Shown here: one piece after another, positions 1-49,524 of the stretch | Position numbering within the stretch: position 1 is the stretch's first letter | Layout of the letters: each line of letters opens with the position of its first letter | Source of the DNA: a virus | DNA length: 49,524 nt | Strand: one strand, 5' to 3' | IMG/VR virus record: IMGVR_UViG_3300042290_000428 | Coordinates: 1 to 49,524 of that record | Notes under the pieces: model-generated | The model's database searches: none | The model's input: the letters and a program-made list of their open reading frames with translations, nothing else | Told to the model about the DNA's origin: nothing | Translations under genes and position numbers: made by a program

Positions 1-189
1 CTGAGTTCCGCTTGTGGTGGAGGACTGCGTACCAGAAGTGGTGGAGGACTGAGTTCCAGAAGTGGTGGAAGACTGGGTTCCGCTTGTGGTGGAGGACTGC
101 GTACCAGAAGTGGTGGAAGACTGAGTTCCGCTTGTGGTGGAGGACTGCGTACCAGAAGTGGTGGAAGACTGAGTTCCGCTGTTGGTGCC
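1..189 (-). repeat. 24-bp coding tandem repeat (SSTTSGTQ units)
   Basis: About 7.5 units of 24 bp, all in frame with the partial structural gene. Two DNA versions mostly alternate: one reads ctgagttccgcttgtggtgg on the plus strand, the other ctgcgtaccagaagtggtgg. Both encode the same octapeptide with different synonymous codons (AGC/TCT for Ser, GGA/GGT for Gly, ACT/ACG for Thr). The array continues off the left edge. Confidence 0.9.
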
Positions 190-1179
190 GCTTCCCGTGG
201 TAACGCTCTGGCTAACTCGGGTAGAGGTGTACTCGACCACGGCATTAAATGATTGGGGACAAAGCAGGGTAGTTAGTGCCTCATCGCTTCCAGGAGGCCC
301 GAAACTAAAGCTCCTAGTGAACCTGGCCTTGAGTGGTCCGGTAGGTGCTTCCTTGTAGTGGGGGACAAAGGCCAACTGCTCCGAGCCGACTAGCTCTGCG
401 CTTTCGAGCACTGGTGGTAGGTCACCTGCGGCCCGGCGGCCATACCAAACCTGGGGAGCAGGCAACGCGGGGAGGATGCTGGTGAGCCGAGTGCTCTGCG
501 TCGTGTCAACAGGATCAATGTCAGAAGAGCGGATCTCTCCAGTCTCGGTACGAACCAAGCTCGGGCCGACTCCGGCGGGAACGCTTTGCTTCTCAACCAG
601 AATGGGAATCCCGTATCGGGCGTCCACCTGACCTCCGAAAATCGTGGGGCCGGGAAGCGTGATATAGACACGGGTAACCTTGACGTACTGGCTATCGAGA
701 GGCTTTTCGTTCGCGTCGGATTCGTCCTTATACCTCGTGACTTCCTCGGTGTTTAAGACGACGGCATTTCCGTTAGGGGCAGTCGGGAAAACCGGATCTA
801 CCGCGCCTTTTGCAAGGGGCTCGTACTCAGAGCGGGAGATCGTATAAGTGCGGACATAGGTAGGGAAGTTGGGGTCGCTACCCGCGTACTTAATCGCGTA
901 GTTATACTCATCCTGATCGGCGCGGTCGGCTGCATAGATCCGCCTGACCCACATGAAATTGGCCTCCTGATCCAGGGGTTGCTGGAACACGAGCTTCAGG
1001 CCGGGATAGTTGACCTGATCAGGGTGCAGATCACCATAGGCAAGCGCAACGTACCCAGGCACGCGGGTATCCACATCCTGCACGACCATGAGGTCGGAGA
1101 TGTTGGGCGTAGGGTAACTGACTACCGGGTTCTCCGGTGTCAGGACTCGGGGCGCTGGACGTCTGAGGTTAGGAGGCAT
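1..1179 (-). CDS. Repeat-rich phage structural protein, C-terminus cut by window edge
   Basis: An open frame runs from an ATG at 1179-1177 to the left edge with no stop (393 codons), so the true C-terminus lies outside. The N-terminal 300 residues are a soluble, Pro-rich sequence (starts MPPNLRRPAPRVL) that I do not recognise. From about base 185 to the edge the protein becomes a tandem 8-residue repeat, SSTTSGTQ, with at least seven copies, encoded by 24-bp DNA units. It lies last in the minus-strand virion/lysis transcript, just after a copy of the 13-bp intergenic motif (1192-1204). A tail, appendage or other virion protein is inferred from position and from the Ser/Thr-rich repeat. No catalytic motif is seen. 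Confidence 0.75.
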   Translation of the reverse strand, partial: MPPNLRRPAPRVLTPENPVVSYPTPNISDLMVVQDVDTRVPGYVALAYGDLHPDQVNYPGLKLVFQQPLDQEANFMWVRRIYAADRADQDEYNYAIKYAGSDPNFPTYVRTYTISRSEYEPLAKGAVDPVFPTAPNGNAVVLNTEEVTRYKDESDANEKPLDSQYVKVTRVYITLPGPTIFGGQVDARYGIPILVEKQSVPAGVGPSLVRTETGEIRSSDIDPVDTTQSTRLTSILPALPAPQVWYGRRAAGDLPPVLESAELVGSEQLAFVPHYKEAPTGPLKARFTRSFSFGPPGSDEALTTLLCPQSFNAVVEYTSTRVSQSVTTGSGTNSGTQSSTTSGTQSSTTSGTQSSTTSGTQSSTTSGTQSSTTSGTQSSTTSGTQSSTTSGTQ

Positions 1180-1191
1180 TGATCGGGTTGC

Positions 1192-1211
1192 GGTATATGA
1201 AACCTAGTCAG
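1192..1211 (-). promoter_or_regulatory. 13-bp intergenic motif, minus orientation
   Basis: Reads CTGACT-A-GGTTTCATATACC on the minus strand and ends 12 bases before the ATG of the structural gene at 1179. It overlaps the stop of the zinc-ribbon gene. One of about 15 dispersed copies; promoter or repressor site inferred. Confidence 0.55.
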
Positions 1212-1398
1212 AATCTATATCCTCGAAGCGATTGTCAACATTCTTGCGACGTTTAGGGCGTCGGTGCGTGAACTTCTCGGTGTGGGTGCCCCCGATAACC
1301 GCGTCTTCTGACGAGGCATCCAAGCACGTGTGGCAGAGACCGTTATAGACTTCGGGCTCATCGTCACAGAGTTTGCAAAGGTTGAATTGGTTGTACAT
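1204..1398 (-). CDS. Small zinc-ribbon-like protein (64 aa)
   Basis: A 64-residue protein with two CxxC pairs (CKLC at about residues 8-11 and CHTC at 22-25), consistent with a small zinc ribbon, followed by a basic stretch (HRRPKRRK) and an acidic tail. Its ATG overlaps the endolysin stop codon (TAATG), showing translational coupling at the end of the lysis cassette. Function unknown; nucleic-acid or protein binding is the usual role of such folds, but this is inference. Confidence 0.75.
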   Translation of the reverse strand: MYNQFNLCKLCDDEPEVYNGLCHTCLDASSEDAVIGGTHTEKFTHRRPKRRKNVDNRFEDIDSD

Positions 1399-1904
1399 TA
1401 TTTTGACGTGGTGGATTTTATCCTGACAAAGCGTTTTACGAGAGATTTGTTTCGGGTCCTGTAGTAAACCCCGTCTCCCTCGCGGCTGCCCTCCTCGTTG
1501 GTATTGCCCTCGACAGTCTGAAGGGTCTTCCCGTTGTCGGAGACAACAATCCCGACGTGTGAAAAAGTATACATTACGATGTCTCCGGGCTGTGCTTTGG
1601 CACTTGGCATCAGAACTTCCGTGGTATTGGGCCTATCTTTTGCCCAGTTTAGAAACCCATAGGCTAAAGCGGTTTTTGGCCTCCACGCCTCGGGTGTCCG
1701 TACCTTGAGACCCAGCCACTTGACTGCCTCGGAGTCCTTCAGCCATTCCTGGATACACCAGTCCACGAACGCCGCGCACCAGGCAAACCCCTTCTCTTCA
1801 AGATTGGTCGCCTCTTGGTACTTGCGGACGGACTCGCCGGAGTTGCGGCCCGACTCGCGGACTCCAACCTGGGACTCAGCAACCGTGGCGAGACGCGAGT
1901 TCAT
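1398..1904 (-). CDS. Endolysin, CHAP/NlpC-P60-like cysteine amidase/peptidase
   Basis: A 168-residue protein with the layout of a CHAP-type peptidoglycan hydrolase. The nucleophile motif FAWCAAFVDWC has Cys43, and GDIVMYTFSHVGIVV has the catalytic His116, followed by a polar residue in VEGNTN. There is no signal peptide, so it would need a holin to reach the cell wall. Its start overlaps the preceding holin-like gene by 4 bases (ATGA), and its position with spanin and holin genes confirms a lysis role. It would cleave amide or peptide bonds in peptidoglycan at the end of infection. The exact bond cut cannot be read from the sequence. Confidence 0.88.
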   Translation of the reverse strand: MNSRLATVAESQVGVRESGRNSGESVRKYQEATNLEEKGFAWCAAFVDWCIQEWLKDSEAVKWLGLKVRTPEAWRPKTALAYGFLNWAKDRPNTTEVLMPSAKAQPGDIVMYTFSHVGIVVSDNGKTLQTVEGNTNEEGSREGDGVYYRTRNKSLVKRFVRIKSTTSK

Positions 1905-2119
1905 TTGTTCTCAGCGAATCTCTGCACGAATTTCGTCGTAGCTACTGCGCCGATGGCGACCTCAAGCAAACGGCAGAGATCGGGGGGAACATCCTGTCCT
2001 GTGATGAACCAACGCACGACCACGGCAAGCAGAAGACCGAGGACTAGGAAAAAACCGATCCGCGTGGCCGATGCGCTACCATCGGGCGCATTGATGACGT
2101 TGCGGAGAAATTGCTTCAT
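1901..2119 (-). CDS. Holin-like membrane protein (72 aa)
   Basis: The start at 2119 is chosen because it overlaps the spanin stop (ATGA); a longer in-frame extension would run through the spanin gene. The 72-residue protein has a hydrophilic N-terminus, a strong transmembrane helix (about residues 20-40) and a second amphipathic or hydrophobic helix (about 50-62). Size, membrane topology and its place directly before the endolysin support a holin or pinholin/antiholin role. A second holin-like gene lies upstream at 2481-2660, so one of the two may be an antiholin. Confidence 0.7.
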   Translation of the reverse strand: MKQFLRNVINAPDGSASATRIGFFLVLGLLLAVVVRWFITGQDVPPDLCRLLEVAIGAVATTKFVQRFAENK

Positions 2120-2484
2120 AGCGCAAACTTGTAACCAAGCCGTAGTGCGAGCCAGCCAGCGACGGAGGCGAGTGTGAGAGCAGCTAACCCGCGCCAGAAC
2201 CAAAGTTTCCGCAAGGCTTTGGAATGCTTGTCGCGGTAAAATGCGGCATCCTCCTGCGCCTTCGCTAGAGCAATAGACTGCTCTCCGACCTGGGACTCGT
2301 AGGTATCGACGGCCACCGAAAGATCGGTGATCGCGGCGACTCCTGCGGGCGAGGCAACGTGCGGCTTGAGTCTTTCCAGGCTTGTCTTCACCGCCACCAC
2401 GGACGGGGCCGTGAATTTTACAGGCTCCTTGGATGCACAGCCAATAAGAAGTACTGACGCACAAACAATAAGAATCTTGTTCAT
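2116..2484 (-). CDS. Unimolecular spanin (u-spanin) candidate
   Basis: The 122-residue protein starts at 2484 (MNKILIVCASVLLIGC). It has a lipoprotein signal with lipobox LIGC (Cys16), a periplasmic alpha-helical stretch (about 30-95), and a C-terminal transmembrane segment (about 97-118). An outer-membrane lipid anchor plus an inner-membrane C-terminal helix in one chain is the layout of u-spanins such as T1 gp11, which fuse the two membranes at lysis. It lies between two holin-like genes and before the endolysin, with 4-base overlaps on both sides. It implies a host with an outer membrane. The alternative is a plain lipoprotein, less likely in this context. Confidence 0.78.
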   Translation of the reverse strand: MNKILIVCASVLLIGCASKEPVKFTAPSVVAVKTSLERLKPHVASPAGVAAITDLSVAVDTYESQVGEQSIALAKAQEDAAFYRDKHSKALRKLWFWRGLAALTLASVAGWLALRLGYKFAL

Positions 2485-2660
2485 TTGATTAGCTTCTTGA
2501 TTCCAGCAACGATGGCTAGGCAACCAGCCAGTAAGGAAACAAGCAGGGTGGTGTTTTGCAACCACACATGGGTTGAGTCGAAGAAAGATACCACAAGCGA
2601 AACAAGCGAGACGATTGCGCTAGTTGGGCCTACGTCTGAAGTTGTTCCGCCGTTGCTCAT
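2481..2660 (-). CDS. Small holin-like membrane protein (59 aa)
   Basis: A 59-residue gene: ATG at 2660, TGA at 2483-2481 overlapping the spanin ATG. It has two hydrophobic segments (about residues 13-28 and 36-54) separated by a short polar loop, and a basic C-terminus (KKLIK). Two helices and a charged tail fit a class II holin or an antiholin. It is the first gene of the overlapping lysis cassette, and its ATG overlaps the upstream stop (TAATG). Confidence 0.7.
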   Translation of the reverse strand: MSNGGTTSDVGPTSAIVSLVSLVVSFFDSTHVWLQNTTLLVSLLAGCLAIVAGIKKLIK

Positions 2661-2965
2661 TATTTCTTAGGCTGGAATAGAGCCTCAATTGACTTGGCAG
2701 GATCTTTGCCAAGGATCTCGTTCACACGAGCGTCTACGTCCGTGTCGTTGAACTGACCTGCCTTGTCGTAATCATCGCCCTTCCAAAGAGTAAGGTTGCG
2801 GTTAACTCCCTTGATGATTGCGGAAGCAAACTTGCGGCTATTGTCATAGGTAACGATAAAGTCGATTTCGTTGAGAACAACAGGAGCAAACTCCTTGGTA
2901 GATCCATCTGATTTCTTGATGGAAGGGACGTTGATCGTTATGGGAGATTTGAGTTTAATGGACAT
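2660..2965 (-). CDS. Conserved small phage protein, unknown function (101 aa)
   Basis: The start at 2965 (MSIKLKSPITINVPS) is preferred because a longer version would overlap the fibre gene upstream. The 101-residue protein has a beta-rich N-terminus with VTYDNSRKF, and a charged C-terminus ending QPKK. No known domain is recognised. It sits between the fibre and lysis genes and is translationally coupled to the holin-like gene (TAATG). A minor virion or fibre-assembly role is possible but not shown. Confidence 0.7.
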   Translation of the reverse strand: MSIKLKSPITINVPSIKKSDGSTKEFAPVVLNEIDFIVTYDNSRKFASAIIKGVNRNLTLWKGDDYDKAGQFNDTDVDARVNEILGKDPAKSIEALFQPKK

Positions 2966-2982
2966 GGTAATTGGGGTTGGGG

Positions 2983-4131
2983 TTAGAGTTGAATAAACGG
3001 GGGAAGGCCGACGAGTTGAGCCAAGTTGATTGGCTGGGGAGCGGATACGCCGCCACCCGTTGAAAGTTTCTGCCACCCGTACCCAAGGCTAGGGCGACCA
3101 CCGACTGTCCAACCGCCCGTATTAGCTAGTACCCAGAGGAATCCACCTTCGCTTACGACATCACCTTGAGCGTAGTAAGTGTAATTGCCCCACTCTTGGG
3201 GAGAATTGGGGATAGGAGTAATAGGAACGTCAATTACAACACCTCCATAAAAAGATACATTATACCCACCAATAATTTGCGTAGCGGCGGCAGTTAAATC
3301 AAACGTGGCATCTCCTGCGACTGATCCTCCGCTTTGGGCAAAGCTAAAATCGTTAAACGTGGCGTCTACGACTGAGCCTCCGTTGTAACTATAGTCATTG
3401 AAGGTAGCGTTCCCTGAGACTGTGCCTTGGTTGAAGGCATACCCGTTAAACGTGGCGTTGCCTGAGACTGTGCCGCTGTTGTAGCTAAGGTAGTCGCCAT
3501 AGCCATTAAACGTGGCGTTGCCTGAGACTGTGCCTAAGTTGTCGCCAGATTCGTTAAACGTGGCGTCTCCTGTTACTGTGCCGCCGTTGACGCTAGAGCC
3601 GTTAAACGTGGCGTCTCCTGTTACTGTGCCGAAGTTGTGGTAACCACTAAACGTCCATGTTGGGTTGGCGGTTGTAAATATCCAACTGGAAGGGTCATAA
3701 GTCCAATCAAGATTACTATATGTAAATGTGACTGGAGTTAAGGAAGTGAAATTGTAAGAACCAGCACTACCAAACCTAATATCTACAAATGAACTTGCCG
3801 TAAACGTGGCATCTCCCGTTACTGTTCCATCGTTCTGGCTAGAGTCGTTAAACGTAGCGTCTCCCGTTAATGTGCCCCCCAAATAGCTCGAGCCGTTAAA
3901 TGTGGCGTTTCCTACTACTCCAGTAAAGTTCACTGCAGCACTATCAACATAAATATGAGCAAGAGTTACTGACGTAGATGGGCCGAAAAACATAGGACCC
4001 GACAGATACACAGTATCCCCAGTAGTAGGGAGGGCTAACGCAGAAGTGGTAAACGAGGCATCAGACCACCAGTTGCCTAGCGTGTCCCATGCATAATCTA
4101 TTACTGTGTTGTTGTAGTAAAGATTAGCCAT
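2983..4131 (-). CDS. Beta-repeat fibre-like protein
   Basis: A 382-residue protein. The N-terminal region (about 1-45) has the pattern NWWSDASFTTSALALPTTGD, seen also in the other fibre of this window (NWSSNATWN...GDTV). The centre (about 70-290) is made of roughly 11-18 residue repeats of the type GTVTGDATFN/GTVSGNATFN, consistent with a beta-helix or beta-solenoid shaft. The last 70 residues are unique and Trp/Gly-rich (GWQKLSTGGG), like a fibre tip. A receptor-binding fibre or spike is inferred. Its start overlaps the stop of the 75-residue gene (TAATG). Confidence 0.75.
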   Translation of the reverse strand: MANLYYNNTVIDYAWDTLGNWWSDASFTTSALALPTTGDTVYLSGPMFFGPSTSVTLAHIYVDSAAVNFTGVVGNATFNGSSYLGGTLTGDATFNDSSQNDGTVTGDATFTASSFVDIRFGSAGSYNFTSLTPVTFTYSNLDWTYDPSSWIFTTANPTWTFSGYHNFGTVTGDATFNGSSVNGGTVTGDATFNESGDNLGTVSGNATFNGYGDYLSYNSGTVSGNATFNGYAFNQGTVSGNATFNDYSYNGGSVVDATFNDFSFAQSGGSVAGDATFDLTAAATQIIGGYNVSFYGGVVIDVPITPIPNSPQEWGNYTYYAQGDVVSEGGFLWVLANTGGWTVGGRPSLGYGWQKLSTGGGVSAPQPINLAQLVGLPPFIQL

Positions 4132-4358
4132 TAGTCAATCCCGATAGCGGTGACTTTGCCTTCGGCGTTTCGCTGGAAGTAGAGGGCCATGAGAGCATTG
4201 CCGCCTTTCTTAAAAGTCAAAAGGGTGCAGGTCTCCTGGTCGGGCGAGAACTCGATCCGGTCGCAGTCGGAGGGGATGTTGAAAATGTTGAGGGAATCAA
4301 TCTCGTTGGCGATTGTGCTAAGTAGCGCGTTTTCGCCTTGGGCGGGGCTGTATTTCAT
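4131..4358 (-). CDS. Hypothetical protein (75 aa)
   Basis: A 75-residue soluble protein (MKYSPAQGENALLSTIANEI) with an N-terminal helix and a beta-hairpin-like C-terminus (FSPDQETCTLLTFKKGG, ALYFQRN). Not recognised. It is coupled to the fibre gene downstream by TAATG, so a fibre chaperone or adaptor is possible but only inferred from position. Confidence 0.65.
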   Translation of the reverse strand: MKYSPAQGENALLSTIANEIDSLNIFNIPSDCDRIEFSPDQETCTLLTFKKGGNALMALYFQRNAEGKVTAIGID

Positions 4359-4436
4359 AATGAGGAAACCGGGGATTAAAGTGTGAACCGCAGATTTGAG
4401 AAACCCGAGGGATTGGACCTCGGGCTACTCGGTTGA

Positions 4437-4862
4437 TTACTTCTTGAAGGGGTTACCCTTTTTGGCCTTCTTTTCGATGGCGTCCAGGAATCCGGTGGGC
4501 TCTTCGCCCTCAGGTTCCTCTTCGTCAGCGGGCTCAGTCGGCTCAGCGGACTCGTCTTCCGGGGACTCCTCTTCAGGAATCTCGGCGGACTCTTCCGCTT
4601 CGGGCTCCTCGTCTCCGTACTCGTCATCGACGGGGGTGCCGTCGAGTTCGCAGAGAACGAATTTGCCGTTTTCAAACTTCACCGTGGCCATGGAGTCGAA
4701 TTCTTCGCCGTCCTTGATGCCATCGGGTACCTTGAATCCGGCTGGTTTTGAAAAAGTGATTTTACCACTCTTCATGCTTGAGGGTTCGTCCTCAACGAGA
4801 GGCTCGCTGTCGGACCCGCCCTTCTTACCAACTAGAAATGCTGCCATGGGGTTCATGTGCAT
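4437..4862 (-). CDS. Acidic-tailed head-region protein
   Basis: 141 residues. The N-terminal half is globular (FSKPAGFKVPDGIKDGEEF). The C-terminal half is an extremely acidic Glu/Asp/Pro/Ser stretch (about residues 78-122), closed by a basic segment (KKAKKGNPFKK). Possible ATG starts are at 4862, 4856 and 4847; the longest is given. It directly follows the major capsid gene in the transcript. Such a protein could be a capsid decoration or head-completion protein, but no domain is recognised. Confidence 0.65.
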   Translation of the reverse strand: MHMNPMAAFLVGKKGGSDSEPLVEDEPSSMKSGKITFSKPAGFKVPDGIKDGEEFDSMATVKFENGKFVLCELDGTPVDDEYGDEEPEAEESAEIPEEESPEDESAEPTEPADEEEPEGEEPTGFLDAIEKKAKKGNPFKK

Positions 4863-4931
4863 GGATTAGTTAATCCCCCCGTTGGGAGCCGGAGCCTCAC
4901 TGGGCTCCGACCCCCGCTGGGAGGGGATCAA

Positions 4932-6137
4932 CTAGGCGTTGACGACGGTGTCGAGGTTGAGGGGGGTCGAGGACCGCTTGTGGCGGATGACGTAGCCCCA
5001 CTCAGGACGGATCGGCTTGGAACCGCTGCTCATGATGGCGCGGAAGTATCCGATCGTGCCGTCCGGATTGGTGTCCGGAGTGATGATGTTCTTCCACTTG
5101 AAGTCGCCCATGTAGGAGACAGCGTCGAAGGTAACATTCGATCCGGCAGCCGTGAGGGGCTTAGGAACGAGGTTAACGAAGACGTCCTGGTGGAACACGA
5201 TCGTGTCCTCGAACTCTGCGGACTCGTAGAGCGGATCGATCTCCTGCTTGAGACCCTGGCTTGCGGCCACGGACTTGTAAGGCAGGCGACGAACCCACGC
5301 ACCGGCGACGAGGTCGTAGCGCGGACCCCAATCGTCAACCATGTGGAAGAAGCCAGCGTAGCTGCGCTGAATGCCGAGAGGCGCGAGCAGCTCGTTGACC
5401 GAATCACTGTAGCGATAGTCCTGACGGATGTCGGGGTTCGCAAGGATGAGGTTGCGGGAAGCCTCGCTGGAGAGGATCGCACCGAAGACGGGGCGGGCGT
5501 TCTCACGATCGAGGGGGTTGTTACCAGCGCCGTCGCGGATCAGCTTCATGTAGACGCGATCCAGGATACCCTGAGTCAGGGGGCTGGTGGGCTCGGTGGT
5601 CGAGAAGACCGATCCGTCACCGGAGTTGGCAACGAGCTGGCCGTTGGAGCCGAGAACCGCGTTCACCTTGTTCTGGGCGAGGCGGACGAACTCGTCACGG
5701 AAGCGATCCTGCCAAGCGTAGGAGGTGTTCTCCTGAAGAATGGCGAAGATGTTGCTGAGCTGCTCCTTGCGCTTGAGGGAGAAGCGCAGGTCATTGACGC
5801 TGAGCTTGGGGCTCTCAAGAGCGGTGTGAGTCAGATTGTAGCTACGCAGGGTCTGCGCGAACTCGATAACCTGAGCGGAGGGAACGGCGTTGTTGCCCTG
5901 ACCGACCACACCAGTTCCGGCGACGGGGTCCAGGGAAACCTGGCTCCAGGTGAGGCTGTTGGCGGGGAGGGAACGCTCGTAGGTGAGCACCTTGATGGAA
6001 TCACCCATCTCGTCGGGCCAAGTGTCTTTCTTGATCAACTTGAGCCAAGGGGAGGTGTTGAGGGTCTTGCGATAGATGTCAGGACCAATGCGATTCGCCT
6101 CGTTGATGAGAAGCTGTTCGATGTCGTAAGCGGGCAT
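4932..6137 (-). CDS. Major capsid protein
   Basis: 401 residues from the ATG at 6137 (MPAYDIEQLLINEANRIG). A GTG at 6167 would add 10 residues. The protein is soluble with no catalytic motif, has balanced composition and strong codon adaptation, and follows a scaffold-like gene. That order (portal, scaffold, capsid) is standard for tailed phages, so it should be the HK97-fold shell protein. It has its own transcription unit: a terminator lies directly upstream (6390-6444), then about 250 bases of leader. The family is assigned by context and size, not by a signature I can prove. Confidence 0.8.
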   Translation of the reverse strand: MPAYDIEQLLINEANRIGPDIYRKTLNTSPWLKLIKKDTWPDEMGDSIKVLTYERSLPANSLTWSQVSLDPVAGTGVVGQGNNAVPSAQVIEFAQTLRSYNLTHTALESPKLSVNDLRFSLKRKEQLSNIFAILQENTSYAWQDRFRDEFVRLAQNKVNAVLGSNGQLVANSGDGSVFSTTEPTSPLTQGILDRVYMKLIRDGAGNNPLDRENARPVFGAILSSEASRNLILANPDIRQDYRYSDSVNELLAPLGIQRSYAGFFHMVDDWGPRYDLVAGAWVRRLPYKSVAASQGLKQEIDPLYESAEFEDTIVFHQDVFVNLVPKPLTAAGSNVTFDAVSYMGDFKWKNIITPDTNPDGTIGYFRAIMSSGSKPIRPEWGYVIRHKRSSTPLNLDTVVNA

Positions 6138-6389
6138 ATAATTAAAAAGGTTGGGTTGCGGTTTCACATACCTGCCACCGGATGTTTCCAGTGCTTAAAC
6201 AGGCTTGCGATGTTTGGTTCCCCTACCCGAGCCAGAGTGGGTCAGCCGAATGGCCGATTTTTAGCTCTTAAAAATATGTGACTAACGAGCGTGATTAAAG
6301 GCTCACACCGCCTTGTTTCAAGTAGAGGTGACTTGGGGCACGAGTGAGGTGTCGCATACCACGCACCTACCTGTCAACATCTTTTTTAC
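6138..6389 (-). promoter_or_regulatory. Long leader/promoter region of the capsid gene
   Basis: About 250 non-coding bases between the terminator of the scaffold transcript and the capsid ATG. A TTGACA lies at 6377-6372 on the minus strand, just after the terminator, but I cannot find a convincing -10 element at standard spacing. A strong, separately regulated capsid promoter is inferred. No Shine-Dalgarno is seen; the leader ends TTTTTAATTATATG. Confidence 0.4.
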
Positions 6390-6444
6390 AAAAAAAAAGC
6401 CCCCTCGGTTTGAGCATTGCGTAAGCAAGAGGCTTGAGGGGGTC
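6390..6444 (-). terminator. Rho-independent terminator after scaffold gene
   Basis: On the minus strand CCCCCTC (6406-6400 region) pairs with GAGGGGG (6442-6436 region) across a loop that can form a smaller inner stem, followed by GC and a run of nine T. It ends the TerL-portal-scaffold transcript before the capsid gene. Confidence 0.8.
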
Positions 6445-6458
6445 TTTCAGAGGATGAA

Positions 6459-7658
6459 CTAACCTAGCTGCTGATCGAGAGCCTCCAGGAACCCGATGTC
6501 ATCGGGAACATTCTTGGCAGTCTCAGAGGAACCTCCCCCAGCTTTGGGCGAGCCGTTGCGGTAGCCGACAATCTTCTTATTGGCGGCTTCCAACTGGGAC
6601 TTGGCCTCCTTGAGTGCCTTGAGGATGTGGGGAAGCAGAGCCCCGGAGTGAGCCAGGTAAGCCTTCAGCTCGGGATCGGCGTCGGTGTAGTCACCCTTGG
6701 CAAGGCGCTGGACATCAGAGGCGACCTCCTCGTCGGAGAGCACGGACACAGACTTCTTGAGATCCTCGAAGACCTTGGCGGTGGCCTTCTCCATGGCTTG
6801 GGCGGACTCAGAGGTCTTGCGCTCGCTTTCCTGCTGGGCGCGAGCAAGCTCGGCCTGCCTCTGCTGCTCAATTTGACCCATCCTCTCGCGGCTGGAGGAC
6901 TGATAAATGTCCCGGCGGCGGATGATCTCGGCGTAATCGTCGGCAGAAGCATAAAACCTCAGGCGATCGCGCTCGTTCATGGAGGCGGCGAGATCGGCGA
7001 TGAGATCACTCTGCTTGTTAGGATCACCCTCCGCAAAGGCGGAAAGCATCTCCTTGGAATTCAGCTCGTACTTCTCGGCGAGGGAGTTGAGGTAGCCGAC
7101 CACGTTGACCATGGGCTCGACCACGTTGGATTTGTACTCCTGGGTGGCCTCGACCCGGGCAACGGAAAGCTCCTGCTCGTACTCGGCGTTGATCTGGCGC
7201 AGCTTCTCGATCTCGGCGGAATCGACTGGAGCGGACTTGGCCTTCTCCAACTCGGCCTTCAAGGTCTCGACCTCTTGGGCGAGCTTCTTGGCCTGGGCGG
7301 CTTCAGCGCGAAGCTCTCCCCACTTTACCTTGGCTTTCTCGGTCAGGTTGGATGGGGCCTCCTCGGCCTTGGGCTCTTCAGTCTCCCCCTCGAGCTTCTC
7401 CTCCTCACCCTCCTCGGGCTCCGGAGCCTCCTCGCTCTTGACGGGTTCCGGCTTGGCCTTAGCGGTCTTGGCCCCCTTGGTTTTCTTCTCCGTCTTCACC
7501 TCCTCAGAGGGGGCGTACGGATCTTCGCCACTTGTGGCTTTGTCGAGAAGGTCACCCATGCGGGTGCCCCAATCGGAGTCGTTTGAGGTTGAGGCTACGG
7601 GGGTGACTTCCAGATTGCTCTGGGAGGATGTTTCGATGGGTGTGGTATCGGGGTTCAT
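6459..7658 (-). CDS. Scaffold-like protein (acidic coiled coil)
   Basis: 399 residues. The N-terminal third is acidic and Pro/Glu/Lys-rich (about 45-105). A long heptad-rich coiled coil follows (about 105-175 and again 240-350, rich in Ala, Glu, Lys, Arg and Gln), and a short C-terminal tail ends LEALDQQLG. It has no enzymatic motif. Its composition, and its place between the portal side and the capsid gene, fit an internal head-assembly scaffold that guides the shell protein and is removed on maturation. The transcript terminates just after it. Confidence 0.78.
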   Translation of the reverse strand: MNPDTTPIETSSQSNLEVTPVASTSNDSDWGTRMGDLLDKATSGEDPYAPSEEVKTEKKTKGAKTAKAKPEPVKSEEAPEPEEGEEEKLEGETEEPKAEEAPSNLTEKAKVKWGELRAEAAQAKKLAQEVETLKAELEKAKSAPVDSAEIEKLRQINAEYEQELSVARVEATQEYKSNVVEPMVNVVGYLNSLAEKYELNSKEMLSAFAEGDPNKQSDLIADLAASMNERDRLRFYASADDYAEIIRRRDIYQSSSRERMGQIEQQRQAELARAQQESERKTSESAQAMEKATAKVFEDLKKSVSVLSDEEVASDVQRLAKGDYTDADPELKAYLAHSGALLPHILKALKEAKSQLEAANKKIVGYRNGSPKAGGGSSETAKNVPDDIGFLEALDQQLG

Positions 7659-7667
7659 GGGGTTGTG

Positions 7668-7955
7668 TTATTCCTGCTCACCGGCGTGTTTCCAGGGAGC
7701 GAGATCGATGTCGAGCTTCTCGGTCTTGGGGACGGCGAGGGCTCGTAAATTTCGTAGAAAGTCGAAGTAGCCTTCGCGCTTCGCGTTCAGCAAAGCGTTG
7801 TTCTCCATCAGGTTGGCCGAATCGGCGCGGAGGATGCCTTTGGGGAGTCCGTACTCAGTTAGTACGGCAAGAGCGGAAACAAACGCGGGATGCGCCAGTA
7901 GTCTGGCGAGTTCCTCGGTAAGATCCGGTCTTTTGGACCAGTCTCTAAGGGTCAT
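7668..7955 (-). CDS. Conserved head-module protein, unknown (95 aa)
   Basis: A 95-residue helical protein (MTLRDWSKRPDLTEELARLL) located 3 bases after the portal stop and 9 bases before the scaffold start. No domain is recognised. The tight spacing places it in the head-assembly operon. The start lies in a TAATTCATG context like those of its neighbours. Confidence 0.7.
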   Translation of the reverse strand: MTLRDWSKRPDLTEELARLLAHPAFVSALAVLTEYGLPKGILRADSANLMENNALLNAKREGYFDFLRNLRALAVPKTEKLDIDLAPWKHAGEQE

Positions 7956-7958
7956 GAA

Positions 7959-10214
7959 TTAGGCGGTTAGTGGGGCTGACGCCGCACGGATTTTTTGGGC
8001 GGTTTCGGCGTCGCGTAACGCCAGTTTTTGTTTTGCCTCTGCTTCTTGCAGGGCGAGTTTTTGCTGATGCCTTTCGGTCTCCATCTGAATCTTGGCCTGC
8101 TCCGCCTGGAGCTTGGCTTGTGACTCGGGGGAAACTTCTGCGGGAGCCTGGCCTTGCGGCATCTGCTGGGCGGCTTCGGCCTGACGGACCTGCTCGGCCT
8201 GAACCTTCTCGGAGGTTTGCTGAGCAATTTCACCCGCCTGCTGAAGAGCCTTCTTGAGCTGGCCGTATTCCTGCTTGCGCGAGGCGTCTTGGGCAACCAT
8301 CTCCAGATGCTGGGTGGCATGAGGCATGGCGAGCTGGAAGTAGGCGACCGCCTGTTGGGGATCGGCCTGCTGTTGCTTGAGAGCCTCGGCCATCTGAGTG
8401 ATGTCCTGAATGTGGACGGAAGCGTGGACGAAATGGTTCTCCGTGGACTGGATCTGGACGGGACGGCCCTGAGCCATCGCGGCGTTTTCGAGTTCGGCGA
8501 TCTTCTGATCGATGACCGGGCGAGCCTCGGGGAGCTTGGGAACGTAACGATCCACGTGGTCGTAGCCGATGCGGGCCGCAACGCGGTCGCGCAGGAGGTT
8601 CTGCTTACCCTGCTCGTCGAACTGACCCATGATCTGCATGAACTCGTCCATCGCAACAAGACGAAGTTGATCGGAGCCCGCGCCAATCGAACGGACGGCA
8701 TTGACCTCCTCGATTTTGTTGTGAATGACGTCGAGAGGAACTCCTCGGGAAGTGCAATACTTCTTGAACGAAGCGATCGCCTCGCCGCCGCGCTCGGCAG
8801 CAAGGTAGTCCTCGCGGCAAGCCCGTTTGAACGCTCCGCGAAGGAGTCGGTTCCAAGGCTCGTAAAACAAATTCATCGCCCCGGTGCTCAGTCGGGCGTC
8901 TCCCTGCAACTGAGCCTGCACCTCGAACTTCGTGCGCTCCTTGGGATTGGGGGTCCCAGCGGAGGAGCGGTAAGCCCCGGCACGCTCTTGGAGCATCTGA
9001 CTCATGTCCTGCAACACGGGGATCGCGTTCTGGCCGATGTTGGGGAGGTTCTTCTCCAGAATGTTGACTCCGGAGTTGAGAACGCTGAAAGGGCCGAGAT
9101 ACTCGAAGGCCAGATTCTCCAGCGAGTCCTCGCTGTCAGGCTGGATCAGCAGGGACGTGGAGAGCATGGCTCCGTCCACAAACTGACAGCGCATCCGGTT
9201 AGAAACCTGGACGTGCGGGAAAACTTTGTAACCAAGACCTCGGATGGACTGGTAGTAGCCGTTGGTGCCCACCCCGTAAGTGAAGGTGACAAAAGCGTCG
9301 CAGGCTTTGCGGAAGCGGCTCCGCTTCTGATAGAGGAATTCCTCATTGGAACCATCGGCGAGCGAGATGTAGTGGGAGATCGTGCCGTCGTATTCCTTGA
9401 CCCAGGCATGGATGACACGCACCTCGGAGCCGGAGCCGTGAGCGATAAAGACGTCGTTGTTTTTGAGATCTTCCTGATAACGCTCCCAATCGTTGATATG
9501 ATAGGTGCTCTGCGCTCCGGTGTTGGCAAGGATCGCCCGCTTGACCTCGTCCAGATCCCAGCCGAGTTCTTCGGCGCGTTCCTCGTCCTTGATAAAGGAG
9601 TAAAGCTCGTGAGCCCGCATGACGCGAGGGCTGATGGCCACCTCGACCATCTCCTCGGAGGCAAATGTTCTACGTGGAAGCAAGAAGTCTCCGATCTTGG
9701 AGATCTGCCAGCGCCAGTCGTATTCGTCCTCCCAGTAGGCGACCGAAACACCGTGCTTGATGAAGTAGGTGCTATTGAGAACGTGCTTGAATGAGAACTC
9801 GTCCCACTCACGGAGCATCTTGGTGAACCCCTCTGCGATGATCTGCTCCCAGTCCATCTTCTTTTGGGGGTCTGCCTCCTTGATGGAAACAGACACCAAG
9901 CGTTCGACCGAATTGATCAGATCGACGTAGGCCGCAAGAGCTGATTCCAGCAAAGTCTCGGCCTCGCCGAAGTTCAAATTACAGCGGGAACCCATTCCGG
10001 CCTGACGGATCGTGTTGTCGTCGTAGGGGGCGGCACCATCGAACATGGCGTCCACCTCGGCGCGGTTGCGGGCATTCACGTCATCAGCCTGCTTGAGGCG
10101 CAGGAAAACCTGGTGCAGGGATTCCGGGTCCTTGATGCGGCTAGGCGGAGTGGAGCCGTCGGCGTTTAAGTTGCCGACCAACGGGTCATTTACCGCAGGT
10201 GAAAGTGTCTCCAT
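7959..10214 (-). CDS. Portal protein
   Basis: 751 residues, the size of large podovirus-type portals. A helical N-terminus with conserved aromatic segments (WEDEYDWRWQISKIGDFLLP, about 160-180) leads to a central clip/wing region (TYGVGTNGYYQSIRGLGYK). The last about 160 residues are Gln/Ala/Glu-rich coiled coil (QEAEAKQKLALRDAETAQKI). The protein would form the ring at one capsid vertex through which terminase packages DNA. It is followed by scaffold and capsid genes in the expected order. Assigned from layout and recalled family resemblance. Confidence 0.82.
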   Translation of the reverse strand: METLSPAVNDPLVGNLNADGSTPPSRIKDPESLHQVFLRLKQADDVNARNRAEVDAMFDGAAPYDDNTIRQAGMGSRCNLNFGEAETLLESALAAYVDLINSVERLVSVSIKEADPQKKMDWEQIIAEGFTKMLREWDEFSFKHVLNSTYFIKHGVSVAYWEDEYDWRWQISKIGDFLLPRRTFASEEMVEVAISPRVMRAHELYSFIKDEERAEELGWDLDEVKRAILANTGAQSTYHINDWERYQEDLKNNDVFIAHGSGSEVRVIHAWVKEYDGTISHYISLADGSNEEFLYQKRSRFRKACDAFVTFTYGVGTNGYYQSIRGLGYKVFPHVQVSNRMRCQFVDGAMLSTSLLIQPDSEDSLENLAFEYLGPFSVLNSGVNILEKNLPNIGQNAIPVLQDMSQMLQERAGAYRSSAGTPNPKERTKFEVQAQLQGDARLSTGAMNLFYEPWNRLLRGAFKRACREDYLAAERGGEAIASFKKYCTSRGVPLDVIHNKIEEVNAVRSIGAGSDQLRLVAMDEFMQIMGQFDEQGKQNLLRDRVAARIGYDHVDRYVPKLPEARPVIDQKIAELENAAMAQGRPVQIQSTENHFVHASVHIQDITQMAEALKQQQADPQQAVAYFQLAMPHATQHLEMVAQDASRKQEYGQLKKALQQAGEIAQQTSEKVQAEQVRQAEAAQQMPQGQAPAEVSPESQAKLQAEQAKIQMETERHQQKLALQEAEAKQKLALRDAETAQKIRAASAPLTA

Positions 10215-10263
10215 GAATTAAAACAAAGGGGAAAAGTGCGTGGTTAGCTTGTGCTTATGCCGT

Positions 10264-10282
10264 GGTATATTATGCCTGTCAA
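10264..10282 (-). promoter_or_regulatory. 13-bp intergenic motif upstream of portal
   Basis: Minus strand reads TTGACA directly followed by GGCATAATATACC (10276-10264). The 13-mer is identical to the one upstream of the terminase at 15161-15149. The portal ATG lies about 50 bases downstream. Promoter or operator inferred. Confidence 0.6.
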
Positions 10283-10290
10283 CAATAAAG

Positions 10291-11649
10291 TTAGGAAAGA
10301 ACTGCGGCCAACTGCTCTCCGGTAGTGGCTACGGTGGAGGTATTCTTTAGCCGTTCTCCAATACTACCAGACGTAGTAAGCGCAGAAGTGGCCTTGCCCC
10401 AAACTGCTGTTGCCGTAGTTGAAGGGTCTCCAGCAGACGAGACATTGACGTCCAGGCGGGCTAGTTCGGCGGATAGATTGGTGCGAACTGCTGCCGCTAC
10501 AGCGGTGGTAGTAGGAATATCTCCGGTAGAAGCGGGAGAGGCGGGGAGGAGATCGGTCTTCGCTTTGATCGCAGTAATCGAAGCATTGTCAGGTTCGGCG
10601 TAGGTGAACGTAGCCATGCGCGAGGTAATCGCAGCATCCAGATTATCAAGGTTGGATGCCCTTGCGGCTGTCAATCCCTGCGAAGTGAGCGCAGTCTGGA
10701 CGTTTGCGGCTGTCAGAACAGCGGTTCCTGTGGTTGCGTCTACTGGCACTCCAAGGGCAACTGATCCTGCGGCTGGTACAGCCAAGGTTCCTGTCAAAGC
10801 TCCAGCGGCATAAGTTACTCCAGAACGCACGTTGGAAGTGGCTGGTTGTCCGAATCCCGAGTAATCTGCCGTGTAGAAAGATTGAAATGTTGAAGTTCCA
10901 TTTAGTGATCTTCTAATTTCACCATTTGTTACTGCGGTATTAAGGAATATTTTAGCGGCAAAAATTGCCGCAAAACCATTTGCAGAATCAAATGTTGATC
11001 CAGAAATCCTATTTGTGGCATTAGGATTGGTTGAATGGAAACCAACTACACTTGTAGAAGCAGTTACATTTCCAATTAGAGTAAATGTACCTGTTCCCAA
11101 ATTAGCCGCACCATTGGCACTTAACCCAGCCGTTGCGTTTCCAGTTAGTGTAAATGATCCAGCCGCAAGGTTTGCAACAGCGGCACTTGAGTTTGTTATA
11201 CCACTTGGAAGTCCATTTCCAACCATAACTACTGTCCCTGTTGAAGAGTTTGCAATTCCGTATGTATTAGTAACAGATCCGCCGCTTGCGTTCCCAGTAA
11301 AGTTCAAAATGCCTGTTGAGGCATTATTAACGGCAGGGCCAGAGGCTCCTGCATTAAGACCGAATGCATTGCCAGTAACATTCATCGTCCCTGTGCCAGT
11401 TATACTCAGCCCACTTGAAGCTGACCCACCAGTTATATTTCCAACAACGGCGGCAGTTGCAGGAGAGTTTGCTGAAAAAAACAAGCAAGTCGTAGTCCCT
11501 GCAAAAATATCAGCGGTTAAAGTGAATGTATCAGCAATGGTAAAAGAACCGCCAGCGGCAATTGGAATTGAGGCAACGGCAGTCGTGTTGATGCTTGCAA
11601 CTGTTGACGCAACTCCAGTTCCAGATCCAACTCCAGTTGCAACGAACAT
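10291..11649 (-). CDS. Beta-repeat fibre, C-terminal part after the amber codon
   Basis: 452 residues from the first ATG after the TAG (11649); the open frame itself begins at 11703. It carries repeats such as GTGTMNVTGNA, STGILNFTGNA and GSFTLTGNATAG (about residues 85-225), consistent with a beta-helix. A more helical Ala/Thr-rich C-terminus follows, with AVPAAGSVALGVPVD and RLKNTSTVATTGEQL, resembling fibre tips. As written it would lack its N-terminal virion-attachment part unless TAG is read through or the two pieces assemble. Confidence 0.65.
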   Translation of the reverse strand: MFVATGVGSGTGVASTVASINTTAVASIPIAAGGSFTIADTFTLTADIFAGTTTCLFFSANSPATAAVVGNITGGSASSGLSITGTGTMNVTGNAFGLNAGASGPAVNNASTGILNFTGNASGGSVTNTYGIANSSTGTVVMVGNGLPSGITNSSAAVANLAAGSFTLTGNATAGLSANGAANLGTGTFTLIGNVTASTSVVGFHSTNPNATNRISGSTFDSANGFAAIFAAKIFLNTAVTNGEIRRSLNGTSTFQSFYTADYSGFGQPATSNVRSGVTYAAGALTGTLAVPAAGSVALGVPVDATTGTAVLTAANVQTALTSQGLTAARASNLDNLDAAITSRMATFTYAEPDNASITAIKAKTDLLPASPASTGDIPTTTAVAAAVRTNLSAELARLDVNVSSAGDPSTTATAVWGKATSALTTSGSIGERLKNTSTVATTGEQLAAVLS

Positions 11650-11703
11650 TACGCCAACATTGTTTGATGAAGCACCTATGGCAGTCCACGATGTAGAACC
11701 AAC

Positions 11704-11910
11704 CTAAGTAATTACATAACGAGATCCAATTAAAAAACTTCCTGCATTGACTGAAAAATTGTTCGCTCCGCCAATACTTACGTTCTGGTTGATTGTTACG
11801 TTAAAGCCGTTGGCGTAAACAGTATCTCCGTTACTAGGTATGGAAGAGGTTCCATTCCAAGTTGCATTGGAAGACCAGTTACCAGATGCGACTGCCCATC
11901 TTGTAGCCAT
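11704..11910 (-). CDS. Beta-repeat fibre, N-terminal 68 residues before the amber codon
   Basis: Starts MATRWAVASGNWSSNATWNG and contains the NWSSNATWN...GDTVYANG pattern shared with the N-terminus of the fibre at 2983-4131. It ends RYVIT at the TAG at 11706-11704. On its own it is too short for a fibre, which suggests it is the head of the interrupted gene. The ATG lies in a CTAATTATG context, as for several neighbours. Confidence 0.65.
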   Translation of the reverse strand: MATRWAVASGNWSSNATWNGTSSIPSNGDTVYANGFNVTINQNVSIGGANNFSVNAGSFLIGSRYVIT

Positions 11911-11912
11911 AA

Positions 11913-12131
11913 TTAGATGTTTTTTGCTGTCCTGTAATTAGACAGCGAATTACGAATGGATTCTAGAAGGCTTTCCTCTGGTGATCCTGCAACTGGAGAT
12001 GCAATGTTCACAGACACAATGGCATCCGTATTCAGCGATCCATCTTCCTTGGTTGGGATGATGCTAATTGATGTAGAAGTGTAGCCAGTAGGCTGTACGG
12101 AGAAGGCGAGTGAGATTTGTTCTTGGTTCAT
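11913..12131 (-). CDS. Hypothetical protein between fibre genes (72 aa)
   Basis: The start at 12131 ([20 protein letters not shown]) is chosen because it overlaps the collagen-like gene's stop by 4 bases. The 72-residue beta-rich protein ends NYRTAKNI. Not recognised. It is placed between two fibre genes, so an adaptor or fibre-associated role is possible. Confidence 0.65.
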
Positions 12132-12865
12132 GAGTAGGTTATAGTGGTTCGGTTTGACCACGAGGCAGAGGTTGCGGACTTCTTTTCGGAAAGACTTCCG
12201 TCAGAGTTGAAGGTCAGGCGGAGAATCGTCCACACGGCTGCACTCTCCGAGGCACCGAGAGCTGATCTCCCGAGGTAATTCACGTTGTTGAGAACGTCGG
12301 AGAGATGCTGGTAGACCGGGGCATCAGCTCCCGCAGCTCCTTGGGGTCCAGTGAGTCCGATGGGACCCGTGAGTCCAGTATCTCCTTTGGCCCCCTGAAT
12401 ACCTTGAATACCCTGAGATCCAGTTGCGCCAGTTGCGCCCGTGTCTCCCTTCAGACCCTGCGGGCCTTGAGCGCCTTGCGGGCCGGTTGCACCGGGTAAA
12501 CCTTGGATACCTTGAGCGCCAGTTGATCCCGTATCGCCTTTGGCTCCCTGAACACCTTGAGGTCCAGTAAGTCCGGTATCTCCCTTGATACCTTGAGGTC
12601 CAGCGGGGCCAGTTGCCCCAGTATCTCCTTTAGGCCCAGTCGCTCCAGTCGCCCCAGTATCTCCTTTAGGTCCGGGAGCCCCTGGGGGTCCATAATTAAA
12701 AATAGCCGGAACTACAGTAGGTTCCAAAACTGAGTGAACTTGGGGGAAGTCCCCAAGGGCAACCCCTAGCTGAAACGGCCTGGAGACAGTTGCTGAGAGC
12801 TGGGGTTGAACAACCTCAGACTCAGAAAGGAGAGGTGAAACTGTCGCTATGATATTTTCGCTCAC
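12128..12865 (-). CDS. Collagen-like tail fibre protein
   Basis: 245 residues from a GTG start (12865) that overlaps the preceding stop (GTGA). The N-terminal about 58 residues are unique. About 38 uninterrupted Gly-X-Y triplets follow (about 59-180; [23 protein letters not shown]), expected to form a collagen-like triple helix. The C-terminal domain ([16 protein letters not shown] to the end) is globular and probably sets trimerisation. Such proteins are known as phage fibres. The low-complexity DNA invites repeat-number change. Confidence 0.85.
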
Positions 12866-13173
12866 GGCTTGACGTGAACCACCGAATCAACCATCCGAGT
12901 TGTCCACCCGTCTGGTTGAACCAAAGTGGCCTTATGGTAGTAGTCCTGGACACTCAAACCAGCGGTCTGGGAAGGCGTGATATAGACTTTAAGTAGACCT
13001 GAACCCAGATTGGCGACCGAGAACACTGCGACAGTCTTTCCCCCCGCTTTATCCAGCAACTCTGCGGTGAGGGTGCTGCCTGTATAATTGAAGGCGGTTC
13101 CGGAGGCATTAGTCAGGGTTAAGACATATCCCCAGCTATCGCCTTTAATGATGTTTGGAAGGGGGGAAGACAT
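12862..13173 (-). CDS. Beta-sandwich-like small structural protein (103 aa)
   Basis: The start at 13173 ([20 protein letters not shown]) is preferred over an upstream ATG at 13215, which would run into the 13-bp motif and the terminase end. The beta-rich sequence ([32 protein letters not shown]) resembles, from memory, BppU-type N-terminal or baseplate beta domains of phages, a weak resemblance. It is the first gene of the fibre group and is coupled to the collagen-like gene. Confidence 0.65.
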
Positions 13174-13195
13174 AAATAGTGCTGTATAAGTGCGG

Positions 13196-13215
13196 AGTAT
13201 ATGACACCCAGTCAA
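13196..13215 (-). promoter_or_regulatory. 13-bp intergenic motif upstream of fibre group
   Basis: Minus strand reads TTGACT-G-GGTGTCATATACT (13215-13196), 22 bases before the ATG at 13173 and overlapping the end of the terminase gene. Same dispersed family as the other sites. Confidence 0.5.
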
Positions 13216-15017
13216 GTAGAAAATCGATCGTTTTGGAGGAACCTTCCGACATTAGCATGAGATAACACCCTGAAGTTGTTGAGTCTGCGTTGCTCGAAGG
13301 AATTCTTTTCCTTCTTGGATGTCACAGTCATGCCGCCAAAACCAAACCGCTGACGGCAAAGTTCTACGAGGATAGCCGCCGAGTCGGCGATGTCCGGGGA
13401 TTGGCCGGTACGGGCCTTCATGTCGATCTTGCTCTCCACCCTCATCCGAAGAGCAGTGCCTTTGTCCGTGGAGTACTTCCGGACACACATCTCCTTGGCG
13501 AGTTCCTTGTCAATCCCCTTGAGCTGCCCGTTGCGGATTAGCTCTTTTGCCCCGAACCACAGCTCGGAGACGCGATTGACATAGCGGTCGGAAGAGGGAG
13601 TGTTGTCCGTGGCGGAAACGGGCAACTCGCTCGCTTTGCCTCCGAACTGAACGCGAAGCACGTCACGGGACCAGACCATATCCACGACATCGCCGAAGGG
13701 TCCTCCCGCGCCGGAAGCGTCGAAAGCCGCGTGCTCGGGAAGAACTCCGTTCTGCTCGCACTTGTCCCAGAATTGACGGACGATTTGCTCACTGCGGGTT
13801 TGCTTCTTGTTGGTAACGTCATCTTGGAGCAACTCGTAGTGGGTGAAGGCAAGGGTGGGGATGCCGTCTCGGGAGATCCCGTAGTTCCCAAAAAAGAGAA
13901 CACTGCGGTCACCTCCGTTGGTGAACGCTGGGTCAAGGGCGGCGACACGGGTTGGTTCTTCTAGCCAGATGGCGGGCTGATCCGCCTGGGCGGAGACGAT
14001 CTCGGCCTCGCTGTAGATATTGTCCTCGTCGCCAGTAGGTGCCCAATAGCCACGGAACATTCGGTAGTAGGCCAGCGAGTTCTCGCCGAACCGGGCTTTG
14101 GCCTCGTCCAACTTAGCCTGGGTCACAATCCAAGGATAAATGAGTTTTCCAGTCAGCACGTTGGGAGACTTCTCCCCGTCGAAGCGGATGCAGAGGCCAC
14201 GTTCGGTCTGCCACTCGTCCTCCAAGGGGCTGATGGACTGCCAGCCGTTCATCGGCTTGGCCAAAATGCCAAACGCATCAAAGCGGGACGCGGGGTTCCC
14301 GATCCCGATGAACTGGAACTCGGGGTTGAGTGAGAGATTGGAAGCCGAAGCCTCCAAAATGCTCTCGGAGAGTTCGGGCATTTCGTCCGCGATCACGATC
14401 ACCCGTTTGTTTTTGAATCCGATGAGCTTGCCCACGGCCTCCTTCTCCTTTTTCTTTTCCGCCGCGATGAGCGTGATGCCGGATTTGTCGCTCGTGCCGC
14501 CCGTGCCGTCCTCGAAGCGGATGAGTCCCATGGAGTCTACGAGCTTGCCGGGAAGAGGCGGAGCGGCCTGCCAGTAATCACGAATGGAACCCCAGATGCG
14601 CTTGCGGGAATCTTTGAGCGTGGTGGAAGTGACCAGAACCATCGTGTCGTAGGGGGCCACGATGAAATTCACAATGGCCCAGATGGCGAAGTAATCGGTT
14701 TTCCCTGAACTCGCACATCCGGCTACGGCCAAGTACTTGTTGCGGCAGGAAGCCTCTAGCATCCGCTCGGCCCACGGGTGCCAGACGAAAGGCTTCGGGC
14801 CGTCTTCCGGCCAGAGCGCAGAAACGATGCGCTTGAAATGGAACTCGGGTAACTCGCCGCCTTTCTCCAGCGGCATCGGGTTCCGGAACGAGTAGATCTC
14901 GCGGTTGAACTGATCGATTTTTTTATTCCACCAGCGCCCGTATTGGAATTCCTGGTCGGTGATTTCCACGATGCGGCCATCGGGAGTCTTGATCTTGCCG
15001 CGCACGGGAGAACTCAT
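13212..15017 (-). CDS. terL: Terminase large subunit
   Basis: 601 residues with both domains of the packaging motor. The ATPase has Walker A GCASSGKT (100-107) and Walker B RVIVIADE (205-212). The C-terminal RNase H-like nuclease has acidic residues Asp362 (AALDPAF), Asp433 (AAFDASGAGG) and Asp542/Asp545 (SPDIADSA). It cuts concatemeric DNA and pumps it through the portal. The size is normal and all key residues are present. It is the first gene of the minus-strand virion transcript, next to the attP/control region. The probable small subunit is about 17 kb away at 32682-33326, an unusual split. Confidence 0.93.
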   Translation of the reverse strand: MSSPVRGKIKTPDGRIVEITDQEFQYGRWWNKKIDQFNREIYSFRNPMPLEKGGELPEFHFKRIVSALWPEDGPKPFVWHPWAERMLEASCRNKYLAVAGCASSGKTDYFAIWAIVNFIVAPYDTMVLVTSTTLKDSRKRIWGSIRDYWQAAPPLPGKLVDSMGLIRFEDGTGGTSDKSGITLIAAEKKKEKEAVGKLIGFKNKRVIVIADEMPELSESILEASASNLSLNPEFQFIGIGNPASRFDAFGILAKPMNGWQSISPLEDEWQTERGLCIRFDGEKSPNVLTGKLIYPWIVTQAKLDEAKARFGENSLAYYRMFRGYWAPTGDEDNIYSEAEIVSAQADQPAIWLEEPTRVAALDPAFTNGGDRSVLFFGNYGISRDGIPTLAFTHYELLQDDVTNKKQTRSEQIVRQFWDKCEQNGVLPEHAAFDASGAGGPFGDVVDMVWSRDVLRVQFGGKASELPVSATDNTPSSDRYVNRVSELWFGAKELIRNGQLKGIDKELAKEMCVRKYSTDKGTALRMRVESKIDMKARTGQSPDIADSAAILVELCRQRFGFGGMTVTSKKEKNSFEQRRLNNFRVLSHANVGRFLQNDRFST

Positions 15018-15031
15018 CTTTTTTCTCCCGC

Positions 15032-15050
15032 GTGTCCGAAATCCGTCCGA
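15032..15050. repeat. GTGTCCGA repeats, left of attP core (arm-type site candidate)
   Basis: gtgtccgaaatccgtccga contains GTGTCCGA and a second degenerate copy CGTCCGA 11 bases later. The same octamer recurs on the other side of the core at 15243-15260, as expected for integrase arm-type binding sites. Confidence 0.5.
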
Positions 15051-15089
15051 TGGATTCCGTGTCTTACTCTTTTACAGAGTAAAAAACCC

Positions 15090-15109
15090 GGAGTTGACGG
15101 GGCTCGAAT
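15090..15109 (-). other. attP core candidate copying a tRNA 3' end
   Basis: On the minus strand the segment is TTCGAGC (7-base T-loop), CCCGT (3' side of the T-stem), CAACTCC (7-base acceptor strand) and G (discriminator), followed shortly by T-rich sequence. This is exactly the layout of a tRNA 3' end, but the matching 5' acceptor strand GGAGTTG and the 5' T-stem are absent, so it is not a full tRNA gene. Upstream bases even resemble a D-arm (AAGTGGTA) and an anticodon loop (CTTGTGAT). Next to a tyrosine integrase, this fits integration into a host tRNA gene. Confidence 0.65.
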
Positions 15110-15148
15110 CACAAGTGCAGCCATACCACTTCCATAGTTGTTCATCAG

Positions 15149-15161
15149 GGTATATTATGCC
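15149..15161 (-). promoter_or_regulatory. 13-bp motif upstream of terminase
   Basis: GGCATAATATACC on the minus strand, identical to the portal site at 10276-10264, about 130 bases before the terL ATG. Confidence 0.55.
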
Positions 15162-15216
15162 GTAACAGAGTAAATCGTCAAGAGGGTTCGTAGTGCAATA
15201 CTACAAAATGTGTCTG

Positions 15217-15226
15217 GTATATACCA
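15217..15226. promoter_or_regulatory. Palindrome GGTATATACC in the divergent control region
   Basis: ggtatatacc at 15216-15225 is a perfect palindrome and the symmetrical form of the dispersed motif. It is placed about 60 bases before the integrase ATG between divergent transcripts, a natural repressor or promoter location. Coordinates are approximate to one base. Confidence 0.35.
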
Positions 15227-15242
15227 CCTTTTGAGTTGACAA

Positions 15243-15260
15243 GTGTCCGAAAGTGTCCGA
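15243..15260. repeat. GTGTCCGA repeats, right of attP core (arm-type site candidate)
   Basis: Two direct GTGTCCGA copies (15243-15250 and 15253-15260) spaced 10 bp, one helical turn apart, between the attP core and the integrase start. They match the copy at 15032-15039. Confidence 0.5.
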
Positions 15261-15285
15261 GGGTTTCGCCACCTAAAACCCAATA

Positions 15286-16467
15286 ATGACCATGAAAAAA
15301 CTCCAGAAAATAGAATATCCGTTTGTTCAGAAGACCCGCTTCGGCAACGTAAAAATCTACCGCAACAAGGCATCAGGGGAAGACCGATACGTGGTGACTT
15401 GGGTCAACGAAAACGGAAGGCAAAAGAAATCCTTTACCCAGGAAGTCCAGGCCCACCAACGGGCGGAAGAGATCCTAGACGACCTCAAGCGCGGGCTCGT
15501 ACTACGACAGGACATATCTTCGGAGAAGGCCGTCCTGCTGGCCGAGTACGAGAAGCTGCTCGCCGAGCATGGCACCACGATCGGAGACGCGGTCAGGTAC
15601 TTCCTAGCCCACAAGGCCAAGCAAGCCAGCAAGCAGATCCCTGCGTTGGATGCCGTCACCGAGTATTTGAAGAAATTCACGGACACCAAGAGCCGTCACT
15701 ACCGGACTGCGAAGTCGATCCTCTTCAAGTTCGGTAGAGCCTTCAACAAGACGCTCGACAAAATCACCGTCAAGGAACTCGACGAGTATTTCAAGGGCCT
15801 CTCCGAGGAGGGGAAGACCCGCAACAACCACCTCTGCTACGTCCGCACGTTCTTCAAGTGGGCGCAGGAGTGGGGCGAGTATCTTCCCGATGGGAAACTA
15901 GAGATCGACAAGATCAAGGTAGCCTACCCCGAGAAAATCAAAAAGCCCGATCTCTTCACCCCCGAGGAGATGGAGAAGCTGCTCACGCACGCGGACGCAA
16001 AGTTCGTGCCCTACCTGGCCATCAGTGCTTTCGCCGGAGTGCGTAGCTCGGAAGTCTGCCGACTCACGTGGGAGGACATCCACTTTGACCAGAAAGCCAT
16101 CCGCCTGGGTCCCGAGATCACCAAGACCCAAAGTGGCCGACTAGCCCTAATGCCGGATAACCTCATCAAATGGCTGAAGGATCACAAGGGGGAGAAGAAA
16201 GGCAAGGTCGTCCCGTACCCCGAGGATCAACTCCACAAGTTCATCCCAGACATTACCAAGGCCGCAGGGGTGCAGTGGAAAAGGAATGCCCTGCGTAAGG
16301 GGTACATCTCGGCTCGCATGGCTCAGGCTGACGCCGACGCGGATTCCGTTGCAAAGCAATGTGGCAACTCAAGGGCCATGGTGGAGACAGTGTACAAGCT
16401 ACTCGTACTACCGGAAGTAGCCGAAAAGTGGTTCAGCATCACCCCCAAAGTAGCCTCCGCTGAATAA
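15286..16467 (+). CDS. int: Tyrosine-family site-specific integrase
   Basis: 393 residues; a second ATG lies two codons in. There is an N-terminal arm-binding region, a SAM-like core-binding domain (about 95-200) and a catalytic domain (about 225-390). Arg253 (GVRSSEVCRL), Lys280 (TKTQSGRL), Arg337 (NALRKGY) and nucleophile Tyr370 (VETVYKLL) are present. The usual histidines are replaced by Asn334, Lys338 and Asn361 (CGNS). From memory, the NALR...GNS...Y form is typical of integrases of Verrucomicrobiota and relatives. It would recombine attP (15090-15109) with a host tRNA gene. It is divergent from terL. A motif and terminators downstream suggest it is expressed as its own unit. Confidence 0.9.
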   Translation: MTMKKLQKIEYPFVQKTRFGNVKIYRNKASGEDRYVVTWVNENGRQKKSFTQEVQAHQRAEEILDDLKRGLVLRQDISSEKAVLLAEYEKLLAEHGTTIGDAVRYFLAHKAKQASKQIPALDAVTEYLKKFTDTKSRHYRTAKSILFKFGRAFNKTLDKITVKELDEYFKGLSEEGKTRNNHLCYVRTFFKWAQEWGEYLPDGKLEIDKIKVAYPEKIKKPDLFTPEEMEKLLTHADAKFVPYLAISAFAGVRSSEVCRLTWEDIHFDQKAIRLGPEITKTQSGRLALMPDNLIKWLKDHKGEKKGKVVPYPEDQLHKFIPDITKAAGVQWKRNALRKGYISARMAQADADADSVAKQCGNSRAMVETVYKLLVLPEVAEKWFSITPKVASAE

Positions 16468-16478
16468 GTGTTTTGCTT

Positions 16479-16491
16479 ACTTGCATATACC
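16479..16491 (+). promoter_or_regulatory. 13-bp motif downstream of integrase (weaker copy)
   Basis: ACTTGCATATACC, followed by GCGC. It has the conserved right half ATATACC but a poor left half. It lies 60 bases before the ATG at 16552. Confidence 0.4.
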
Positions 16492-16551
16492 GCGCATTTG
16501 CGTTACTACTTTCACATAGGCAATCACGCCTACCTAAAACAAAACACGACC

Positions 16552-16746
16552 ATGCCAAACAAAATAGCTGACCACCGCAGACGTGTGGTATATATCGAGG
16601 AAATAGAGGTTTGGGATCTCTTCAAAGAGGTCGCCACAAAAAACGGGCTGCTACCCTCGGCCCTCATCAGAGCCGCGACTTTTGCGCTTGCGGAGAAACT
16701 ACGAAAAAACCCCAACACTAGGTTCATCCAGCCCATATTCGAGTAG
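16552..16746 (+). CDS. Small DNA-binding-like protein (64 aa)
   Basis: The start at 16552 (MPNKIADHRRRVVYIEEIEV) follows the A/C-rich leader common in this arm; an upstream in-frame ATG at 16468 would begin right after the integrase stop. The 64-residue pattern is a beta strand followed by two helices (WDLFKEVATKNGLL, SALIRAATFALAEKL), like a ribbon-helix-helix repressor. It lies between integrase and excisionase-like genes and ends at a terminator, so a regulator of the lysogeny region is a reasonable inference. Confidence 0.6.
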   Translation: MPNKIADHRRRVVYIEEIEVWDLFKEVATKNGLLPSALIRAATFALAEKLRKNPNTRFIQPIFE

Positions 16747-16755
16747 CCCAACCTT

Positions 16756-16777
16756 AAAGCCCCACTGGGGCTTTATT
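16756..16777 (+). terminator. Rho-independent terminator
   Basis: AAAGCCCC-act-GGGGCTTT, an 8-bp stem followed by ATT. It separates the integrase/RHH unit from the excisionase/replication unit. The stem is near-symmetrical and could work in both directions. Confidence 0.75.
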
Positions 16778-16795
16778 AACGGGGGTGAATATACC
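16776..16795 (+). promoter_or_regulatory. 13-bp motif before excisionase-like gene
   Basis: TTAACGG-GGGTGAATATACC; the 13-mer is 16783-16795 and ends 6 bases before the ATG at 16802, directly after a terminator. If the motif is a promoter, the transcript would be leaderless or nearly so. Confidence 0.55.
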
Positions 16796-16801
16796 AAACA
16801 C

Positions 16802-17131
16802 ATGAGACGAACTTCGGCTATAACTTTAGAGGCAGCCCACAGCTTCCGAGTGATCTCCCTACCTAATGGTAGAGTACGCATCGAACTCGAAGACGTGGAT
16901 TCCAATGGCCTCGAACCGGCTGCTCCCAGCACCGTCTATGATAAGGGAGGTGTGGCCAGGCGACTTGGGGTCGGGAAGCGGAGCATCGATAACTATATCC
17001 GCCAGGCCCGCAACCCACTGCCATACTCGATTGCCATGGGCCGGGCGAGATTCCTCGAAAGCGACGTCATCGCTTGGATCGAGGAAGGCAAATCACCCGC
17101 CGCAAAACGCGTCAAAGCACGACTCGGATGA
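16802..17131 (+). CDS. Excisionase/AlpA-like winged-helix DNA-binding protein
   Basis: The start at 16802 follows the terminator and motif. 109 residues. The C-terminal half reads as a MerR/excisionase-type helix-turn-helix: YDKGGVARRLGVGKRSIDNY (about 54-73), then a wing with MGRARFLESDVIAWIEEGK (about 81-99). It could act as the recombination directionality factor for the integrase, or as an early regulator. It overlaps the RuvC-like gene by 4 bases, which places it at the head of the replication operon. Confidence 0.7.
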   Translation: MRRTSAITLEAAHSFRVISLPNGRVRIELEDVDSNGLEPAAPSTVYDKGGVARRLGVGKRSIDNYIRQARNPLPYSIAMGRARFLESDVIAWIEEGKSPAAKRVKARLG

Positions 17132-17592
17132 AAGCTATCCTCGCACTAGATCTGGCCACTCAAACCGGATGGGCGCACAGCTCGTCCGGTCTAGTCACGT
17201 CTGGGAGCGAGGGATTCAAGCTCAAGAAGCAAGACGGGCCGGGCGTCCGGTTTCTCAAATTCAGAAGTTGGTTGCGCGATCAGATCGAGATCGTCAAACC
17301 GGAACTCATTGTGTTTGAAGAGGTAATGCGATGGTCCAGCGGTGCCGCTGCCAAATGCTACTGCGGATTGCTGGCGATTCTGCAAACCGAGTGCGAGGCC
17401 AAGGAGATTCCCTACGAAGGAGTCCATGTGGGGACTATTAAAAAAGCGGCCACGAAAAACGGAGCTGCGTCCAAAGAGTTGATGATCCAGGCCGCAAGGG
17501 CTCGGGGTTACAAGCCGCAGGATGACAACGAGGCTGATGCGTTGCACCTACTCCACATTTACCTTGACGGGTATATTAAACCACAACCATAG
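17128..17592 (+). CDS. RuvC-like Holliday junction resolvase/nuclease
   Basis: 154 residues from the ATG at 17128. RNase H-fold features: LALDLATQTGWA with Asp8, a second acidic site IVFEEV (Glu64/65), and the C-terminal DDNEADALHLL (Asp132-Asp137). This matches the acidic triad/tetrad layout of phage RuvC-type nucleases that resolve branched DNA before packaging. It sits in the replication/recombination operon. Specificity for Holliday junctions is inferred from the family. Confidence 0.8.
   Translation: MKAILALDLATQTGWAHSSSGLVTSGSEGFKLKKQDGPGVRFLKFRSWLRDQIEIVKPELIVFEEVMRWSSGAAAKCYCGLLAILQTECEAKEIPYEGVHVGTIKKAATKNGAASKELMIQAARARGYKPQDDNEADALHLLHIYLDGYIKPQP
17570..17582 (+). promoter_or_regulatory. 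13-bp motif at end of RuvC-like gene
   Basis: TTGAC followed by GGTATATTAAACC (13-mer 17570-17582), inside the last codons of the RuvC-like gene and 17 bases before the next ATG at 17600. Confidence 0.5.
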
Positions 17593-17599
17593 AAAAAAT

Positions 17600-17932
17600 A
17601 TGATCACAGAAAAACAACACCAAAAGATCGATGAGATCATGGACGAGTTCGACTTCGGCAAGGTTGCCGAGGTCATGAAGTCCCTCAAATGGAGCTGGTG
17701 CCTGACGGGGGTTCCCTGCGAGGCGGAGATCCGTAGGGAGGCTCGCAAACGCCTAAAGGAACTGGTCCGCAAGAACAACGAATACCCAAACAAACAGGGC
17801 GACTGGCAGCAATCGTTTTTCTCAGGCGGCATCTACGCGAAGCACTACGGCGGGACCGACGAGAAAGGCGCTTGGGAAAACCTACAACTGGAGTTCGTCC
17901 TAGAGCATTTCACCACAGAAGAAAATGAGTAA
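17600..17932 (+). CDS. Conserved phage protein of unknown function (110 aa)
   Basis: The start at 17600 (MITEKQHQKIDEIMDEFDFG) follows the motif. The 110-residue protein has KSLKWSWCLTGVPCEAEIRR and a FFSGGIYAKHYGG segment. It resembles small conserved phage proteins seen near replication genes, but I cannot name a function. It overlaps the next small gene by 8 bases. Confidence 0.65.
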   Translation: MITEKQHQKIDEIMDEFDFGKVAEVMKSLKWSWCLTGVPCEAEIRREARKRLKELVRKNNEYPNKQGDWQQSFFSGGIYAKHYGGTDEKGAWENLQLEFVLEHFTTEENE

Positions 17933-18059
17933 CCGACTAGAACGCAACTGGAAGATGGCCAACGCGGCCAGCGAAAGCAGAACCCGCCCGTCAAGCAAGG
18001 CTTACCGGGATAACTACGACGCGATCTTTCGCAAGAAGCCCTCGCCCAAGAAAAAATGA
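17925..18059 (+). CDS. Very small basic protein (44 aa)
   Basis: The ATG at 17925 overlaps the preceding stop, and the TGA at 18057-18059 overlaps the next ATG (ATGA). The 44-residue sequence MSNRLERNWKMANAASESRT... is basic and ends PSPKKK. Both overlaps support a real gene. Function unknown. Confidence 0.6.
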   Translation: MSNRLERNWKMANAASESRTRPSSKAYRDNYDAIFRKKPSPKKK

Positions 18060-18334
18060 ACTTCGAGCAAATGTTCACCGAGTGGTGGGACGCTTACGGG
18101 TGCCGTCACTTCGACCCGAACGGGGCTGAAGGAGCTGCACGCTTCGCGTTCCTATCCGGCCTTGAGATCGGAGCGAGCCTGGTGATCCAGCGCCATGGCA
18201 AAAAGATCAAGCGTATCGAGCGTGCCGTCGAAGAGATCAAGGAGAACAAGGTCTCAGGACCCGTCGATGTCCAGTATTTCCTCCGGGCATTCCTGGAGGA
18301 GCAAACAACCCAACCAAACCATGAACCCAACTGA
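18056..18334 (+). CDS. Hypothetical protein (92 aa)
   Basis: 92 residues, helical (FTEWWDAYGCRHFDPNGAEG, then KKIKRIERAVEEIKENK). The start is coupled by ATGA to the 44-residue gene, and the end overlaps the next gene by 14 bases. Not recognised. Confidence 0.65.
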   Translation: MNFEQMFTEWWDAYGCRHFDPNGAEGAARFAFLSGLEIGASLVIQRHGKKIKRIERAVEEIKENKVSGPVDVQYFLRAFLEEQTTQPNHEPN

Positions 18335-18623
18335 AATACCCACACCTGAAAGCATCCTCGAAGAAGCGATGCGAGTCACCACCGGAGACCGCCGACGAGA
18401 CTACGACTCGGCCGCCCCGAACCACGAACGCATCGCCGCGTTCTGGAATACATACCTACTGGCCAGGAAAAACCCCAACGGCATCCTCAGTGCCCTCGAC
18501 GTGGCAACGATGATGATCCTGCTCAAGGTCGCCAGATCGTGCTACACGCCAACGCGGGACACCTATGTGGACATCGCGGGTTACGCCAAGTGCTGCTCCC
18601 AAATCAGCCAATTTGAGCCATGA
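18321..18623 (+). CDS. DUF6378-like phage protein
   Basis: 100 residues from the ATG at 18321. The pattern ILEEAMRVTTGDRRRDYDSA, NHERIAAFWNTYL, DVATMMILLKVARS and RDTYVDIAGYAK matches, from memory, the DUF6378 family common in phages. Its biochemical role is not established; the His/Glu/Asp pattern is reminiscent of all-alpha NTP pyrophosphohydrolase-like folds, which is inference only. Confidence 0.72.
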   Translation: MNPTEIPTPESILEEAMRVTTGDRRRDYDSAAPNHERIAAFWNTYLLARKNPNGILSALDVATMMILLKVARSCYTPTRDTYVDIAGYAKCCSQISQFEP

Positions 18624-18925
18624 CCTGTGCCAAGAAGGTAGTCCGTTGCGTCATCGTGGCCGAAAACGGGAAGGCGTACATCGGTGAGAACTGGTGCGCC
18701 AACCCCCAGGAGGTCTGTCCACGCGAGCCGGGGGAGGGGTACGAGAAGTGCCAGTCCATCTGCCAGCAGTCAGGCCATGCCGAGACCAATGCCATCAAGG
18801 CCGCAAAGCGCGATGCTGACGGCGCAACTGCCTACCTGATCGGCCACCACCACTACTGCAAAGCGTGCCAGTTGGCGCTCTTCTCAGCGGGAGTGAAGTA
18901 CCTGGCTACACCGACAGAGTGTTAA
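18620..18925 (+). CDS. Cytidine/deoxycytidylate deaminase-like protein
   Basis: 101 residues. HAETNAIKAA (His53, Glu55) matches the deaminase HxE zinc/catalytic motif, and YCKACQ (Cys80, Cys83) the CxxC zinc ligands, though without the usual Pro before the first Cys. Extra cysteines at 26, 33, 44 and 48 suggest a second metal site, as in some dCMP deaminases. It would supply dUMP for thymidylate synthesis during replication. It overlaps the previous gene by 4 bases. Confidence 0.75.
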   Translation: MTCAKKVVRCVIVAENGKAYIGENWCANPQEVCPREPGEGYEKCQSICQQSGHAETNAIKAAKRDADGATAYLIGHHHYCKACQLALFSAGVKYLATPTEC

Positions 18926-18939
18926 AAAATTGTACCTAT

Positions 18940-19623
18940 ATGAAAACCGACACACCAACTAGACGAGGGGACGGGATTGGATGCCAATGTTACGCCCATT
19001 CATTTCACGAATGTGGATGCCCTGACGCTGACTGGACACCTTCAGGGGTCTATGAATTGCAAGATCAACTCGCCGCATCCAAAGCCGAGGTCGAGAGGCT
19101 TCGTGCGTTTATCAAAAGCAAACTGCCCCCGCCTCCTTACGGAGAACTGGAACCTGAATGGGAATACGCTGAAAAACTACTAGCCGAAACCGCCCCCGCG
19201 CCAGAGGAGCCATACTACCCAGAGAAAGACCTACCAACTCCCGATGAGGAGATAGCCTACGCAAAATCCACGGAACCCGTTCCCGAATGGCGAGAGCTTG
19301 GGCCAGACGAGGAAATCCACACAGGGGATCAAGTCCAAGCAAAGCACCACGATAGGCTACACGGAGTATGGCTTGATGTTTTCCCATACGAGGTGGGTGC
19401 AATGCCTATAGACCATGAGGCGTTCAGATACCGCACCCGCCGCCCGTTGCCAAAGCAGGAGGAGGAGAGGCCACTGGGGAAATGCGTTCCAGCTAATCCT
19501 CCCTTGGAGAAGGAGCTTCATTACATCGAACGACGAGGAACATCCCTTCCAGATACCCGCCGATACATAGCAGATGCTATCCGCTACCTCCGCGACGAGA
19601 TCGAACAACTCAAGAAAAACTAA
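18940..19623 (+). CDS. Hypothetical protein with TDTP...LAASKAEVERL module
   Basis: 228 residues from the ATG at 18940. A Cys/His-rich N-terminus (GCQCYAHSFHECGCPDADW, about 12-35) could bind zinc. A short coiled coil LAASKAEVERLRAF follows, then a long acidic Pro-rich region and a C-terminal helix. The opening MKTDTPTR and the LAASKAEVERL helix recur in the genes at 19626 and 20447, so the three are related by module sharing. Function unknown. Confidence 0.65.
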   Translation: MKTDTPTRRGDGIGCQCYAHSFHECGCPDADWTPSGVYELQDQLAASKAEVERLRAFIKSKLPPPPYGELEPEWEYAEKLLAETAPAPEEPYYPEKDLPTPDEEIAYAKSTEPVPEWRELGPDEEIHTGDQVQAKHHDRLHGVWLDVFPYEVGAMPIDHEAFRYRTRRPLPKQEEERPLGKCVPANPPLEKELHYIERRGTSLPDTRRYIADAIRYLRDEIEQLKKN

Positions 19624-19625
19624 AA

Positions 19626-20231
19626 ATGACAACCGACACACCACGAACTGTTTCCGCTATGTCGCTCAAGCAAAACTACGATCTTTCGGAGAAAGATTGC
19701 CCCGTCTATGAGAACTATGTTCACGCAGAGGTTTGCGCTGAGATTGAACGAGAACTCGCCGCATCCAAGGTCGAGGTCGCAAAGTTAAACCACCAGCTCC
19801 TAAAAACAGAATCCGACTTGCTCCAATCACAGGACATCAATTCGTTCCTAGATACCGAGTTTAGAATCGCTTGCAAGCGAGCAGAGAAGGCAGAGGCAGA
19901 ATCAGAGTTATACAAAAAGAGCGTCAAAGCCTATGTCCATGTCTGCGAACCAATTCGAGGAATGGCTGACAAGCTGGGTCTTCGGCTAGGTGAGTGCATA
20001 ATCCAACATGGCGTTCCTCTACTATTGGAAAGCCACAAGAAAGCCGTGGCCGAGGTCGAAAGGCTCAGGGAGCTTCTGAACCTAGCGATTGAGATTGCTG
20101 ACAATCTAAAAAAATACGCACAAATGCCCCTGACAAGCGATTTCCCACAAATCGCTGTTGATAGTCTTATGTCTCTCAAAGCAGTAGCCCGACTCGCCCC
20201 CGCGCCAGAGGAAGATTCAAAGCACCCATAA
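19626..20231 (+). CDS. Coiled-coil protein with TDTPRT module
   Basis: 201 residues. Opens MTTDTPRTVSAMS, then long heptad-type coiled coils (about 33-100 and 130-165: ELAASKVEVAKLNHQLL, AVAEVERLRELLNLAIEIAD). Start two bases after the preceding stop. Related in its N-terminal module to the genes at 18940 and 20447. No function is recognised. Confidence 0.65.
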   Translation: MTTDTPRTVSAMSLKQNYDLSEKDCPVYENYVHAEVCAEIERELAASKVEVAKLNHQLLKTESDLLQSQDINSFLDTEFRIACKRAEKAEAESELYKKSVKAYVHVCEPIRGMADKLGLRLGECIIQHGVPLLLESHKKAVAEVERLRELLNLAIEIADNLKKYAQMPLTSDFPQIAVDSLMSLKAVARLAPAPEEDSKHP

Positions 20232-20450
20232 ATGATTGCCATCGTAAACATCGGAGGAGGGGATGAATCCAACCCTCTAGGAGAAAGAACCTACGAGGTT
20301 CGCATCAACAGCGAAGTAATTACTACTTTCAAGCACAAGCGAAGCGATGGACTTGGGGCTTGCTTACTTGAAGCGTCAAAAGCAGTAGAACGATCTAAAT
20401 GGAATGCAGTAGAAAAACTTATACAGAAAATCAACTCCAACCAAAAATGA
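20232..20450 (+). CDS. Hypothetical protein (72 aa)
   Basis: 72 residues, starts MIAIVNIGGGDESNPLGERT directly after the preceding stop and ends KINSNQK, overlapping the next ATG. A beta-hairpin N-terminus (TYEVRINSEVITTFKHKR) then a helix. From memory it resembles small phage proteins of the same form; no function is known to me. Confidence 0.65.
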   Translation: MIAIVNIGGGDESNPLGERTYEVRINSEVITTFKHKRSDGLGACLLEASKAVERSKWNAVEKLIQKINSNQK

Positions 20451-20662
20451 AAACCACCGACACACCACGAACCGATGCCGCTCGTGAGCGATACTATGAC
20501 GGCAAAACCTCAGACTGGGTGCATTACACGATCTGCGGAATGATTGAGCAAGAACTCGCCGCATCACAGGCCGAGGTCGAGATGCTTACAAACTTATTAA
20601 GATCCCTACGAACATCGCCATCAAGGGAATGGCACAAAGCGCATAAGGTATTGCTAAAATGA
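20447..20662 (+). CDS. Short TDTPRT-module protein (71 aa)
   Basis: The start at 20447 (MKTTDTPRTDAARERYYDGK) overlaps the previous stop (ATGA). It carries the same TDTPRT opening and QELAASQAEVEMLTNLL helix as the two longer relatives upstream, and looks like a short version. Overlaps the next gene by 4 bases. Confidence 0.65.
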   Translation: MKTTDTPRTDAARERYYDGKTSDWVHYTICGMIEQELAASQAEVEMLTNLLRSLRTSPSREWHKAHKVLLK

Positions 20663-20877
20663 AAGCCGTCCTTGAATTCAATCTTCCGGAAGAAACGCTG
20701 GAGCACCACGACGCCCTGCACGGAACGGACTGGAAGCTCTGCCTCAGCGACCTGGATCAAGAGCTTCGTAGCGCACTGCGTTATGGGCACCAGCTCAAGG
20801 ACGCCGACGAAGCGGTGGATCACTTCCGCACGCGGCTTCACGAAATCATCGCTGATCGCGGACTTTTCCTAGAATGA
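20659..20877 (+). CDS. Conserved small acidic phage protein (72 aa)
   Basis: 72 residues, MKAVLEFNLPEETLEHHDAL..., with LDQELRSALRYG. From memory this form is frequent in phage replication regions, without a known role. Translationally coupled on both sides by 4-base overlaps. Confidence 0.7.
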   Translation: MKAVLEFNLPEETLEHHDALHGTDWKLCLSDLDQELRSALRYGHQLKDADEAVDHFRTRLHEIIADRGLFLE

Positions 20878-21083
20878 ACGTCGATTCCAAACTGCGTAAA
20901 TTCGCCCGAGACATTCTAACCGGGGACGACATCAAGATCGACGAAGGGATGCAACTGGCTCGTCAGTTAGAGACCTTTTTGATGGATGCCGGACTCGGGT
21001 TGGAGAATGCCCAGGTTTATTTCATGGAAAAACCCGACGAGCCCAAAGCACTCAGAATCTTCCTATACCGAATCGAAGCATGA
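20874..21083 (+). CDS. Hypothetical protein (69 aa)
   Basis: 69 residues, MNVDSKLRKFARDILTGDDI..., mainly helical, ends FLYRIEA. Overlaps the helicase-nuclease start by 4 bases. Not recognised. Confidence 0.65.
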   Translation: MNVDSKLRKFARDILTGDDIKIDEGMQLARQLETFLMDAGLGLENAQVYFMEKPDEPKALRIFLYRIEA

Positions 21084-23554
21084 AAAAACTCTACCCACGC
21101 CAGGAGGAGCACGCCCTCCGGCTTATGGACATTCTCCGGACGCACAAAAGTGCGCTCGATAGCTCGGAGACCGGATGCGGCAAGACCATCGTCGGAGCTG
21201 AAATCGCCCGCAGAACTCACAAGACGGACCTCATGCCCGTCCTGGTCGTCTGCCCGAAAGCCGTGATCCCGGCTTGGGAGCGAGAACTCAAAGACCGAGG
21301 AATCTGGCCCGCCCACGTTATCAATTATGATAAATTGCGCGGGGGAAAAACCATGTACGGCCACTGGGAAAAGCGCAGGTGGGTCTGGGAGCTGGACGAC
21401 CATGCCCTCATCATCTTCGATGAGGCGCACCGCTGTGCCGGTATCGACACCAAGAACGCCAAGATGCTGATCGAGGCAAAGGACCGCTACCGCGTGCTCA
21501 TGCTTTCGGCTACTCTGGCCAGTTCTCCCACCCAGATGCGTGCCGCAGGCTATCTGCTGGGAGCCCACGGGCTGGGCAACTTCTGGCAGTGGTGCCTGAA
21601 AAACGGCTGCTCGAAGAACCGATGGAACGGCATCGATTTCATGGGCGACCCGAAGCACATCAAGAACATTGCCGAGCAGATCGCTCATCGGTGCTCGCGC
21701 ATGACCGTCAAGGAACTCGGGGACCACTTCACTGAGACCCAAGTGATCACGGAGCCCTTGGATTTTGGAGACGAGATCGCGGAGATCTACGACGAGATGG
21801 AGCAAGAACTCTTGGCTCTGGAAAAGGCCAGCAAGAGCGACAAAAAGAACTCCGCAGCCGAGGCTCTTGTGGCCCAGCTTCGCGCACGCCAGCGCGTCGA
21901 GTTGCTGAAGGTTCCGGTGATCACGGAAATGGCAGAGGATCTCCTCGCGGAAGGCAAGAGTGTCGCGATCTTCGTTAACTTTGATGCGACTCTACAGGCG
22001 CTTTCCTCCAAGCTCAACGCGGAGCTGATTCACGGGAAGCAGAGCGCAACGGAGCGAGAGAGCTCGATTGCAAGGTTCCAGGATGACGCCTCAAACGTGA
22101 TCATCTGCAACACGGCGGCTGGAGGCGTGGGCGTCAGTTTGCACGATGTCACGGGCAAGCATCCCAGGGCCGCAATCATCTCGCCGGATTGGAACGAAAA
22201 GAACATCGTCCAGGTCATCGGTCGCGTCCATCGCGCCGGGGGCAAGACGCCGTCCATGCAACGCATTTTATTCGCTGCCGGAACTGTCGAAGAAAAAGTG
22301 GAAAAGAGCGTCCGAAAGAAAATCGAGAACCTCAAACTTTTGAATGAAAATAGTACTTGTGCTTATCCCGAGCTAATGGTATCACATACCACGAATCAAC
22401 CGCACCAAGCGGACCCACCTAAAACTTCCATGACCAAGCAGACCTCTTCCGTCGTTCAACACACCAACCCCGAAACCCGCCCCCATGCAGAATTCTCGCC
22501 CTCCGCACTCAAGAACTTTGAAGCGTGCCCGTCCTATCGAAGCCGGGGCGGAACCAACCCGATCGCGGAAGCAGGCACCCGCATTCACGAGGCCGTCGAA
22601 AAAGAAGACCCCTCGCTCCTCACCGATGAAACCGAGCAGCAGCTCGCCATCTGGTGCCTTCAATTTTTGGCTCAAACCCGAGGAGATAAAGCTGCTTCCG
22701 CAGATCTCGTGGCTTCTCATCAAGAGATCGCTCTTGAAATGCGACTTGGCGATAACGGTACTTTTGGAACGAGCGACCTACTCGATCTTTATTCTGATGG
22801 CTCAGCAGTCATGTACGACTGGAAAACAGGCTTCGGAGCTGTTGAAGACGCGGAGGTCAACACCCAAGTCTGGGCCTACACCCTCGGAGTCTTCCAAAAG
22901 TTCCCCGTCGTCACTGAGTTGGCTTTCTACCTGGTCCTCCCACGTAGACAGGAAATCTCCTACGCTACGTTCAAGCGATCGGATGTTGATCGGATAAAGC
23001 TGAGGCTTTCGACCATCATCGCCCGTGCTAAGCTGGCTCAGGAGTTTAATCCGACCGAAGGAGTCTGCGACTACTGCTCGAAGCAGGGGTCGTGCAAGGC
23101 TCTGGCAGAGAAGGCCCTTGTCATTGGTCAAAAATCCGGTTTCGACGTCCCTCAGTCCGTATCGTTGGACGGGACCCCGGCGGATCGTGCGAAGTTGCTC
23201 AAACTAGCCACCCTTCTCCAGGGATGGTGCGAGAGCACCAAGAAGGAACTGTTGCGCCAAGCGTTGGAGGAGGGTGCAGAGATTCCCGGCTTCCGGTTGG
23301 ATCAGCGCCGTCTCCCCCGCTCCATTGAGGAGCCCCTCATGGGCTACGAGGCGGTCAAGCATCTTGTCTCTGTCGAAGAATTTCTGTTGGCCTGCACCAG
23401 AGTGTCCGTGCCTTCGTTAGAAAAATTTGTCTCGGAACGTGCCCCCAAGGGCAAGAAGGCGGAAGCCAAGCAGCATCTTGAGGATGCGTTACGAGACAAG
23501 GGTGCCCTCCGCGAGGAAGGGGTTATTCATGTCCTCAAAGCCCTGAAGGCTTGA
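21080..23554 (+). CDS. SF2 helicase fused to Cas4/RecB-like PD-(D/E)XK nuclease
   Basis: 824 residues. Part one (1 to about 435) is an SF2 helicase/translocase: Walker A TGCGKT (31-36), DEAH box (114-117), SAT-like motif LSATLAS and motif VI QVIGRVHRAGG. Part two (about 451-824) has the nuclease core GTSDLLDLY...YDWKTG (Asp580-Lys582) and cysteines FEAC and CDYCSKQGSC, which could hold an Fe-S cluster as in Cas4/AddB. The two parts are joined by a low-complexity linker encoded by DNA that contains the 13-bp intergenic motif (22378-22390) and a new ATG at 22430, as if two genes had fused. A role in replication or recombination is inferred. Confidence 0.85.
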   Translation: MKKLYPRQEEHALRLMDILRTHKSALDSSETGCGKTIVGAEIARRTHKTDLMPVLVVCPKAVIPAWERELKDRGIWPAHVINYDKLRGGKTMYGHWEKRRWVWELDDHALIIFDEAHRCAGIDTKNAKMLIEAKDRYRVLMLSATLASSPTQMRAAGYLLGAHGLGNFWQWCLKNGCSKNRWNGIDFMGDPKHIKNIAEQIAHRCSRMTVKELGDHFTETQVITEPLDFGDEIAEIYDEMEQELLALEKASKSDKKNSAAEALVAQLRARQRVELLKVPVITEMAEDLLAEGKSVAIFVNFDATLQALSSKLNAELIHGKQSATERESSIARFQDDASNVIICNTAAGGVGVSLHDVTGKHPRAAIISPDWNEKNIVQVIGRVHRAGGKTPSMQRILFAAGTVEEKVEKSVRKKIENLKLLNENSTCAYPELMVSHTTNQPHQADPPKTSMTKQTSSVVQHTNPETRPHAEFSPSALKNFEACPSYRSRGGTNPIAEAGTRIHEAVEKEDPSLLTDETEQQLAIWCLQFLAQTRGDKAASADLVASHQEIALEMRLGDNGTFGTSDLLDLYSDGSAVMYDWKTGFGAVEDAEVNTQVWAYTLGVFQKFPVVTELAFYLVLPRRQEISYATFKRSDVDRIKLRLSTIIARAKLAQEFNPTEGVCDYCSKQGSCKALAEKALVIGQKSGFDVPQSVSLDGTPADRAKLLKLATLLQGWCESTKKELLRQALEEGAEIPGFRLDQRRLPRSIEEPLMGYEAVKHLVSVEEFLLACTRVSVPSLEKFVSERAPKGKKAEAKQHLEDALRDKGALREEGVIHVLKALKA
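22378..22390 (+). promoter_or_regulatory. 13-bp motif inside the helicase-nuclease linker
   Basis: GGTATCACATACC, in the coding linker, followed by an A/C-rich leader and ATG at 22430, just like true intergenic copies. It suggests the nuclease part was, or still is, expressed separately. Confidence 0.5.
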
Positions 23555-23569
23555 GGGGGTTAATATACC
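23551..23569 (+). promoter_or_regulatory. 13-bp motif before ssDNA-binding-like gene
   Basis: TTGAGG-GGGTTAATATACC overlapping the previous stop codon. A 48-base A/C-rich leader without Shine-Dalgarno leads to the ATG at 23618. Confidence 0.55.
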
Positions 23570-23617
23570 GCGCACCACAACAACACCAAAACACAACAAA
23601 CACCAAAACCCAATACC

Positions 23618-24373
23618 ATGGCTACCATATCATTCGCCCCCAAAGGCGACACCCAACTCCCGACCCCAGCGCCCGCTCCGGTCGTCACTGAAACCGCAGT
23701 TGCAGTCATCGAGCCCAAACCTCTCGCAGTTGCCCACAACAGGGTCTCGGCAAGCGGCATCTCCGGCGAGATCACCCAGGACGACCTTCGGGTCCCCCGC
23801 GTCAACCTCGTCCAGAAATCCGGGCAACTCTGCGACAACTTCGCTCCAGGCTCGTTCCTGTTCGAGAAGCAGATCGTGCTGGCTAAGCCCGGCGAGTCCT
23901 TCGTGGCAACCGCGCTCAAGTTCCGAAAGTATTATCAGGAGAAGATCGAGTTCGGCACCTCCAGCGAGATGCCCATCAAGTGCGACACGGCCGAAGAGGT
24001 TCGCGCACTCGGGGGCTCCCTCACCTTCGGTCATCCGCGTTACTTCCAGGAAGTGGCCGACATTATGCTTGCAGTGAAGGCACCTGCTGATCTCGACGAG
24101 GAAGCAAGGGAACTCTTCGCCTACAACGACGGCACGGACGACTACGGCCTCGCGATCTACACCATCGCTGCCAGTGCCTACACCTCGCTGGGCAAAAGGA
24201 TTCTCACCGACGCGACCTTCCTGCTCAAGGGCGGTCTCCATCTCGGTCAGTACGAGATCAGCTCGGAACTCAAGAAGAACGGAACCAACTCCTGGTATGT
24301 GCCGGTCGGCAAGTTCGCCGGGAAGCATTCCGCAGAGAAGGCTGAGTTCTTCCAGGCCCTAGCAAACATCTAG
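23618..24373 (+). CDS. Probable ssDNA-binding/replication accessory protein
   Basis: 251 residues. A Pro/Ala/Val-rich N-terminal 40 residues, then a compact domain with RVPRVNLVQKSGQLCDNF, GSFLFEKQIVLAKPGE and a C-terminal NSWYVPVGKFAGKHSAEKAE. From memory this layout (start of domain near DxxxPRxxLxQ, end near PVPKF) recurs in phage proteins beside helicase/nuclease and polymerase genes, thought to bind ssDNA. The position between nuclease and polymerase supports that; direct evidence is lacking. Confidence 0.6.
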   Translation: MATISFAPKGDTQLPTPAPAPVVTETAVAVIEPKPLAVAHNRVSASGISGEITQDDLRVPRVNLVQKSGQLCDNFAPGSFLFEKQIVLAKPGESFVATALKFRKYYQEKIEFGTSSEMPIKCDTAEEVRALGGSLTFGHPRYFQEVADIMLAVKAPADLDEEARELFAYNDGTDDYGLAIYTIAASAYTSLGKRILTDATFLLKGGLHLGQYEISSELKKNGTNSWYVPVGKFAGKHSAEKAEFFQALANI

Positions 24374-24380
24374 TCCACTT

Positions 24381-24508
24381 TGTAGCTCGGCGAGACGTTG
24401 GAGCCGGAGGAGATCTCCGGACCCGGTCAATGCCCGAGGAGCCCCGATGGTCACTCTCTCGGAAGATACCCCGTAGGAGAACACCTCGCCGAGCTACATC
24501 CCTTTTTT
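24381..24508 (+). ncRNA. Structured RNA candidate closed by a 14-bp perfect stem
   Basis: TGTAGCTCGGCGAG (24381-24394) pairs perfectly with CTCGCCGAGCTACA (24485-24498), and a run of seven T follows. Inside are CCGGAG/CTCCGG (24404-24409/24415-24420) and CCGAG/CTCGG (24434-24438/24458-24462) hairpins, giving a multibranch fold. It sits after a stop codon and just before an HNH endonuclease gene. It could be an elaborate terminator, a processed small RNA or the RNA part of a mobile unit. It matches no class I know. Confidence 0.6.
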
Positions 24509-24518
24509 TCCTTAAAAC

Positions 24519-25199
24519 ATGATCTCAAATAGCCAACATGAATTCCGTCGTGGGGATACCCGCAAAGATGGAAAAATTTTTTGGGCCTACTCAAAAAACC
24601 TAAAGTCAGGAGAACACTGGGTTTCACCTGAGAAATTTTTAGAATTACAGGACAGAGTAAAACAGAGACGTATTCAAAACGCCGATGCGTTCCGAGTGTA
24701 TGACAGGACGTGGAAGAAGAAGAGGTATGCGGAGTCAGAAGATTTCCGGAAGGCTTGTACCCAAAGAAAGAAAAAATATCAACTAGACCCCCTCTATAGA
24801 GAGAAAAACAACCAACGAAGCACCGAGTGGCTACGAGCCAAGCTACTTACGGACGCAACTTATCGGCTAAAGCAACGGGTAAGGGGGCTCGTCAGTTACG
24901 CCCTACGCAGGAAAGGTGTCCGAAAGGTAAGCAAGGCGGAGAAAATCCTAGGGTGCTCCTTTCAGGAGTTCCAAACATGGATAACTGAGCAATTCCTTCC
25001 AGGGATGACGATCGAAAATTACGGAGATAAATGGCACGTAGACCATTATATCCCAGTCGAAAGCGGACGTACCGAGGAGGAAATAGTAGCGATTAATCAC
25101 TACACAAATCTGCGCCCCATGTGGAGTGATGAGAATCTACGTAAAAAAGACAAGCTGCCGTTTGGACCCCTCCCCGAAAACCTTAAAACCCTTTACTAA
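24519..25199 (+). CDS. HNH homing endonuclease-like protein
   Basis: 226 residues, very Lys/Arg-rich N-terminal half, then KILGCSFQEFQTWITEQF, and the nuclease motif KWHVDHYIPVES...NHYTNLRPMWSDEN (His-Asp-His...Asn...Asn), the phage HNH homing-endonuclease pattern. Its AGA/AAA codon use is more AT-rich than its neighbours, a sign of recent acquisition. It is inserted one base ahead of the DNA polymerase gene, a common target of such elements, together with the structured RNA upstream. Confidence 0.82.
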   Translation: MISNSQHEFRRGDTRKDGKIFWAYSKNLKSGEHWVSPEKFLELQDRVKQRRIQNADAFRVYDRTWKKKRYAESEDFRKACTQRKKKYQLDPLYREKNNQRSTEWLRAKLLTDATYRLKQRVRGLVSYALRRKGVRKVSKAEKILGCSFQEFQTWITEQFLPGMTIENYGDKWHVDHYIPVESGRTEEEIVAINHYTNLRPMWSDENLRKKDKLPFGPLPENLKTLY

Positions 25200-25200
25200 T

Positions 25201-26973
25201 ATGCCTATCGCTGCAGTGGACTATGAAACATTTTACAATTCTGAAGTCTCAATCACAACCCTCGGAATATACCACTACTTACGTCACCCCCAGTCCGACA
25301 TCTACATGGTTAGCATTGCAACTGACTCAGGCGTTCGATACGTGGGTGATCCCCTTGCTTTCGACTGGGATTCTATTTCTGGCCCGGATTGGACTTGGGT
25401 CTCTCACAATACGGGATTCGATCTTCCAGTTTTTCAACGGACTCAAGAGATCGCGGCAGAAAAAAACCTCCCGAACGTACCCCGGCACTTGGAGATCCAA
25501 GCGTGGCACGACACTGCGGATCTGACCGCGTTCTTAGGCTACCCTCGCTCCTTGAAGGAGGCCGCAAACCACTTGCTGGGAGTTAAGCTCTCTAAGGACG
25601 TCCGCGATAAGATGAAAGGCCAGCGTTGGGCTGAAATGACGCCGGAATTCAAGGAAGAGGTATGCAAATACGCCTTGGACGACGCTGTTTACTGCCTCGA
25701 AATCTGGCTCCAACACGGCCACAAATGGCCGGAAAGGGAGCGGGAGATCAGCCAAATGACCCGTTCCATGGCCCTGAGAGGAGTTCCCCTCGATATTCCG
25801 GGCCTGGAAGCCGACATCGAGCTGCTCAAGACCTCCCTCTGGGAATACAAGCAGTCGATCCCGTGGAAAGATGACGCCGCTTTGCTCTCTCCCATCGCCC
25901 TGCGCGAGGAATGCGCCAAGCACGGCCTCACCGCACCCAAGAGCTTCGCTCAGAACGACCCTGAGGCTGAGCAATTCTTCGAGGATCACGGAAAAAACCA
26001 TCCCTGGCTCCAGGCGGTGCGCGAATACCGCAAATCTTCCAAGCATCTCTCGACCCTGGAGACCATGCTCAAGCGAGCGAGGCCGGACGGGTGGATGAGC
26101 TACGGAATCCGCTACTTCGGAGCCCATACCGGAAGGTTCTCAGGGGACAGTGGTCTCAATATGCAGAATCTACCCAAGGGTTTGGTCAGCGGAGTCGATG
26201 TGCGCTCCAAGGTCAAGGCTCCCGAGGGCTATACATTTGCGATTGTTGATCTCTCGCAGATTGAACCCCGGTGCCTGCACTGGCTAGCTCAAGATCAAGA
26301 CACTCTGCGCTATATCCGCGAGATTCCCGACCTCTATGAAGCACAGGCGCGAGCCTGGGGCATCTGGAACGGGGAGGGGAGCATGAAGGAGCAAGCCCCC
26401 AAGGTACGCCACATGATGAAACAGCTCGCACTCGGCCTCGGTTATGGAATGGGTTACAAGAAATTCGCCACCGTAGCCGGAGTGGATTCCGTTGAGGCGG
26501 ACAGACTCACCCGACTGTACCGCTCAAAGAACCCCAAGATCACGGCGCTCTGGCGCAGGCTAGAGCAGAACCTACGCGACACCGCGAAGAATCCCGAGGA
26601 GGACGCTTCCATGCAGTTTCCGTCGGGCCGTGAGCTGAAGTATCGGAAGGTTTCCGTCGATAACGGGGGGCTCACCTCACTCGTTCCAAGACAGGGCAAG
26701 CTCATGCGCCTCGGCCTATGGGGAGGCGTCTGCACGGAAAATCTGGTGCAGGGCGTGGCACGCGATGTCTTCATGCACCACTGCGTGGAGATCGAGAAGG
26801 CGGGAATCCCCGTCGTCATGCACGTCCACGACGAAGTCGTCTGCCTCGTTCCGGAAGACTCCGCCCAGGAGAAGCTAGAACAAATCATTGCCATCATGTC
26901 CATCGAGCCCGACTGGGCTCCCGGCCTTCCGCTCGCAGCCGAAGGTTCCCTTTCCAAAGTCTACAAGAAGTAA
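25201..26973 (+). CDS. Family A DNA polymerase with 3'-5' exonuclease
   Basis: 590 residues from the ATG at 25201 (MPIAAVDYETFYNSEVS). The N-terminal DnaQ-like exonuclease has Asp7/Glu9, with later acidic residues. The polymerase domain has motif A DLSQIEPR (Asp350), a motif B region HMMKQLALGLGYGMGYK and motif C HVHDEVV (541-547). This is the replicative phage polymerase type. It is preceded immediately by the HNH gene and followed by the primase/helicase gene 4 bases downstream. Confidence 0.92.
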   Translation: MPIAAVDYETFYNSEVSITTLGIYHYLRHPQSDIYMVSIATDSGVRYVGDPLAFDWDSISGPDWTWVSHNTGFDLPVFQRTQEIAAEKNLPNVPRHLEIQAWHDTADLTAFLGYPRSLKEAANHLLGVKLSKDVRDKMKGQRWAEMTPEFKEEVCKYALDDAVYCLEIWLQHGHKWPEREREISQMTRSMALRGVPLDIPGLEADIELLKTSLWEYKQSIPWKDDAALLSPIALREECAKHGLTAPKSFAQNDPEAEQFFEDHGKNHPWLQAVREYRKSSKHLSTLETMLKRARPDGWMSYGIRYFGAHTGRFSGDSGLNMQNLPKGLVSGVDVRSKVKAPEGYTFAIVDLSQIEPRCLHWLAQDQDTLRYIREIPDLYEAQARAWGIWNGEGSMKEQAPKVRHMMKQLALGLGYGMGYKKFATVAGVDSVEADRLTRLYRSKNPKITALWRRLEQNLRDTAKNPEEDASMQFPSGRELKYRKVSVDNGGLTSLVPRQGKLMRLGLWGGVCTENLVQGVARDVFMHHCVEIEKAGIPVVMHVHDEVVCLVPEDSAQEKLEQIIAIMSIEPDWAPGLPLAAEGSLSKVYKK

Positions 26974-26977
26974 TCCT

Positions 26978-29125
26978 ATGAAACTGCACACGCTCCCCAA
27001 CCTCGTCGCCCAAGCCGTCACCGCGACCGATGACGTCACGATGGGCAATACCATCAACTCACGCCCAGCCGGAATGACCAAGGAGGAATTCCGCAAATGG
27101 TGTACTGAAGCCACCACTCAGGGGAACTTCATCTCCGCGTGGGAAGGCATCAACCCGCATACCCGCATCAATTCAGGGAATCCCCCCAAAATGTTGCATG
27201 GTATCATTGCGGACTACGACTCGGCTTCAGCGGCTTCAAAGCTCCAGAGCCTTCCGACCAGCACGGCACACCTCCCTACATGGGCGGTCGAGACATTCTC
27301 ACCGGGAAAGATTCGACTCATCTGGCCGTTCGAGAAGCCCGTGAACGTCTCCAATCCCAAGGTGACCGAGGCGTTCCTCAAGGAACTCAACTCGACGCTG
27401 AAGATCTCCGACGCGCTCCCTGGGTTCGACGAATCGAGCTGGAAGGATAGCCAGACCTTCGAGCTGGGAACCCGGTGGAATCTAGTTCAAGGAGCGACTC
27501 CCATCCCTCAGGCGATGCTGGCCCAGTGCCTCATGGCGGGCGGACTCAAGGCGAAGATCCAGGTGGACGATTCTCCGGTGATCCCGATGGAGGTCATCGC
27601 GGCGGAGGTGGAGAGGCAATTCCCAGGACGTTGGAAAGGGACATTTCAAGAGGGTGCCCGTGGGCCTCTTTTCTGGATCAACGACGGCATCGACCGAGTT
27701 GGCTGCGCGGTGGCTGAGAACGGCATGATCTGCTACTCGGACCGAGCCCCGTCCAACTTCATGCCTTGGTGGGCAATTCTCGGGCGCAAGTTCGTAGAGG
27801 AGTACGAGCGGGAGCTGACCGGAAAGGCGGCTGAGATGTTCTACTTCGACGGTAAGGTCTACTGGACCAACTCACTCTCCGACAAGTGGGTATTCCTTCA
27901 GAAGGAGGATGCCCGTATGCACCTGAAGGGCGTGGGTTGTAGCGACAAGATCCGCAAGGGTCAGCACGTCTCAGACATCGACAAGGTGATGATTCACCTT
28001 CAGAGCCAGCGCCGAGTCGATGCAGCGGTACCTATTGTCTTCGTCCCTGATGAGACGGTCTGGATCAACGGCAACTGCTATCTCAACACCTCCACCATCA
28101 AGCCCATGCAGCCCGCCGAGACCGGAGACCCCAAGGACTGGCCCTGGCTCCATGAGTACTTCAACAATGCGTTCGATGGAGACCAGAACGGCGTGGAGGC
28201 CAAGCACTTCGTACTGAGCTGGTTGCGTCGAGCCTACGTGTCGGCACTCAACGGCAAGCCCAGCCCCGGCCAGGTGCTCGTCATCTGCGGTGCCGCCCAT
28301 ACCGGCAAGACCTTCCTGAACAAGTGCATCTTCGGACAGATCCTCGGCGGCTCGGTCGATGCGGAGAACCTCATCATGAGGAAGACCGACTTCAATAAGC
28401 AGGGCGCGCAGGTCGCTTTGTGGCGTTGCGACGATGCGGCAAGTGACGGAGACTGGCAGACACGCCAGCTCTTTGCCAAGTCGCTCAAAGCCATGGCCGC
28501 GAACCCGACTCAGAAGTACCACCCCAAGGGCTTCGACTCCATCGAGATCCCGTTCAAGGGGAGGGTGGTCGTCACTTGCAACACCGATCCAGAATCACTC
28601 AGGGCGCTGCCGACCCTCGACGGCACGATCAAGGACAAGATCATGCTATTCAAGATCTGCGACGGCTACCAGCCGGAGTTCTGTGACTCCAACTACAAGA
28701 ACGAGGAGAGGGCTCTCAGGGAGTTGCCTTTCTTCCTTCGCTGGCTCATGGACGACTATGTGCCCCCGGCGGAGATCATCGATCCGGTCTACAAGCGGTT
28801 TGAGATCAAGAGCTTCCACCATCCGGAGCTGGTTCACCAAGCCCAGGCGGAGTCACCGGAGTCGATCTTCGTTGAGTACCTCGACGGATGGCTCGCAGCC
28901 AAGGCCACCGGAGTGACCGAATCAACCAAGGTCAGGGTCTCGGCCACGGAACTCCATCAGGAACTCTGCGCTATCCATCAGGGCTTCCCCTACAAGGCCA
29001 ACGCGGTCGGCAGCTTCCTCAAGAAGCTCTTCAGCCAAGGCATGGTCCCCCGTCTCAAGAAACACTATTACCCAGCCAACAAGTCCACCTTCGTCTTCGA
29101 GGTGGGTCCCATGGAACAAGTTTAG
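26978..29125 (+). CDS. Primase/helicase with SF3-like ATPase domain
   Basis: 715 residues from the ATG at 26978. The N-terminal half looks like a primase-polymerase-like domain (HGIIADYDSASAA, KIRLIWPFEKPVNV). The C-terminal half has Walker A GAAHTGKT (438-445), Walker B-like LWRCDDAASDG, a sensor VVVTCNTDPES and an arginine-containing segment, as in phage SF3/DUF5906-type helicases. It would prime and unwind at the fork beside the family A polymerase. It ends with a genuine TAG stop. Confidence 0.85.
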   Translation: MKLHTLPNLVAQAVTATDDVTMGNTINSRPAGMTKEEFRKWCTEATTQGNFISAWEGINPHTRINSGNPPKMLHGIIADYDSASAASKLQSLPTSTAHLPTWAVETFSPGKIRLIWPFEKPVNVSNPKVTEAFLKELNSTLKISDALPGFDESSWKDSQTFELGTRWNLVQGATPIPQAMLAQCLMAGGLKAKIQVDDSPVIPMEVIAAEVERQFPGRWKGTFQEGARGPLFWINDGIDRVGCAVAENGMICYSDRAPSNFMPWWAILGRKFVEEYERELTGKAAEMFYFDGKVYWTNSLSDKWVFLQKEDARMHLKGVGCSDKIRKGQHVSDIDKVMIHLQSQRRVDAAVPIVFVPDETVWINGNCYLNTSTIKPMQPAETGDPKDWPWLHEYFNNAFDGDQNGVEAKHFVLSWLRRAYVSALNGKPSPGQVLVICGAAHTGKTFLNKCIFGQILGGSVDAENLIMRKTDFNKQGAQVALWRCDDAASDGDWQTRQLFAKSLKAMAANPTQKYHPKGFDSIEIPFKGRVVVTCNTDPESLRALPTLDGTIKDKIMLFKICDGYQPEFCDSNYKNEERALRELPFFLRWLMDDYVPPAEIIDPVYKRFEIKSFHHPELVHQAQAESPESIFVEYLDGWLAAKATGVTESTKVRVSATELHQELCAIHQGFPYKANAVGSFLKKLFSQGMVPRLKKHYYPANKSTFVFEVGPMEQV

Positions 29126-29127
29126 CA

Positions 29128-29140
29128 GGTAGCATACACC
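29128..29140 (+). promoter_or_regulatory. 13-bp motif after primase/helicase
   Basis: GGTAGCATACACC followed by an A/C-rich leader; 16 bases before the ATG at 29157. Confidence 0.5.
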
Positions 29141-29156
29141 ACAACCCAAAACACAC

Positions 29157-29546
29157 ATGAAAAACAAAAACACAACCCCCAAGCCCGTCAACAAGAACCC
29201 CGTCCAGAAGGACAAGGAAATCAATCAGGAGTACCTTCAGTTCCTGAATGGAACCGTGATGGAGATGCGGCACAACGACCTGCCGGTAATCCAGGAGGAA
29301 CTCGGCTTCCACACCGAGAAGTTCGCCACCCACCGGGACAAGATCAACGAGGTCGCCTCAGAACTCAACGCCATGTCTGAGCAGACCCACGAACGTCTTC
29401 TCGCTCTGGCCCGGTCCGACGCGGCGATGTTCCAAGTCATGGACAACCAGTTCGACAACCTGGATCGCACAATCGCGTGGAACCGATTCTCCATCTGGGC
29501 CCTCGCGGTCATCCAGGTGATCGTCCTCATCAAGCTCTTCATCTAA
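29157..29546 (+). CDS. Coiled-coil protein with C-terminal membrane anchor
   Basis: 129 residues. A Lys/Asn/Pro-rich N-terminus, a long amphipathic helix (about 35-105, EELGFHTEKFATHRDKINEV) and one C-terminal transmembrane helix (about 109-128, FSIWALAVIQVIVLIKLFI), i.e. tail-anchored in the inner membrane. Next to another C-terminally anchored small protein. The function is unknown; a membrane-linked replication, superinfection-exclusion or lysis-control role are options. Confidence 0.7.
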   Translation: MKNKNTTPKPVNKNPVQKDKEINQEYLQFLNGTVMEMRHNDLPVIQEELGFHTEKFATHRDKINEVASELNAMSEQTHERLLALARSDAAMFQVMDNQFDNLDRTIAWNRFSIWALAVIQVIVLIKLFI

Positions 29547-29547
29547 A

Positions 29548-29718
29548 ATGAACCCCAACGAGAAGATCCTCAGGCTCCGCAAGCACATCGAGGGGCTCAG
29601 GCAACAGATCGAGCACCTGGAGCAGAAGGAAGCCCACGACCGCTACTGGCTGATCGTGGTCGCCTTCCTCGCTCTAGCCTCGCTCTGGAAAACCACCATC
29701 CTCCAATGGTTTCCCTAA
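29548..29718 (+). CDS. Small coiled-coil membrane protein (56 aa)
   Basis: ATG 29548, TAA 29716-29718. 56 residues: charged coiled coil (RLRKHIEGLRQQIEHLEQKE), then one transmembrane helix (about 33-53, YWLIVVAFLALASLW). It starts one base after the preceding stop and overlaps the next gene by 13 bases. It has the same architecture as its larger neighbour at 29157, so the two may interact. Confidence 0.65.
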   Translation: MNPNEKILRLRKHIEGLRQQIEHLEQKEAHDRYWLIVVAFLALASLWKTTILQWFP

Positions 29719-29915
29719 ACGAACTCATCGAATACCACCGGACTCAGGCAATGATCGCCAAAGGTCCGGCGGTAGGGTGGGGCGGGGGCGCTCCAGGAGA
29801 CTTTGTCGCAAGGCAAAAGTACCGCTTCCACGGGGATGCCGTGGAGCTACTGGAGCAAGTTCTGACGTCTCAAACCAACTCGAACCATTTGAATCAAGTG
29901 GCTGCTAATAATTAA
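29706..29915 (+). CDS. Hypothetical protein (69 aa)
   Basis: 69 residues, MVSLNELIEYHRTQAMIAKG... with GWGGGAPGDFVARQKYRFHG. From memory a form seen in several phages; function unknown. It is the last gene before the 2.4-kb non-coding region. Confidence 0.65.
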   Translation: MVSLNELIEYHRTQAMIAKGPAVGWGGGAPGDFVARQKYRFHGDAVELLEQVLTSQTNSNHLNQVAANN

Positions 29916-30222
29916 GTAACCTGTTAAGTGCAGCCCTGCAACCCTGTAGCCCTGCATCACTTAACCCTGATATAACGTGTGCGTGTACGTTATAATAGGT
30001 GTTAGTGGTGCAGGGCTTCTTGTTGTAATGGGGATTTAATATAATTGTTTTGGGGTTAGATATGTTATATAGTACGTTAGAGAATGGGTATGTATGGGGT
30101 GATGTGTTGGTATAATATACTTATTGGATATTAGAGAATGTTATATAAGATAGATAGGGTTTCGGGTCGCAAAGTAGCAGGGTGCAGGGAGTTAACATCA
30201 TTTAACGTAGGTTTCCGGAGTA

Positions 30223-30529
30223 CTGCCCTAACAAACGCCCGCCCTAACAGAAAACCCTAACAGGGTTAAAAGGTTACAGGGCAGGGGGTTACAAAGACGT
30301 TGTTAGGGCAGTTAGGGCAGTTAGGGTGGTTTTGAAATCAACGGGGCGGCGGGCGGCGGCGGCCAGGGGAGTGGGTAGGGGATAGTGTTCTCCTACTATT
30401 TTTAACTTTATACCCTAACTGCCCTAACAATCTCTCACTACCAACTATGGATCAACGACTTGCGTTGTTAGGGTAAACATCGTAAGACCCTAACAATCTC
30501 TGTAGAGCCCTAACAAATCGCCCTAACCG
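30223..30529. repeat. Cluster of CCCTAAC/GTTAGGG heptamers (origin candidate)
   Basis: About a dozen copies of CCCTAAC or its complement GTTAGGG in 300 bp, in both orientations, including three spaced 9 bp (gttagggca gttagggca gttagggt at 30302-30328) and inverted pairs. Such clustered short iterons are typical of initiator-binding origins. Confidence 0.55.
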
Positions 30530-30684
30530 GGGGCTGCTTGATTGTCGTAACCCGTTGAAATGTATTGTGGGTTGATTGCCAGCCGCTGGGATATTCCCCC
30601 ATGAGGGGAATTTGGTTGCGGGGGCTAAACCATGCTAAGATCCCTAAACTTGCTATAACCATTTCCGTGACGCCACGAAAAAGG

Positions 30685-30776
30685 TCGGGGGAGGTCCAGG
30701 TCGCTCGCCTTTCAGCATTTGCCTAACACAACGGTGGTTTGCCCGCTTACGCAGACGCCCTCGATGCCTCCCCCGA
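30685..30776 (+). ncRNA. Inverted-repeat element with 10-bp closing stem
   Basis: TCGGGGGAGG (30685-30694) pairs perfectly with CCTCCCCCGA (30767-30776), enclosing 72 bases. A second hairpin, AGCCCGGC/GCCGGGCT followed by TT, lies just downstream (about 30784-30821). It could be a structured RNA or an origin hairpin; strand is not certain. Confidence 0.4.
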
Positions 30777-31280
30777 TTTATGCGAGCCCGGCTTGCGTCC
30801 ATTGGCCGTAGAGGCCGGGCTTTCCGCAGCCAGCCGTCGAAACGAACTGGCGAGATAAGGAACCATGCTTGTCCGTGTTACGGGCTTTACCTGATTCCGG
30901 CTCTATCTCTACTAACTATTTCAAAAATCGCAATCTTTTGTTTTGATCTGGCACCCTGTAACCCTGAATCCGTTACGAAAAGCGCCCTCTAACGCACGTT
31001 CTGTTTCAAAATCGTGCAGTAGCACTGGCTTAAAGCGACTTTTCCACAGAATCCCGTCGATCTTGGCAAATAACTCGCCAGAAACGACGATAGAGCCCCT
31101 TTTGTGGTGCGTGGGACTCGTCAGAAATGTCGAGTACACCCTAAAAATTTGACATATAAATCAGATTATACCCTAAACGACACATTTTTTGACATATAGG
31201 GCATTTTATTCCCTATCGGGTATATTCAGGCATTATTACGGGTAGGTCATATGAATGCGTCCCTTTCAGAGGGACAGATA

Positions 31281-31313
31281 CCGACCCAGTACCGACCTAG
31301 TTCCGACCCAGTT
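31281..31313. repeat. Three 11-bp tandem direct repeats
   Basis: ccgacccagta, ccgacctagtt, ccgacccagtt, phased at 11 bp, one helical turn. Iteron-like protein-binding array. They lie inside a weak short ORF, which I do not consider a gene. Confidence 0.5.
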
Positions 31314-31574
31314 CCTATTGAATACGAACCACTGAATACTCTTGTTTGCGTACTACTCATTGGTGGTAAACGGCTTATACTATCTTTGAATAGTAACTTT
31401 TGTCAGAAAAACTGCCTATTTTTTCTTACAAAACCTCTGCGTTTGTCCATATCTGTCTAGGAATGGTACTCAAACTGTGCACGATACACACGGAAAGTGT
31501 AGTGTGCAATGTCTGCTATAGCTTCCGTTATCGGCAATAATGTCTCCTATAAGCAACTTTAGCTTCTGTTGATT

Positions 31575-31610
31575 ATCGGCAACATGATCGGCAACATGAT
31601 CGGCGACTCG
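31575..31610. repeat. 12-bp tandem repeat atcggcaacatg
   Basis: Two perfect copies plus a degenerate third (atcggcgactcg). Another near copy (ttatcggcaataatg) lies about 45 bases upstream. Confidence 0.5.
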
Positions 31611-31859
31611 ATTTCTAAACCCATCGAATTCGAGGGGTTTAGAAAATAGCCCTGCACCACCTCGCCCGAAAGCCCCGATTCTTGCCACCTAGTCGCCCCG
31701 CCAGCGAGTTTTTCGGCTTTTTGCGGGTCGTGGGAGCGGAAAACGATTTTACGGGCGTTTTTGAGGGGCTACAGACCTTCAGAAGAAAAATTTTTACAGG
31801 GGCTCATATATACGTTTGAAGCGTTTCGGCCTCCCCCACCCCCACACCCCCCGGCGGGG

Positions 31860-32340
31860 GCGCGGAGAAGATCTGACCGGCACTGCTCACTTTTCGGGGG
31901 TTAGTGTCACGCCGCAAGTCCCTCGTATGGGGGTCGGTGAGAATGGGAAGCACGAGCCCCATCCGACTAGGCGGATAATCTGCTGAAGCGCCCTAATGGG
32001 TGAACGAGGATGGTCGTCTCTGATCGACTCATGGGGTGTTCCTACGCTCTCTAACAAACCTAGTGCGGCCTTCGGCTTAACTACCTAGGTGCGGAGAGTT
32101 AAGGGGAAAACACGAGACGGAGCCCATGTAAAAGGGGACGGATAATGTCTTCCCCACGGGTGGGAGTGCGTAGCTGCACCTTGCCTGGATGCAGTCAGTC
32201 TCTTTGGAACGCTTCCGATAATCGCAATGAACGCTTTGCGTAAGGGGCTATCTCCCGAACGCCGCCAAATTGCGGGCGGCGATCAACTCTCAAAAGTGAG
32301 GGTTGATGTATCGCCCGCGACATTATGCGAGCATAACAAA
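31860..32340 (+). ncRNA. Large structured RNA candidate or long 5' leader
   Basis: GC-rich, non-coding and dense in local complementarity: ACCTAG/CTAGGT enclosing a GGCC-ttc-GGCT hairpin (about 32065-32095) within CTCT/AGAG; GGGGAC/GTC-CCCC (about 32135-32157); CTGCA/TGCAG (about 32172-32194); and a long 3' hairpin built from GCGGGCG...CGCCCGC around ATCAAC/GTTGAT (about 32269-32320). It ends just before the ATG at 32357, preceded by AAAGGA. It could be a stand-alone RNA or a regulatory leader; no known class is recognised. Confidence 0.45.
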
Positions 32341-32356
32341 ATGAAAGGATAAAGTT

Positions 32357-32665
32357 ATGTCCAACGAAAAGAAAGTTAAGCCCGAAGTTAAGCCCTCCGT
32401 TATGGCCGCCGAGATCGTGCAAGCGTGCAAGATCCTGGGGTATGTCCAGAAGGAGTGGGGTAATGGGTCAGCTGTGGTGTCCATCCAAGACAACTACCAG
32501 TCGTTCCTCCAGAAGCTTCCTGTCGGTAAGGATTGCTCCGCTGAGGCTCGCCTCTTCCGTAACACCATCAAGGGACTCGAGTCCTTTGTTTCTGGTGATG
32601 CCAAGAAAACTTGGGTCATCCACAAGAGCGGATCGTTTGCTCTCTACTCCAAGTTTTCTTCCTAG
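32357..32665 (+). CDS. Small conserved protein after RNA-like leader (102 aa)
   Basis: 102 residues, MSNEKKVKPEVKPSVMAAEI..., Lys-rich N-terminus, then ACKILGYVQKEWGNG and VIHKSGSFALYSKFSS. One of the few genes here with a Shine-Dalgarno-like AAAGGA 12 bases upstream. It has its own unit between the RNA-like region and the convergent small-terminase gene. Function unknown; a DNA- or RNA-binding role would fit the charge but is unproven. Confidence 0.65.
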   Translation: MSNEKKVKPEVKPSVMAAEIVQACKILGYVQKEWGNGSAVVSIQDNYQSFLQKLPVGKDCSAEARLFRNTIKGLESFVSGDAKKTWVIHKSGSFALYSKFSS

Positions 32666-32681
32666 TCGTTTCTAGCTAGGA

Positions 32682-33326
32682 TTAGACACTCGGCATCTCC
32701 CCCTCGGGGGAGGTGTCGCAGTCTGATTCTGTGGATGCAGATCCGTAGCCCGTCAATTTACTCTGTAGAGGTTGATTGTCGGACACCTCGCGGACACTTT
32801 CTTCGACGAAATCACCCTCCAGGATGTCCAGGGACGACTCCGCCCGGAGTCTATCGTTGACAAGCTGAAGGCTCACGATCGTGTTGGACTTCCCATCGTT
32901 GTCGTCGATGCCTAGCAATCGGCGCATCATCTTGTCAGCAATGTCATAGTCTTTCCAAGTGCGAGGTGGCGCAATGATGGTTTGGTCAAGCAGCCTTGCC
33001 ATCTTGAGAACGCCCTTGCTCCGGTAGTCCTTGGTGGCCGTGTCAAAATCGACCAATGCCGCTGACGCTGGCGATAATTTGCCAGTCTTCGCGTCGATTA
33101 GCTGCTCCTCGATGCTCTGATTCTCTGCAACCCTGTTACCATGTAGCTTTGCAACCTTGGCAATCTTGTTCGTGAGACGCTTCGGCGTGTTCCATTGCTC
33201 TCTGTTGCTCCTAGTCCGGACAGCATCGGGACTGATACCGAACAGCCCGGCCGCATCCTTCAAGGATGTCCCCTTTTCAACGACTTCTTTAATCTTGTCC
33301 CACGGGACATCGAGAGCTTTTGGCAT
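32682..33326 (-). CDS. Probable terminase small subunit
   Basis: 214 residues. An N-terminal helix-turn-helix (IKEVVEKGTSLKDAAGLFGI...DAVRTRSNREQW, about 12-46) as in small terminases, a helical middle (SIEEQLIDAKTGKLSPASAA, MARLLDQTI), and an acidic tail. It would recognise phage DNA for packaging. It lies alone on the minus strand among plus-strand genes and about 17 kb from terL, which is unusual, so a different HTH regulator is the alternative. It converges with the 102-residue gene, with only 16 bases between. Confidence 0.6.
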   Translation of the reverse strand: MPKALDVPWDKIKEVVEKGTSLKDAAGLFGISPDAVRTRSNREQWNTPKRLTNKIAKVAKLHGNRVAENQSIEEQLIDAKTGKLSPASAALVDFDTATKDYRSKGVLKMARLLDQTIIAPPRTWKDYDIADKMMRRLLGIDDNDGKSNTIVSLQLVNDRLRAESSLDILEGDFVEESVREVSDNQPLQSKLTGYGSASTESDCDTSPEGEMPSV

Positions 33327-33358
33327 AGTTAAGTAGAAACCTTTAACATCAAACCCTC

Positions 33359-33371
33359 GGTATAATCAACC
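33359..33371 (+). promoter_or_regulatory. 13-bp motif between divergent genes
   Basis: GGTATAATCAACC, 20 bases before the ATG at 33392 and 32 bases from the small-terminase start on the other strand. Confidence 0.5.
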
Positions 33372-33391
33372 ACTAAATTCAACAACCTATC

Positions 33392-33559
33392 ATGCACACA
33401 CGAACCAGGTCTACCACCACAATTAAGGAACAATGCCACTATTGGAACGGAACTAGATCTGTGCCTTGCGACCCTGAACCCCTGTGGGTCAGAATCCTTG
33501 GCTTCCTGCTCACGAGCATTGTGTGCGCCCTGATCGTGCTGGCCTTGGTTTGGCACTAG
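33392..33559 (+). CDS. Small single-pass membrane protein (55 aa)
   Basis: 55 residues, ATG 33392, TAG 33557-33559. A basic N-terminus (HTRTRSTTTIKEQ), then a transmembrane helix (about 35-53, ILGFLLTSIVCALIVLALVW). Preceded by the 13-bp motif, which supports a real gene. It is followed directly by the RNA-like stretch. Function unknown. Confidence 0.55.
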   Translation: MHTRTRSTTTIKEQCHYWNGTRSVPCDPEPLWVRILGFLLTSIVCALIVLALVWH

Positions 33560-33960
33560 GGCGCAGGAGTTTAATGCTACCTGGGGCTATCGGTGAAAAA
33601 CCCGAGCCCTTGCCCGTCTCAAGTCGGGAAGAAACGCAGAGAGGACTCTTGGTGCAGTATAGAAAGCGGTGAGAAGCGTCACCTAGATGCGAAAGGAAAG
33701 TGGGACTCAAAGCCTTTGTGCTTACGGCCAACACCCTAGCCGCACGGCGTGCATAAGCCGCACATCCCGTAGGTAACATGGCCACTCAGCCAAACCACCT
33801 GGGAGCCCTGCATCCCTTGGTAGAGTCCTGAAAGGGTCTTAACTCTGACCAGAATACGAGCGTTAGGCGCAAGCATCCACCGCCTAGTAGTGGGTGACTC
33901 ATAATCCCAACGGCTATGTCCTGCCGCCAGTAAGAGCAGGACACCCCAACCAAACCCTAA
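33560..33960 (+). ncRNA. Second large structured RNA candidate
   Basis: About 400 non-coding bases with many purine-rich single-strand-like stretches and hairpins: CCCG/CGGG (about 33617-33630), AGAGT/ACTCT (33822-33846), TAGGCG/CGCCTA (33864-33869/33881-33886), GTCCTGC/GCAGGAC (33918-33924/33936-33942). Its look (GAAA-type loops, GC stems) resembles the stretch at 31860-32340 and not protein-coding DNA. It ends before a gene with a good Shine-Dalgarno (AAAGGAACG). Class unknown. Confidence 0.45.
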
Positions 33961-33978
33961 AAGAAAGGAACGAAAGTC

Positions 33979-34167
33979 ATGTCACTGACCATCAACAATG
34001 CAATCACACGCGGCCTCTATGCCGAACCCAACAACGATGTCTGCATACCCTTCGACTTTGTGCGTAGGGACAAGGTAGAGGAGCCCTTTGTGCTGTTCTG
34101 CCGTGAGACTCCGGAACCAACGGAAGACGACGGGTTCACCGCCGCCTTCATCCTCAACCGCCTCTAA
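33979..34167 (+). CDS. Hypothetical protein (62 aa)
   Basis: 62 residues, MSLTINNAITRGLYAEPNND... with a beta-rich core (VEEPFVLFCRETPE). A Shine-Dalgarno-like AAAGGAACG lies 9 bases before the ATG, rare in this window and suggestive of strong translation. Function unknown. Confidence 0.65.
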   Translation: MSLTINNAITRGLYAEPNNDVCIPFDFVRRDKVEEPFVLFCRETPEPTEDDGFTAAFILNRL

Positions 34168-34198
34168 TATCAAACAACTTATCATCCACACAAGCACT

Positions 34199-34423
34199 AT
34201 GCACACGAACCTTTCCTCCACCGATTCTGAGTCCCTGCACTTCGTCGCCTCGAACTATGGCCGCACCCGCAACCATGTCTCGGCGTATGATGCCCTGATC
34301 CCCTGCAACCCTGCGCCCGGAATGGTGGACATGGACTTCGCCTTCGTCGTGGCGACCCCTGCCAAGCCCAGCCCATACAAAAAGTATACCGCAAACAAGT
34401 CTTGCGCTAACTCGGCGCACTAG
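34199..34423 (+). CDS. Hypothetical protein (74 aa)
   Basis: The start at 34199 (MHTNLSSTDSESLHFVASNY) follows an A/C-rich leader. 74 residues, no domain recognised. It contains one copy of the dispersed TGCAACCCTG decamer (34304-34313), encoding part of CNPAPG. Confidence 0.6.
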   Translation: MHTNLSSTDSESLHFVASNYGRTRNHVSAYDALIPCNPAPGMVDMDFAFVVATPAKPSPYKKYTANKSCANSAH

Positions 34424-34456
34424 GATATTCAACCACAACCTAAAAACAAACTGACC

Positions 34457-34654
34457 ATGAGCAGAACCATTCGTACCACGCACCAGCATTGGATGCGTTC
34501 ACCCAGGCACCTCGGCTCTCGCCGTGCCGCCGCCTCGATCCGCGAGGATGAGGAGGACGCCGGCCGTAGCCTTGGCAAGCTCCACCAGCCGCCCGATGCG
34601 TGGGAAGACATCCCCGTGGCCTCCCGTAGGGAAATGGTTCGTCGTCGTCGTTAA
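34457..34654 (+). CDS. Small basic hypothetical protein (65 aa)
   Basis: 65 residues, MSRTIRTTHQHWMRSPRHLG..., Arg-rich, ends MVRRRR. Preceded by a weak copy of the 13-bp motif (34422-34434, AGGATATTCAACC). Possibly nucleic-acid binding from charge alone. Confidence 0.55.
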   Translation: MSRTIRTTHQHWMRSPRHLGSRRAAASIREDEEDAGRSLGKLHQPPDAWEDIPVASRREMVRRRR

Positions 34655-34658
34655 ATCT

Positions 34659-34832
34659 ATGAAAATAGACCCTCAAGACCTCGTCGTCCCTTGGTACAGA
34701 CAGCCCGACAAGTGGGACGACCTACTAGCCGCTTCCGAACGCGTCCTCCGCATCTTGGAAGTTAGAGACGACTTCGGTCGTCCCGATGTGGTCGAACAGC
34801 TCCGCACCGCCGTCAAGGCAACCAAACAATAA
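34659..34832 (+). CDS. Hypothetical protein (57 aa)
   Basis: 57 residues from the ATG at 34659 (MKIDPQDLVVPWYRQPDKWD), helical, ends RTAVKATKQ. Its TAA overlaps the next ATG (TAATG), supporting coupling. Confidence 0.6.
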   Translation: MKIDPQDLVVPWYRQPDKWDDLLAASERVLRILEVRDDFGRPDVVEQLRTAVKATKQ

Positions 34833-35032
34833 TGAAATACAAGATCCAGACCCGATCTGTGAACGGATGGGCTGACCTCAAGGTATCCGACGACCACGAG
34901 AACTACTCGGTCGAGTTGTTTGATTCCATTGCGGAAGCCCTCCACGAACTCAACGACCTGGGCGGTCTTCATGGCCTCGATAGCTATCGAGTTGTGTGCC
35001 AGACCATGCCAGCTGACGACGAACTCTATTGA
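34832..35032 (+). CDS. Hypothetical protein (66 aa)
   Basis: 66 residues, MKYKIQTRSVNGWADLKVSD..., a beta-beta-alpha-like pattern typical of small phage proteins (SIAEALHELNDL). Coupled to its neighbour by TAATG. Function unknown. Confidence 0.65.
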   Translation: MKYKIQTRSVNGWADLKVSDDHENYSVELFDSIAEALHELNDLGGLHGLDSYRVVCQTMPADDELY

Positions 35033-35038
35033 ACCCTT

Positions 35039-35266
35039 ATGGACGCAACCAACCTCTCCGGCGAGCTGTATCACCTGTATGAAACAGGCGGTCAGTACGC
35101 CGTCTACGACTACGCCACCAAGCACCCCGACAAGTTCGAGTCCAAGTGGACTTACTGCGAACCCTGCGACAACGACACCCCGACCATCAAAGGCGACGAC
35201 TCGTGCGCCGTCTGCGGGTCGGCCAAGGCAACCGCAACCTCAACCGAGGATGAGCGCCATCCGTAG
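35039..35266 (+). CDS. Zinc-ribbon-like protein (75 aa)
   Basis: 75 residues with CEPC (about 50-53) and CAVC (about 66-69) pairs, a likely zinc ribbon, after an N-terminal helical part (YHLYETGGQYAVYDYATKHP). Overlaps the next gene by 17 bases. Role unknown. Confidence 0.65.
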   Translation: MDATNLSGELYHLYETGGQYAVYDYATKHPDKFESKWTYCEPCDNDTPTIKGDDSCAVCGSAKATATSTEDERHP

Positions 35267-35456
35267 AGCCAAGAAGTTGAACGCGATGCTCTGGCATAGG
35301 AAATGGGAAGACCAAGCGCACCGCTGTCAGAACCACTGCCGGGGCTGGATTGCTCACATTGATAACCGCTGGAAGATCGGCGGGTATATTCAACTACCAC
35401 GCAGATGTACCAAGTTACAGCACCACAACCTCCATCAGATAACCCTCGATTTATAG
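35250..35456 (+). CDS. Small basic Cys/His-containing protein (68 aa)
   Basis: 68 residues from the ATG at 35250 (MSAIRRAKKLNAMLWHRKWE), with HRCQNHCRGW and several His residues; basic throughout. Overlaps the zinc-ribbon gene by 17 bases. A GGTATATTCAACT sequence (35383-35395) in its end resembles the 13-bp motif. Not recognised. Confidence 0.5.
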   Translation: MSAIRRAKKLNAMLWHRKWEDQAHRCQNHCRGWIAHIDNRWKIGGYIQLPRRCTKLQHHNLHQITLDL

Positions 35457-35460
35457 ACCC

Positions 35461-35697
35461 ATGAACTGGCGCGAAGTCAAAGCACATCGGGAAACCCGAC
35501 GCAAGGAACTCCGAGCCTACAAGAGAAAACAAACCAGACAAACCCATGACCACCGACGAACTCAACCTCCTAGTCCGCCCCTACCTCCTGCGACAGCAGA
35601 CCAAGCGCGAGATCGAGATGAACTTCTTCATCCTCTCAATCCTGACGCTTGCTCTCCTTGCAACCGCGTTCGGTCTGACCTTGGCCTTTGTCCTTAA
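35461..35697 (+). CDS. Possible basic protein overlapping a membrane protein gene (78 aa)
   Basis: The ATG at 35461 follows the preceding stop by 4 bases and starts a very basic sequence (MNWREVKAHRETRRKELRAY). From about residue 29 the frame becomes Pro-rich and overlaps the better-looking membrane-protein frame at 35546. The N-terminal part looks real, the rest less so; perhaps a frameshift or a short gene that lost its stop. Confidence 0.35.
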   Translation: MNWREVKAHRETRRKELRAYKRKQTRQTHDHRRTQPPSPPLPPATADQARDRDELLHPLNPDACSPCNRVRSDLGLCP

Positions 35698-35704
35698 CTC
35701 CTAA
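35546..35704 (+). CDS. Small membrane protein (52 aa)
   Basis: 52 residues, ATG 35546, TAA 35702-35704: MTTDELNLLVRPYLLRQQTK, then one strong transmembrane helix (about 25-50, MNFFILSILTLALLATAFG). Five bases later the next gene starts. It overlaps the basic frame at 35461 over most of its length; the hydrophobic helix and neat spacing favour this frame. Confidence 0.55.
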   Translation: MTTDELNLLVRPYLLRQQTKREIEMNFFILSILTLALLATAFGLTLAFVLNS

Positions 35705-35709
35705 CAACT

Positions 35710-36024
35710 ATGAACAACCCACTCAAAATCCGCATCGCCAAAGCAAAAGAAAGATACGGGGTGGAGGATGATAAACGTAATCAGCCCGTCACCTCTCACC
35801 TTTTCCAAATCCTCGTTCTCGCTCCCAACGATGGAAGAGAATACGACCCCAGCCTAGAGCAGCTTGCCTACGACATCAGAGAAGGAGATTGCATCGGGAG
35901 CTTTGAAAAAGCGGACACCCAAGACCTCAAGCCAGAAGAAGTTATCCCCCTACTCTTCGACATCGGAAACGACGGAACCTTCTTTCAGGACGAACCCGAA
36001 GAATACATTGAAACAACCCTATAA
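35710..36024 (+). CDS. Hypothetical acidic protein (104 aa)
   Basis: 104 residues, MNNPLKIRIAKAKERYGVED..., acidic C-terminus (DEPEEYIETTL), no recognised domain. It stands before the DUF3150-like/MoxR cassette. Confidence 0.65.
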   Translation: MNNPLKIRIAKAKERYGVEDDKRNQPVTSHLFQILVLAPNDGREYDPSLEQLAYDIREGDCIGSFEKADTQDLKPEEVIPLLFDIGNDGTFFQDEPEEYIETTL

Positions 36025-36056
36025 CACACAAAAGGCAACCCAACCTCAAAACCCTT

Positions 36057-37115
36057 ATGACCACACTCATCACACCCGACGAATTAGCCCAGCGAGTCTG
36101 CTCCGGTGGAGTCCTGTACTCGATCACCCTGCGAAGTTTCGGCACCAATAAGAAGGACAAGGAAGCCAGCGCAAAGACCCGGCAGGATAACAACATCAAG
36201 GATCAGGAATCGGTTGCCACCTACAAGAAGCTCTTCAAGTCCGAGGTGCTCAAGCGCCTCCGGCGTTGCGACACCGCCATCTATGCAATCCCTCGCAAGT
36301 ATGGGGCACCTTGGGGTGACGGCACCTACTTCATCCCTGCCTCCAGGTATATCGACATGACCCGAGAGATGAAGGCCAAGCTCGCCGAGCGTGACGGCAT
36401 CATCAAGGAACTCGCTGACGAGTTGGTGCTTGCCCAAGCCGAGGCCCAGACCCGACTGGGAACCCTTTACGACGACAGGGACTACCCTCCTGTTGACACC
36501 ATCATCAGCCGCTACACCTACGAAACCAATACCGCGCAGATCACAACGCCAAACGGCTCGATGCTCGGGGTATTCGGCGACGTGGCGACGGCGGTGATGA
36601 ACGACGTGCAGGATTCCTTCAATGAGCAGATCAGCTCCATGGTTCCCTTCATCCGAGCGACCCTGCTCGACCCCCTGTTGCACCTCAGCTCGGTGTTGCA
36701 GAATCCCAAGACCAAGCTGTACGACACCAACTTCACCAATGTGTGGGAGGCTGCCGAGCGAGCGAAGGGATTGAATGTAGCCATCGACCCTGAGATTGAC
36801 GGGGCGGTGAATGAAATCACCTATCATTTGCAGATCGCACCGGAGGCTTGCCGCAAGGACAAGGCCATCCGAGCCATGGCGGCGAGCGATTGCAACCGGA
36901 TCATCGAGTCCCTTGGCGGCACCATCCCTGCTCCTGCGGCGGACAGCTATAAAGAGAAGGGCGACGATGTCACCCTGCAACCCTGCGACCATGCAGAACA
37001 GGCACCCTTCATCTCCGACGACCAGCTACACGAGCTGGCCGATGCTGGAGACCGATCCTTGGATAACACCCCCGAACCCCCTCCCGACGATATCCTGGCC
37101 AAACTTGGCTGGTAG
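36057..37115 (+). CDS. DUF3150-like partner of the MoxR ATPase
   Basis: 352 residues. Mixed N-terminal domain (VLYSITLRSFGTNKKDKEAS, then EVLKRLRRCDTAIYAIPRKY), long helices in the middle (MTREMKAKLAERDGIIKELA) and an acidic disordered C-terminus. It resembles, from memory, DUF3150 proteins encoded beside MoxR-type ATPases. Its position directly before the AAA+ gene and the VWA/metallopeptidase supports a three-part complex. It contains a TGCAACCCTG decamer (36976-36985). Function not established. Confidence 0.6.
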   Translation: MTTLITPDELAQRVCSGGVLYSITLRSFGTNKKDKEASAKTRQDNNIKDQESVATYKKLFKSEVLKRLRRCDTAIYAIPRKYGAPWGDGTYFIPASRYIDMTREMKAKLAERDGIIKELADELVLAQAEAQTRLGTLYDDRDYPPVDTIISRYTYETNTAQITTPNGSMLGVFGDVATAVMNDVQDSFNEQISSMVPFIRATLLDPLLHLSSVLQNPKTKLYDTNFTNVWEAAERAKGLNVAIDPEIDGAVNEITYHLQIAPEACRKDKAIRAMAASDCNRIIESLGGTIPAPAADSYKEKGDDVTLQPCDHAEQAPFISDDQLHELADAGDRSLDNTPEPPPDDILAKLGW

Positions 37116-37127
37116 GTATCATCAACC
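37115..37127 (+). promoter_or_regulatory. 13-bp motif before MoxR gene
   Basis: GGTATCATCAACC directly after the TAG of the DUF3150-like gene, followed by a 48-base A/C-rich leader to the ATG at 37176. Confidence 0.55.
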
Positions 37128-37175
37128 ACAACCCAAACGTTAACCCCGTTAGTAAACCCTAAAACACAAACACCT

Positions 37176-38186
37176 ATGACAACCATCGAAGTCACCCCAT
37201 CCCAACTCACCGAAGTCCTCAAGGATTGCCACGCCGCAGGGCTGAGGCCGTTCATCCAAGGGCAGCCGGGAGTCGGCAAGTCCGCCATCGTCGCCGAGTA
37301 CGCCAAGTCCATTGGCGCGGAGTTCGTCGATGCCCGCCTCGCCTACTACGCCCCTCAGGACGTGCAGGGCTTCCCGTACCTTCACAGCAATGACGAGGGC
37401 GAGAAGACCATGCGCTTCTCCAAGCCAGCCTTCTGGCCTAAGACCGCCACTCCGGTCATCGCTCTGGAGGAGTTCAACTGCGCTACGAGAGCGGTGCAGA
37501 ACGTGGCGTTGCAGTTGCTCAACGACAATCGTGTCGGCGACCACGAGTTGCCCAAGGACGCCTTCGTCTGCCTGCTCGGTAACCGGGCTCAGGATCGCGT
37601 CAACATCGAGAAGCTCAGCTCCGCTGTGATCAATCGTATCGTCAACATCGTGATCAAGCTCGACCTCAACGACTGGGTCAAGTGGGCTCAGAAGAACGGC
37701 ATCGACCCCATGATTACTGCCTTCCTCCGCTTTCGCGGCGATCTGCTGACCACCTTCAGCGGAGCCAAGTGGGACGGCGTGAGCAACTTCGCCTCGCCCC
37801 GCACCTGGGAGAAGGCTTCCAAGATCTACCAGACCTCGACCAACCGCACCATCCGCCACGCACTGCTCAACGGCGTGCTGGGTGAGGGTGCCGCCGCCGA
37901 GTTCGTAGGCTTCCTTGGAGTCAAGGTTCCCGATCTCGACGCCGTCCTGCTGGCTCCCGACACCGCCGAGGTTCCGACCGAGCCCGCCGCGATCTACGCC
38001 ACGTGTGCCGGACTCGCCAAGAGGGTGAAGCCCAAGACCATGGGCGCGATGGTCACCTACCTCAATAGGTTCCCGAAGGAGTTCGGAGTCTTCGCCATGA
38101 AGACGGCGGTCTCCTCCAACACCTCTCTGGCCTCGACCCCAGCGTTCACCACCTGGGTCACGGACAATCAGGACGTGTTTGCCTAA
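37176..38186 (+). CDS. MoxR-type AAA+ ATPase
   Basis: 336 residues. Walker A GQPGVGKS (29-36), a substrate-pore-like region (YYAPQDVQGFPYL), Walker B PVIALEEFN (93-101, Glu98/Glu99), a sensor 1 region LLGNRAQD and a C-terminal lid. MoxR ATPases act as chaperones that insert cofactors or remodel partners together with VWA proteins. A VWA/metallopeptidase gene lies 400 bases downstream, so the pair probably works as one machine. Its target in phage infection is unknown. Confidence 0.85.
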   Translation: MTTIEVTPSQLTEVLKDCHAAGLRPFIQGQPGVGKSAIVAEYAKSIGAEFVDARLAYYAPQDVQGFPYLHSNDEGEKTMRFSKPAFWPKTATPVIALEEFNCATRAVQNVALQLLNDNRVGDHELPKDAFVCLLGNRAQDRVNIEKLSSAVINRIVNIVIKLDLNDWVKWAQKNGIDPMITAFLRFRGDLLTTFSGAKWDGVSNFASPRTWEKASKIYQTSTNRTIRHALLNGVLGEGAAAEFVGFLGVKVPDLDAVLLAPDTAEVPTEPAAIYATCAGLAKRVKPKTMGAMVTYLNRFPKEFGVFAMKTAVSSNTSLASTPAFTTWVTDNQDVFA

Positions 38187-38187
38187 T

Positions 38188-38367
38188 ATGCATTACCACA
38201 TCGCCGAAGGCTCCCGCGACTACTGCCCCATATACCGCATCATAGGGTTCGATGGGCTTATCAGGACTCACGTCTTCACCACCTACTCCCTGAGAGAAGC
38301 GATGAGGCGTTGTGACCTACTCAACGCCGCAATCAAACGCCTAGCCCCCGACAGGAGCCGTGACTGA
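38188..38367 (+). CDS. Hypothetical protein (59 aa)
   Basis: 59 residues from the ATG at 38188 (MHYHIAEGSRDYCPIYRIIG), directly after the MoxR stop; helical C-terminus with LREAMRRCDLLNAAIKRL. Lies within the MoxR-VWA cassette. Not recognised. Confidence 0.6.
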   Translation: MHYHIAEGSRDYCPIYRIIGFDGLIRTHVFTTYSLREAMRRCDLLNAAIKRLAPDRSRD

Positions 38368-38611
38368 GCTAGACATCAGAGCCTGCATCCGACTCGGGGT
38401 GACCATGTATCTGTGGTCACCCCGAACGGGAAGGGTGTGGGAAGTGCGCCGTTGCGAGCACGACCCGACCCGATTAAGGGGCTACCCCTCAACAGACCAA
38501 GGCATCTCCGGCACAGGCTGGCTGACGCCCCGCCAAGTCGAATGGCACATCACCAACAAACCTAACAACTTAACAACCACCTTATTATGTCCACTGCATC
38601 CGATAAAGTAG
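38360..38611 (+). CDS. Hypothetical protein, GTG start (83 aa)
   Basis: A GTG start at 38360 overlaps the previous stop by 8 bases. 83 residues, MTELDIRACIRLGVTMYLWS..., Trp- and Arg-rich beta-type sequence (PRTGRVWEVRRCEHDPTRLR). Its end overlaps the start of the VWA gene by 25 bases. Function unknown. Confidence 0.5.
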   Translation: MTELDIRACIRLGVTMYLWSPRTGRVWEVRRCEHDPTRLRGYPSTDQGISGTGWLTPRQVEWHITNKPNNLTTTLLCPLHPIK

Positions 38612-39864
38612 CTTCGGCTACAACCACCATCGTCCTCGACCATCCCTTCTTTGCCAGCCTACTGCTTAGCATGAAGCGTATCGAAGACCCGTCAGTCCCC
38701 ACCGCCTGTACCAATGGCGTCGTGATCAAGTACAACCCCGACTTCATTGACTCCCTCACCGAGTCGCAAGTCGCTGGGTTACTCGTCCATGAAGTCCTGC
38801 ACCCTGCGCTTGGTCACTTGCACCGCTTGCCCCGTAACGCCGAGGGCAACATTGCCGGCGACTATGCCATCAACAACTTCTTGGATAACTACAACAACTC
38901 CGAGAAGGTCAGCAGGCTGGAGTTGCCCGACGGCGGTTGCCTCGATCACAGCTTCGACGAGATGTCCGCCGAGCAGATCCTGGCCGAGCTTCGCCGCCGT
39001 CAGCCCCCTCCGCCTCCCGAGCCCGACCTCCCCACTCCCCCCGAGGAGGACAAACCTCAAGGTGATGGCGAAGGCAAGGGCGACGGCGAGCCCCAACCCG
39101 GCGACGCCCCCGACAGCAAAGGCAAAGGCAAGCCCGACGACCCCAACGCACCTCGCACCAAAGAGCAGGGTGGGTGGGGTGAGTTCGAGGATCAAGCGGC
39201 TGGCGACGACATGACCCCCGACGAGATGAACTCCGAGTGGGAGCGTCGCGTCATCCAAGCCGCCACCGCCGCCAAGATGCAGGGCAAGGTTCCCGATTGC
39301 ATCGAGGCGCTGATCAGCGACATGGTCAACGCCAAGGTTCCTTGGCAGCAAGTCCTCAACCGCTTTGTCGAGGAGACCAGCTACAACGACTACTCTTGGA
39401 ACAATCCGGATCGTAGGTTCCTCCCCGACGACATCGTTCTTCCCGATCTCCACGACGAGACGCTCGGTGAGATCGTTGTGGCTGTCGATACCTCCGGCTC
39501 CATCTACGGCGTGCCCGAGGTTGTCGGCTCCTTCCAGAACGAGATCAACTCGCTCATCGATCGATGCAAGCCGAGCAAGCTGCACGTCGTGCAGTGCGAT
39601 GCTCGCATCACCGACGTCAAGGAGTACACCGACGGCCAGCCCATCGAGCTGACACTCCGTGGCGGTGGCGGCACCGACTTCCGCCCTGTCGGCGAGTACA
39701 TCAACCAACACGGCATCAACCCCCGTGTCTGCATCTATCTGACCGACCTTGAGGGATCTTTCCCCGAGGTGCCTTGGCCATTCCCCACCCTCTGGTGCGT
39801 CTACAACAACGAGAACCTCGCGGCTCCGTTCGGCGACACCATCCACATCCCAAAAGAAGGTTAA
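38587..39864 (+). CDS. VWA-domain putative zinc metallopeptidase (DUF2201-like)
   Basis: 425 residues. The N-terminal domain has a complete HExxH zinc motif (HEVLHPALGHLHR, His68-Glu69-His72). The middle is a long Pro/Gly/Asp/Lys low-complexity linker (about 138-205). The C-terminal VWA-like domain has the MIDAS sequence VDTSGS (Asp301-Ser305) and LTDLEGSFPE. This is the layout of DUF2201-type metallopeptidases that accompany MoxR ATPases. It should work with the ATPase at 37176. A protease that acts on host or phage proteins is plausible; the substrate is unknown. Confidence 0.82.
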   Translation: MSTASDKVASATTTIVLDHPFFASLLLSMKRIEDPSVPTACTNGVVIKYNPDFIDSLTESQVAGLLVHEVLHPALGHLHRLPRNAEGNIAGDYAINNFLDNYNNSEKVSRLELPDGGCLDHSFDEMSAEQILAELRRRQPPPPPEPDLPTPPEEDKPQGDGEGKGDGEPQPGDAPDSKGKGKPDDPNAPRTKEQGGWGEFEDQAAGDDMTPDEMNSEWERRVIQAATAAKMQGKVPDCIEALISDMVNAKVPWQQVLNRFVEETSYNDYSWNNPDRRFLPDDIVLPDLHDETLGEIVVAVDTSGSIYGVPEVVGSFQNEINSLIDRCKPSKLHVVQCDARITDVKEYTDGQPIELTLRGGGGTDFRPVGEYINQHGINPRVCIYLTDLEGSFPEVPWPFPTLWCVYNNENLAAPFGDTIHIPKEG

Positions 39865-39868
39865 TCCC

Positions 39869-40492
39869 ATGAAGAAAACACGCTACAGCTCAGCACAGAA
39901 ACTCGGGCAAGCCTGGCTTGCACGCTCCATCAATGGCGAAGCCATCTCCGGACGAGTCGGCTCGTATCGACTGACCGCCGATCCGGATCACATCTGGAGC
40001 GGAGAGAAGACATTTCCCTTGGTGCGTCGGCACAAGACCCTCCCCTTGGTCATTGCCCTCCGCCACGGATCGCACTCCTTGGGTAAGGCCGCACTCGCGG
40101 CCATCAAGTATGCCTCAGAGGTTCCTGAGATCGCCCGGTATCGTTACGATTTAAGCTCGAAGGGATCTATCAAGACAATCGTTCAAGCCCGTCAGGTGCC
40201 ATGTGCGGTGACGTGCGTCGAGGATCTGCGAGATGATCGCCTATCATCCTGCGACCTTGCGACCCTGCAACCCTTGGTTCTGGCTTCCTGCATCCCGACG
40301 CTCAAGTGCTTGGTAACGGGCTATCGGCACAATAGTCCCAATCACTATCGCTACACCAATCTTGAGCGAGAGTGGGAGAACGAGCGCGATTTCCTAAAGG
40401 CCGTCGGCTTGGACATCCCCGAAGAGTACGAGAAGAAGAAGCTGGTCGCCGTCGCCACCCGTCGGCTCAAGACCGGCAACTACCGCGAATAA
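39869..40492 (+). CDS. Hypothetical protein of MoxR-region operon (207 aa)
   Basis: 207 residues from the ATG at 39869 (MKKTRYSSAQKLGQAWLARS). An N-terminal part with repeated charged strands (LVRRHKTLPLVIALRHG), then a stretch CDLATLQPLVLASC encoded around a near copy of the dispersed decamer (40266-40275). Basic C-terminus. No known domain. Confidence 0.65.
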   Translation: MKKTRYSSAQKLGQAWLARSINGEAISGRVGSYRLTADPDHIWSGEKTFPLVRRHKTLPLVIALRHGSHSLGKAALAAIKYASEVPEIARYRYDLSSKGSIKTIVQARQVPCAVTCVEDLRDDRLSSCDLATLQPLVLASCIPTLKCLVTGYRHNSPNHYRYTNLEREWENERDFLKAVGLDIPEEYEKKKLVAVATRRLKTGNYRE

Positions 40493-40519
40493 CACCTAAC
40501 CACTAACCACCTTAAACTT

Positions 40520-41269
40520 ATGATTGCTTACCCATCCAAAAACTACACCCGTTACGGCTACGACGAGAGAGTCGAGATGATCAACGAGGCGCTCTGTGAC
40601 CTTGAGACCCTGCGACACGAACTCGGTGACCCGCTCTATCGGGCTGTGATGCAGCACCGCTCCAAGATTGCGGCGGTGATCAACCAACGGAGCATTCTCC
40701 GCAAGACTGCCCGGTTCAATGACCTTCCCGCCAGAGGGAAGAATCTCGACGTGTTCAAGCGTCTCAACCAGAAGTTGCCCGATCGCCTGAGCGGTTACTC
40801 CCGCATGGTGGAGCACCGGATCAGGGACTGCGTCCATAGCGTTATCCATGTTGAGAACTACCGGAATGAACTAGTGACTCGGGACGATTCCAAGCCGTAC
40901 TTTATCGAGGCCGAGTGCATCAAGCGCGACGGCTGGGGTCGCAGCTACACCAACTACTCGGCGAATGTCCCCCGTGACTGGCATCACTCGCCAGCCGCCC
41001 GAGTCTCCCAGTTGTTTGACCACAAGTTCTTCCCCTTGCAGTGCAAGCGTAGGGTTGACCTGGATCACGACGGCTTTCAGTTCTACTGGGTCAATCGTCA
41101 GAAGCGGACTCCCAAGGTCGGCTTTGCTCCCCCCGAGGAAGGCTACGCGGTGACCAACCACAACGAGTTCGTTGGCTGGGGCACCACCCCTGAGCTTGCA
41201 GTCACGGCTCTCAAGAAAGACATCACCAAAGCGGCCAAGGCTCGGCTGCTTGCAACCATGAAAGCGTAA
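40520..41269 (+). CDS. Hypothetical protein (249 aa)
   Basis: 249 residues, MIAYPSKNYTRYGYDERVEM.... A helical N-terminal two thirds, and a C-terminal beta part with KRRVDLDHDGFQFYWVNRQK. Its last base is the first base of the next ATG (TAATG). Not recognised; probably in one unit with the genes before and after. Confidence 0.65.
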   Translation: MIAYPSKNYTRYGYDERVEMINEALCDLETLRHELGDPLYRAVMQHRSKIAAVINQRSILRKTARFNDLPARGKNLDVFKRLNQKLPDRLSGYSRMVEHRIRDCVHSVIHVENYRNELVTRDDSKPYFIEAECIKRDGWGRSYTNYSANVPRDWHHSPAARVSQLFDHKFFPLQCKRRVDLDHDGFQFYWVNRQKRTPKVGFAPPEEGYAVTNHNEFVGWGTTPELAVTALKKDITKAAKARLLATMKA

Positions 41270-41589
41270 TGACCATCATACACCAAGACCCGACCCTAGC
41301 CCAAGCCGTACACGATACGGCCACCAAGAAGCTAGACAGCCCAGATTGGGAGGACTTCCCGATCAATATCCTCGATGATCTATCCCTAGGACAGCGAGCC
41401 TTTGAAGTGCTTAGCACTCTCGGTTACGCCAAGGAGATTGAGGTAGATTTCAACGGCGAGGACACGGATTACTTCGGCGACTCTATTCATCCCAAGGCCA
41501 AGGAGTTCCTCCTCAAGTACGGCAAGGAGTACGTCGAGTGCCTCGAAGCCTACATGAGATTAACCAACCAACCCATCAAACGACTATGA
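41269..41589 (+). CDS. Hypothetical protein (106 aa)
   Basis: 106 residues, MTIIHQDPTLAQAVHDTATK..., acidic, helical C-terminus (HPKAKEFLLKYGKEYVECLE). Coupled at both ends by short overlaps. Function unknown. Confidence 0.65.
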   Translation: MTIIHQDPTLAQAVHDTATKKLDSPDWEDFPINILDDLSLGQRAFEVLSTLGYAKEIEVDFNGEDTDYFGDSIHPKAKEFLLKYGKEYVECLEAYMRLTNQPIKRL

Positions 41590-41765
41590 GACCCGTCCCC
41601 GCCACGAAATACCTGACTGACAACGCGATCACCATCTACGAGCTGGCTTACCAAGCCATCCTAGAAGACTCGCCCGCCTACGACCACCTCGCCCGTTCGC
41701 TAGACCTCTCCGACGAATATCTAGAAGAGCTACGCGGATTCCTCGGCGAGTACCTACAAGACTAA
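41586..41765 (+). CDS. Small acidic helical protein (59 aa)
   Basis: 59 residues from the ATG at 41586 (MRPVPATKYLTDNAITIYEL), overlapping the previous stop by 4 bases. Mostly helix, ends RGFLGEYLQD. Size and charge would fit an anti-restriction or inhibitor protein, but that is speculation. Confidence 0.6.
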   Translation: MRPVPATKYLTDNAITIYELAYQAILEDSPAYDHLARSLDLSDEYLEELRGFLGEYLQD

Positions 41766-41788
41766 AGCCCCTAACAAAACAACATATC

Positions 41789-42310
41789 ATGCCTAACCAC
41801 ACACACTGCATTCTGACCATCGCCGGAGAGTCCGATAAGACTCTGCACGAAATCATCAACCCCTACATGGGGATGAACACCAGCGAGCCGCCCGAGCTTA
41901 CGCTCGACCTCAACAAGATCATACCCATGCCCGACACGGTCAGCGTGGAGGAGACCCCCAACCACGACGGCGGAATGCCTGATTGGTACAACTGGCGAGT
42001 CGGGAACTGGGGCACCAAGTGGAACACCTACCTCATGGGCTATGACGGCCGATTCCTAGACGAAGCTGACTGGGTGTTCCATTTCTACACGGCCTGGGCT
42101 CCACCGCTCCCCTGCATCCAGCGGCTTGCCGAGCTGACGGGTGTCGCCCTGCAACTCTGCTACCTTGACGAGGGGAGCTGCTACATCGGGAAGTACATCG
42201 CATTGCCGTCTGGCGAGGAGAACGACGAGTGCTACGGCGATGTTGACAAAGCCCCAAAGGATCTCCGCGAGGAGTTCGGGGAGCTAGGCGAACCCGACGA
42301 GATGGACTGA
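41789..42310 (+). CDS. DUF1281/YubB-Api92-like protein
   Basis: 173 residues. The central WYNWRVGNWGTKWNTY (about 66-81) is the hallmark I recall for the DUF1281/YubB (ferredoxin-like) and Api92 families common on phages and plasmids, followed by TAWAPPLPCIQRLAEL and an acidic tail. The function of the family is not established; links with host-takeover or anti-restriction have been suggested for mobile elements in general. Confidence 0.75.
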   Translation: MPNHTHCILTIAGESDKTLHEIINPYMGMNTSEPPELTLDLNKIIPMPDTVSVEETPNHDGGMPDWYNWRVGNWGTKWNTYLMGYDGRFLDEADWVFHFYTAWAPPLPCIQRLAELTGVALQLCYLDEGSCYIGKYIALPSGEENDECYGDVDKAPKDLREEFGELGEPDEMD

Positions 42311-42317
42311 TTACGCT

Positions 42318-42578
42318 ATGGATAAAGACATCACCTACTTGGCTAAAGACATCATGTTCCCAGAGGCCGCTGCTCGTCGTGATTATTACGGAAGGCACGG
42401 CTTTGGGAGATGCCTCGGCTTGGATGTCTGGGGTACCGACGGCCATGTTCGTATCTCCCCGATCAATACCACCGGAAGAACGACCGCTTGCACGATCGAG
42501 TTACCTCGTGAGTCCATCCCCGAGCTTATCTGGTTCCTACGCCAGATTTATCAGTCACCAAACCCAACCTTAGAATAA
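42318..42578 (+). CDS. Hypothetical protein (86 aa)
   Basis: 86 residues, MDKDITYLAKDIMFPEAAAR..., with GFGRCLGLDVWGTDGHVRIS and a C-terminal helix (SIPELIWFLRQIY). Beta-sheet plus helix pattern. Not recognised. Confidence 0.6.
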   Translation: MDKDITYLAKDIMFPEAAARRDYYGRHGFGRCLGLDVWGTDGHVRISPINTTGRTTACTIELPRESIPELIWFLRQIYQSPNPTLE

Positions 42579-42603
42579 GCACCCACCACAACAGAAAACC
42601 CCT

Positions 42604-42816
42604 ATGAAATTCTGGTATCACTACAATAAACCCGCTTCCCGTTCCCAAGGATGCAATATCCTGACGGTTCACTTCAAGGGAGCCTGCCACCTTGTCAAAG
42701 ACATCGTGTGCAAGGTTCCCACCGCAACCCGATCCCGAAAGGCTCAGCCCCATTGCGTCATCGCTGGGGACGCCTCCGAGATCCTCATCAACGGAACCAC
42801 TGCCTTTATTTCTTAA
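42604..42816 (+). CDS. Hypothetical protein (70 aa)
   Basis: 70 residues, MKFWYHYNKPASRSQGCNIL..., basic and beta-rich, with AGDASEILINGTTAFIS at the end. Stands in its own short gap-flanked position before a 13-bp motif. Function unknown. Confidence 0.6.
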   Translation: MKFWYHYNKPASRSQGCNILTVHFKGACHLVKDIVCKVPTATRSRKAQPHCVIAGDASEILINGTTAFIS

Positions 42817-42817
42817 A

Positions 42818-42830
42818 GGTTGCATATACC
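42818..42830 (+). promoter_or_regulatory. 13-bp motif
   Basis: GGTTGCATATACC followed by acaaccctaccct and ATG at 42844, only 13 bases downstream. Confidence 0.55.
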
Positions 42831-42843
42831 ACAACCCTACCCT

Positions 42844-43554
42844 ATGAAAGTACACCTCACCCTTAGATCCAGCAACGCAAAGACCGGACCCATCCCAGTG
42901 TCAACCTCCTCCGCTGAGACTTGCCCCGACGCTTGCCCCTTCAAGGGAGCGGGGTGCTATGCCGACGGCGGCCCGTTGGCACTCCATTGGAGAGCCGTCA
43001 CCAACGAGACCCGTGGAACCTACTGGCAGTCCTTCATCAGACAGATACACGAGCTACCGCAGGGTCAGCTCTGGCGTCATAACCAAGCTGGCGACTTGCC
43101 GGGTCTCAACGACGACATCGACCGCGACAAGTTGAAGGATCTCGCCATAGCCAACCAAGGCAAGCGCGGCTTCACCTACACCCACAAGCCGCCAACCCGT
43201 CGCAACTTGGAGCTGATACACTCTGCCAACGCACGCGGGTTCACGATCAATCTCAGCGCCAACACTCTTGACCATGCTGATCGCTTGGTCAAAACGGGAT
43301 TGCCCGTTGTCGTCGTTCTCCCATCAGAGGACGTGGACAAACGCAATCAGTTAACTCCGGCGGGTCACGAGGTTGTGACTTGCCCAGCCACCCGATCGGA
43401 GCGGATCAACTGCTCCACGTGCGGCCTGTGTCAGAAGAAGAACAGAGGGTTCATCATCGGCTTCCCAGCCCATGGAGCCCGTAAAAAACAGCTCAGTAAT
43501 TTAGTGCGCGGGGTATCACACACCGCGCACCAACCCCAACCAACAACCAACTAA
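42844..43554 (+). CDS. Conserved phage protein with Cys clusters (236 aa)
   Basis: 236 residues from the ATG at 42844 (MKVHLTLRSSNAKTGPIPVS). The N-terminal CPDACPFKGAGCYAD and C-terminal CSTCGLCQKKNRGFIIGFPA cysteines look like a metal or Fe-S site. The centre has a strand-helix pattern (KRGFTYTHKPPTRRNLELIH, FTINLSANTL, LPVVVVLPSEDV) suggestive of a TIM-barrel/radical-SAM-like fold. From memory it is a recurrent phage family of unknown function, close to the methyltransferase gene here. Confidence 0.68.
   Translation: MKVHLTLRSSNAKTGPIPVSTSSAETCPDACPFKGAGCYADGGPLALHWRAVTNETRGTYWQSFIRQIHELPQGQLWRHNQAGDLPGLNDDIDRDKLKDLAIANQGKRGFTYTHKPPTRRNLELIHSANARGFTINLSANTLDHADRLVKTGLPVVVVLPSEDVDKRNQLTPAGHEVVTCPATRSERINCSTCGLCQKKNRGFIIGFPAHGARKKQLSNLVRGVSHTAHQPQPTTN
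43512..43524 (+). promoter_or_regulatory. 13-bp motif before the overlapping methyltransferase genes
   Basis: GGTATCACACACC, inside the end of the upstream gene, 32 bases before the ATG at 43557. Confidence 0.5.
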
Positions 43555-43556
43555 AA

Positions 43557-44924
43557 ATGTGGATACTACCGAAACAATTACACACGTTAGCCTGTGCTCT
43601 GGATACGGAGGCATTGACCTGGGACTCCGAGCAGCTGTGCCAAACCTACGAACAATCGCTTACTGTGAACGGGAAGCCTTCCCGATCTCGATCCTTCTCC
43701 GCCGCATTGAAGAAGGACAACTGGATGTCGGCCCTATCCACACGGACCTTAAAACCTTCCCTTGGGCAGAGTTTCGTGACCGAGTTTCTATCCTCAGCGG
43801 CGGTTATCCGTGCCAGCCATTTTCCGCAGCCGGAAACCGACTCGGCAAAGACGACCCCCGACACCTCTGGCCTTGGATCAAGGAAGGAATTACTATCATG
43901 CAACCCAAGCAATGCTTCTTCGAGAACGTCGATGGACACGTCTCGATGGGACTCTCCTCAGTCATCAGCGACTTGGAAGAAATTGGTTACAAAGCGACGT
44001 GGGGAATTTTCAGCGCGTCTGAAGTCCTCGATTGCGAAGGCCGAAATGCTCCACACCAACGCAAGCGCGTCTTCATCCTGGCCGACCGCATCGACGAGGG
44101 ATCACAAGGGAGGCTACGGGGGTGGACGAGTTCGGGATGGAAAGATCTCGATGGACACCTTGGACGTAGCGGTGCAAGCGTACTCGGACGGTGGCCTTCT
44201 CGCCCCGGAGAGCGCCAATACGCTTGGGAGCCGCCCAGAGTTGTGGAGAACACCAAGCTCGTCGGACGGGGAGGGGGGCATCATGGAGATGCGCCCGGGG
44301 ACGGCGGGGAAGTACAAGTTGAGGGATCACGTCCATGCGAAGTGGGCGACTCCTTCAGCCTTCGACTGGAACCAGCCCGAGACCAAGGAGCAGTGGGAGA
44401 AGCGAGCGGCAACGCAAGCGGAGAAGGGGGTCAACCTACATCTGCCTTTGAAATCACAAGCCATTCAGGTGGGGAACACCTGGGCTACCCCGAACGCGGG
44501 GGACTTCAAGGCTGGGATGGCGACGGGTCGCAAGCAGAAGAGCTTGGGGCAGGACGTGACCAACAGCTTGGCCAACTGGGCAACCCCCAACACGCTGGAT
44601 CACATGGCTCTGCGTTCTCCCGAAGCATTACTCCGTCAAGCGACGACCACGCGGGCGGGGAGAACAGCGCCAGCCAATCTGAGGGAGCAAGTCGATCCGG
44701 CCTCAGTGGAGATCTACGAGACCAGAACGGCTTCGCCCAAGCAGAAGATCACCCACAAATTGAACCCTCGTTTTGTGGAGACTTTGATGGGCCTGCCGAT
44801 CGGGTGGGTTATGCCGAGTTGTGCAAAACCTATATCAACCGCACCCACGAGCTTAGGGCACTCGGGAATGGCGTTGTCTGGCAGCAGGCCGAGCTTGCCT
44901 ATCGGGTGCTTACAGAACAACTGA
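43557..44924 (+). CDS. Second long reading frame overlapping the methyltransferase (455 aa)
   Basis: 455 codons without a stop, starting ATG at 43557, two bases before the methyltransferase GTG, and ending 14 bases before its stop. The protein has recognisable pieces that I recall from phage ORFs beside cytosine methyltransferases: SFVTEFLSSAAVIRASH, SSWPTASTRDHKGG, several WATPNAGD-type segments (about 195-360) and LNPRFVETLMGLPIGWVMPSC near the C-terminus. No catalytic motif is known. The same-strand overlap over more than 99% of its length makes it either a true overprinted gene or a strongly conserved shadow. In the second half its repeats look more protein-like than the other frame. Confidence 0.55.
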   Translation: MWILPKQLHTLACALDTEALTWDSEQLCQTYEQSLTVNGKPSRSRSFSAALKKDNWMSALSTRTLKPSLGQSFVTEFLSSAAVIRASHFPQPETDSAKTTPDTSGLGSRKELLSCNPSNASSRTSMDTSRWDSPQSSATWKKLVTKRRGEFSARLKSSIAKAEMLHTNASASSSWPTASTRDHKGGYGGGRVRDGKISMDTLDVAVQAYSDGGLLAPESANTLGSRPELWRTPSSSDGEGGIMEMRPGTAGKYKLRDHVHAKWATPSAFDWNQPETKEQWEKRAATQAEKGVNLHLPLKSQAIQVGNTWATPNAGDFKAGMATGRKQKSLGQDVTNSLANWATPNTLDHMALRSPEALLRQATTTRAGRTAPANLREQVDPASVEIYETRTASPKQKITHKLNPRFVETLMGLPIGWVMPSCAKPISTAPTSLGHSGMALSGSRPSLPIGCLQNN

Positions 44925-44938
44925 TCCAGAACTCTTGA
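43559..44938 (+). CDS. DNA (cytosine-5) methyltransferase
   Basis: 459 residues from GTG at 43559. C5-methyltransferase motifs are in order: I (SLCSGYGGIDLGL, 11-23), IV (GGYPCQPFS with nucleophile Cys85), VI (ENV, 122-124), VIII (QRKRVFILA, 167-175), and X near the end (RALGNGVVWQQAELA). Between VIII and X, about 230 residues are a Gly/Ser/Asp/Glu-rich low-complexity stretch in place of a normal target-recognition domain; this is exactly where the overlapping frame carries its conserved segments. It probably protects phage DNA from host restriction by methylating cytosine. The recognition site cannot be predicted. Confidence 0.88.
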   Translation: MDTTETITHVSLCSGYGGIDLGLRAAVPNLRTIAYCEREAFPISILLRRIEEGQLDVGPIHTDLKTFPWAEFRDRVSILSGGYPCQPFSAAGNRLGKDDPRHLWPWIKEGITIMQPKQCFFENVDGHVSMGLSSVISDLEEIGYKATWGIFSASEVLDCEGRNAPHQRKRVFILADRIDEGSQGRLRGWTSSGWKDLDGHLGRSGASVLGRWPSRPGERQYAWEPPRVVENTKLVGRGGGHHGDAPGDGGEVQVEGSRPCEVGDSFSLRLEPARDQGAVGEASGNASGEGGQPTSAFEITSHSGGEHLGYPERGGLQGWDGDGSQAEELGAGRDQQLGQLGNPQHAGSHGSAFSRSITPSSDDHAGGENSASQSEGASRSGLSGDLRDQNGFAQAEDHPQIEPSFCGDFDGPADRVGYAELCKTYINRTHELRALGNGVVWQQAELAYRVLTEQLIQNS

Positions 44939-44941
44939 AGT

Positions 44942-45412
44942 ATGAACGCACCAATCAAGCCCACCTTTGAGGAGCGCAAACAGCAGCTCCACATTGAGCG
45001 TTGCAGAAAACTCTGCCACAAGTTCCTCGGATGCTACCTTGTCCGAGTATCGGACGAGGATGTCGAGGCCTACGAGACCACCGACGGCGGCTGGCTGTTC
45101 ACCAAGACTGACGAGCCCATCATGAGCGGTCCGAGTATCAGAAAACCTACGTCCCAACCGATACCCGGATTATTCAAGTGGAAGGTCGAGCGAGCCTATC
45201 TGACTTGCAACTACCCGACCGAGCCCGACGACATTGACTTGGCCGAGATCGCGGGGAGATTTGACTCACTTGAAGATGCGCTCGAAAAGGCCGTCGCCCT
45301 ACAGCACCGGGACGAGGTCAGCAACTTCTGCGAGTCAGCCTTCTGGGAAGATCAGAACGTCTTGGAAAAGGAGTATACCCAGGAAATCCACGACTGCGTT
45401 CACACTCCTTGA
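44942..45412 (+). CDS. Hypothetical protein (156 aa)
   Basis: 156 residues, MNAPIKPTFEERKQQLHIER..., a helical N-terminus, a beta middle (GGWLFTKTDEPIMSG) and an acidic helical C-terminus. Starts 3 bases after the methyltransferase stop, so likely co-transcribed. Not recognised. Confidence 0.65.
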   Translation: MNAPIKPTFEERKQQLHIERCRKLCHKFLGCYLVRVSDEDVEAYETTDGGWLFTKTDEPIMSGPSIRKPTSQPIPGLFKWKVERAYLTCNYPTEPDDIDLAEIAGRFDSLEDALEKAVALQHRDEVSNFCESAFWEDQNVLEKEYTQEIHDCVHTP

Positions 45413-45427
45413 CAGGCGTAACATACC
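45409..45427 (+). promoter_or_regulatory. 13-bp motif before a convergent gap
   Basis: TTGACA directly followed by GGCGTAACATACC. Unusual because no plus-strand gene follows; the next genes are on the minus strand. Either a remnant or a regulatory site without coding target. Confidence 0.45.
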
Positions 45428-45489
45428 AAGAGTATTGTACGCACTTAAACAACCCCGAGTCGCCTCGTGCCGCTCAGTGGAGTTTAGGG

Positions 45490-45525
45490 AAAAAAGGCTC
45501 TCCGGCGTCCTATGATGCCGGGGAG
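45490..45525 (-). terminator. Rho-independent terminator of the minus-strand HExxH/HNH unit
   Basis: On the minus strand CTCCCCGGC...GCCGGAGAG forms a strong stem with one mismatch pair, followed by CC and a run of six T. It lies just after the 45533 stop and may also block transcription from the plus strand. Confidence 0.75.
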
Positions 45526-45532
45526 TTCTCCC

Positions 45533-45919
45533 TCAACGCTTCAGGCCAGTCAGCGCCTTGAGGAGCGTACGGACAATCAGTCCGATCAGATAAGCCAGGG
45601 CTTCCTCTTCACCCTCCACTTCCTTCACGCCTTTCTCTCGGAGAATATCCGAAGCGATATGAACCGCCTCATGCGACAGTATGGAAAGATGGTGGATGTC
45701 GGTGTCCCAGCTTGACAGCATGAGCACCGAACCCTGATCAGTCCTGTAGGTAGCGGCATCGTCGCCACCCTCCAACGGCGTCAAATCAAGTCCCCGTTTC
45801 TTGCACCATTGCTTCGCTTGCTCCGGAGAAACTGGCCAGACCAGCACGATCTGATCGTTGTAGATCTCGATTGGAAGGGCCTTGGTACGGACTGGAGTTG
45901 GCTTGGTCTTGGCGCTCAT
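45533..45919 (-). CDS. Small HExxH metallopeptidase-like phage protein
   Basis: 128 residues. SHEAVHIASDIL (about 82-93) carries a full HExxH zinc motif with a following acidic helix (EGEEEALAYLIGLIVRTLL) that could give the third ligand. From memory, small phage proteins of this form exist without known substrate. Its start overlaps the stop of the HNH gene (ATGA), so the two are one minus-strand unit in an otherwise plus-strand region. Confidence 0.72.
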   Translation of the reverse strand: MSAKTKPTPVRTKALPIEIYNDQIVLVWPVSPEQAKQWCKKRGLDLTPLEGGDDAATYRTDQGSVLMLSSWDTDIHHLSILSHEAVHIASDILREKGVKEVEGEEEALAYLIGLIVRTLLKALTGLKR

Positions 45920-46335
45920 AGGTCGGGGGCTAGGAATTGACCGATGTCAAGAAGGCCAGCGTGCCTTTCTCGATGGCACCGGCAGCACAGGAGCAAACAT
46001 TTCTCAGCTTCCTTCATTGCGGAAGGCATATGGTTCCGGCCACTGGAAACCGCAAAACTCTTCTGCTTGGGATCGAGGTGATCAAACTCCAGGGCAGAGA
46101 TACACTTGTCGTAGCCGCACGCGGCACAGGCTCCCCCGTATTCCTGCTTGATCTGAGTTGAGATCTTCCTGCGGCGCTTCCGGTTACGGGCCACCGTCTT
46201 CTCTTTCTGTCCTTCGGACAGAAAGTAGCTCACCGTCCCAAGAGAGCACGGGATCGTTTTGGCGATGCCCTTGTAGGACATACCTTTCCCCCTGAGTTCT
46301 GCAATGGTGTTTCCTAAGATGCTCAAATTGCACAA
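45916..46335 (-). CDS. HNH endonuclease with N-terminal helix-turn-helix
   Basis: 139 residues. The N-terminal HTH (NTIAELRGKGMSYKGIAKTI...GTVSYFL, about 9-39) is followed by a basic linker. The HNH/zinc part has CAACGYDKCISALEFDHLDP (His-Asp-His region) and CLLLCCRCHRERHAG, giving the Cys4-type zinc HNH pattern. Probably a homing-type nuclease; it forms an operon with the HExxH protein. Its start is 45 bases from the motif-like palindrome region upstream. Confidence 0.8.
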   Translation of the reverse strand: MCNLSILGNTIAELRGKGMSYKGIAKTIPCSLGTVSYFLSEGQKEKTVARNRKRRRKISTQIKQEYGGACAACGYDKCISALEFDHLDPKQKSFAVSSGRNHMPSAMKEAEKCLLLCCRCHRERHAGLLDIGQFLAPDL

Positions 46336-46467
46336 TTACTATAACGAAACTAATCAGATTTCAAGTAAAAACCATATACCGCAACCCTACCATACTATAA
46401 TGGAGTTTACGCGGTATATGAATACCAACAACTGATGTTGACATCATCAGCAACAGTCCATACACTT
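46336..46467. promoter_or_regulatory. Divergent intergenic control region
   Basis: AT-rich region between the minus-strand HNH gene and the plus-strand unit. It holds a plus-strand partial motif (accatataccgcaaccc, TATACC 46375-46380), a reverse-type GGTATATGAATACC around 46411-46424, and the palindrome TGATG-ttga-CATCA (about 46433-46446). A regulator-binding region is likely. Confidence 0.45.
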
Positions 46468-46569
46468 TCAGCAATCCTTGAATACAGCTTCGCTTCGACC
46501 ATCATCCTTGTTCCCCTTGTGTGGGGGTCGTTGCGATCAGCCAACTAGACGGCTGCCGGGGATTGCTGA
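46468..46569 (+). ncRNA. Structured RNA candidate with 10-bp closing stem
   Basis: TCAGCAATCC (46468-46477) pairs perfectly with GGATTGCTGA (46560-46569). Inside are CGACC...CCC/GGG-GGTCG (about 46496-46530) and AGCC/GGCT (about 46538-46554) stems. Three-way-junction look, about 100 bases, ending 40 bases before the ATG at 46610. A small RNA or a regulatory leader; similar in plan to the element at 24381-24508. Confidence 0.5.
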
Positions 46570-46609
46570 GCAACCAAAAAAACGCAGTAAAAACACACTA
46601 AACTACAAT

Positions 46610-46861
46610 ATGACCACGACCACCTCGACAATTAGCATTGCCGATCTGATCCAGCTGTTGGACAAAGAAACCCAGGATGCTCTTGCCTCCCGACTCCACA
46701 AGGTGTTGGACGGCACTGAGACACCCCAGCAGTTACTATTCGAGTTCATCGATGCAGGCATCGAAAGTCTTGAAGAAGAGACTTCCTTCGATACCGGCGC
46801 AGAAGTAGCCACACGGCTTCTTTCGGCTATCGAGAACCCCGAAAGTTCGGTCAACAAGTAG
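46610..46861 (+). CDS. Small acidic helical protein (83 aa)
   Basis: 83 residues from the ATG at 46610 (MTTTTSTISIADLIQLLDKE). An in-frame upstream ATG at 46478 would read through the RNA-like element and is not favoured. Helical and acidic (FIDAGIESLEEETSFDTGAE). Followed by a hairpin terminator. Function unknown. Confidence 0.6.
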   Translation: MTTTTSTISIADLIQLLDKETQDALASRLHKVLDGTETPQQLLFEFIDAGIESLEEETSFDTGAEVATRLLSAIENPESSVNK

Positions 46862-46868
46862 TCACCAG

Positions 46869-46898
46869 AGCCGCTCCTTGGGAAACTGGGGAGCGGCT
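46869..46898 (+). terminator. Hairpin terminator candidate
   Basis: AGCCGCTCC (46869-46877) pairs with GGAGCGGCT (46890-46898), a 9-bp GC-rich stem after the gene at 46610-46861. The following bases (tccactttcc) are only moderately T-rich. Confidence 0.55.
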
Positions 46899-46910
46899 TC
46901 CACTTTCCAA

Positions 46911-46923
46911 GGTATATGAAACA
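46911..46923 (+). promoter_or_regulatory. Partial 13-bp motif overlapping a start codon
   Basis: GGTATATGAAACA contains the ATG of the next small gene (46916). Together with the hairpin just upstream this would be a leaderless-type start if active. Confidence 0.35.
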
Positions 46924-47068
46924 ACCTACAAACCGCAAACCGCTCTCGGCTTATCTCGCTCAGGCTAAGTCGAGCAAGACCATCAAGCCCACCAACAGAG
47001 GCCCCCTCTACACCACAGCACTCAGGGAGAAGCTGGCTCAAGTCCGGCCCCTTCCAGCAGTCAAGTAG
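46916..47068 (+). CDS. Small basic protein (50 aa)
   Basis: ATG 46916, TAG 47066-47068. 50 residues, MKQPTNRKPLSAYLAQAKSS..., strongly basic with no acidic cluster. It begins inside a partial motif copy after a terminator hairpin. Function unknown; nucleic-acid binding possible from charge. Confidence 0.5.
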   Translation: MKQPTNRKPLSAYLAQAKSSKTIKPTNRGPLYTTALREKLAQVRPLPAVK

Positions 47069-47205
47069 CCAATTGGGTAAGTTGTCAGAGCCCAGGCGGG
47101 AATGTCCTTTCGTTCATCGGGGACTAACTCCTTTCACTGGTACGCCGCAGCCAGTCGCCAATCGACAAAGCGGTTCCTCTTTTAACACCTAACCACCTAC
47201 ACACC

Positions 47206-47454
47206 ATGACCACAGAGACCGTCAAACCCACACGCAACCGCACCAGCACCCTCATCAACCGCGCCTACGCCAAGGACTTCGCCCTACAGGCGGCTAACCG
47301 CACCCACCCCGGACGCTTCGCCCGAGTGGGTAGCTGCTTCCTCGACGAGTTCACCGAGGAGGTGGAACGCTTGCTGGCGGCTAAGGTCAAGCGCCATCCC
47401 ACCCGTGGGAAAACTCTCCTATCATCCTTCCCTCGAACTGGGTTTGAAGGTTAG
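47206..47454 (+). CDS. Histone-like/basic phage protein (82 aa)
   Basis: 82 residues, MTTETVKPTRNRTSTLINRA..., Arg/Lys/Thr-rich ends and a helical centre (FLDEFTEEVERLLAAKVKRH). The helix-strand pattern with SRV-like ARVGSCFLDEF recalls archaeal-type histone-fold or small DNA-binding proteins of phages, a weak resemblance. Preceded by a 137-base gap with no clear structure. Confidence 0.6.
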   Translation: MTTETVKPTRNRTSTLINRAYAKDFALQAANRTHPGRFARVGSCFLDEFTEEVERLLAAKVKRHPTRGKTLLSSFPRTGFEG

Positions 47455-47457
47455 GGC

Positions 47458-47476
47458 TTGACGGGTATCATAAACC
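47458..47476 (+). promoter_or_regulatory. 13-bp motif
   Basis: TTGAC-G-GGTATCATAAACC; the 13-mer is 47464-47476, 29 bases before the ATG at 47506. Confidence 0.55.
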
Positions 47477-47505
47477 ACGACACTATTTGAACCATTCGCA
47501 CCACT

Positions 47506-47874
47506 ATGGCCTCGCTGAAACTTCCCGAGTTAATCATCCATCCACTATTTTCCACCTGCGAAGTAGAGCAGATGGAATTAGTTCACGCCGTCAAGATGTT
47601 CTGTGATGGGGATTCTGGGGAGTTTTCCGATGAAGACGAAATACTCGGCTTCATGGATAAAAGCCTACGGGATAAAGTCCGGCACGGAGTGTATGAGACG
47701 GAGTCCGGCGGAAGAGTTCATGTTGTAGGAGATAACGCTCGGATCGCTATCTACCCCGACATCATCTTCGCCATGACCTGCAAAGGTTTGGACTGCACCA
47801 TCAACACGTGCAACTGCTTCGAGAAAGTCTTCAGCTCCACCCCAACCCCCAACGAACACCCCGACAAGGTTTAA
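47506..47874 (+). CDS. Hypothetical protein (122 aa)
   Basis: 122 residues, MASLKLPELIIHPLFSTCEV..., with a Cys-rich segment near the C-terminus (CKGLDCTINTCNCFEKVF). Acidic overall. Preceded by the 13-bp motif. Not recognised. Confidence 0.65.
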   Translation: MASLKLPELIIHPLFSTCEVEQMELVHAVKMFCDGDSGEFSDEDEILGFMDKSLRDKVRHGVYETESGGRVHVVGDNARIAIYPDIIFAMTCKGLDCTINTCNCFEKVFSSTPTPNEHPDKV

Positions 47875-47886
47875 CACACCACACCC

Positions 47887-48114
47887 ATGCCAACCGCACG
47901 AAACTACGCCAAAGAATATAGGGACTACCAAGGTACCCCCGCTCAACTCAAACGCCGCGCCGAACGGAACGCAGCTCGCCGCCTGATGGAGAAGGAGGGA
48001 CGCGTTCACAAAGGCGATGGCCGAGATGTCGATCATAAGAACCGCCGAACCTCGGATAATAGTCGCTCCAACCTCAGGGTGATGAGCCGATCGGCCAACC
48101 GCTCCCGCCAATAA
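47887..48114 (+). CDS. Small HNH-like phage protein (75 aa)
   Basis: 75 residues, basic, with GRDVDHKNRRTSDNSRSNLR (about 45-64), the Asp-His...Asn...Asn-Leu pattern of a minimal HNH site as seen, from memory, in many small phage proteins next to DUF6321-like genes. It lacks the extra zinc ligands of full HNH enzymes, so nuclease activity is uncertain. Its stop overlaps the next ATG (TAATG). Confidence 0.72.
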   Translation: MPTARNYAKEYRDYQGTPAQLKRRAERNAARRLMEKEGRVHKGDGRDVDHKNRRTSDNSRSNLRVMSRSANRSRQ

Positions 48115-48200
48115 TGACCCTCCTCGGTTACCTCTCACTCGGTATCGGACTGCTCCTCGTCTTCGTGGGCATCCGCAACACCCAGTGGCCTTGGAACTAA
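48114..48200 (+). CDS. Very small membrane peptide (28 aa)
   Basis: 28 residues, ATG 48114, TAA 48198-48200: MTLLGYLSLGIGLLLVFVGI then RNTQWPWN. One transmembrane helix. From memory, similar tiny proteins (helix, then a short polar tail) sit in this place between the HNH-like and DUF6321-like genes of other phages, and the coupling by TAATG supports translation. Confidence 0.55.
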   Translation: MTLLGYLSLGIGLLLVFVGIRNTQWPWN

Positions 48201-48222
48201 ATCAACCCAACCACCCAACATC

Positions 48223-48471
48223 ATGCCCACAGGAAAACGCTTCGCGAAAGTTGTAAAGAACCCCGCCACAGGTCGCACCCGAACCGTCCGTTTCGGACAG
48301 GCTGGTAAGGCCAAGGACGGCGGCGACCGCATTCGACCCGGCACCTCCAAGGGGGATGCCTACTGCGCCCGATCCGCCAAGATCAAAGGCGATTGGAAGA
48401 GCGATCCCAACAGTCCCAACAACCTGAGCCGCAAGAAATGGAAGTGCCAGGGCAGCAAGTCCATGAAGTAA
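48223..48471 (+). CDS. DUF6321-like basic phage protein
   Basis: 82 residues, Lys/Arg/Gly-rich: MPTGKRFAKVVKNPATGRTR, then GDAYCARSAKIKGDWKSDPN and a C-terminal NNLSRKKWKCQGSKSMK. The YCARSA...DPNSPNNLSRxxWxC pattern matches DUF6321 as I recall it, common in phages. Function unknown; the charge suggests binding to DNA or the virion. Confidence 0.75.
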   Translation: MPTGKRFAKVVKNPATGRTRTVRFGQAGKAKDGGDRIRPGTSKGDAYCARSAKIKGDWKSDPNSPNNLSRKKWKCQGSKSMK

Positions 48472-48491
48472 ACCTCCGACCACACAACACC

Positions 48492-48680
48492 ATGTTCGTT
48501 AAAATCAAAGACACCTACATCAACCGCGACCACGTCAGCATTGTCTGCCTCCGTAACGAGGGCAAGACCCTGGTCGTGGATCTCGCTTACAGCAAGGCCG
48601 AGGAACCCGTCTTCGTCACCTACCACTACGACACCGAAGAGGCAGCCCTCGCCGACCTCCACGCCCTGACCAATGACTGA
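48492..48680 (+). CDS. Hypothetical protein (62 aa)
   Basis: 62 residues from the ATG at 48492 (MFVKIKDTYINRDHVSIVCL), beta-rich (TLVVDLAYSKAEEPVFVTYH) with a short C-terminal helix. Overlaps the next gene by 8 bases. From memory this beta-sheet form is a common phage protein of unknown role. Confidence 0.65.
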   Translation: MFVKIKDTYINRDHVSIVCLRNEGKTLVVDLAYSKAEEPVFVTYHYDTEEAALADLHALTND

Positions 48681-48996
48681 TATTAACCACGAACAGCACG
48701 ACACTCTGGACCTCGACGTCCAGCACTCGGTCGCCCAAGCCATCACCAAAGCGGAAGAATCCGGCAACCTGATGGGCCAAGAGGCTCCTGTCTTCAAGTG
48801 CCATACTTTCCTGCCGACAGGCGGGGGAGACGTCTATGCCAAGGCAATCACCAACCAGTTGAACCACTTGGCCTCGGCTCTCGGGGTGCTCGGATTCCAA
48901 GTCTCCTATAAGGAAGACTCCATGTCTCCGATCGCCACCAAGCCAGATCGCGGCTTCTTCCAAGTGCGGGTATTTGCTAACGCGCCCGCAGAGTAG
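48673..48996 (+). CDS. Hypothetical protein (107 aa)
   Basis: 107 residues, MTDINHEQHDTLDLDVQHSV.... Two helices and a C-terminal beta part (FQVSYKEDSMSPIATK, FFQVRVFANAP). Overlaps the previous gene by 8 bases. Not recognised. Confidence 0.6.
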   Translation: MTDINHEQHDTLDLDVQHSVAQAITKAEESGNLMGQEAPVFKCHTFLPTGGGDVYAKAITNQLNHLASALGVLGFQVSYKEDSMSPIATKPDRGFFQVRVFANAPAE

Positions 48997-49075
48997 TACA
49001 TTTCCCTCCAAATACCGAACGCCTGGGAAGCACGGCGTGACCGCTCGGAGAGACGAGCACAACCCTTAAAACATT

Positions 49076-49339
49076 ATGACCGCTAAAAACAACCGAGACG
49101 TAAACGGCTGGTTCGTAGAATCGCCCAAACAAACGGATACTTCCCAGCTTGCTGGGTGCGATTGGAACGGATTCAACCGCGTGTTCCACTGCGATGATCG
49201 AGTCTTGTTTCACGACGACGATGGCTCGATGTATAAAGGCCGCATTACCCGATGTAGCGACCGATCCCTACACATCAACTTTGATGACGGGGACGAAGGG
49301 TGGGAGCCGACCGAGCAATGCGAAATACTCTCAGAATGA
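49076..49339 (+). CDS. Small Tudor/SH3-like domain protein (87 aa)
   Basis: 87 residues. The segment VLFHDDDGSMYKGRITRCSD...HINFDDGDEGWEP has the spacing and charge of a Tudor/SH3-like barrel (V-x-D-G-x-x-Y-x-G-x-V...V-x-F-x-D-G-D). Such folds bind peptides or nucleic acid. The preceding 79 bases hold only an A/C-rich leader. Overlaps the next gene by 4 bases. Confidence 0.65.
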   Translation: MTAKNNRDVNGWFVESPKQTDTSQLAGCDWNGFNRVFHCDDRVLFHDDDGSMYKGRITRCSDRSLHINFDDGDEGWEPTEQCEILSE

Positions 49340-49524
49340 AGACCAAACGCTCCATCCCCGATCACTGGGACCCCGACGCCGTCATCACTGCAACCAGTAA
49401 CCCAGGGGTCGAGTACGGCATCTGGGCTCACTCCGTAGCGGCACTCCCCCACACTTGGCAAGGTGACGAATTCACCAAGCAAGACTTCATCGACTACATC
49501 AACCACCTAAAATCCTATGAACCT
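49336..49524 (+). CDS. Partial hypothetical gene at the right edge
   Basis: The ATG at 49336 overlaps the previous stop (ATGA); 63 codons are open to the window edge (MKTKRSIPDHWDPDAVITAT...). It has VAALPHTWQGDEFTKQDFID. The C-terminus lies outside the window. Not recognised. Confidence 0.6.
   Translation, partial: MKTKRSIPDHWDPDAVITATSNPGVEYGIWAHSVAALPHTWQGDEFTKQDFIDYINHLKSYEP

Follow-up and report, generated by a model that had tools for sequence, protein, structure and literature searches.

Multispecific C5-cytosine methyltransferases of Bacillus phages contain recognition domains of about 40 aa, which lie between motifs VIII and IX. In another C5 methyltransferase, M.EcoHK31I, the smaller gene is reported to lie inside the larger one, in another reading frame (Lee et al. 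1995). M.EcoHK31I and M.AquI are both two-polypeptide C5 methyltransferases, and M.EcoHK31I (YGGCCR) has motifs I-VIII and X on its larger subunit and motif IX on the smaller, with a predicted recognition domain reported on the larger subunit (PMC3404938). The Bacillus phage methyltransferases SPR, phi3T, SPbeta, and H2 carry several recognition domains per enzyme, directed against many restriction systems (PMC12707154). Overlapping start codons of the AUGUG type form a further precedent, as translation of both overlapping frames has been shown experimentally at such sites in E. coli (PMC9841429).

The window analyzed here is an entire virus record of 49,524 bases, and two frames on its plus strand span nearly the same DNA at 43557-44938. 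We consider it highly probable, judging from sequence comparisons, that a single C5-cytosine DNA methyltransferase is encoded here in two pieces, each a separate polypeptide read from one of two same-strand frames that overlap completely. The alpha frame (43559..44938, GTG start, 459 aa) encodes a C5-cytosine methyltransferase with motifs I-VIII and X, while the beta frame (43557..44924, ATG start, 455 aa), which is +1 relative to alpha, encodes an array of recognition-like cassettes and motif IX. The beta stop codon occupies 44922-44924, and the alpha stop ends at 44938. A preliminary description of this DNA had placed the two starts at 43557 and 43559, sharing the bases ATGTG, and had given the second frame 455 aa, all of which we confirmed. 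In the mechanism that we propose, ribosomes at the ATGTG would start either at the ATG, producing beta, or two bases further on at the GTG, producing alpha. Alpha would provide motifs I-VIII, which form the domain for cofactor binding and catalysis, as well as motif X at the end, and the long stretch of low complexity that links the two would owe its sequence to the beta frame. Beta would supply in trans about five exchangeable target-recognition cassettes in tandem, followed by motif IX, and the complete enzyme would form from the two chains together. Its target sites would differ with the cassettes present, and phage DNA could be protected against several host restriction systems from one gene-sized locus. 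By analogy with the multispecific Bacillus phage enzymes, it is most likely that the cassettes set the target sites and that the phage uses them to shield its DNA from host restriction (PMC12707154).

Directly upstream of the pair, a gene for a DUF7227 protein (PF23872) occupies 42820-43554, leaving two bases between its end and the beta ATG, and an HNH endonuclease-like gene identified with PHROGs lies downstream of the methyltransferase on the minus strand (45916-46335). Elsewhere in the record we found a collagen-like triple-helix repeat protein (PF01391) on the minus strand (12128-12865) and a single ORF (21080-23554) in which a helicase is joined to a DUF2800/PD-(D/E)XK-like region. The remaining window proteins that were scanned, the nearest neighbors among them, gave no match to defense-system models.

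The catalytic domain of a C5-cytosine methyltransferase (PF00145) is present in alpha, and the columns of its motifs I, IV (PCQ), VI (ENV), and VIII are invariant among 58 alphas. On the plus strand, as for all features described below, these motifs are found at 43586..43624 (motif I, VSLCSGYGGIDLG), 43808..43825 (motif IV, PCQPFS, with the catalytic cysteine), 43922..43930 (motif VI), and 44054..44074 (motif VIII, HQRKRVF). Alpha matches phrog_363 in PHROGs (E=8e-49), and the PF00145 match (E=2e-24) covers residues 8-180 only. Beyond this lies a variable low-complexity region (residues 196-426, 44144..44837) that is mostly predicted to be disordered and is kept open over the beta cassettes; by column conservation it includes a single conserved element, WPSRPGERQYAWEPPRV, at 44192-44242. 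Motif X (RALGNGVV, 44855..44878) and C-terminal helices follow, and motif X is found in the alpha of every complete sequence except one relative, L072, in which it is in the beta frame, suggesting that motif X can move between subunits through a frame change. In the predicted structure of alpha, the catalytic domain and the motif X helices are confident, with a pLDDT of about 90 over the last 20 residues, and the part in between is mostly disordered, with values mostly below 50 in residues 196-426. The predicted catalytic domain matches M.HhaI and M.HaeIII (Foldseek, E~1e-11). The odd sequence of the alpha middle arises from the shared DNA, as beta W-P-T-P codons are read in alpha as an A-D-A-like string. 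What alpha lacks is a recognition region and motif IX between motifs VIII and X; only the two chains together would have the full set. The initial claim that the methyltransferase frame keeps all catalytic motifs is therefore accurate for motifs IV, VI, and X but not for motif IX, which we detected at 44772 in the second frame.

No Pfam family was found for beta, and neither a profile search nor a fold match returned a solved structure; the beta model is weak on its own (pLDDT 56, pTM 0.30). Beta does match phrog_1008, annotated as DNA methyltransferase (E=1.5e-20), and the second-frame segments that had been likened to phage ORFs next to cytosine methyltransferases proved to be real relatives. 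The middle of beta is an array of cassettes, each opening with W[PA]TPxxxD, that runs directly into motif IX. As cut by pattern, cassette 1 (WPTASTRDHKGG..., recurrent family A) lies at 44079..44243, cassette 2 (WRTPSSSDGEGGIMEMRPG..., family K) at 44244..44342, cassette 3 (WATPSAFDWNQPETKEQW..., family F) at 44343..44480, cassette 4 (WATPNAGDFKAGM..., without a recurrent family) at 44481..44576, and cassette 5 (WATPNTLDHMALRSPEAL..., family C) with a linker at 44577..44756. Motif IX (KLNPRFVETLMGLPIGWV) then occupies 44757..44810. Among the 67 distinct sequences analyzed, the pattern places motif IX in the beta frame in 62 and in the alpha frame in none, the remaining five being truncated or without a pattern match. 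The same type of cutting yielded 262 cassettes from 61 betas, with 1-8 per beta (median 4) and a median length of 37 aa; because a regular expression was used, the cassette limits are only rough, and a few of the short hits may not be genuine. These cassettes fall into 49 recurrent families and 52 singletons, and their order differs among betas. Recent cassette recombination at the nucleotide level was considered and rejected, since at least 90% identity is reached in only 7 of the 569 pairs formed within a family between divergent genes; shuffling is visible in the order and content of cassettes and not as recent transfer. In one relative (L027:2963-4888), the beta frame extends well past alpha and the motif IX block is repeated, with two copies of WVEVLMGLPVGW, which is possibly a duplicated recognition module.

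Relatives with other arrangements inform the role of beta. In the actinophages Rita, Gudmit, and MelBins, phrog_363 and phrog_1008 both match one chain, and cassettes, motif IX, and motif X are found in a single methyltransferase, while gp53 of Gordonia phage Upyo carries cassettes, IX, and X on a chain separate from that with motifs I-VIII. On this basis we read beta as the recognition and motif IX subunit. Within single genes of these three actinophages (L113, L114, and L119), cassette-like LPTP repeats are read first in +1 and further on in the frame of the methyltransferase, a layout that would result if the two chains had been fused by a frame change. The absence of a Pfam family or structural match would also fit a beta that is a separate overprinted protein outside the enzyme, such as a regulator, an anti-restriction factor, or some other partner. 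We regard this as improbable, because motif IX is in beta and absent from alpha, because cassettes, IX, and X share one chain in Rita, Gudmit, and MelBins, and because beta is always found with an alpha. The second product had been proposed at first to be a partner or regulator of the methyltransferase; the partner is best understood as the missing target-recognition and motif IX subunit of the same enzyme, and not as a regulator or an unrelated overprinted protein. A stand-alone beta gene, which had been named as something to look for, was not found among the viral relatives or at the 73 distinct bacterial loci examined among the best 80 of 413 bacterial relatives; beta was either nested in or fused to its methyltransferase.

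When the synonymous codons of alpha were shuffled in 5000 trials, the +1 frame had a mean of 5.2 stops and was free of stops in 6. Opening by chance is thus unlikely from this single sequence but the result is not decisive, and we therefore ran a stop test on homologs. IMG/VR was scanned for relatives with alpha and with beta, the scan with the beta alignment reporting 190, and we analyzed 67 distinct sequences, comprising the window, the GenBank phage C75C1, and 65 from IMG/VR. Both frames are open in all 67. Across 65 complete sequences, the beta frame has 0 stops against about 339 expected, and the alpha frame under the cassettes has 21 against about 370, while the third frame is near random (1160 seen, 1145 expected). 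Beta runs beyond alpha's own stop in six loci, and these loci may account for the 21 alpha-frame stops. Nine more loci that the pattern search had missed have the same overlapping frame pair by profile.

The two starts are kept together as well. The ATGTG (43557..43561), in which overlapping AUG and GUG codons each open a long frame as at an AUGUG-type site, occurs as ATGTGG in 51 of the 67 sequences, and in every one of them the ATG of beta is no more than 8 nt from the start codon of alpha. Where ATGTGG is absent, alpha mostly starts with an ATG that follows the beta ATG by 5-8 bases; phage C75C1 has the two starts in reverse order. There is no obvious Shine-Dalgarno sequence in the window; reinitiation after the upstream gene, which ends at 43554, is possible. 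Downstream of the starts, a 5' stretch of about 45 codons (43557..43691) is constrained in both frames, and relative to the two closest relatives of the window, L004 and L005, amino acid identity over codons 1-45 is 0.89-0.95 in alpha and 0.91-0.93 in beta, with alpha third-position differences of 0.07. The beta frame of the bacterial and Paenibacillus relatives begins within alpha, so co-initiation at ATGTG would be restricted to the window's clade. The starts also bear on a reading in which a single chain is made by a double ribosomal frameshift, +1 after motif VIII into the frame of the cassettes and motif IX and back again before motif X. The functional order of motifs I-VIII, cassettes, IX, and X does alternate between the frames, and a continuous chain of this order exists in some actinophages, but such a chain would not require beta to stay open in its 5' part, or alpha beneath the cassettes, and both do. 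Given in addition the constraint on both frames over codons 1-45, the two start codons kept in 67 of 67 sequences, and the separate internal start of beta in a Paenibacillus phage, we think it improbable that frameshifting explains the locus.

The two-chain arrangement extends beyond the window's clade. Paenibacillus phage Shelly has a nested pair, gp55/gp56, annotated with "g55 internal gene", and Microcystis phage Mae-JY24 has the same nesting. Scanning of bacterial genome contigs with the window-clade beta gave no match, and with the shorter Paenibacillus-type beta it gave the 413 relatives mentioned above. At 56 of the 73 bacterial loci, alpha contains motif X and beta lies in the +1 frame; a further 11 were not resolved by pattern, and in all 11 alpha and beta overlap by profile. 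At the remaining six, alpha is without a recognized motif X or stops before motif IX. A single-chain methyltransferase that is decaying, or that has been frameshifted by mutation or assembly error, might be suspected where motif X switches frame, as it does in L072 and in some of the bacterial loci, but the same frame relation recurs under purifying selection in 67 distinct viral sequences, in isolated phages, and in bacterial genomes, which contradicts this reading and leaves it very unlikely.

Selection on the two frames was assessed by comparing codon positions between the window and L004 and L005. Past the doubly constrained 5' stretch, variation in codons 46-135 is chiefly at alpha third positions, and beta may be largely passive where alpha dominates in this way. 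In codons 181-405, variation is chiefly at beta third positions and avoids beta positions 1-2; identity there is 0.66-1.0 in beta and mostly 0.45-0.62 in alpha, with one block reaching 80%. Around motif X, in codons 406-450, the constraint is again of the alpha type. These substitution patterns show purifying selection on both frames, which take turns along the gene as the more strongly constrained one. Four-fold sites in the 5' part of alpha differ at 0.23 and 0.21 in two genome pairs, in which the neighboring genes reach 0.50 and 0.59 (Fisher p = 2.5e-4 and 1e-7). The depression in a family-wide third-position comparison is only modest, and we therefore used the same-genome-pair comparison, which is the stronger evidence. 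Several expectations raised in the preliminary description are borne out by these data: its second frame is stop-free in homologs, synonymous variation in the methyltransferase frame is lowered in the 5' part, alpha is constrained toward its 5' and 3' ends and beta in the middle (codons 1-45 in both), and the low complexity seen in alpha between motifs VIII and X coincides with the region in which beta is more conserved. A reading in which alpha alone is real, and the second frame is open through codon bias and seemingly conserved through alpha, can be dismissed almost entirely: part of the beta similarity does echo conserved alpha codons (PCQPFS, ILAD) and codons 46-135 do follow alpha, but it is contradicted by the absence of stops from every sequence against about 5 expected per gene, by the substitutions on beta third positions and the greater conservation of beta in codons 181-405, and by the beta start kept in 67 of 67.

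Two-polypeptide C5 methyltransferases are already known; what appears to be new here is the paired ATGTG starts, the whole-gene overlap, and the variable array of candidate recognition cassettes in the second frame. In open-access full text, we found no prior description of a full-length overlap from paired starts, of a variable cassette array in a second frame, or of its spread. More broadly, we lean toward the view that C5 methyltransferases of this class are widespread in phages and prophages, each with an exchangeable specificity subunit of several cassettes whose coding sequence lies on top of that for the catalytic subunit. In this clade, a single ATGTG site would launch both subunits and set their ratio, and each cassette would have to evolve while leaving alpha open as a linker. 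Long same-strand overlaps in bacteria and phages rarely come with strong comparative evidence, and here about 1.4 kb is dual-coding in at least 67 distinct viral sequences. The enzyme appears to be cut into subunits by frame instead of by length, and this explains how phage methyltransferases of this kind come to lack a recognition region and motif IX when only one frame is annotated. The arrays are also a large natural collection of putative recognition cassettes. Finally, the locus offers a case under visible selection in which to ask whether AUGUG sites express two functional proteins, and its two-start design is directly testable.

Compared with M.EcoHK31I, its nearest precedent, the window locus likewise has motifs I-VIII and X on the large chain and motif IX on a second chain, whose gene lies inside that of the large chain in a different frame. 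The predicted recognition domain of M.EcoHK31I is reported on its large subunit, however, whereas the recognition-like cassettes of the window are on beta; the division of labor thus differs, and we counted this against our reading. The beta of M.EcoHK31I is also short, while the window beta overlaps alpha from the start codon and its cassette content varies among relatives. M.AquI (CYCGRG) resembles the window locus in having the catalytic half and the recognition and motif IX half on separate polypeptides (PMC3404938). Its motif X is on the small subunit, in contrast to that of the window, which is on alpha, but an M.AquI-like motif X on the beta chain is found in L072 and in Upyo gp53. The candidate cassettes of the window's clade (1-8 per beta, median 37 aa, immediately before motif IX) fit in size and place with the recognition domains of the multispecific Bacillus phage enzymes, which are single chains in one frame where the window locus uses two. 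Shelly gp55/gp56 (phrog_363/phrog_1008) has the same nested alpha and beta with motif IX on an internal +1 gene, although the Shelly beta starts inside alpha, is 234 aa long, and has three cassettes. AUGUG sites with ambiguous initiation in E. coli pqiA, tamA, and narQ and in Thermus rnpA-rpmH also use overlapping starts to open two overlapping frames (PMC9841429); the site of the window's clade, where dual initiation is predicted, differs in being kept in 51 of 67 sequences and in opening two long frames under selection. The ShiLan domain of phage methylases is likewise a hidden out-of-frame gene within a phage methylase gene (PMC11855218), but it is an inserted HNH homing endonuclease and no enzyme subunit, whereas the beta frame described here very probably encodes half of the methyltransferase itself.
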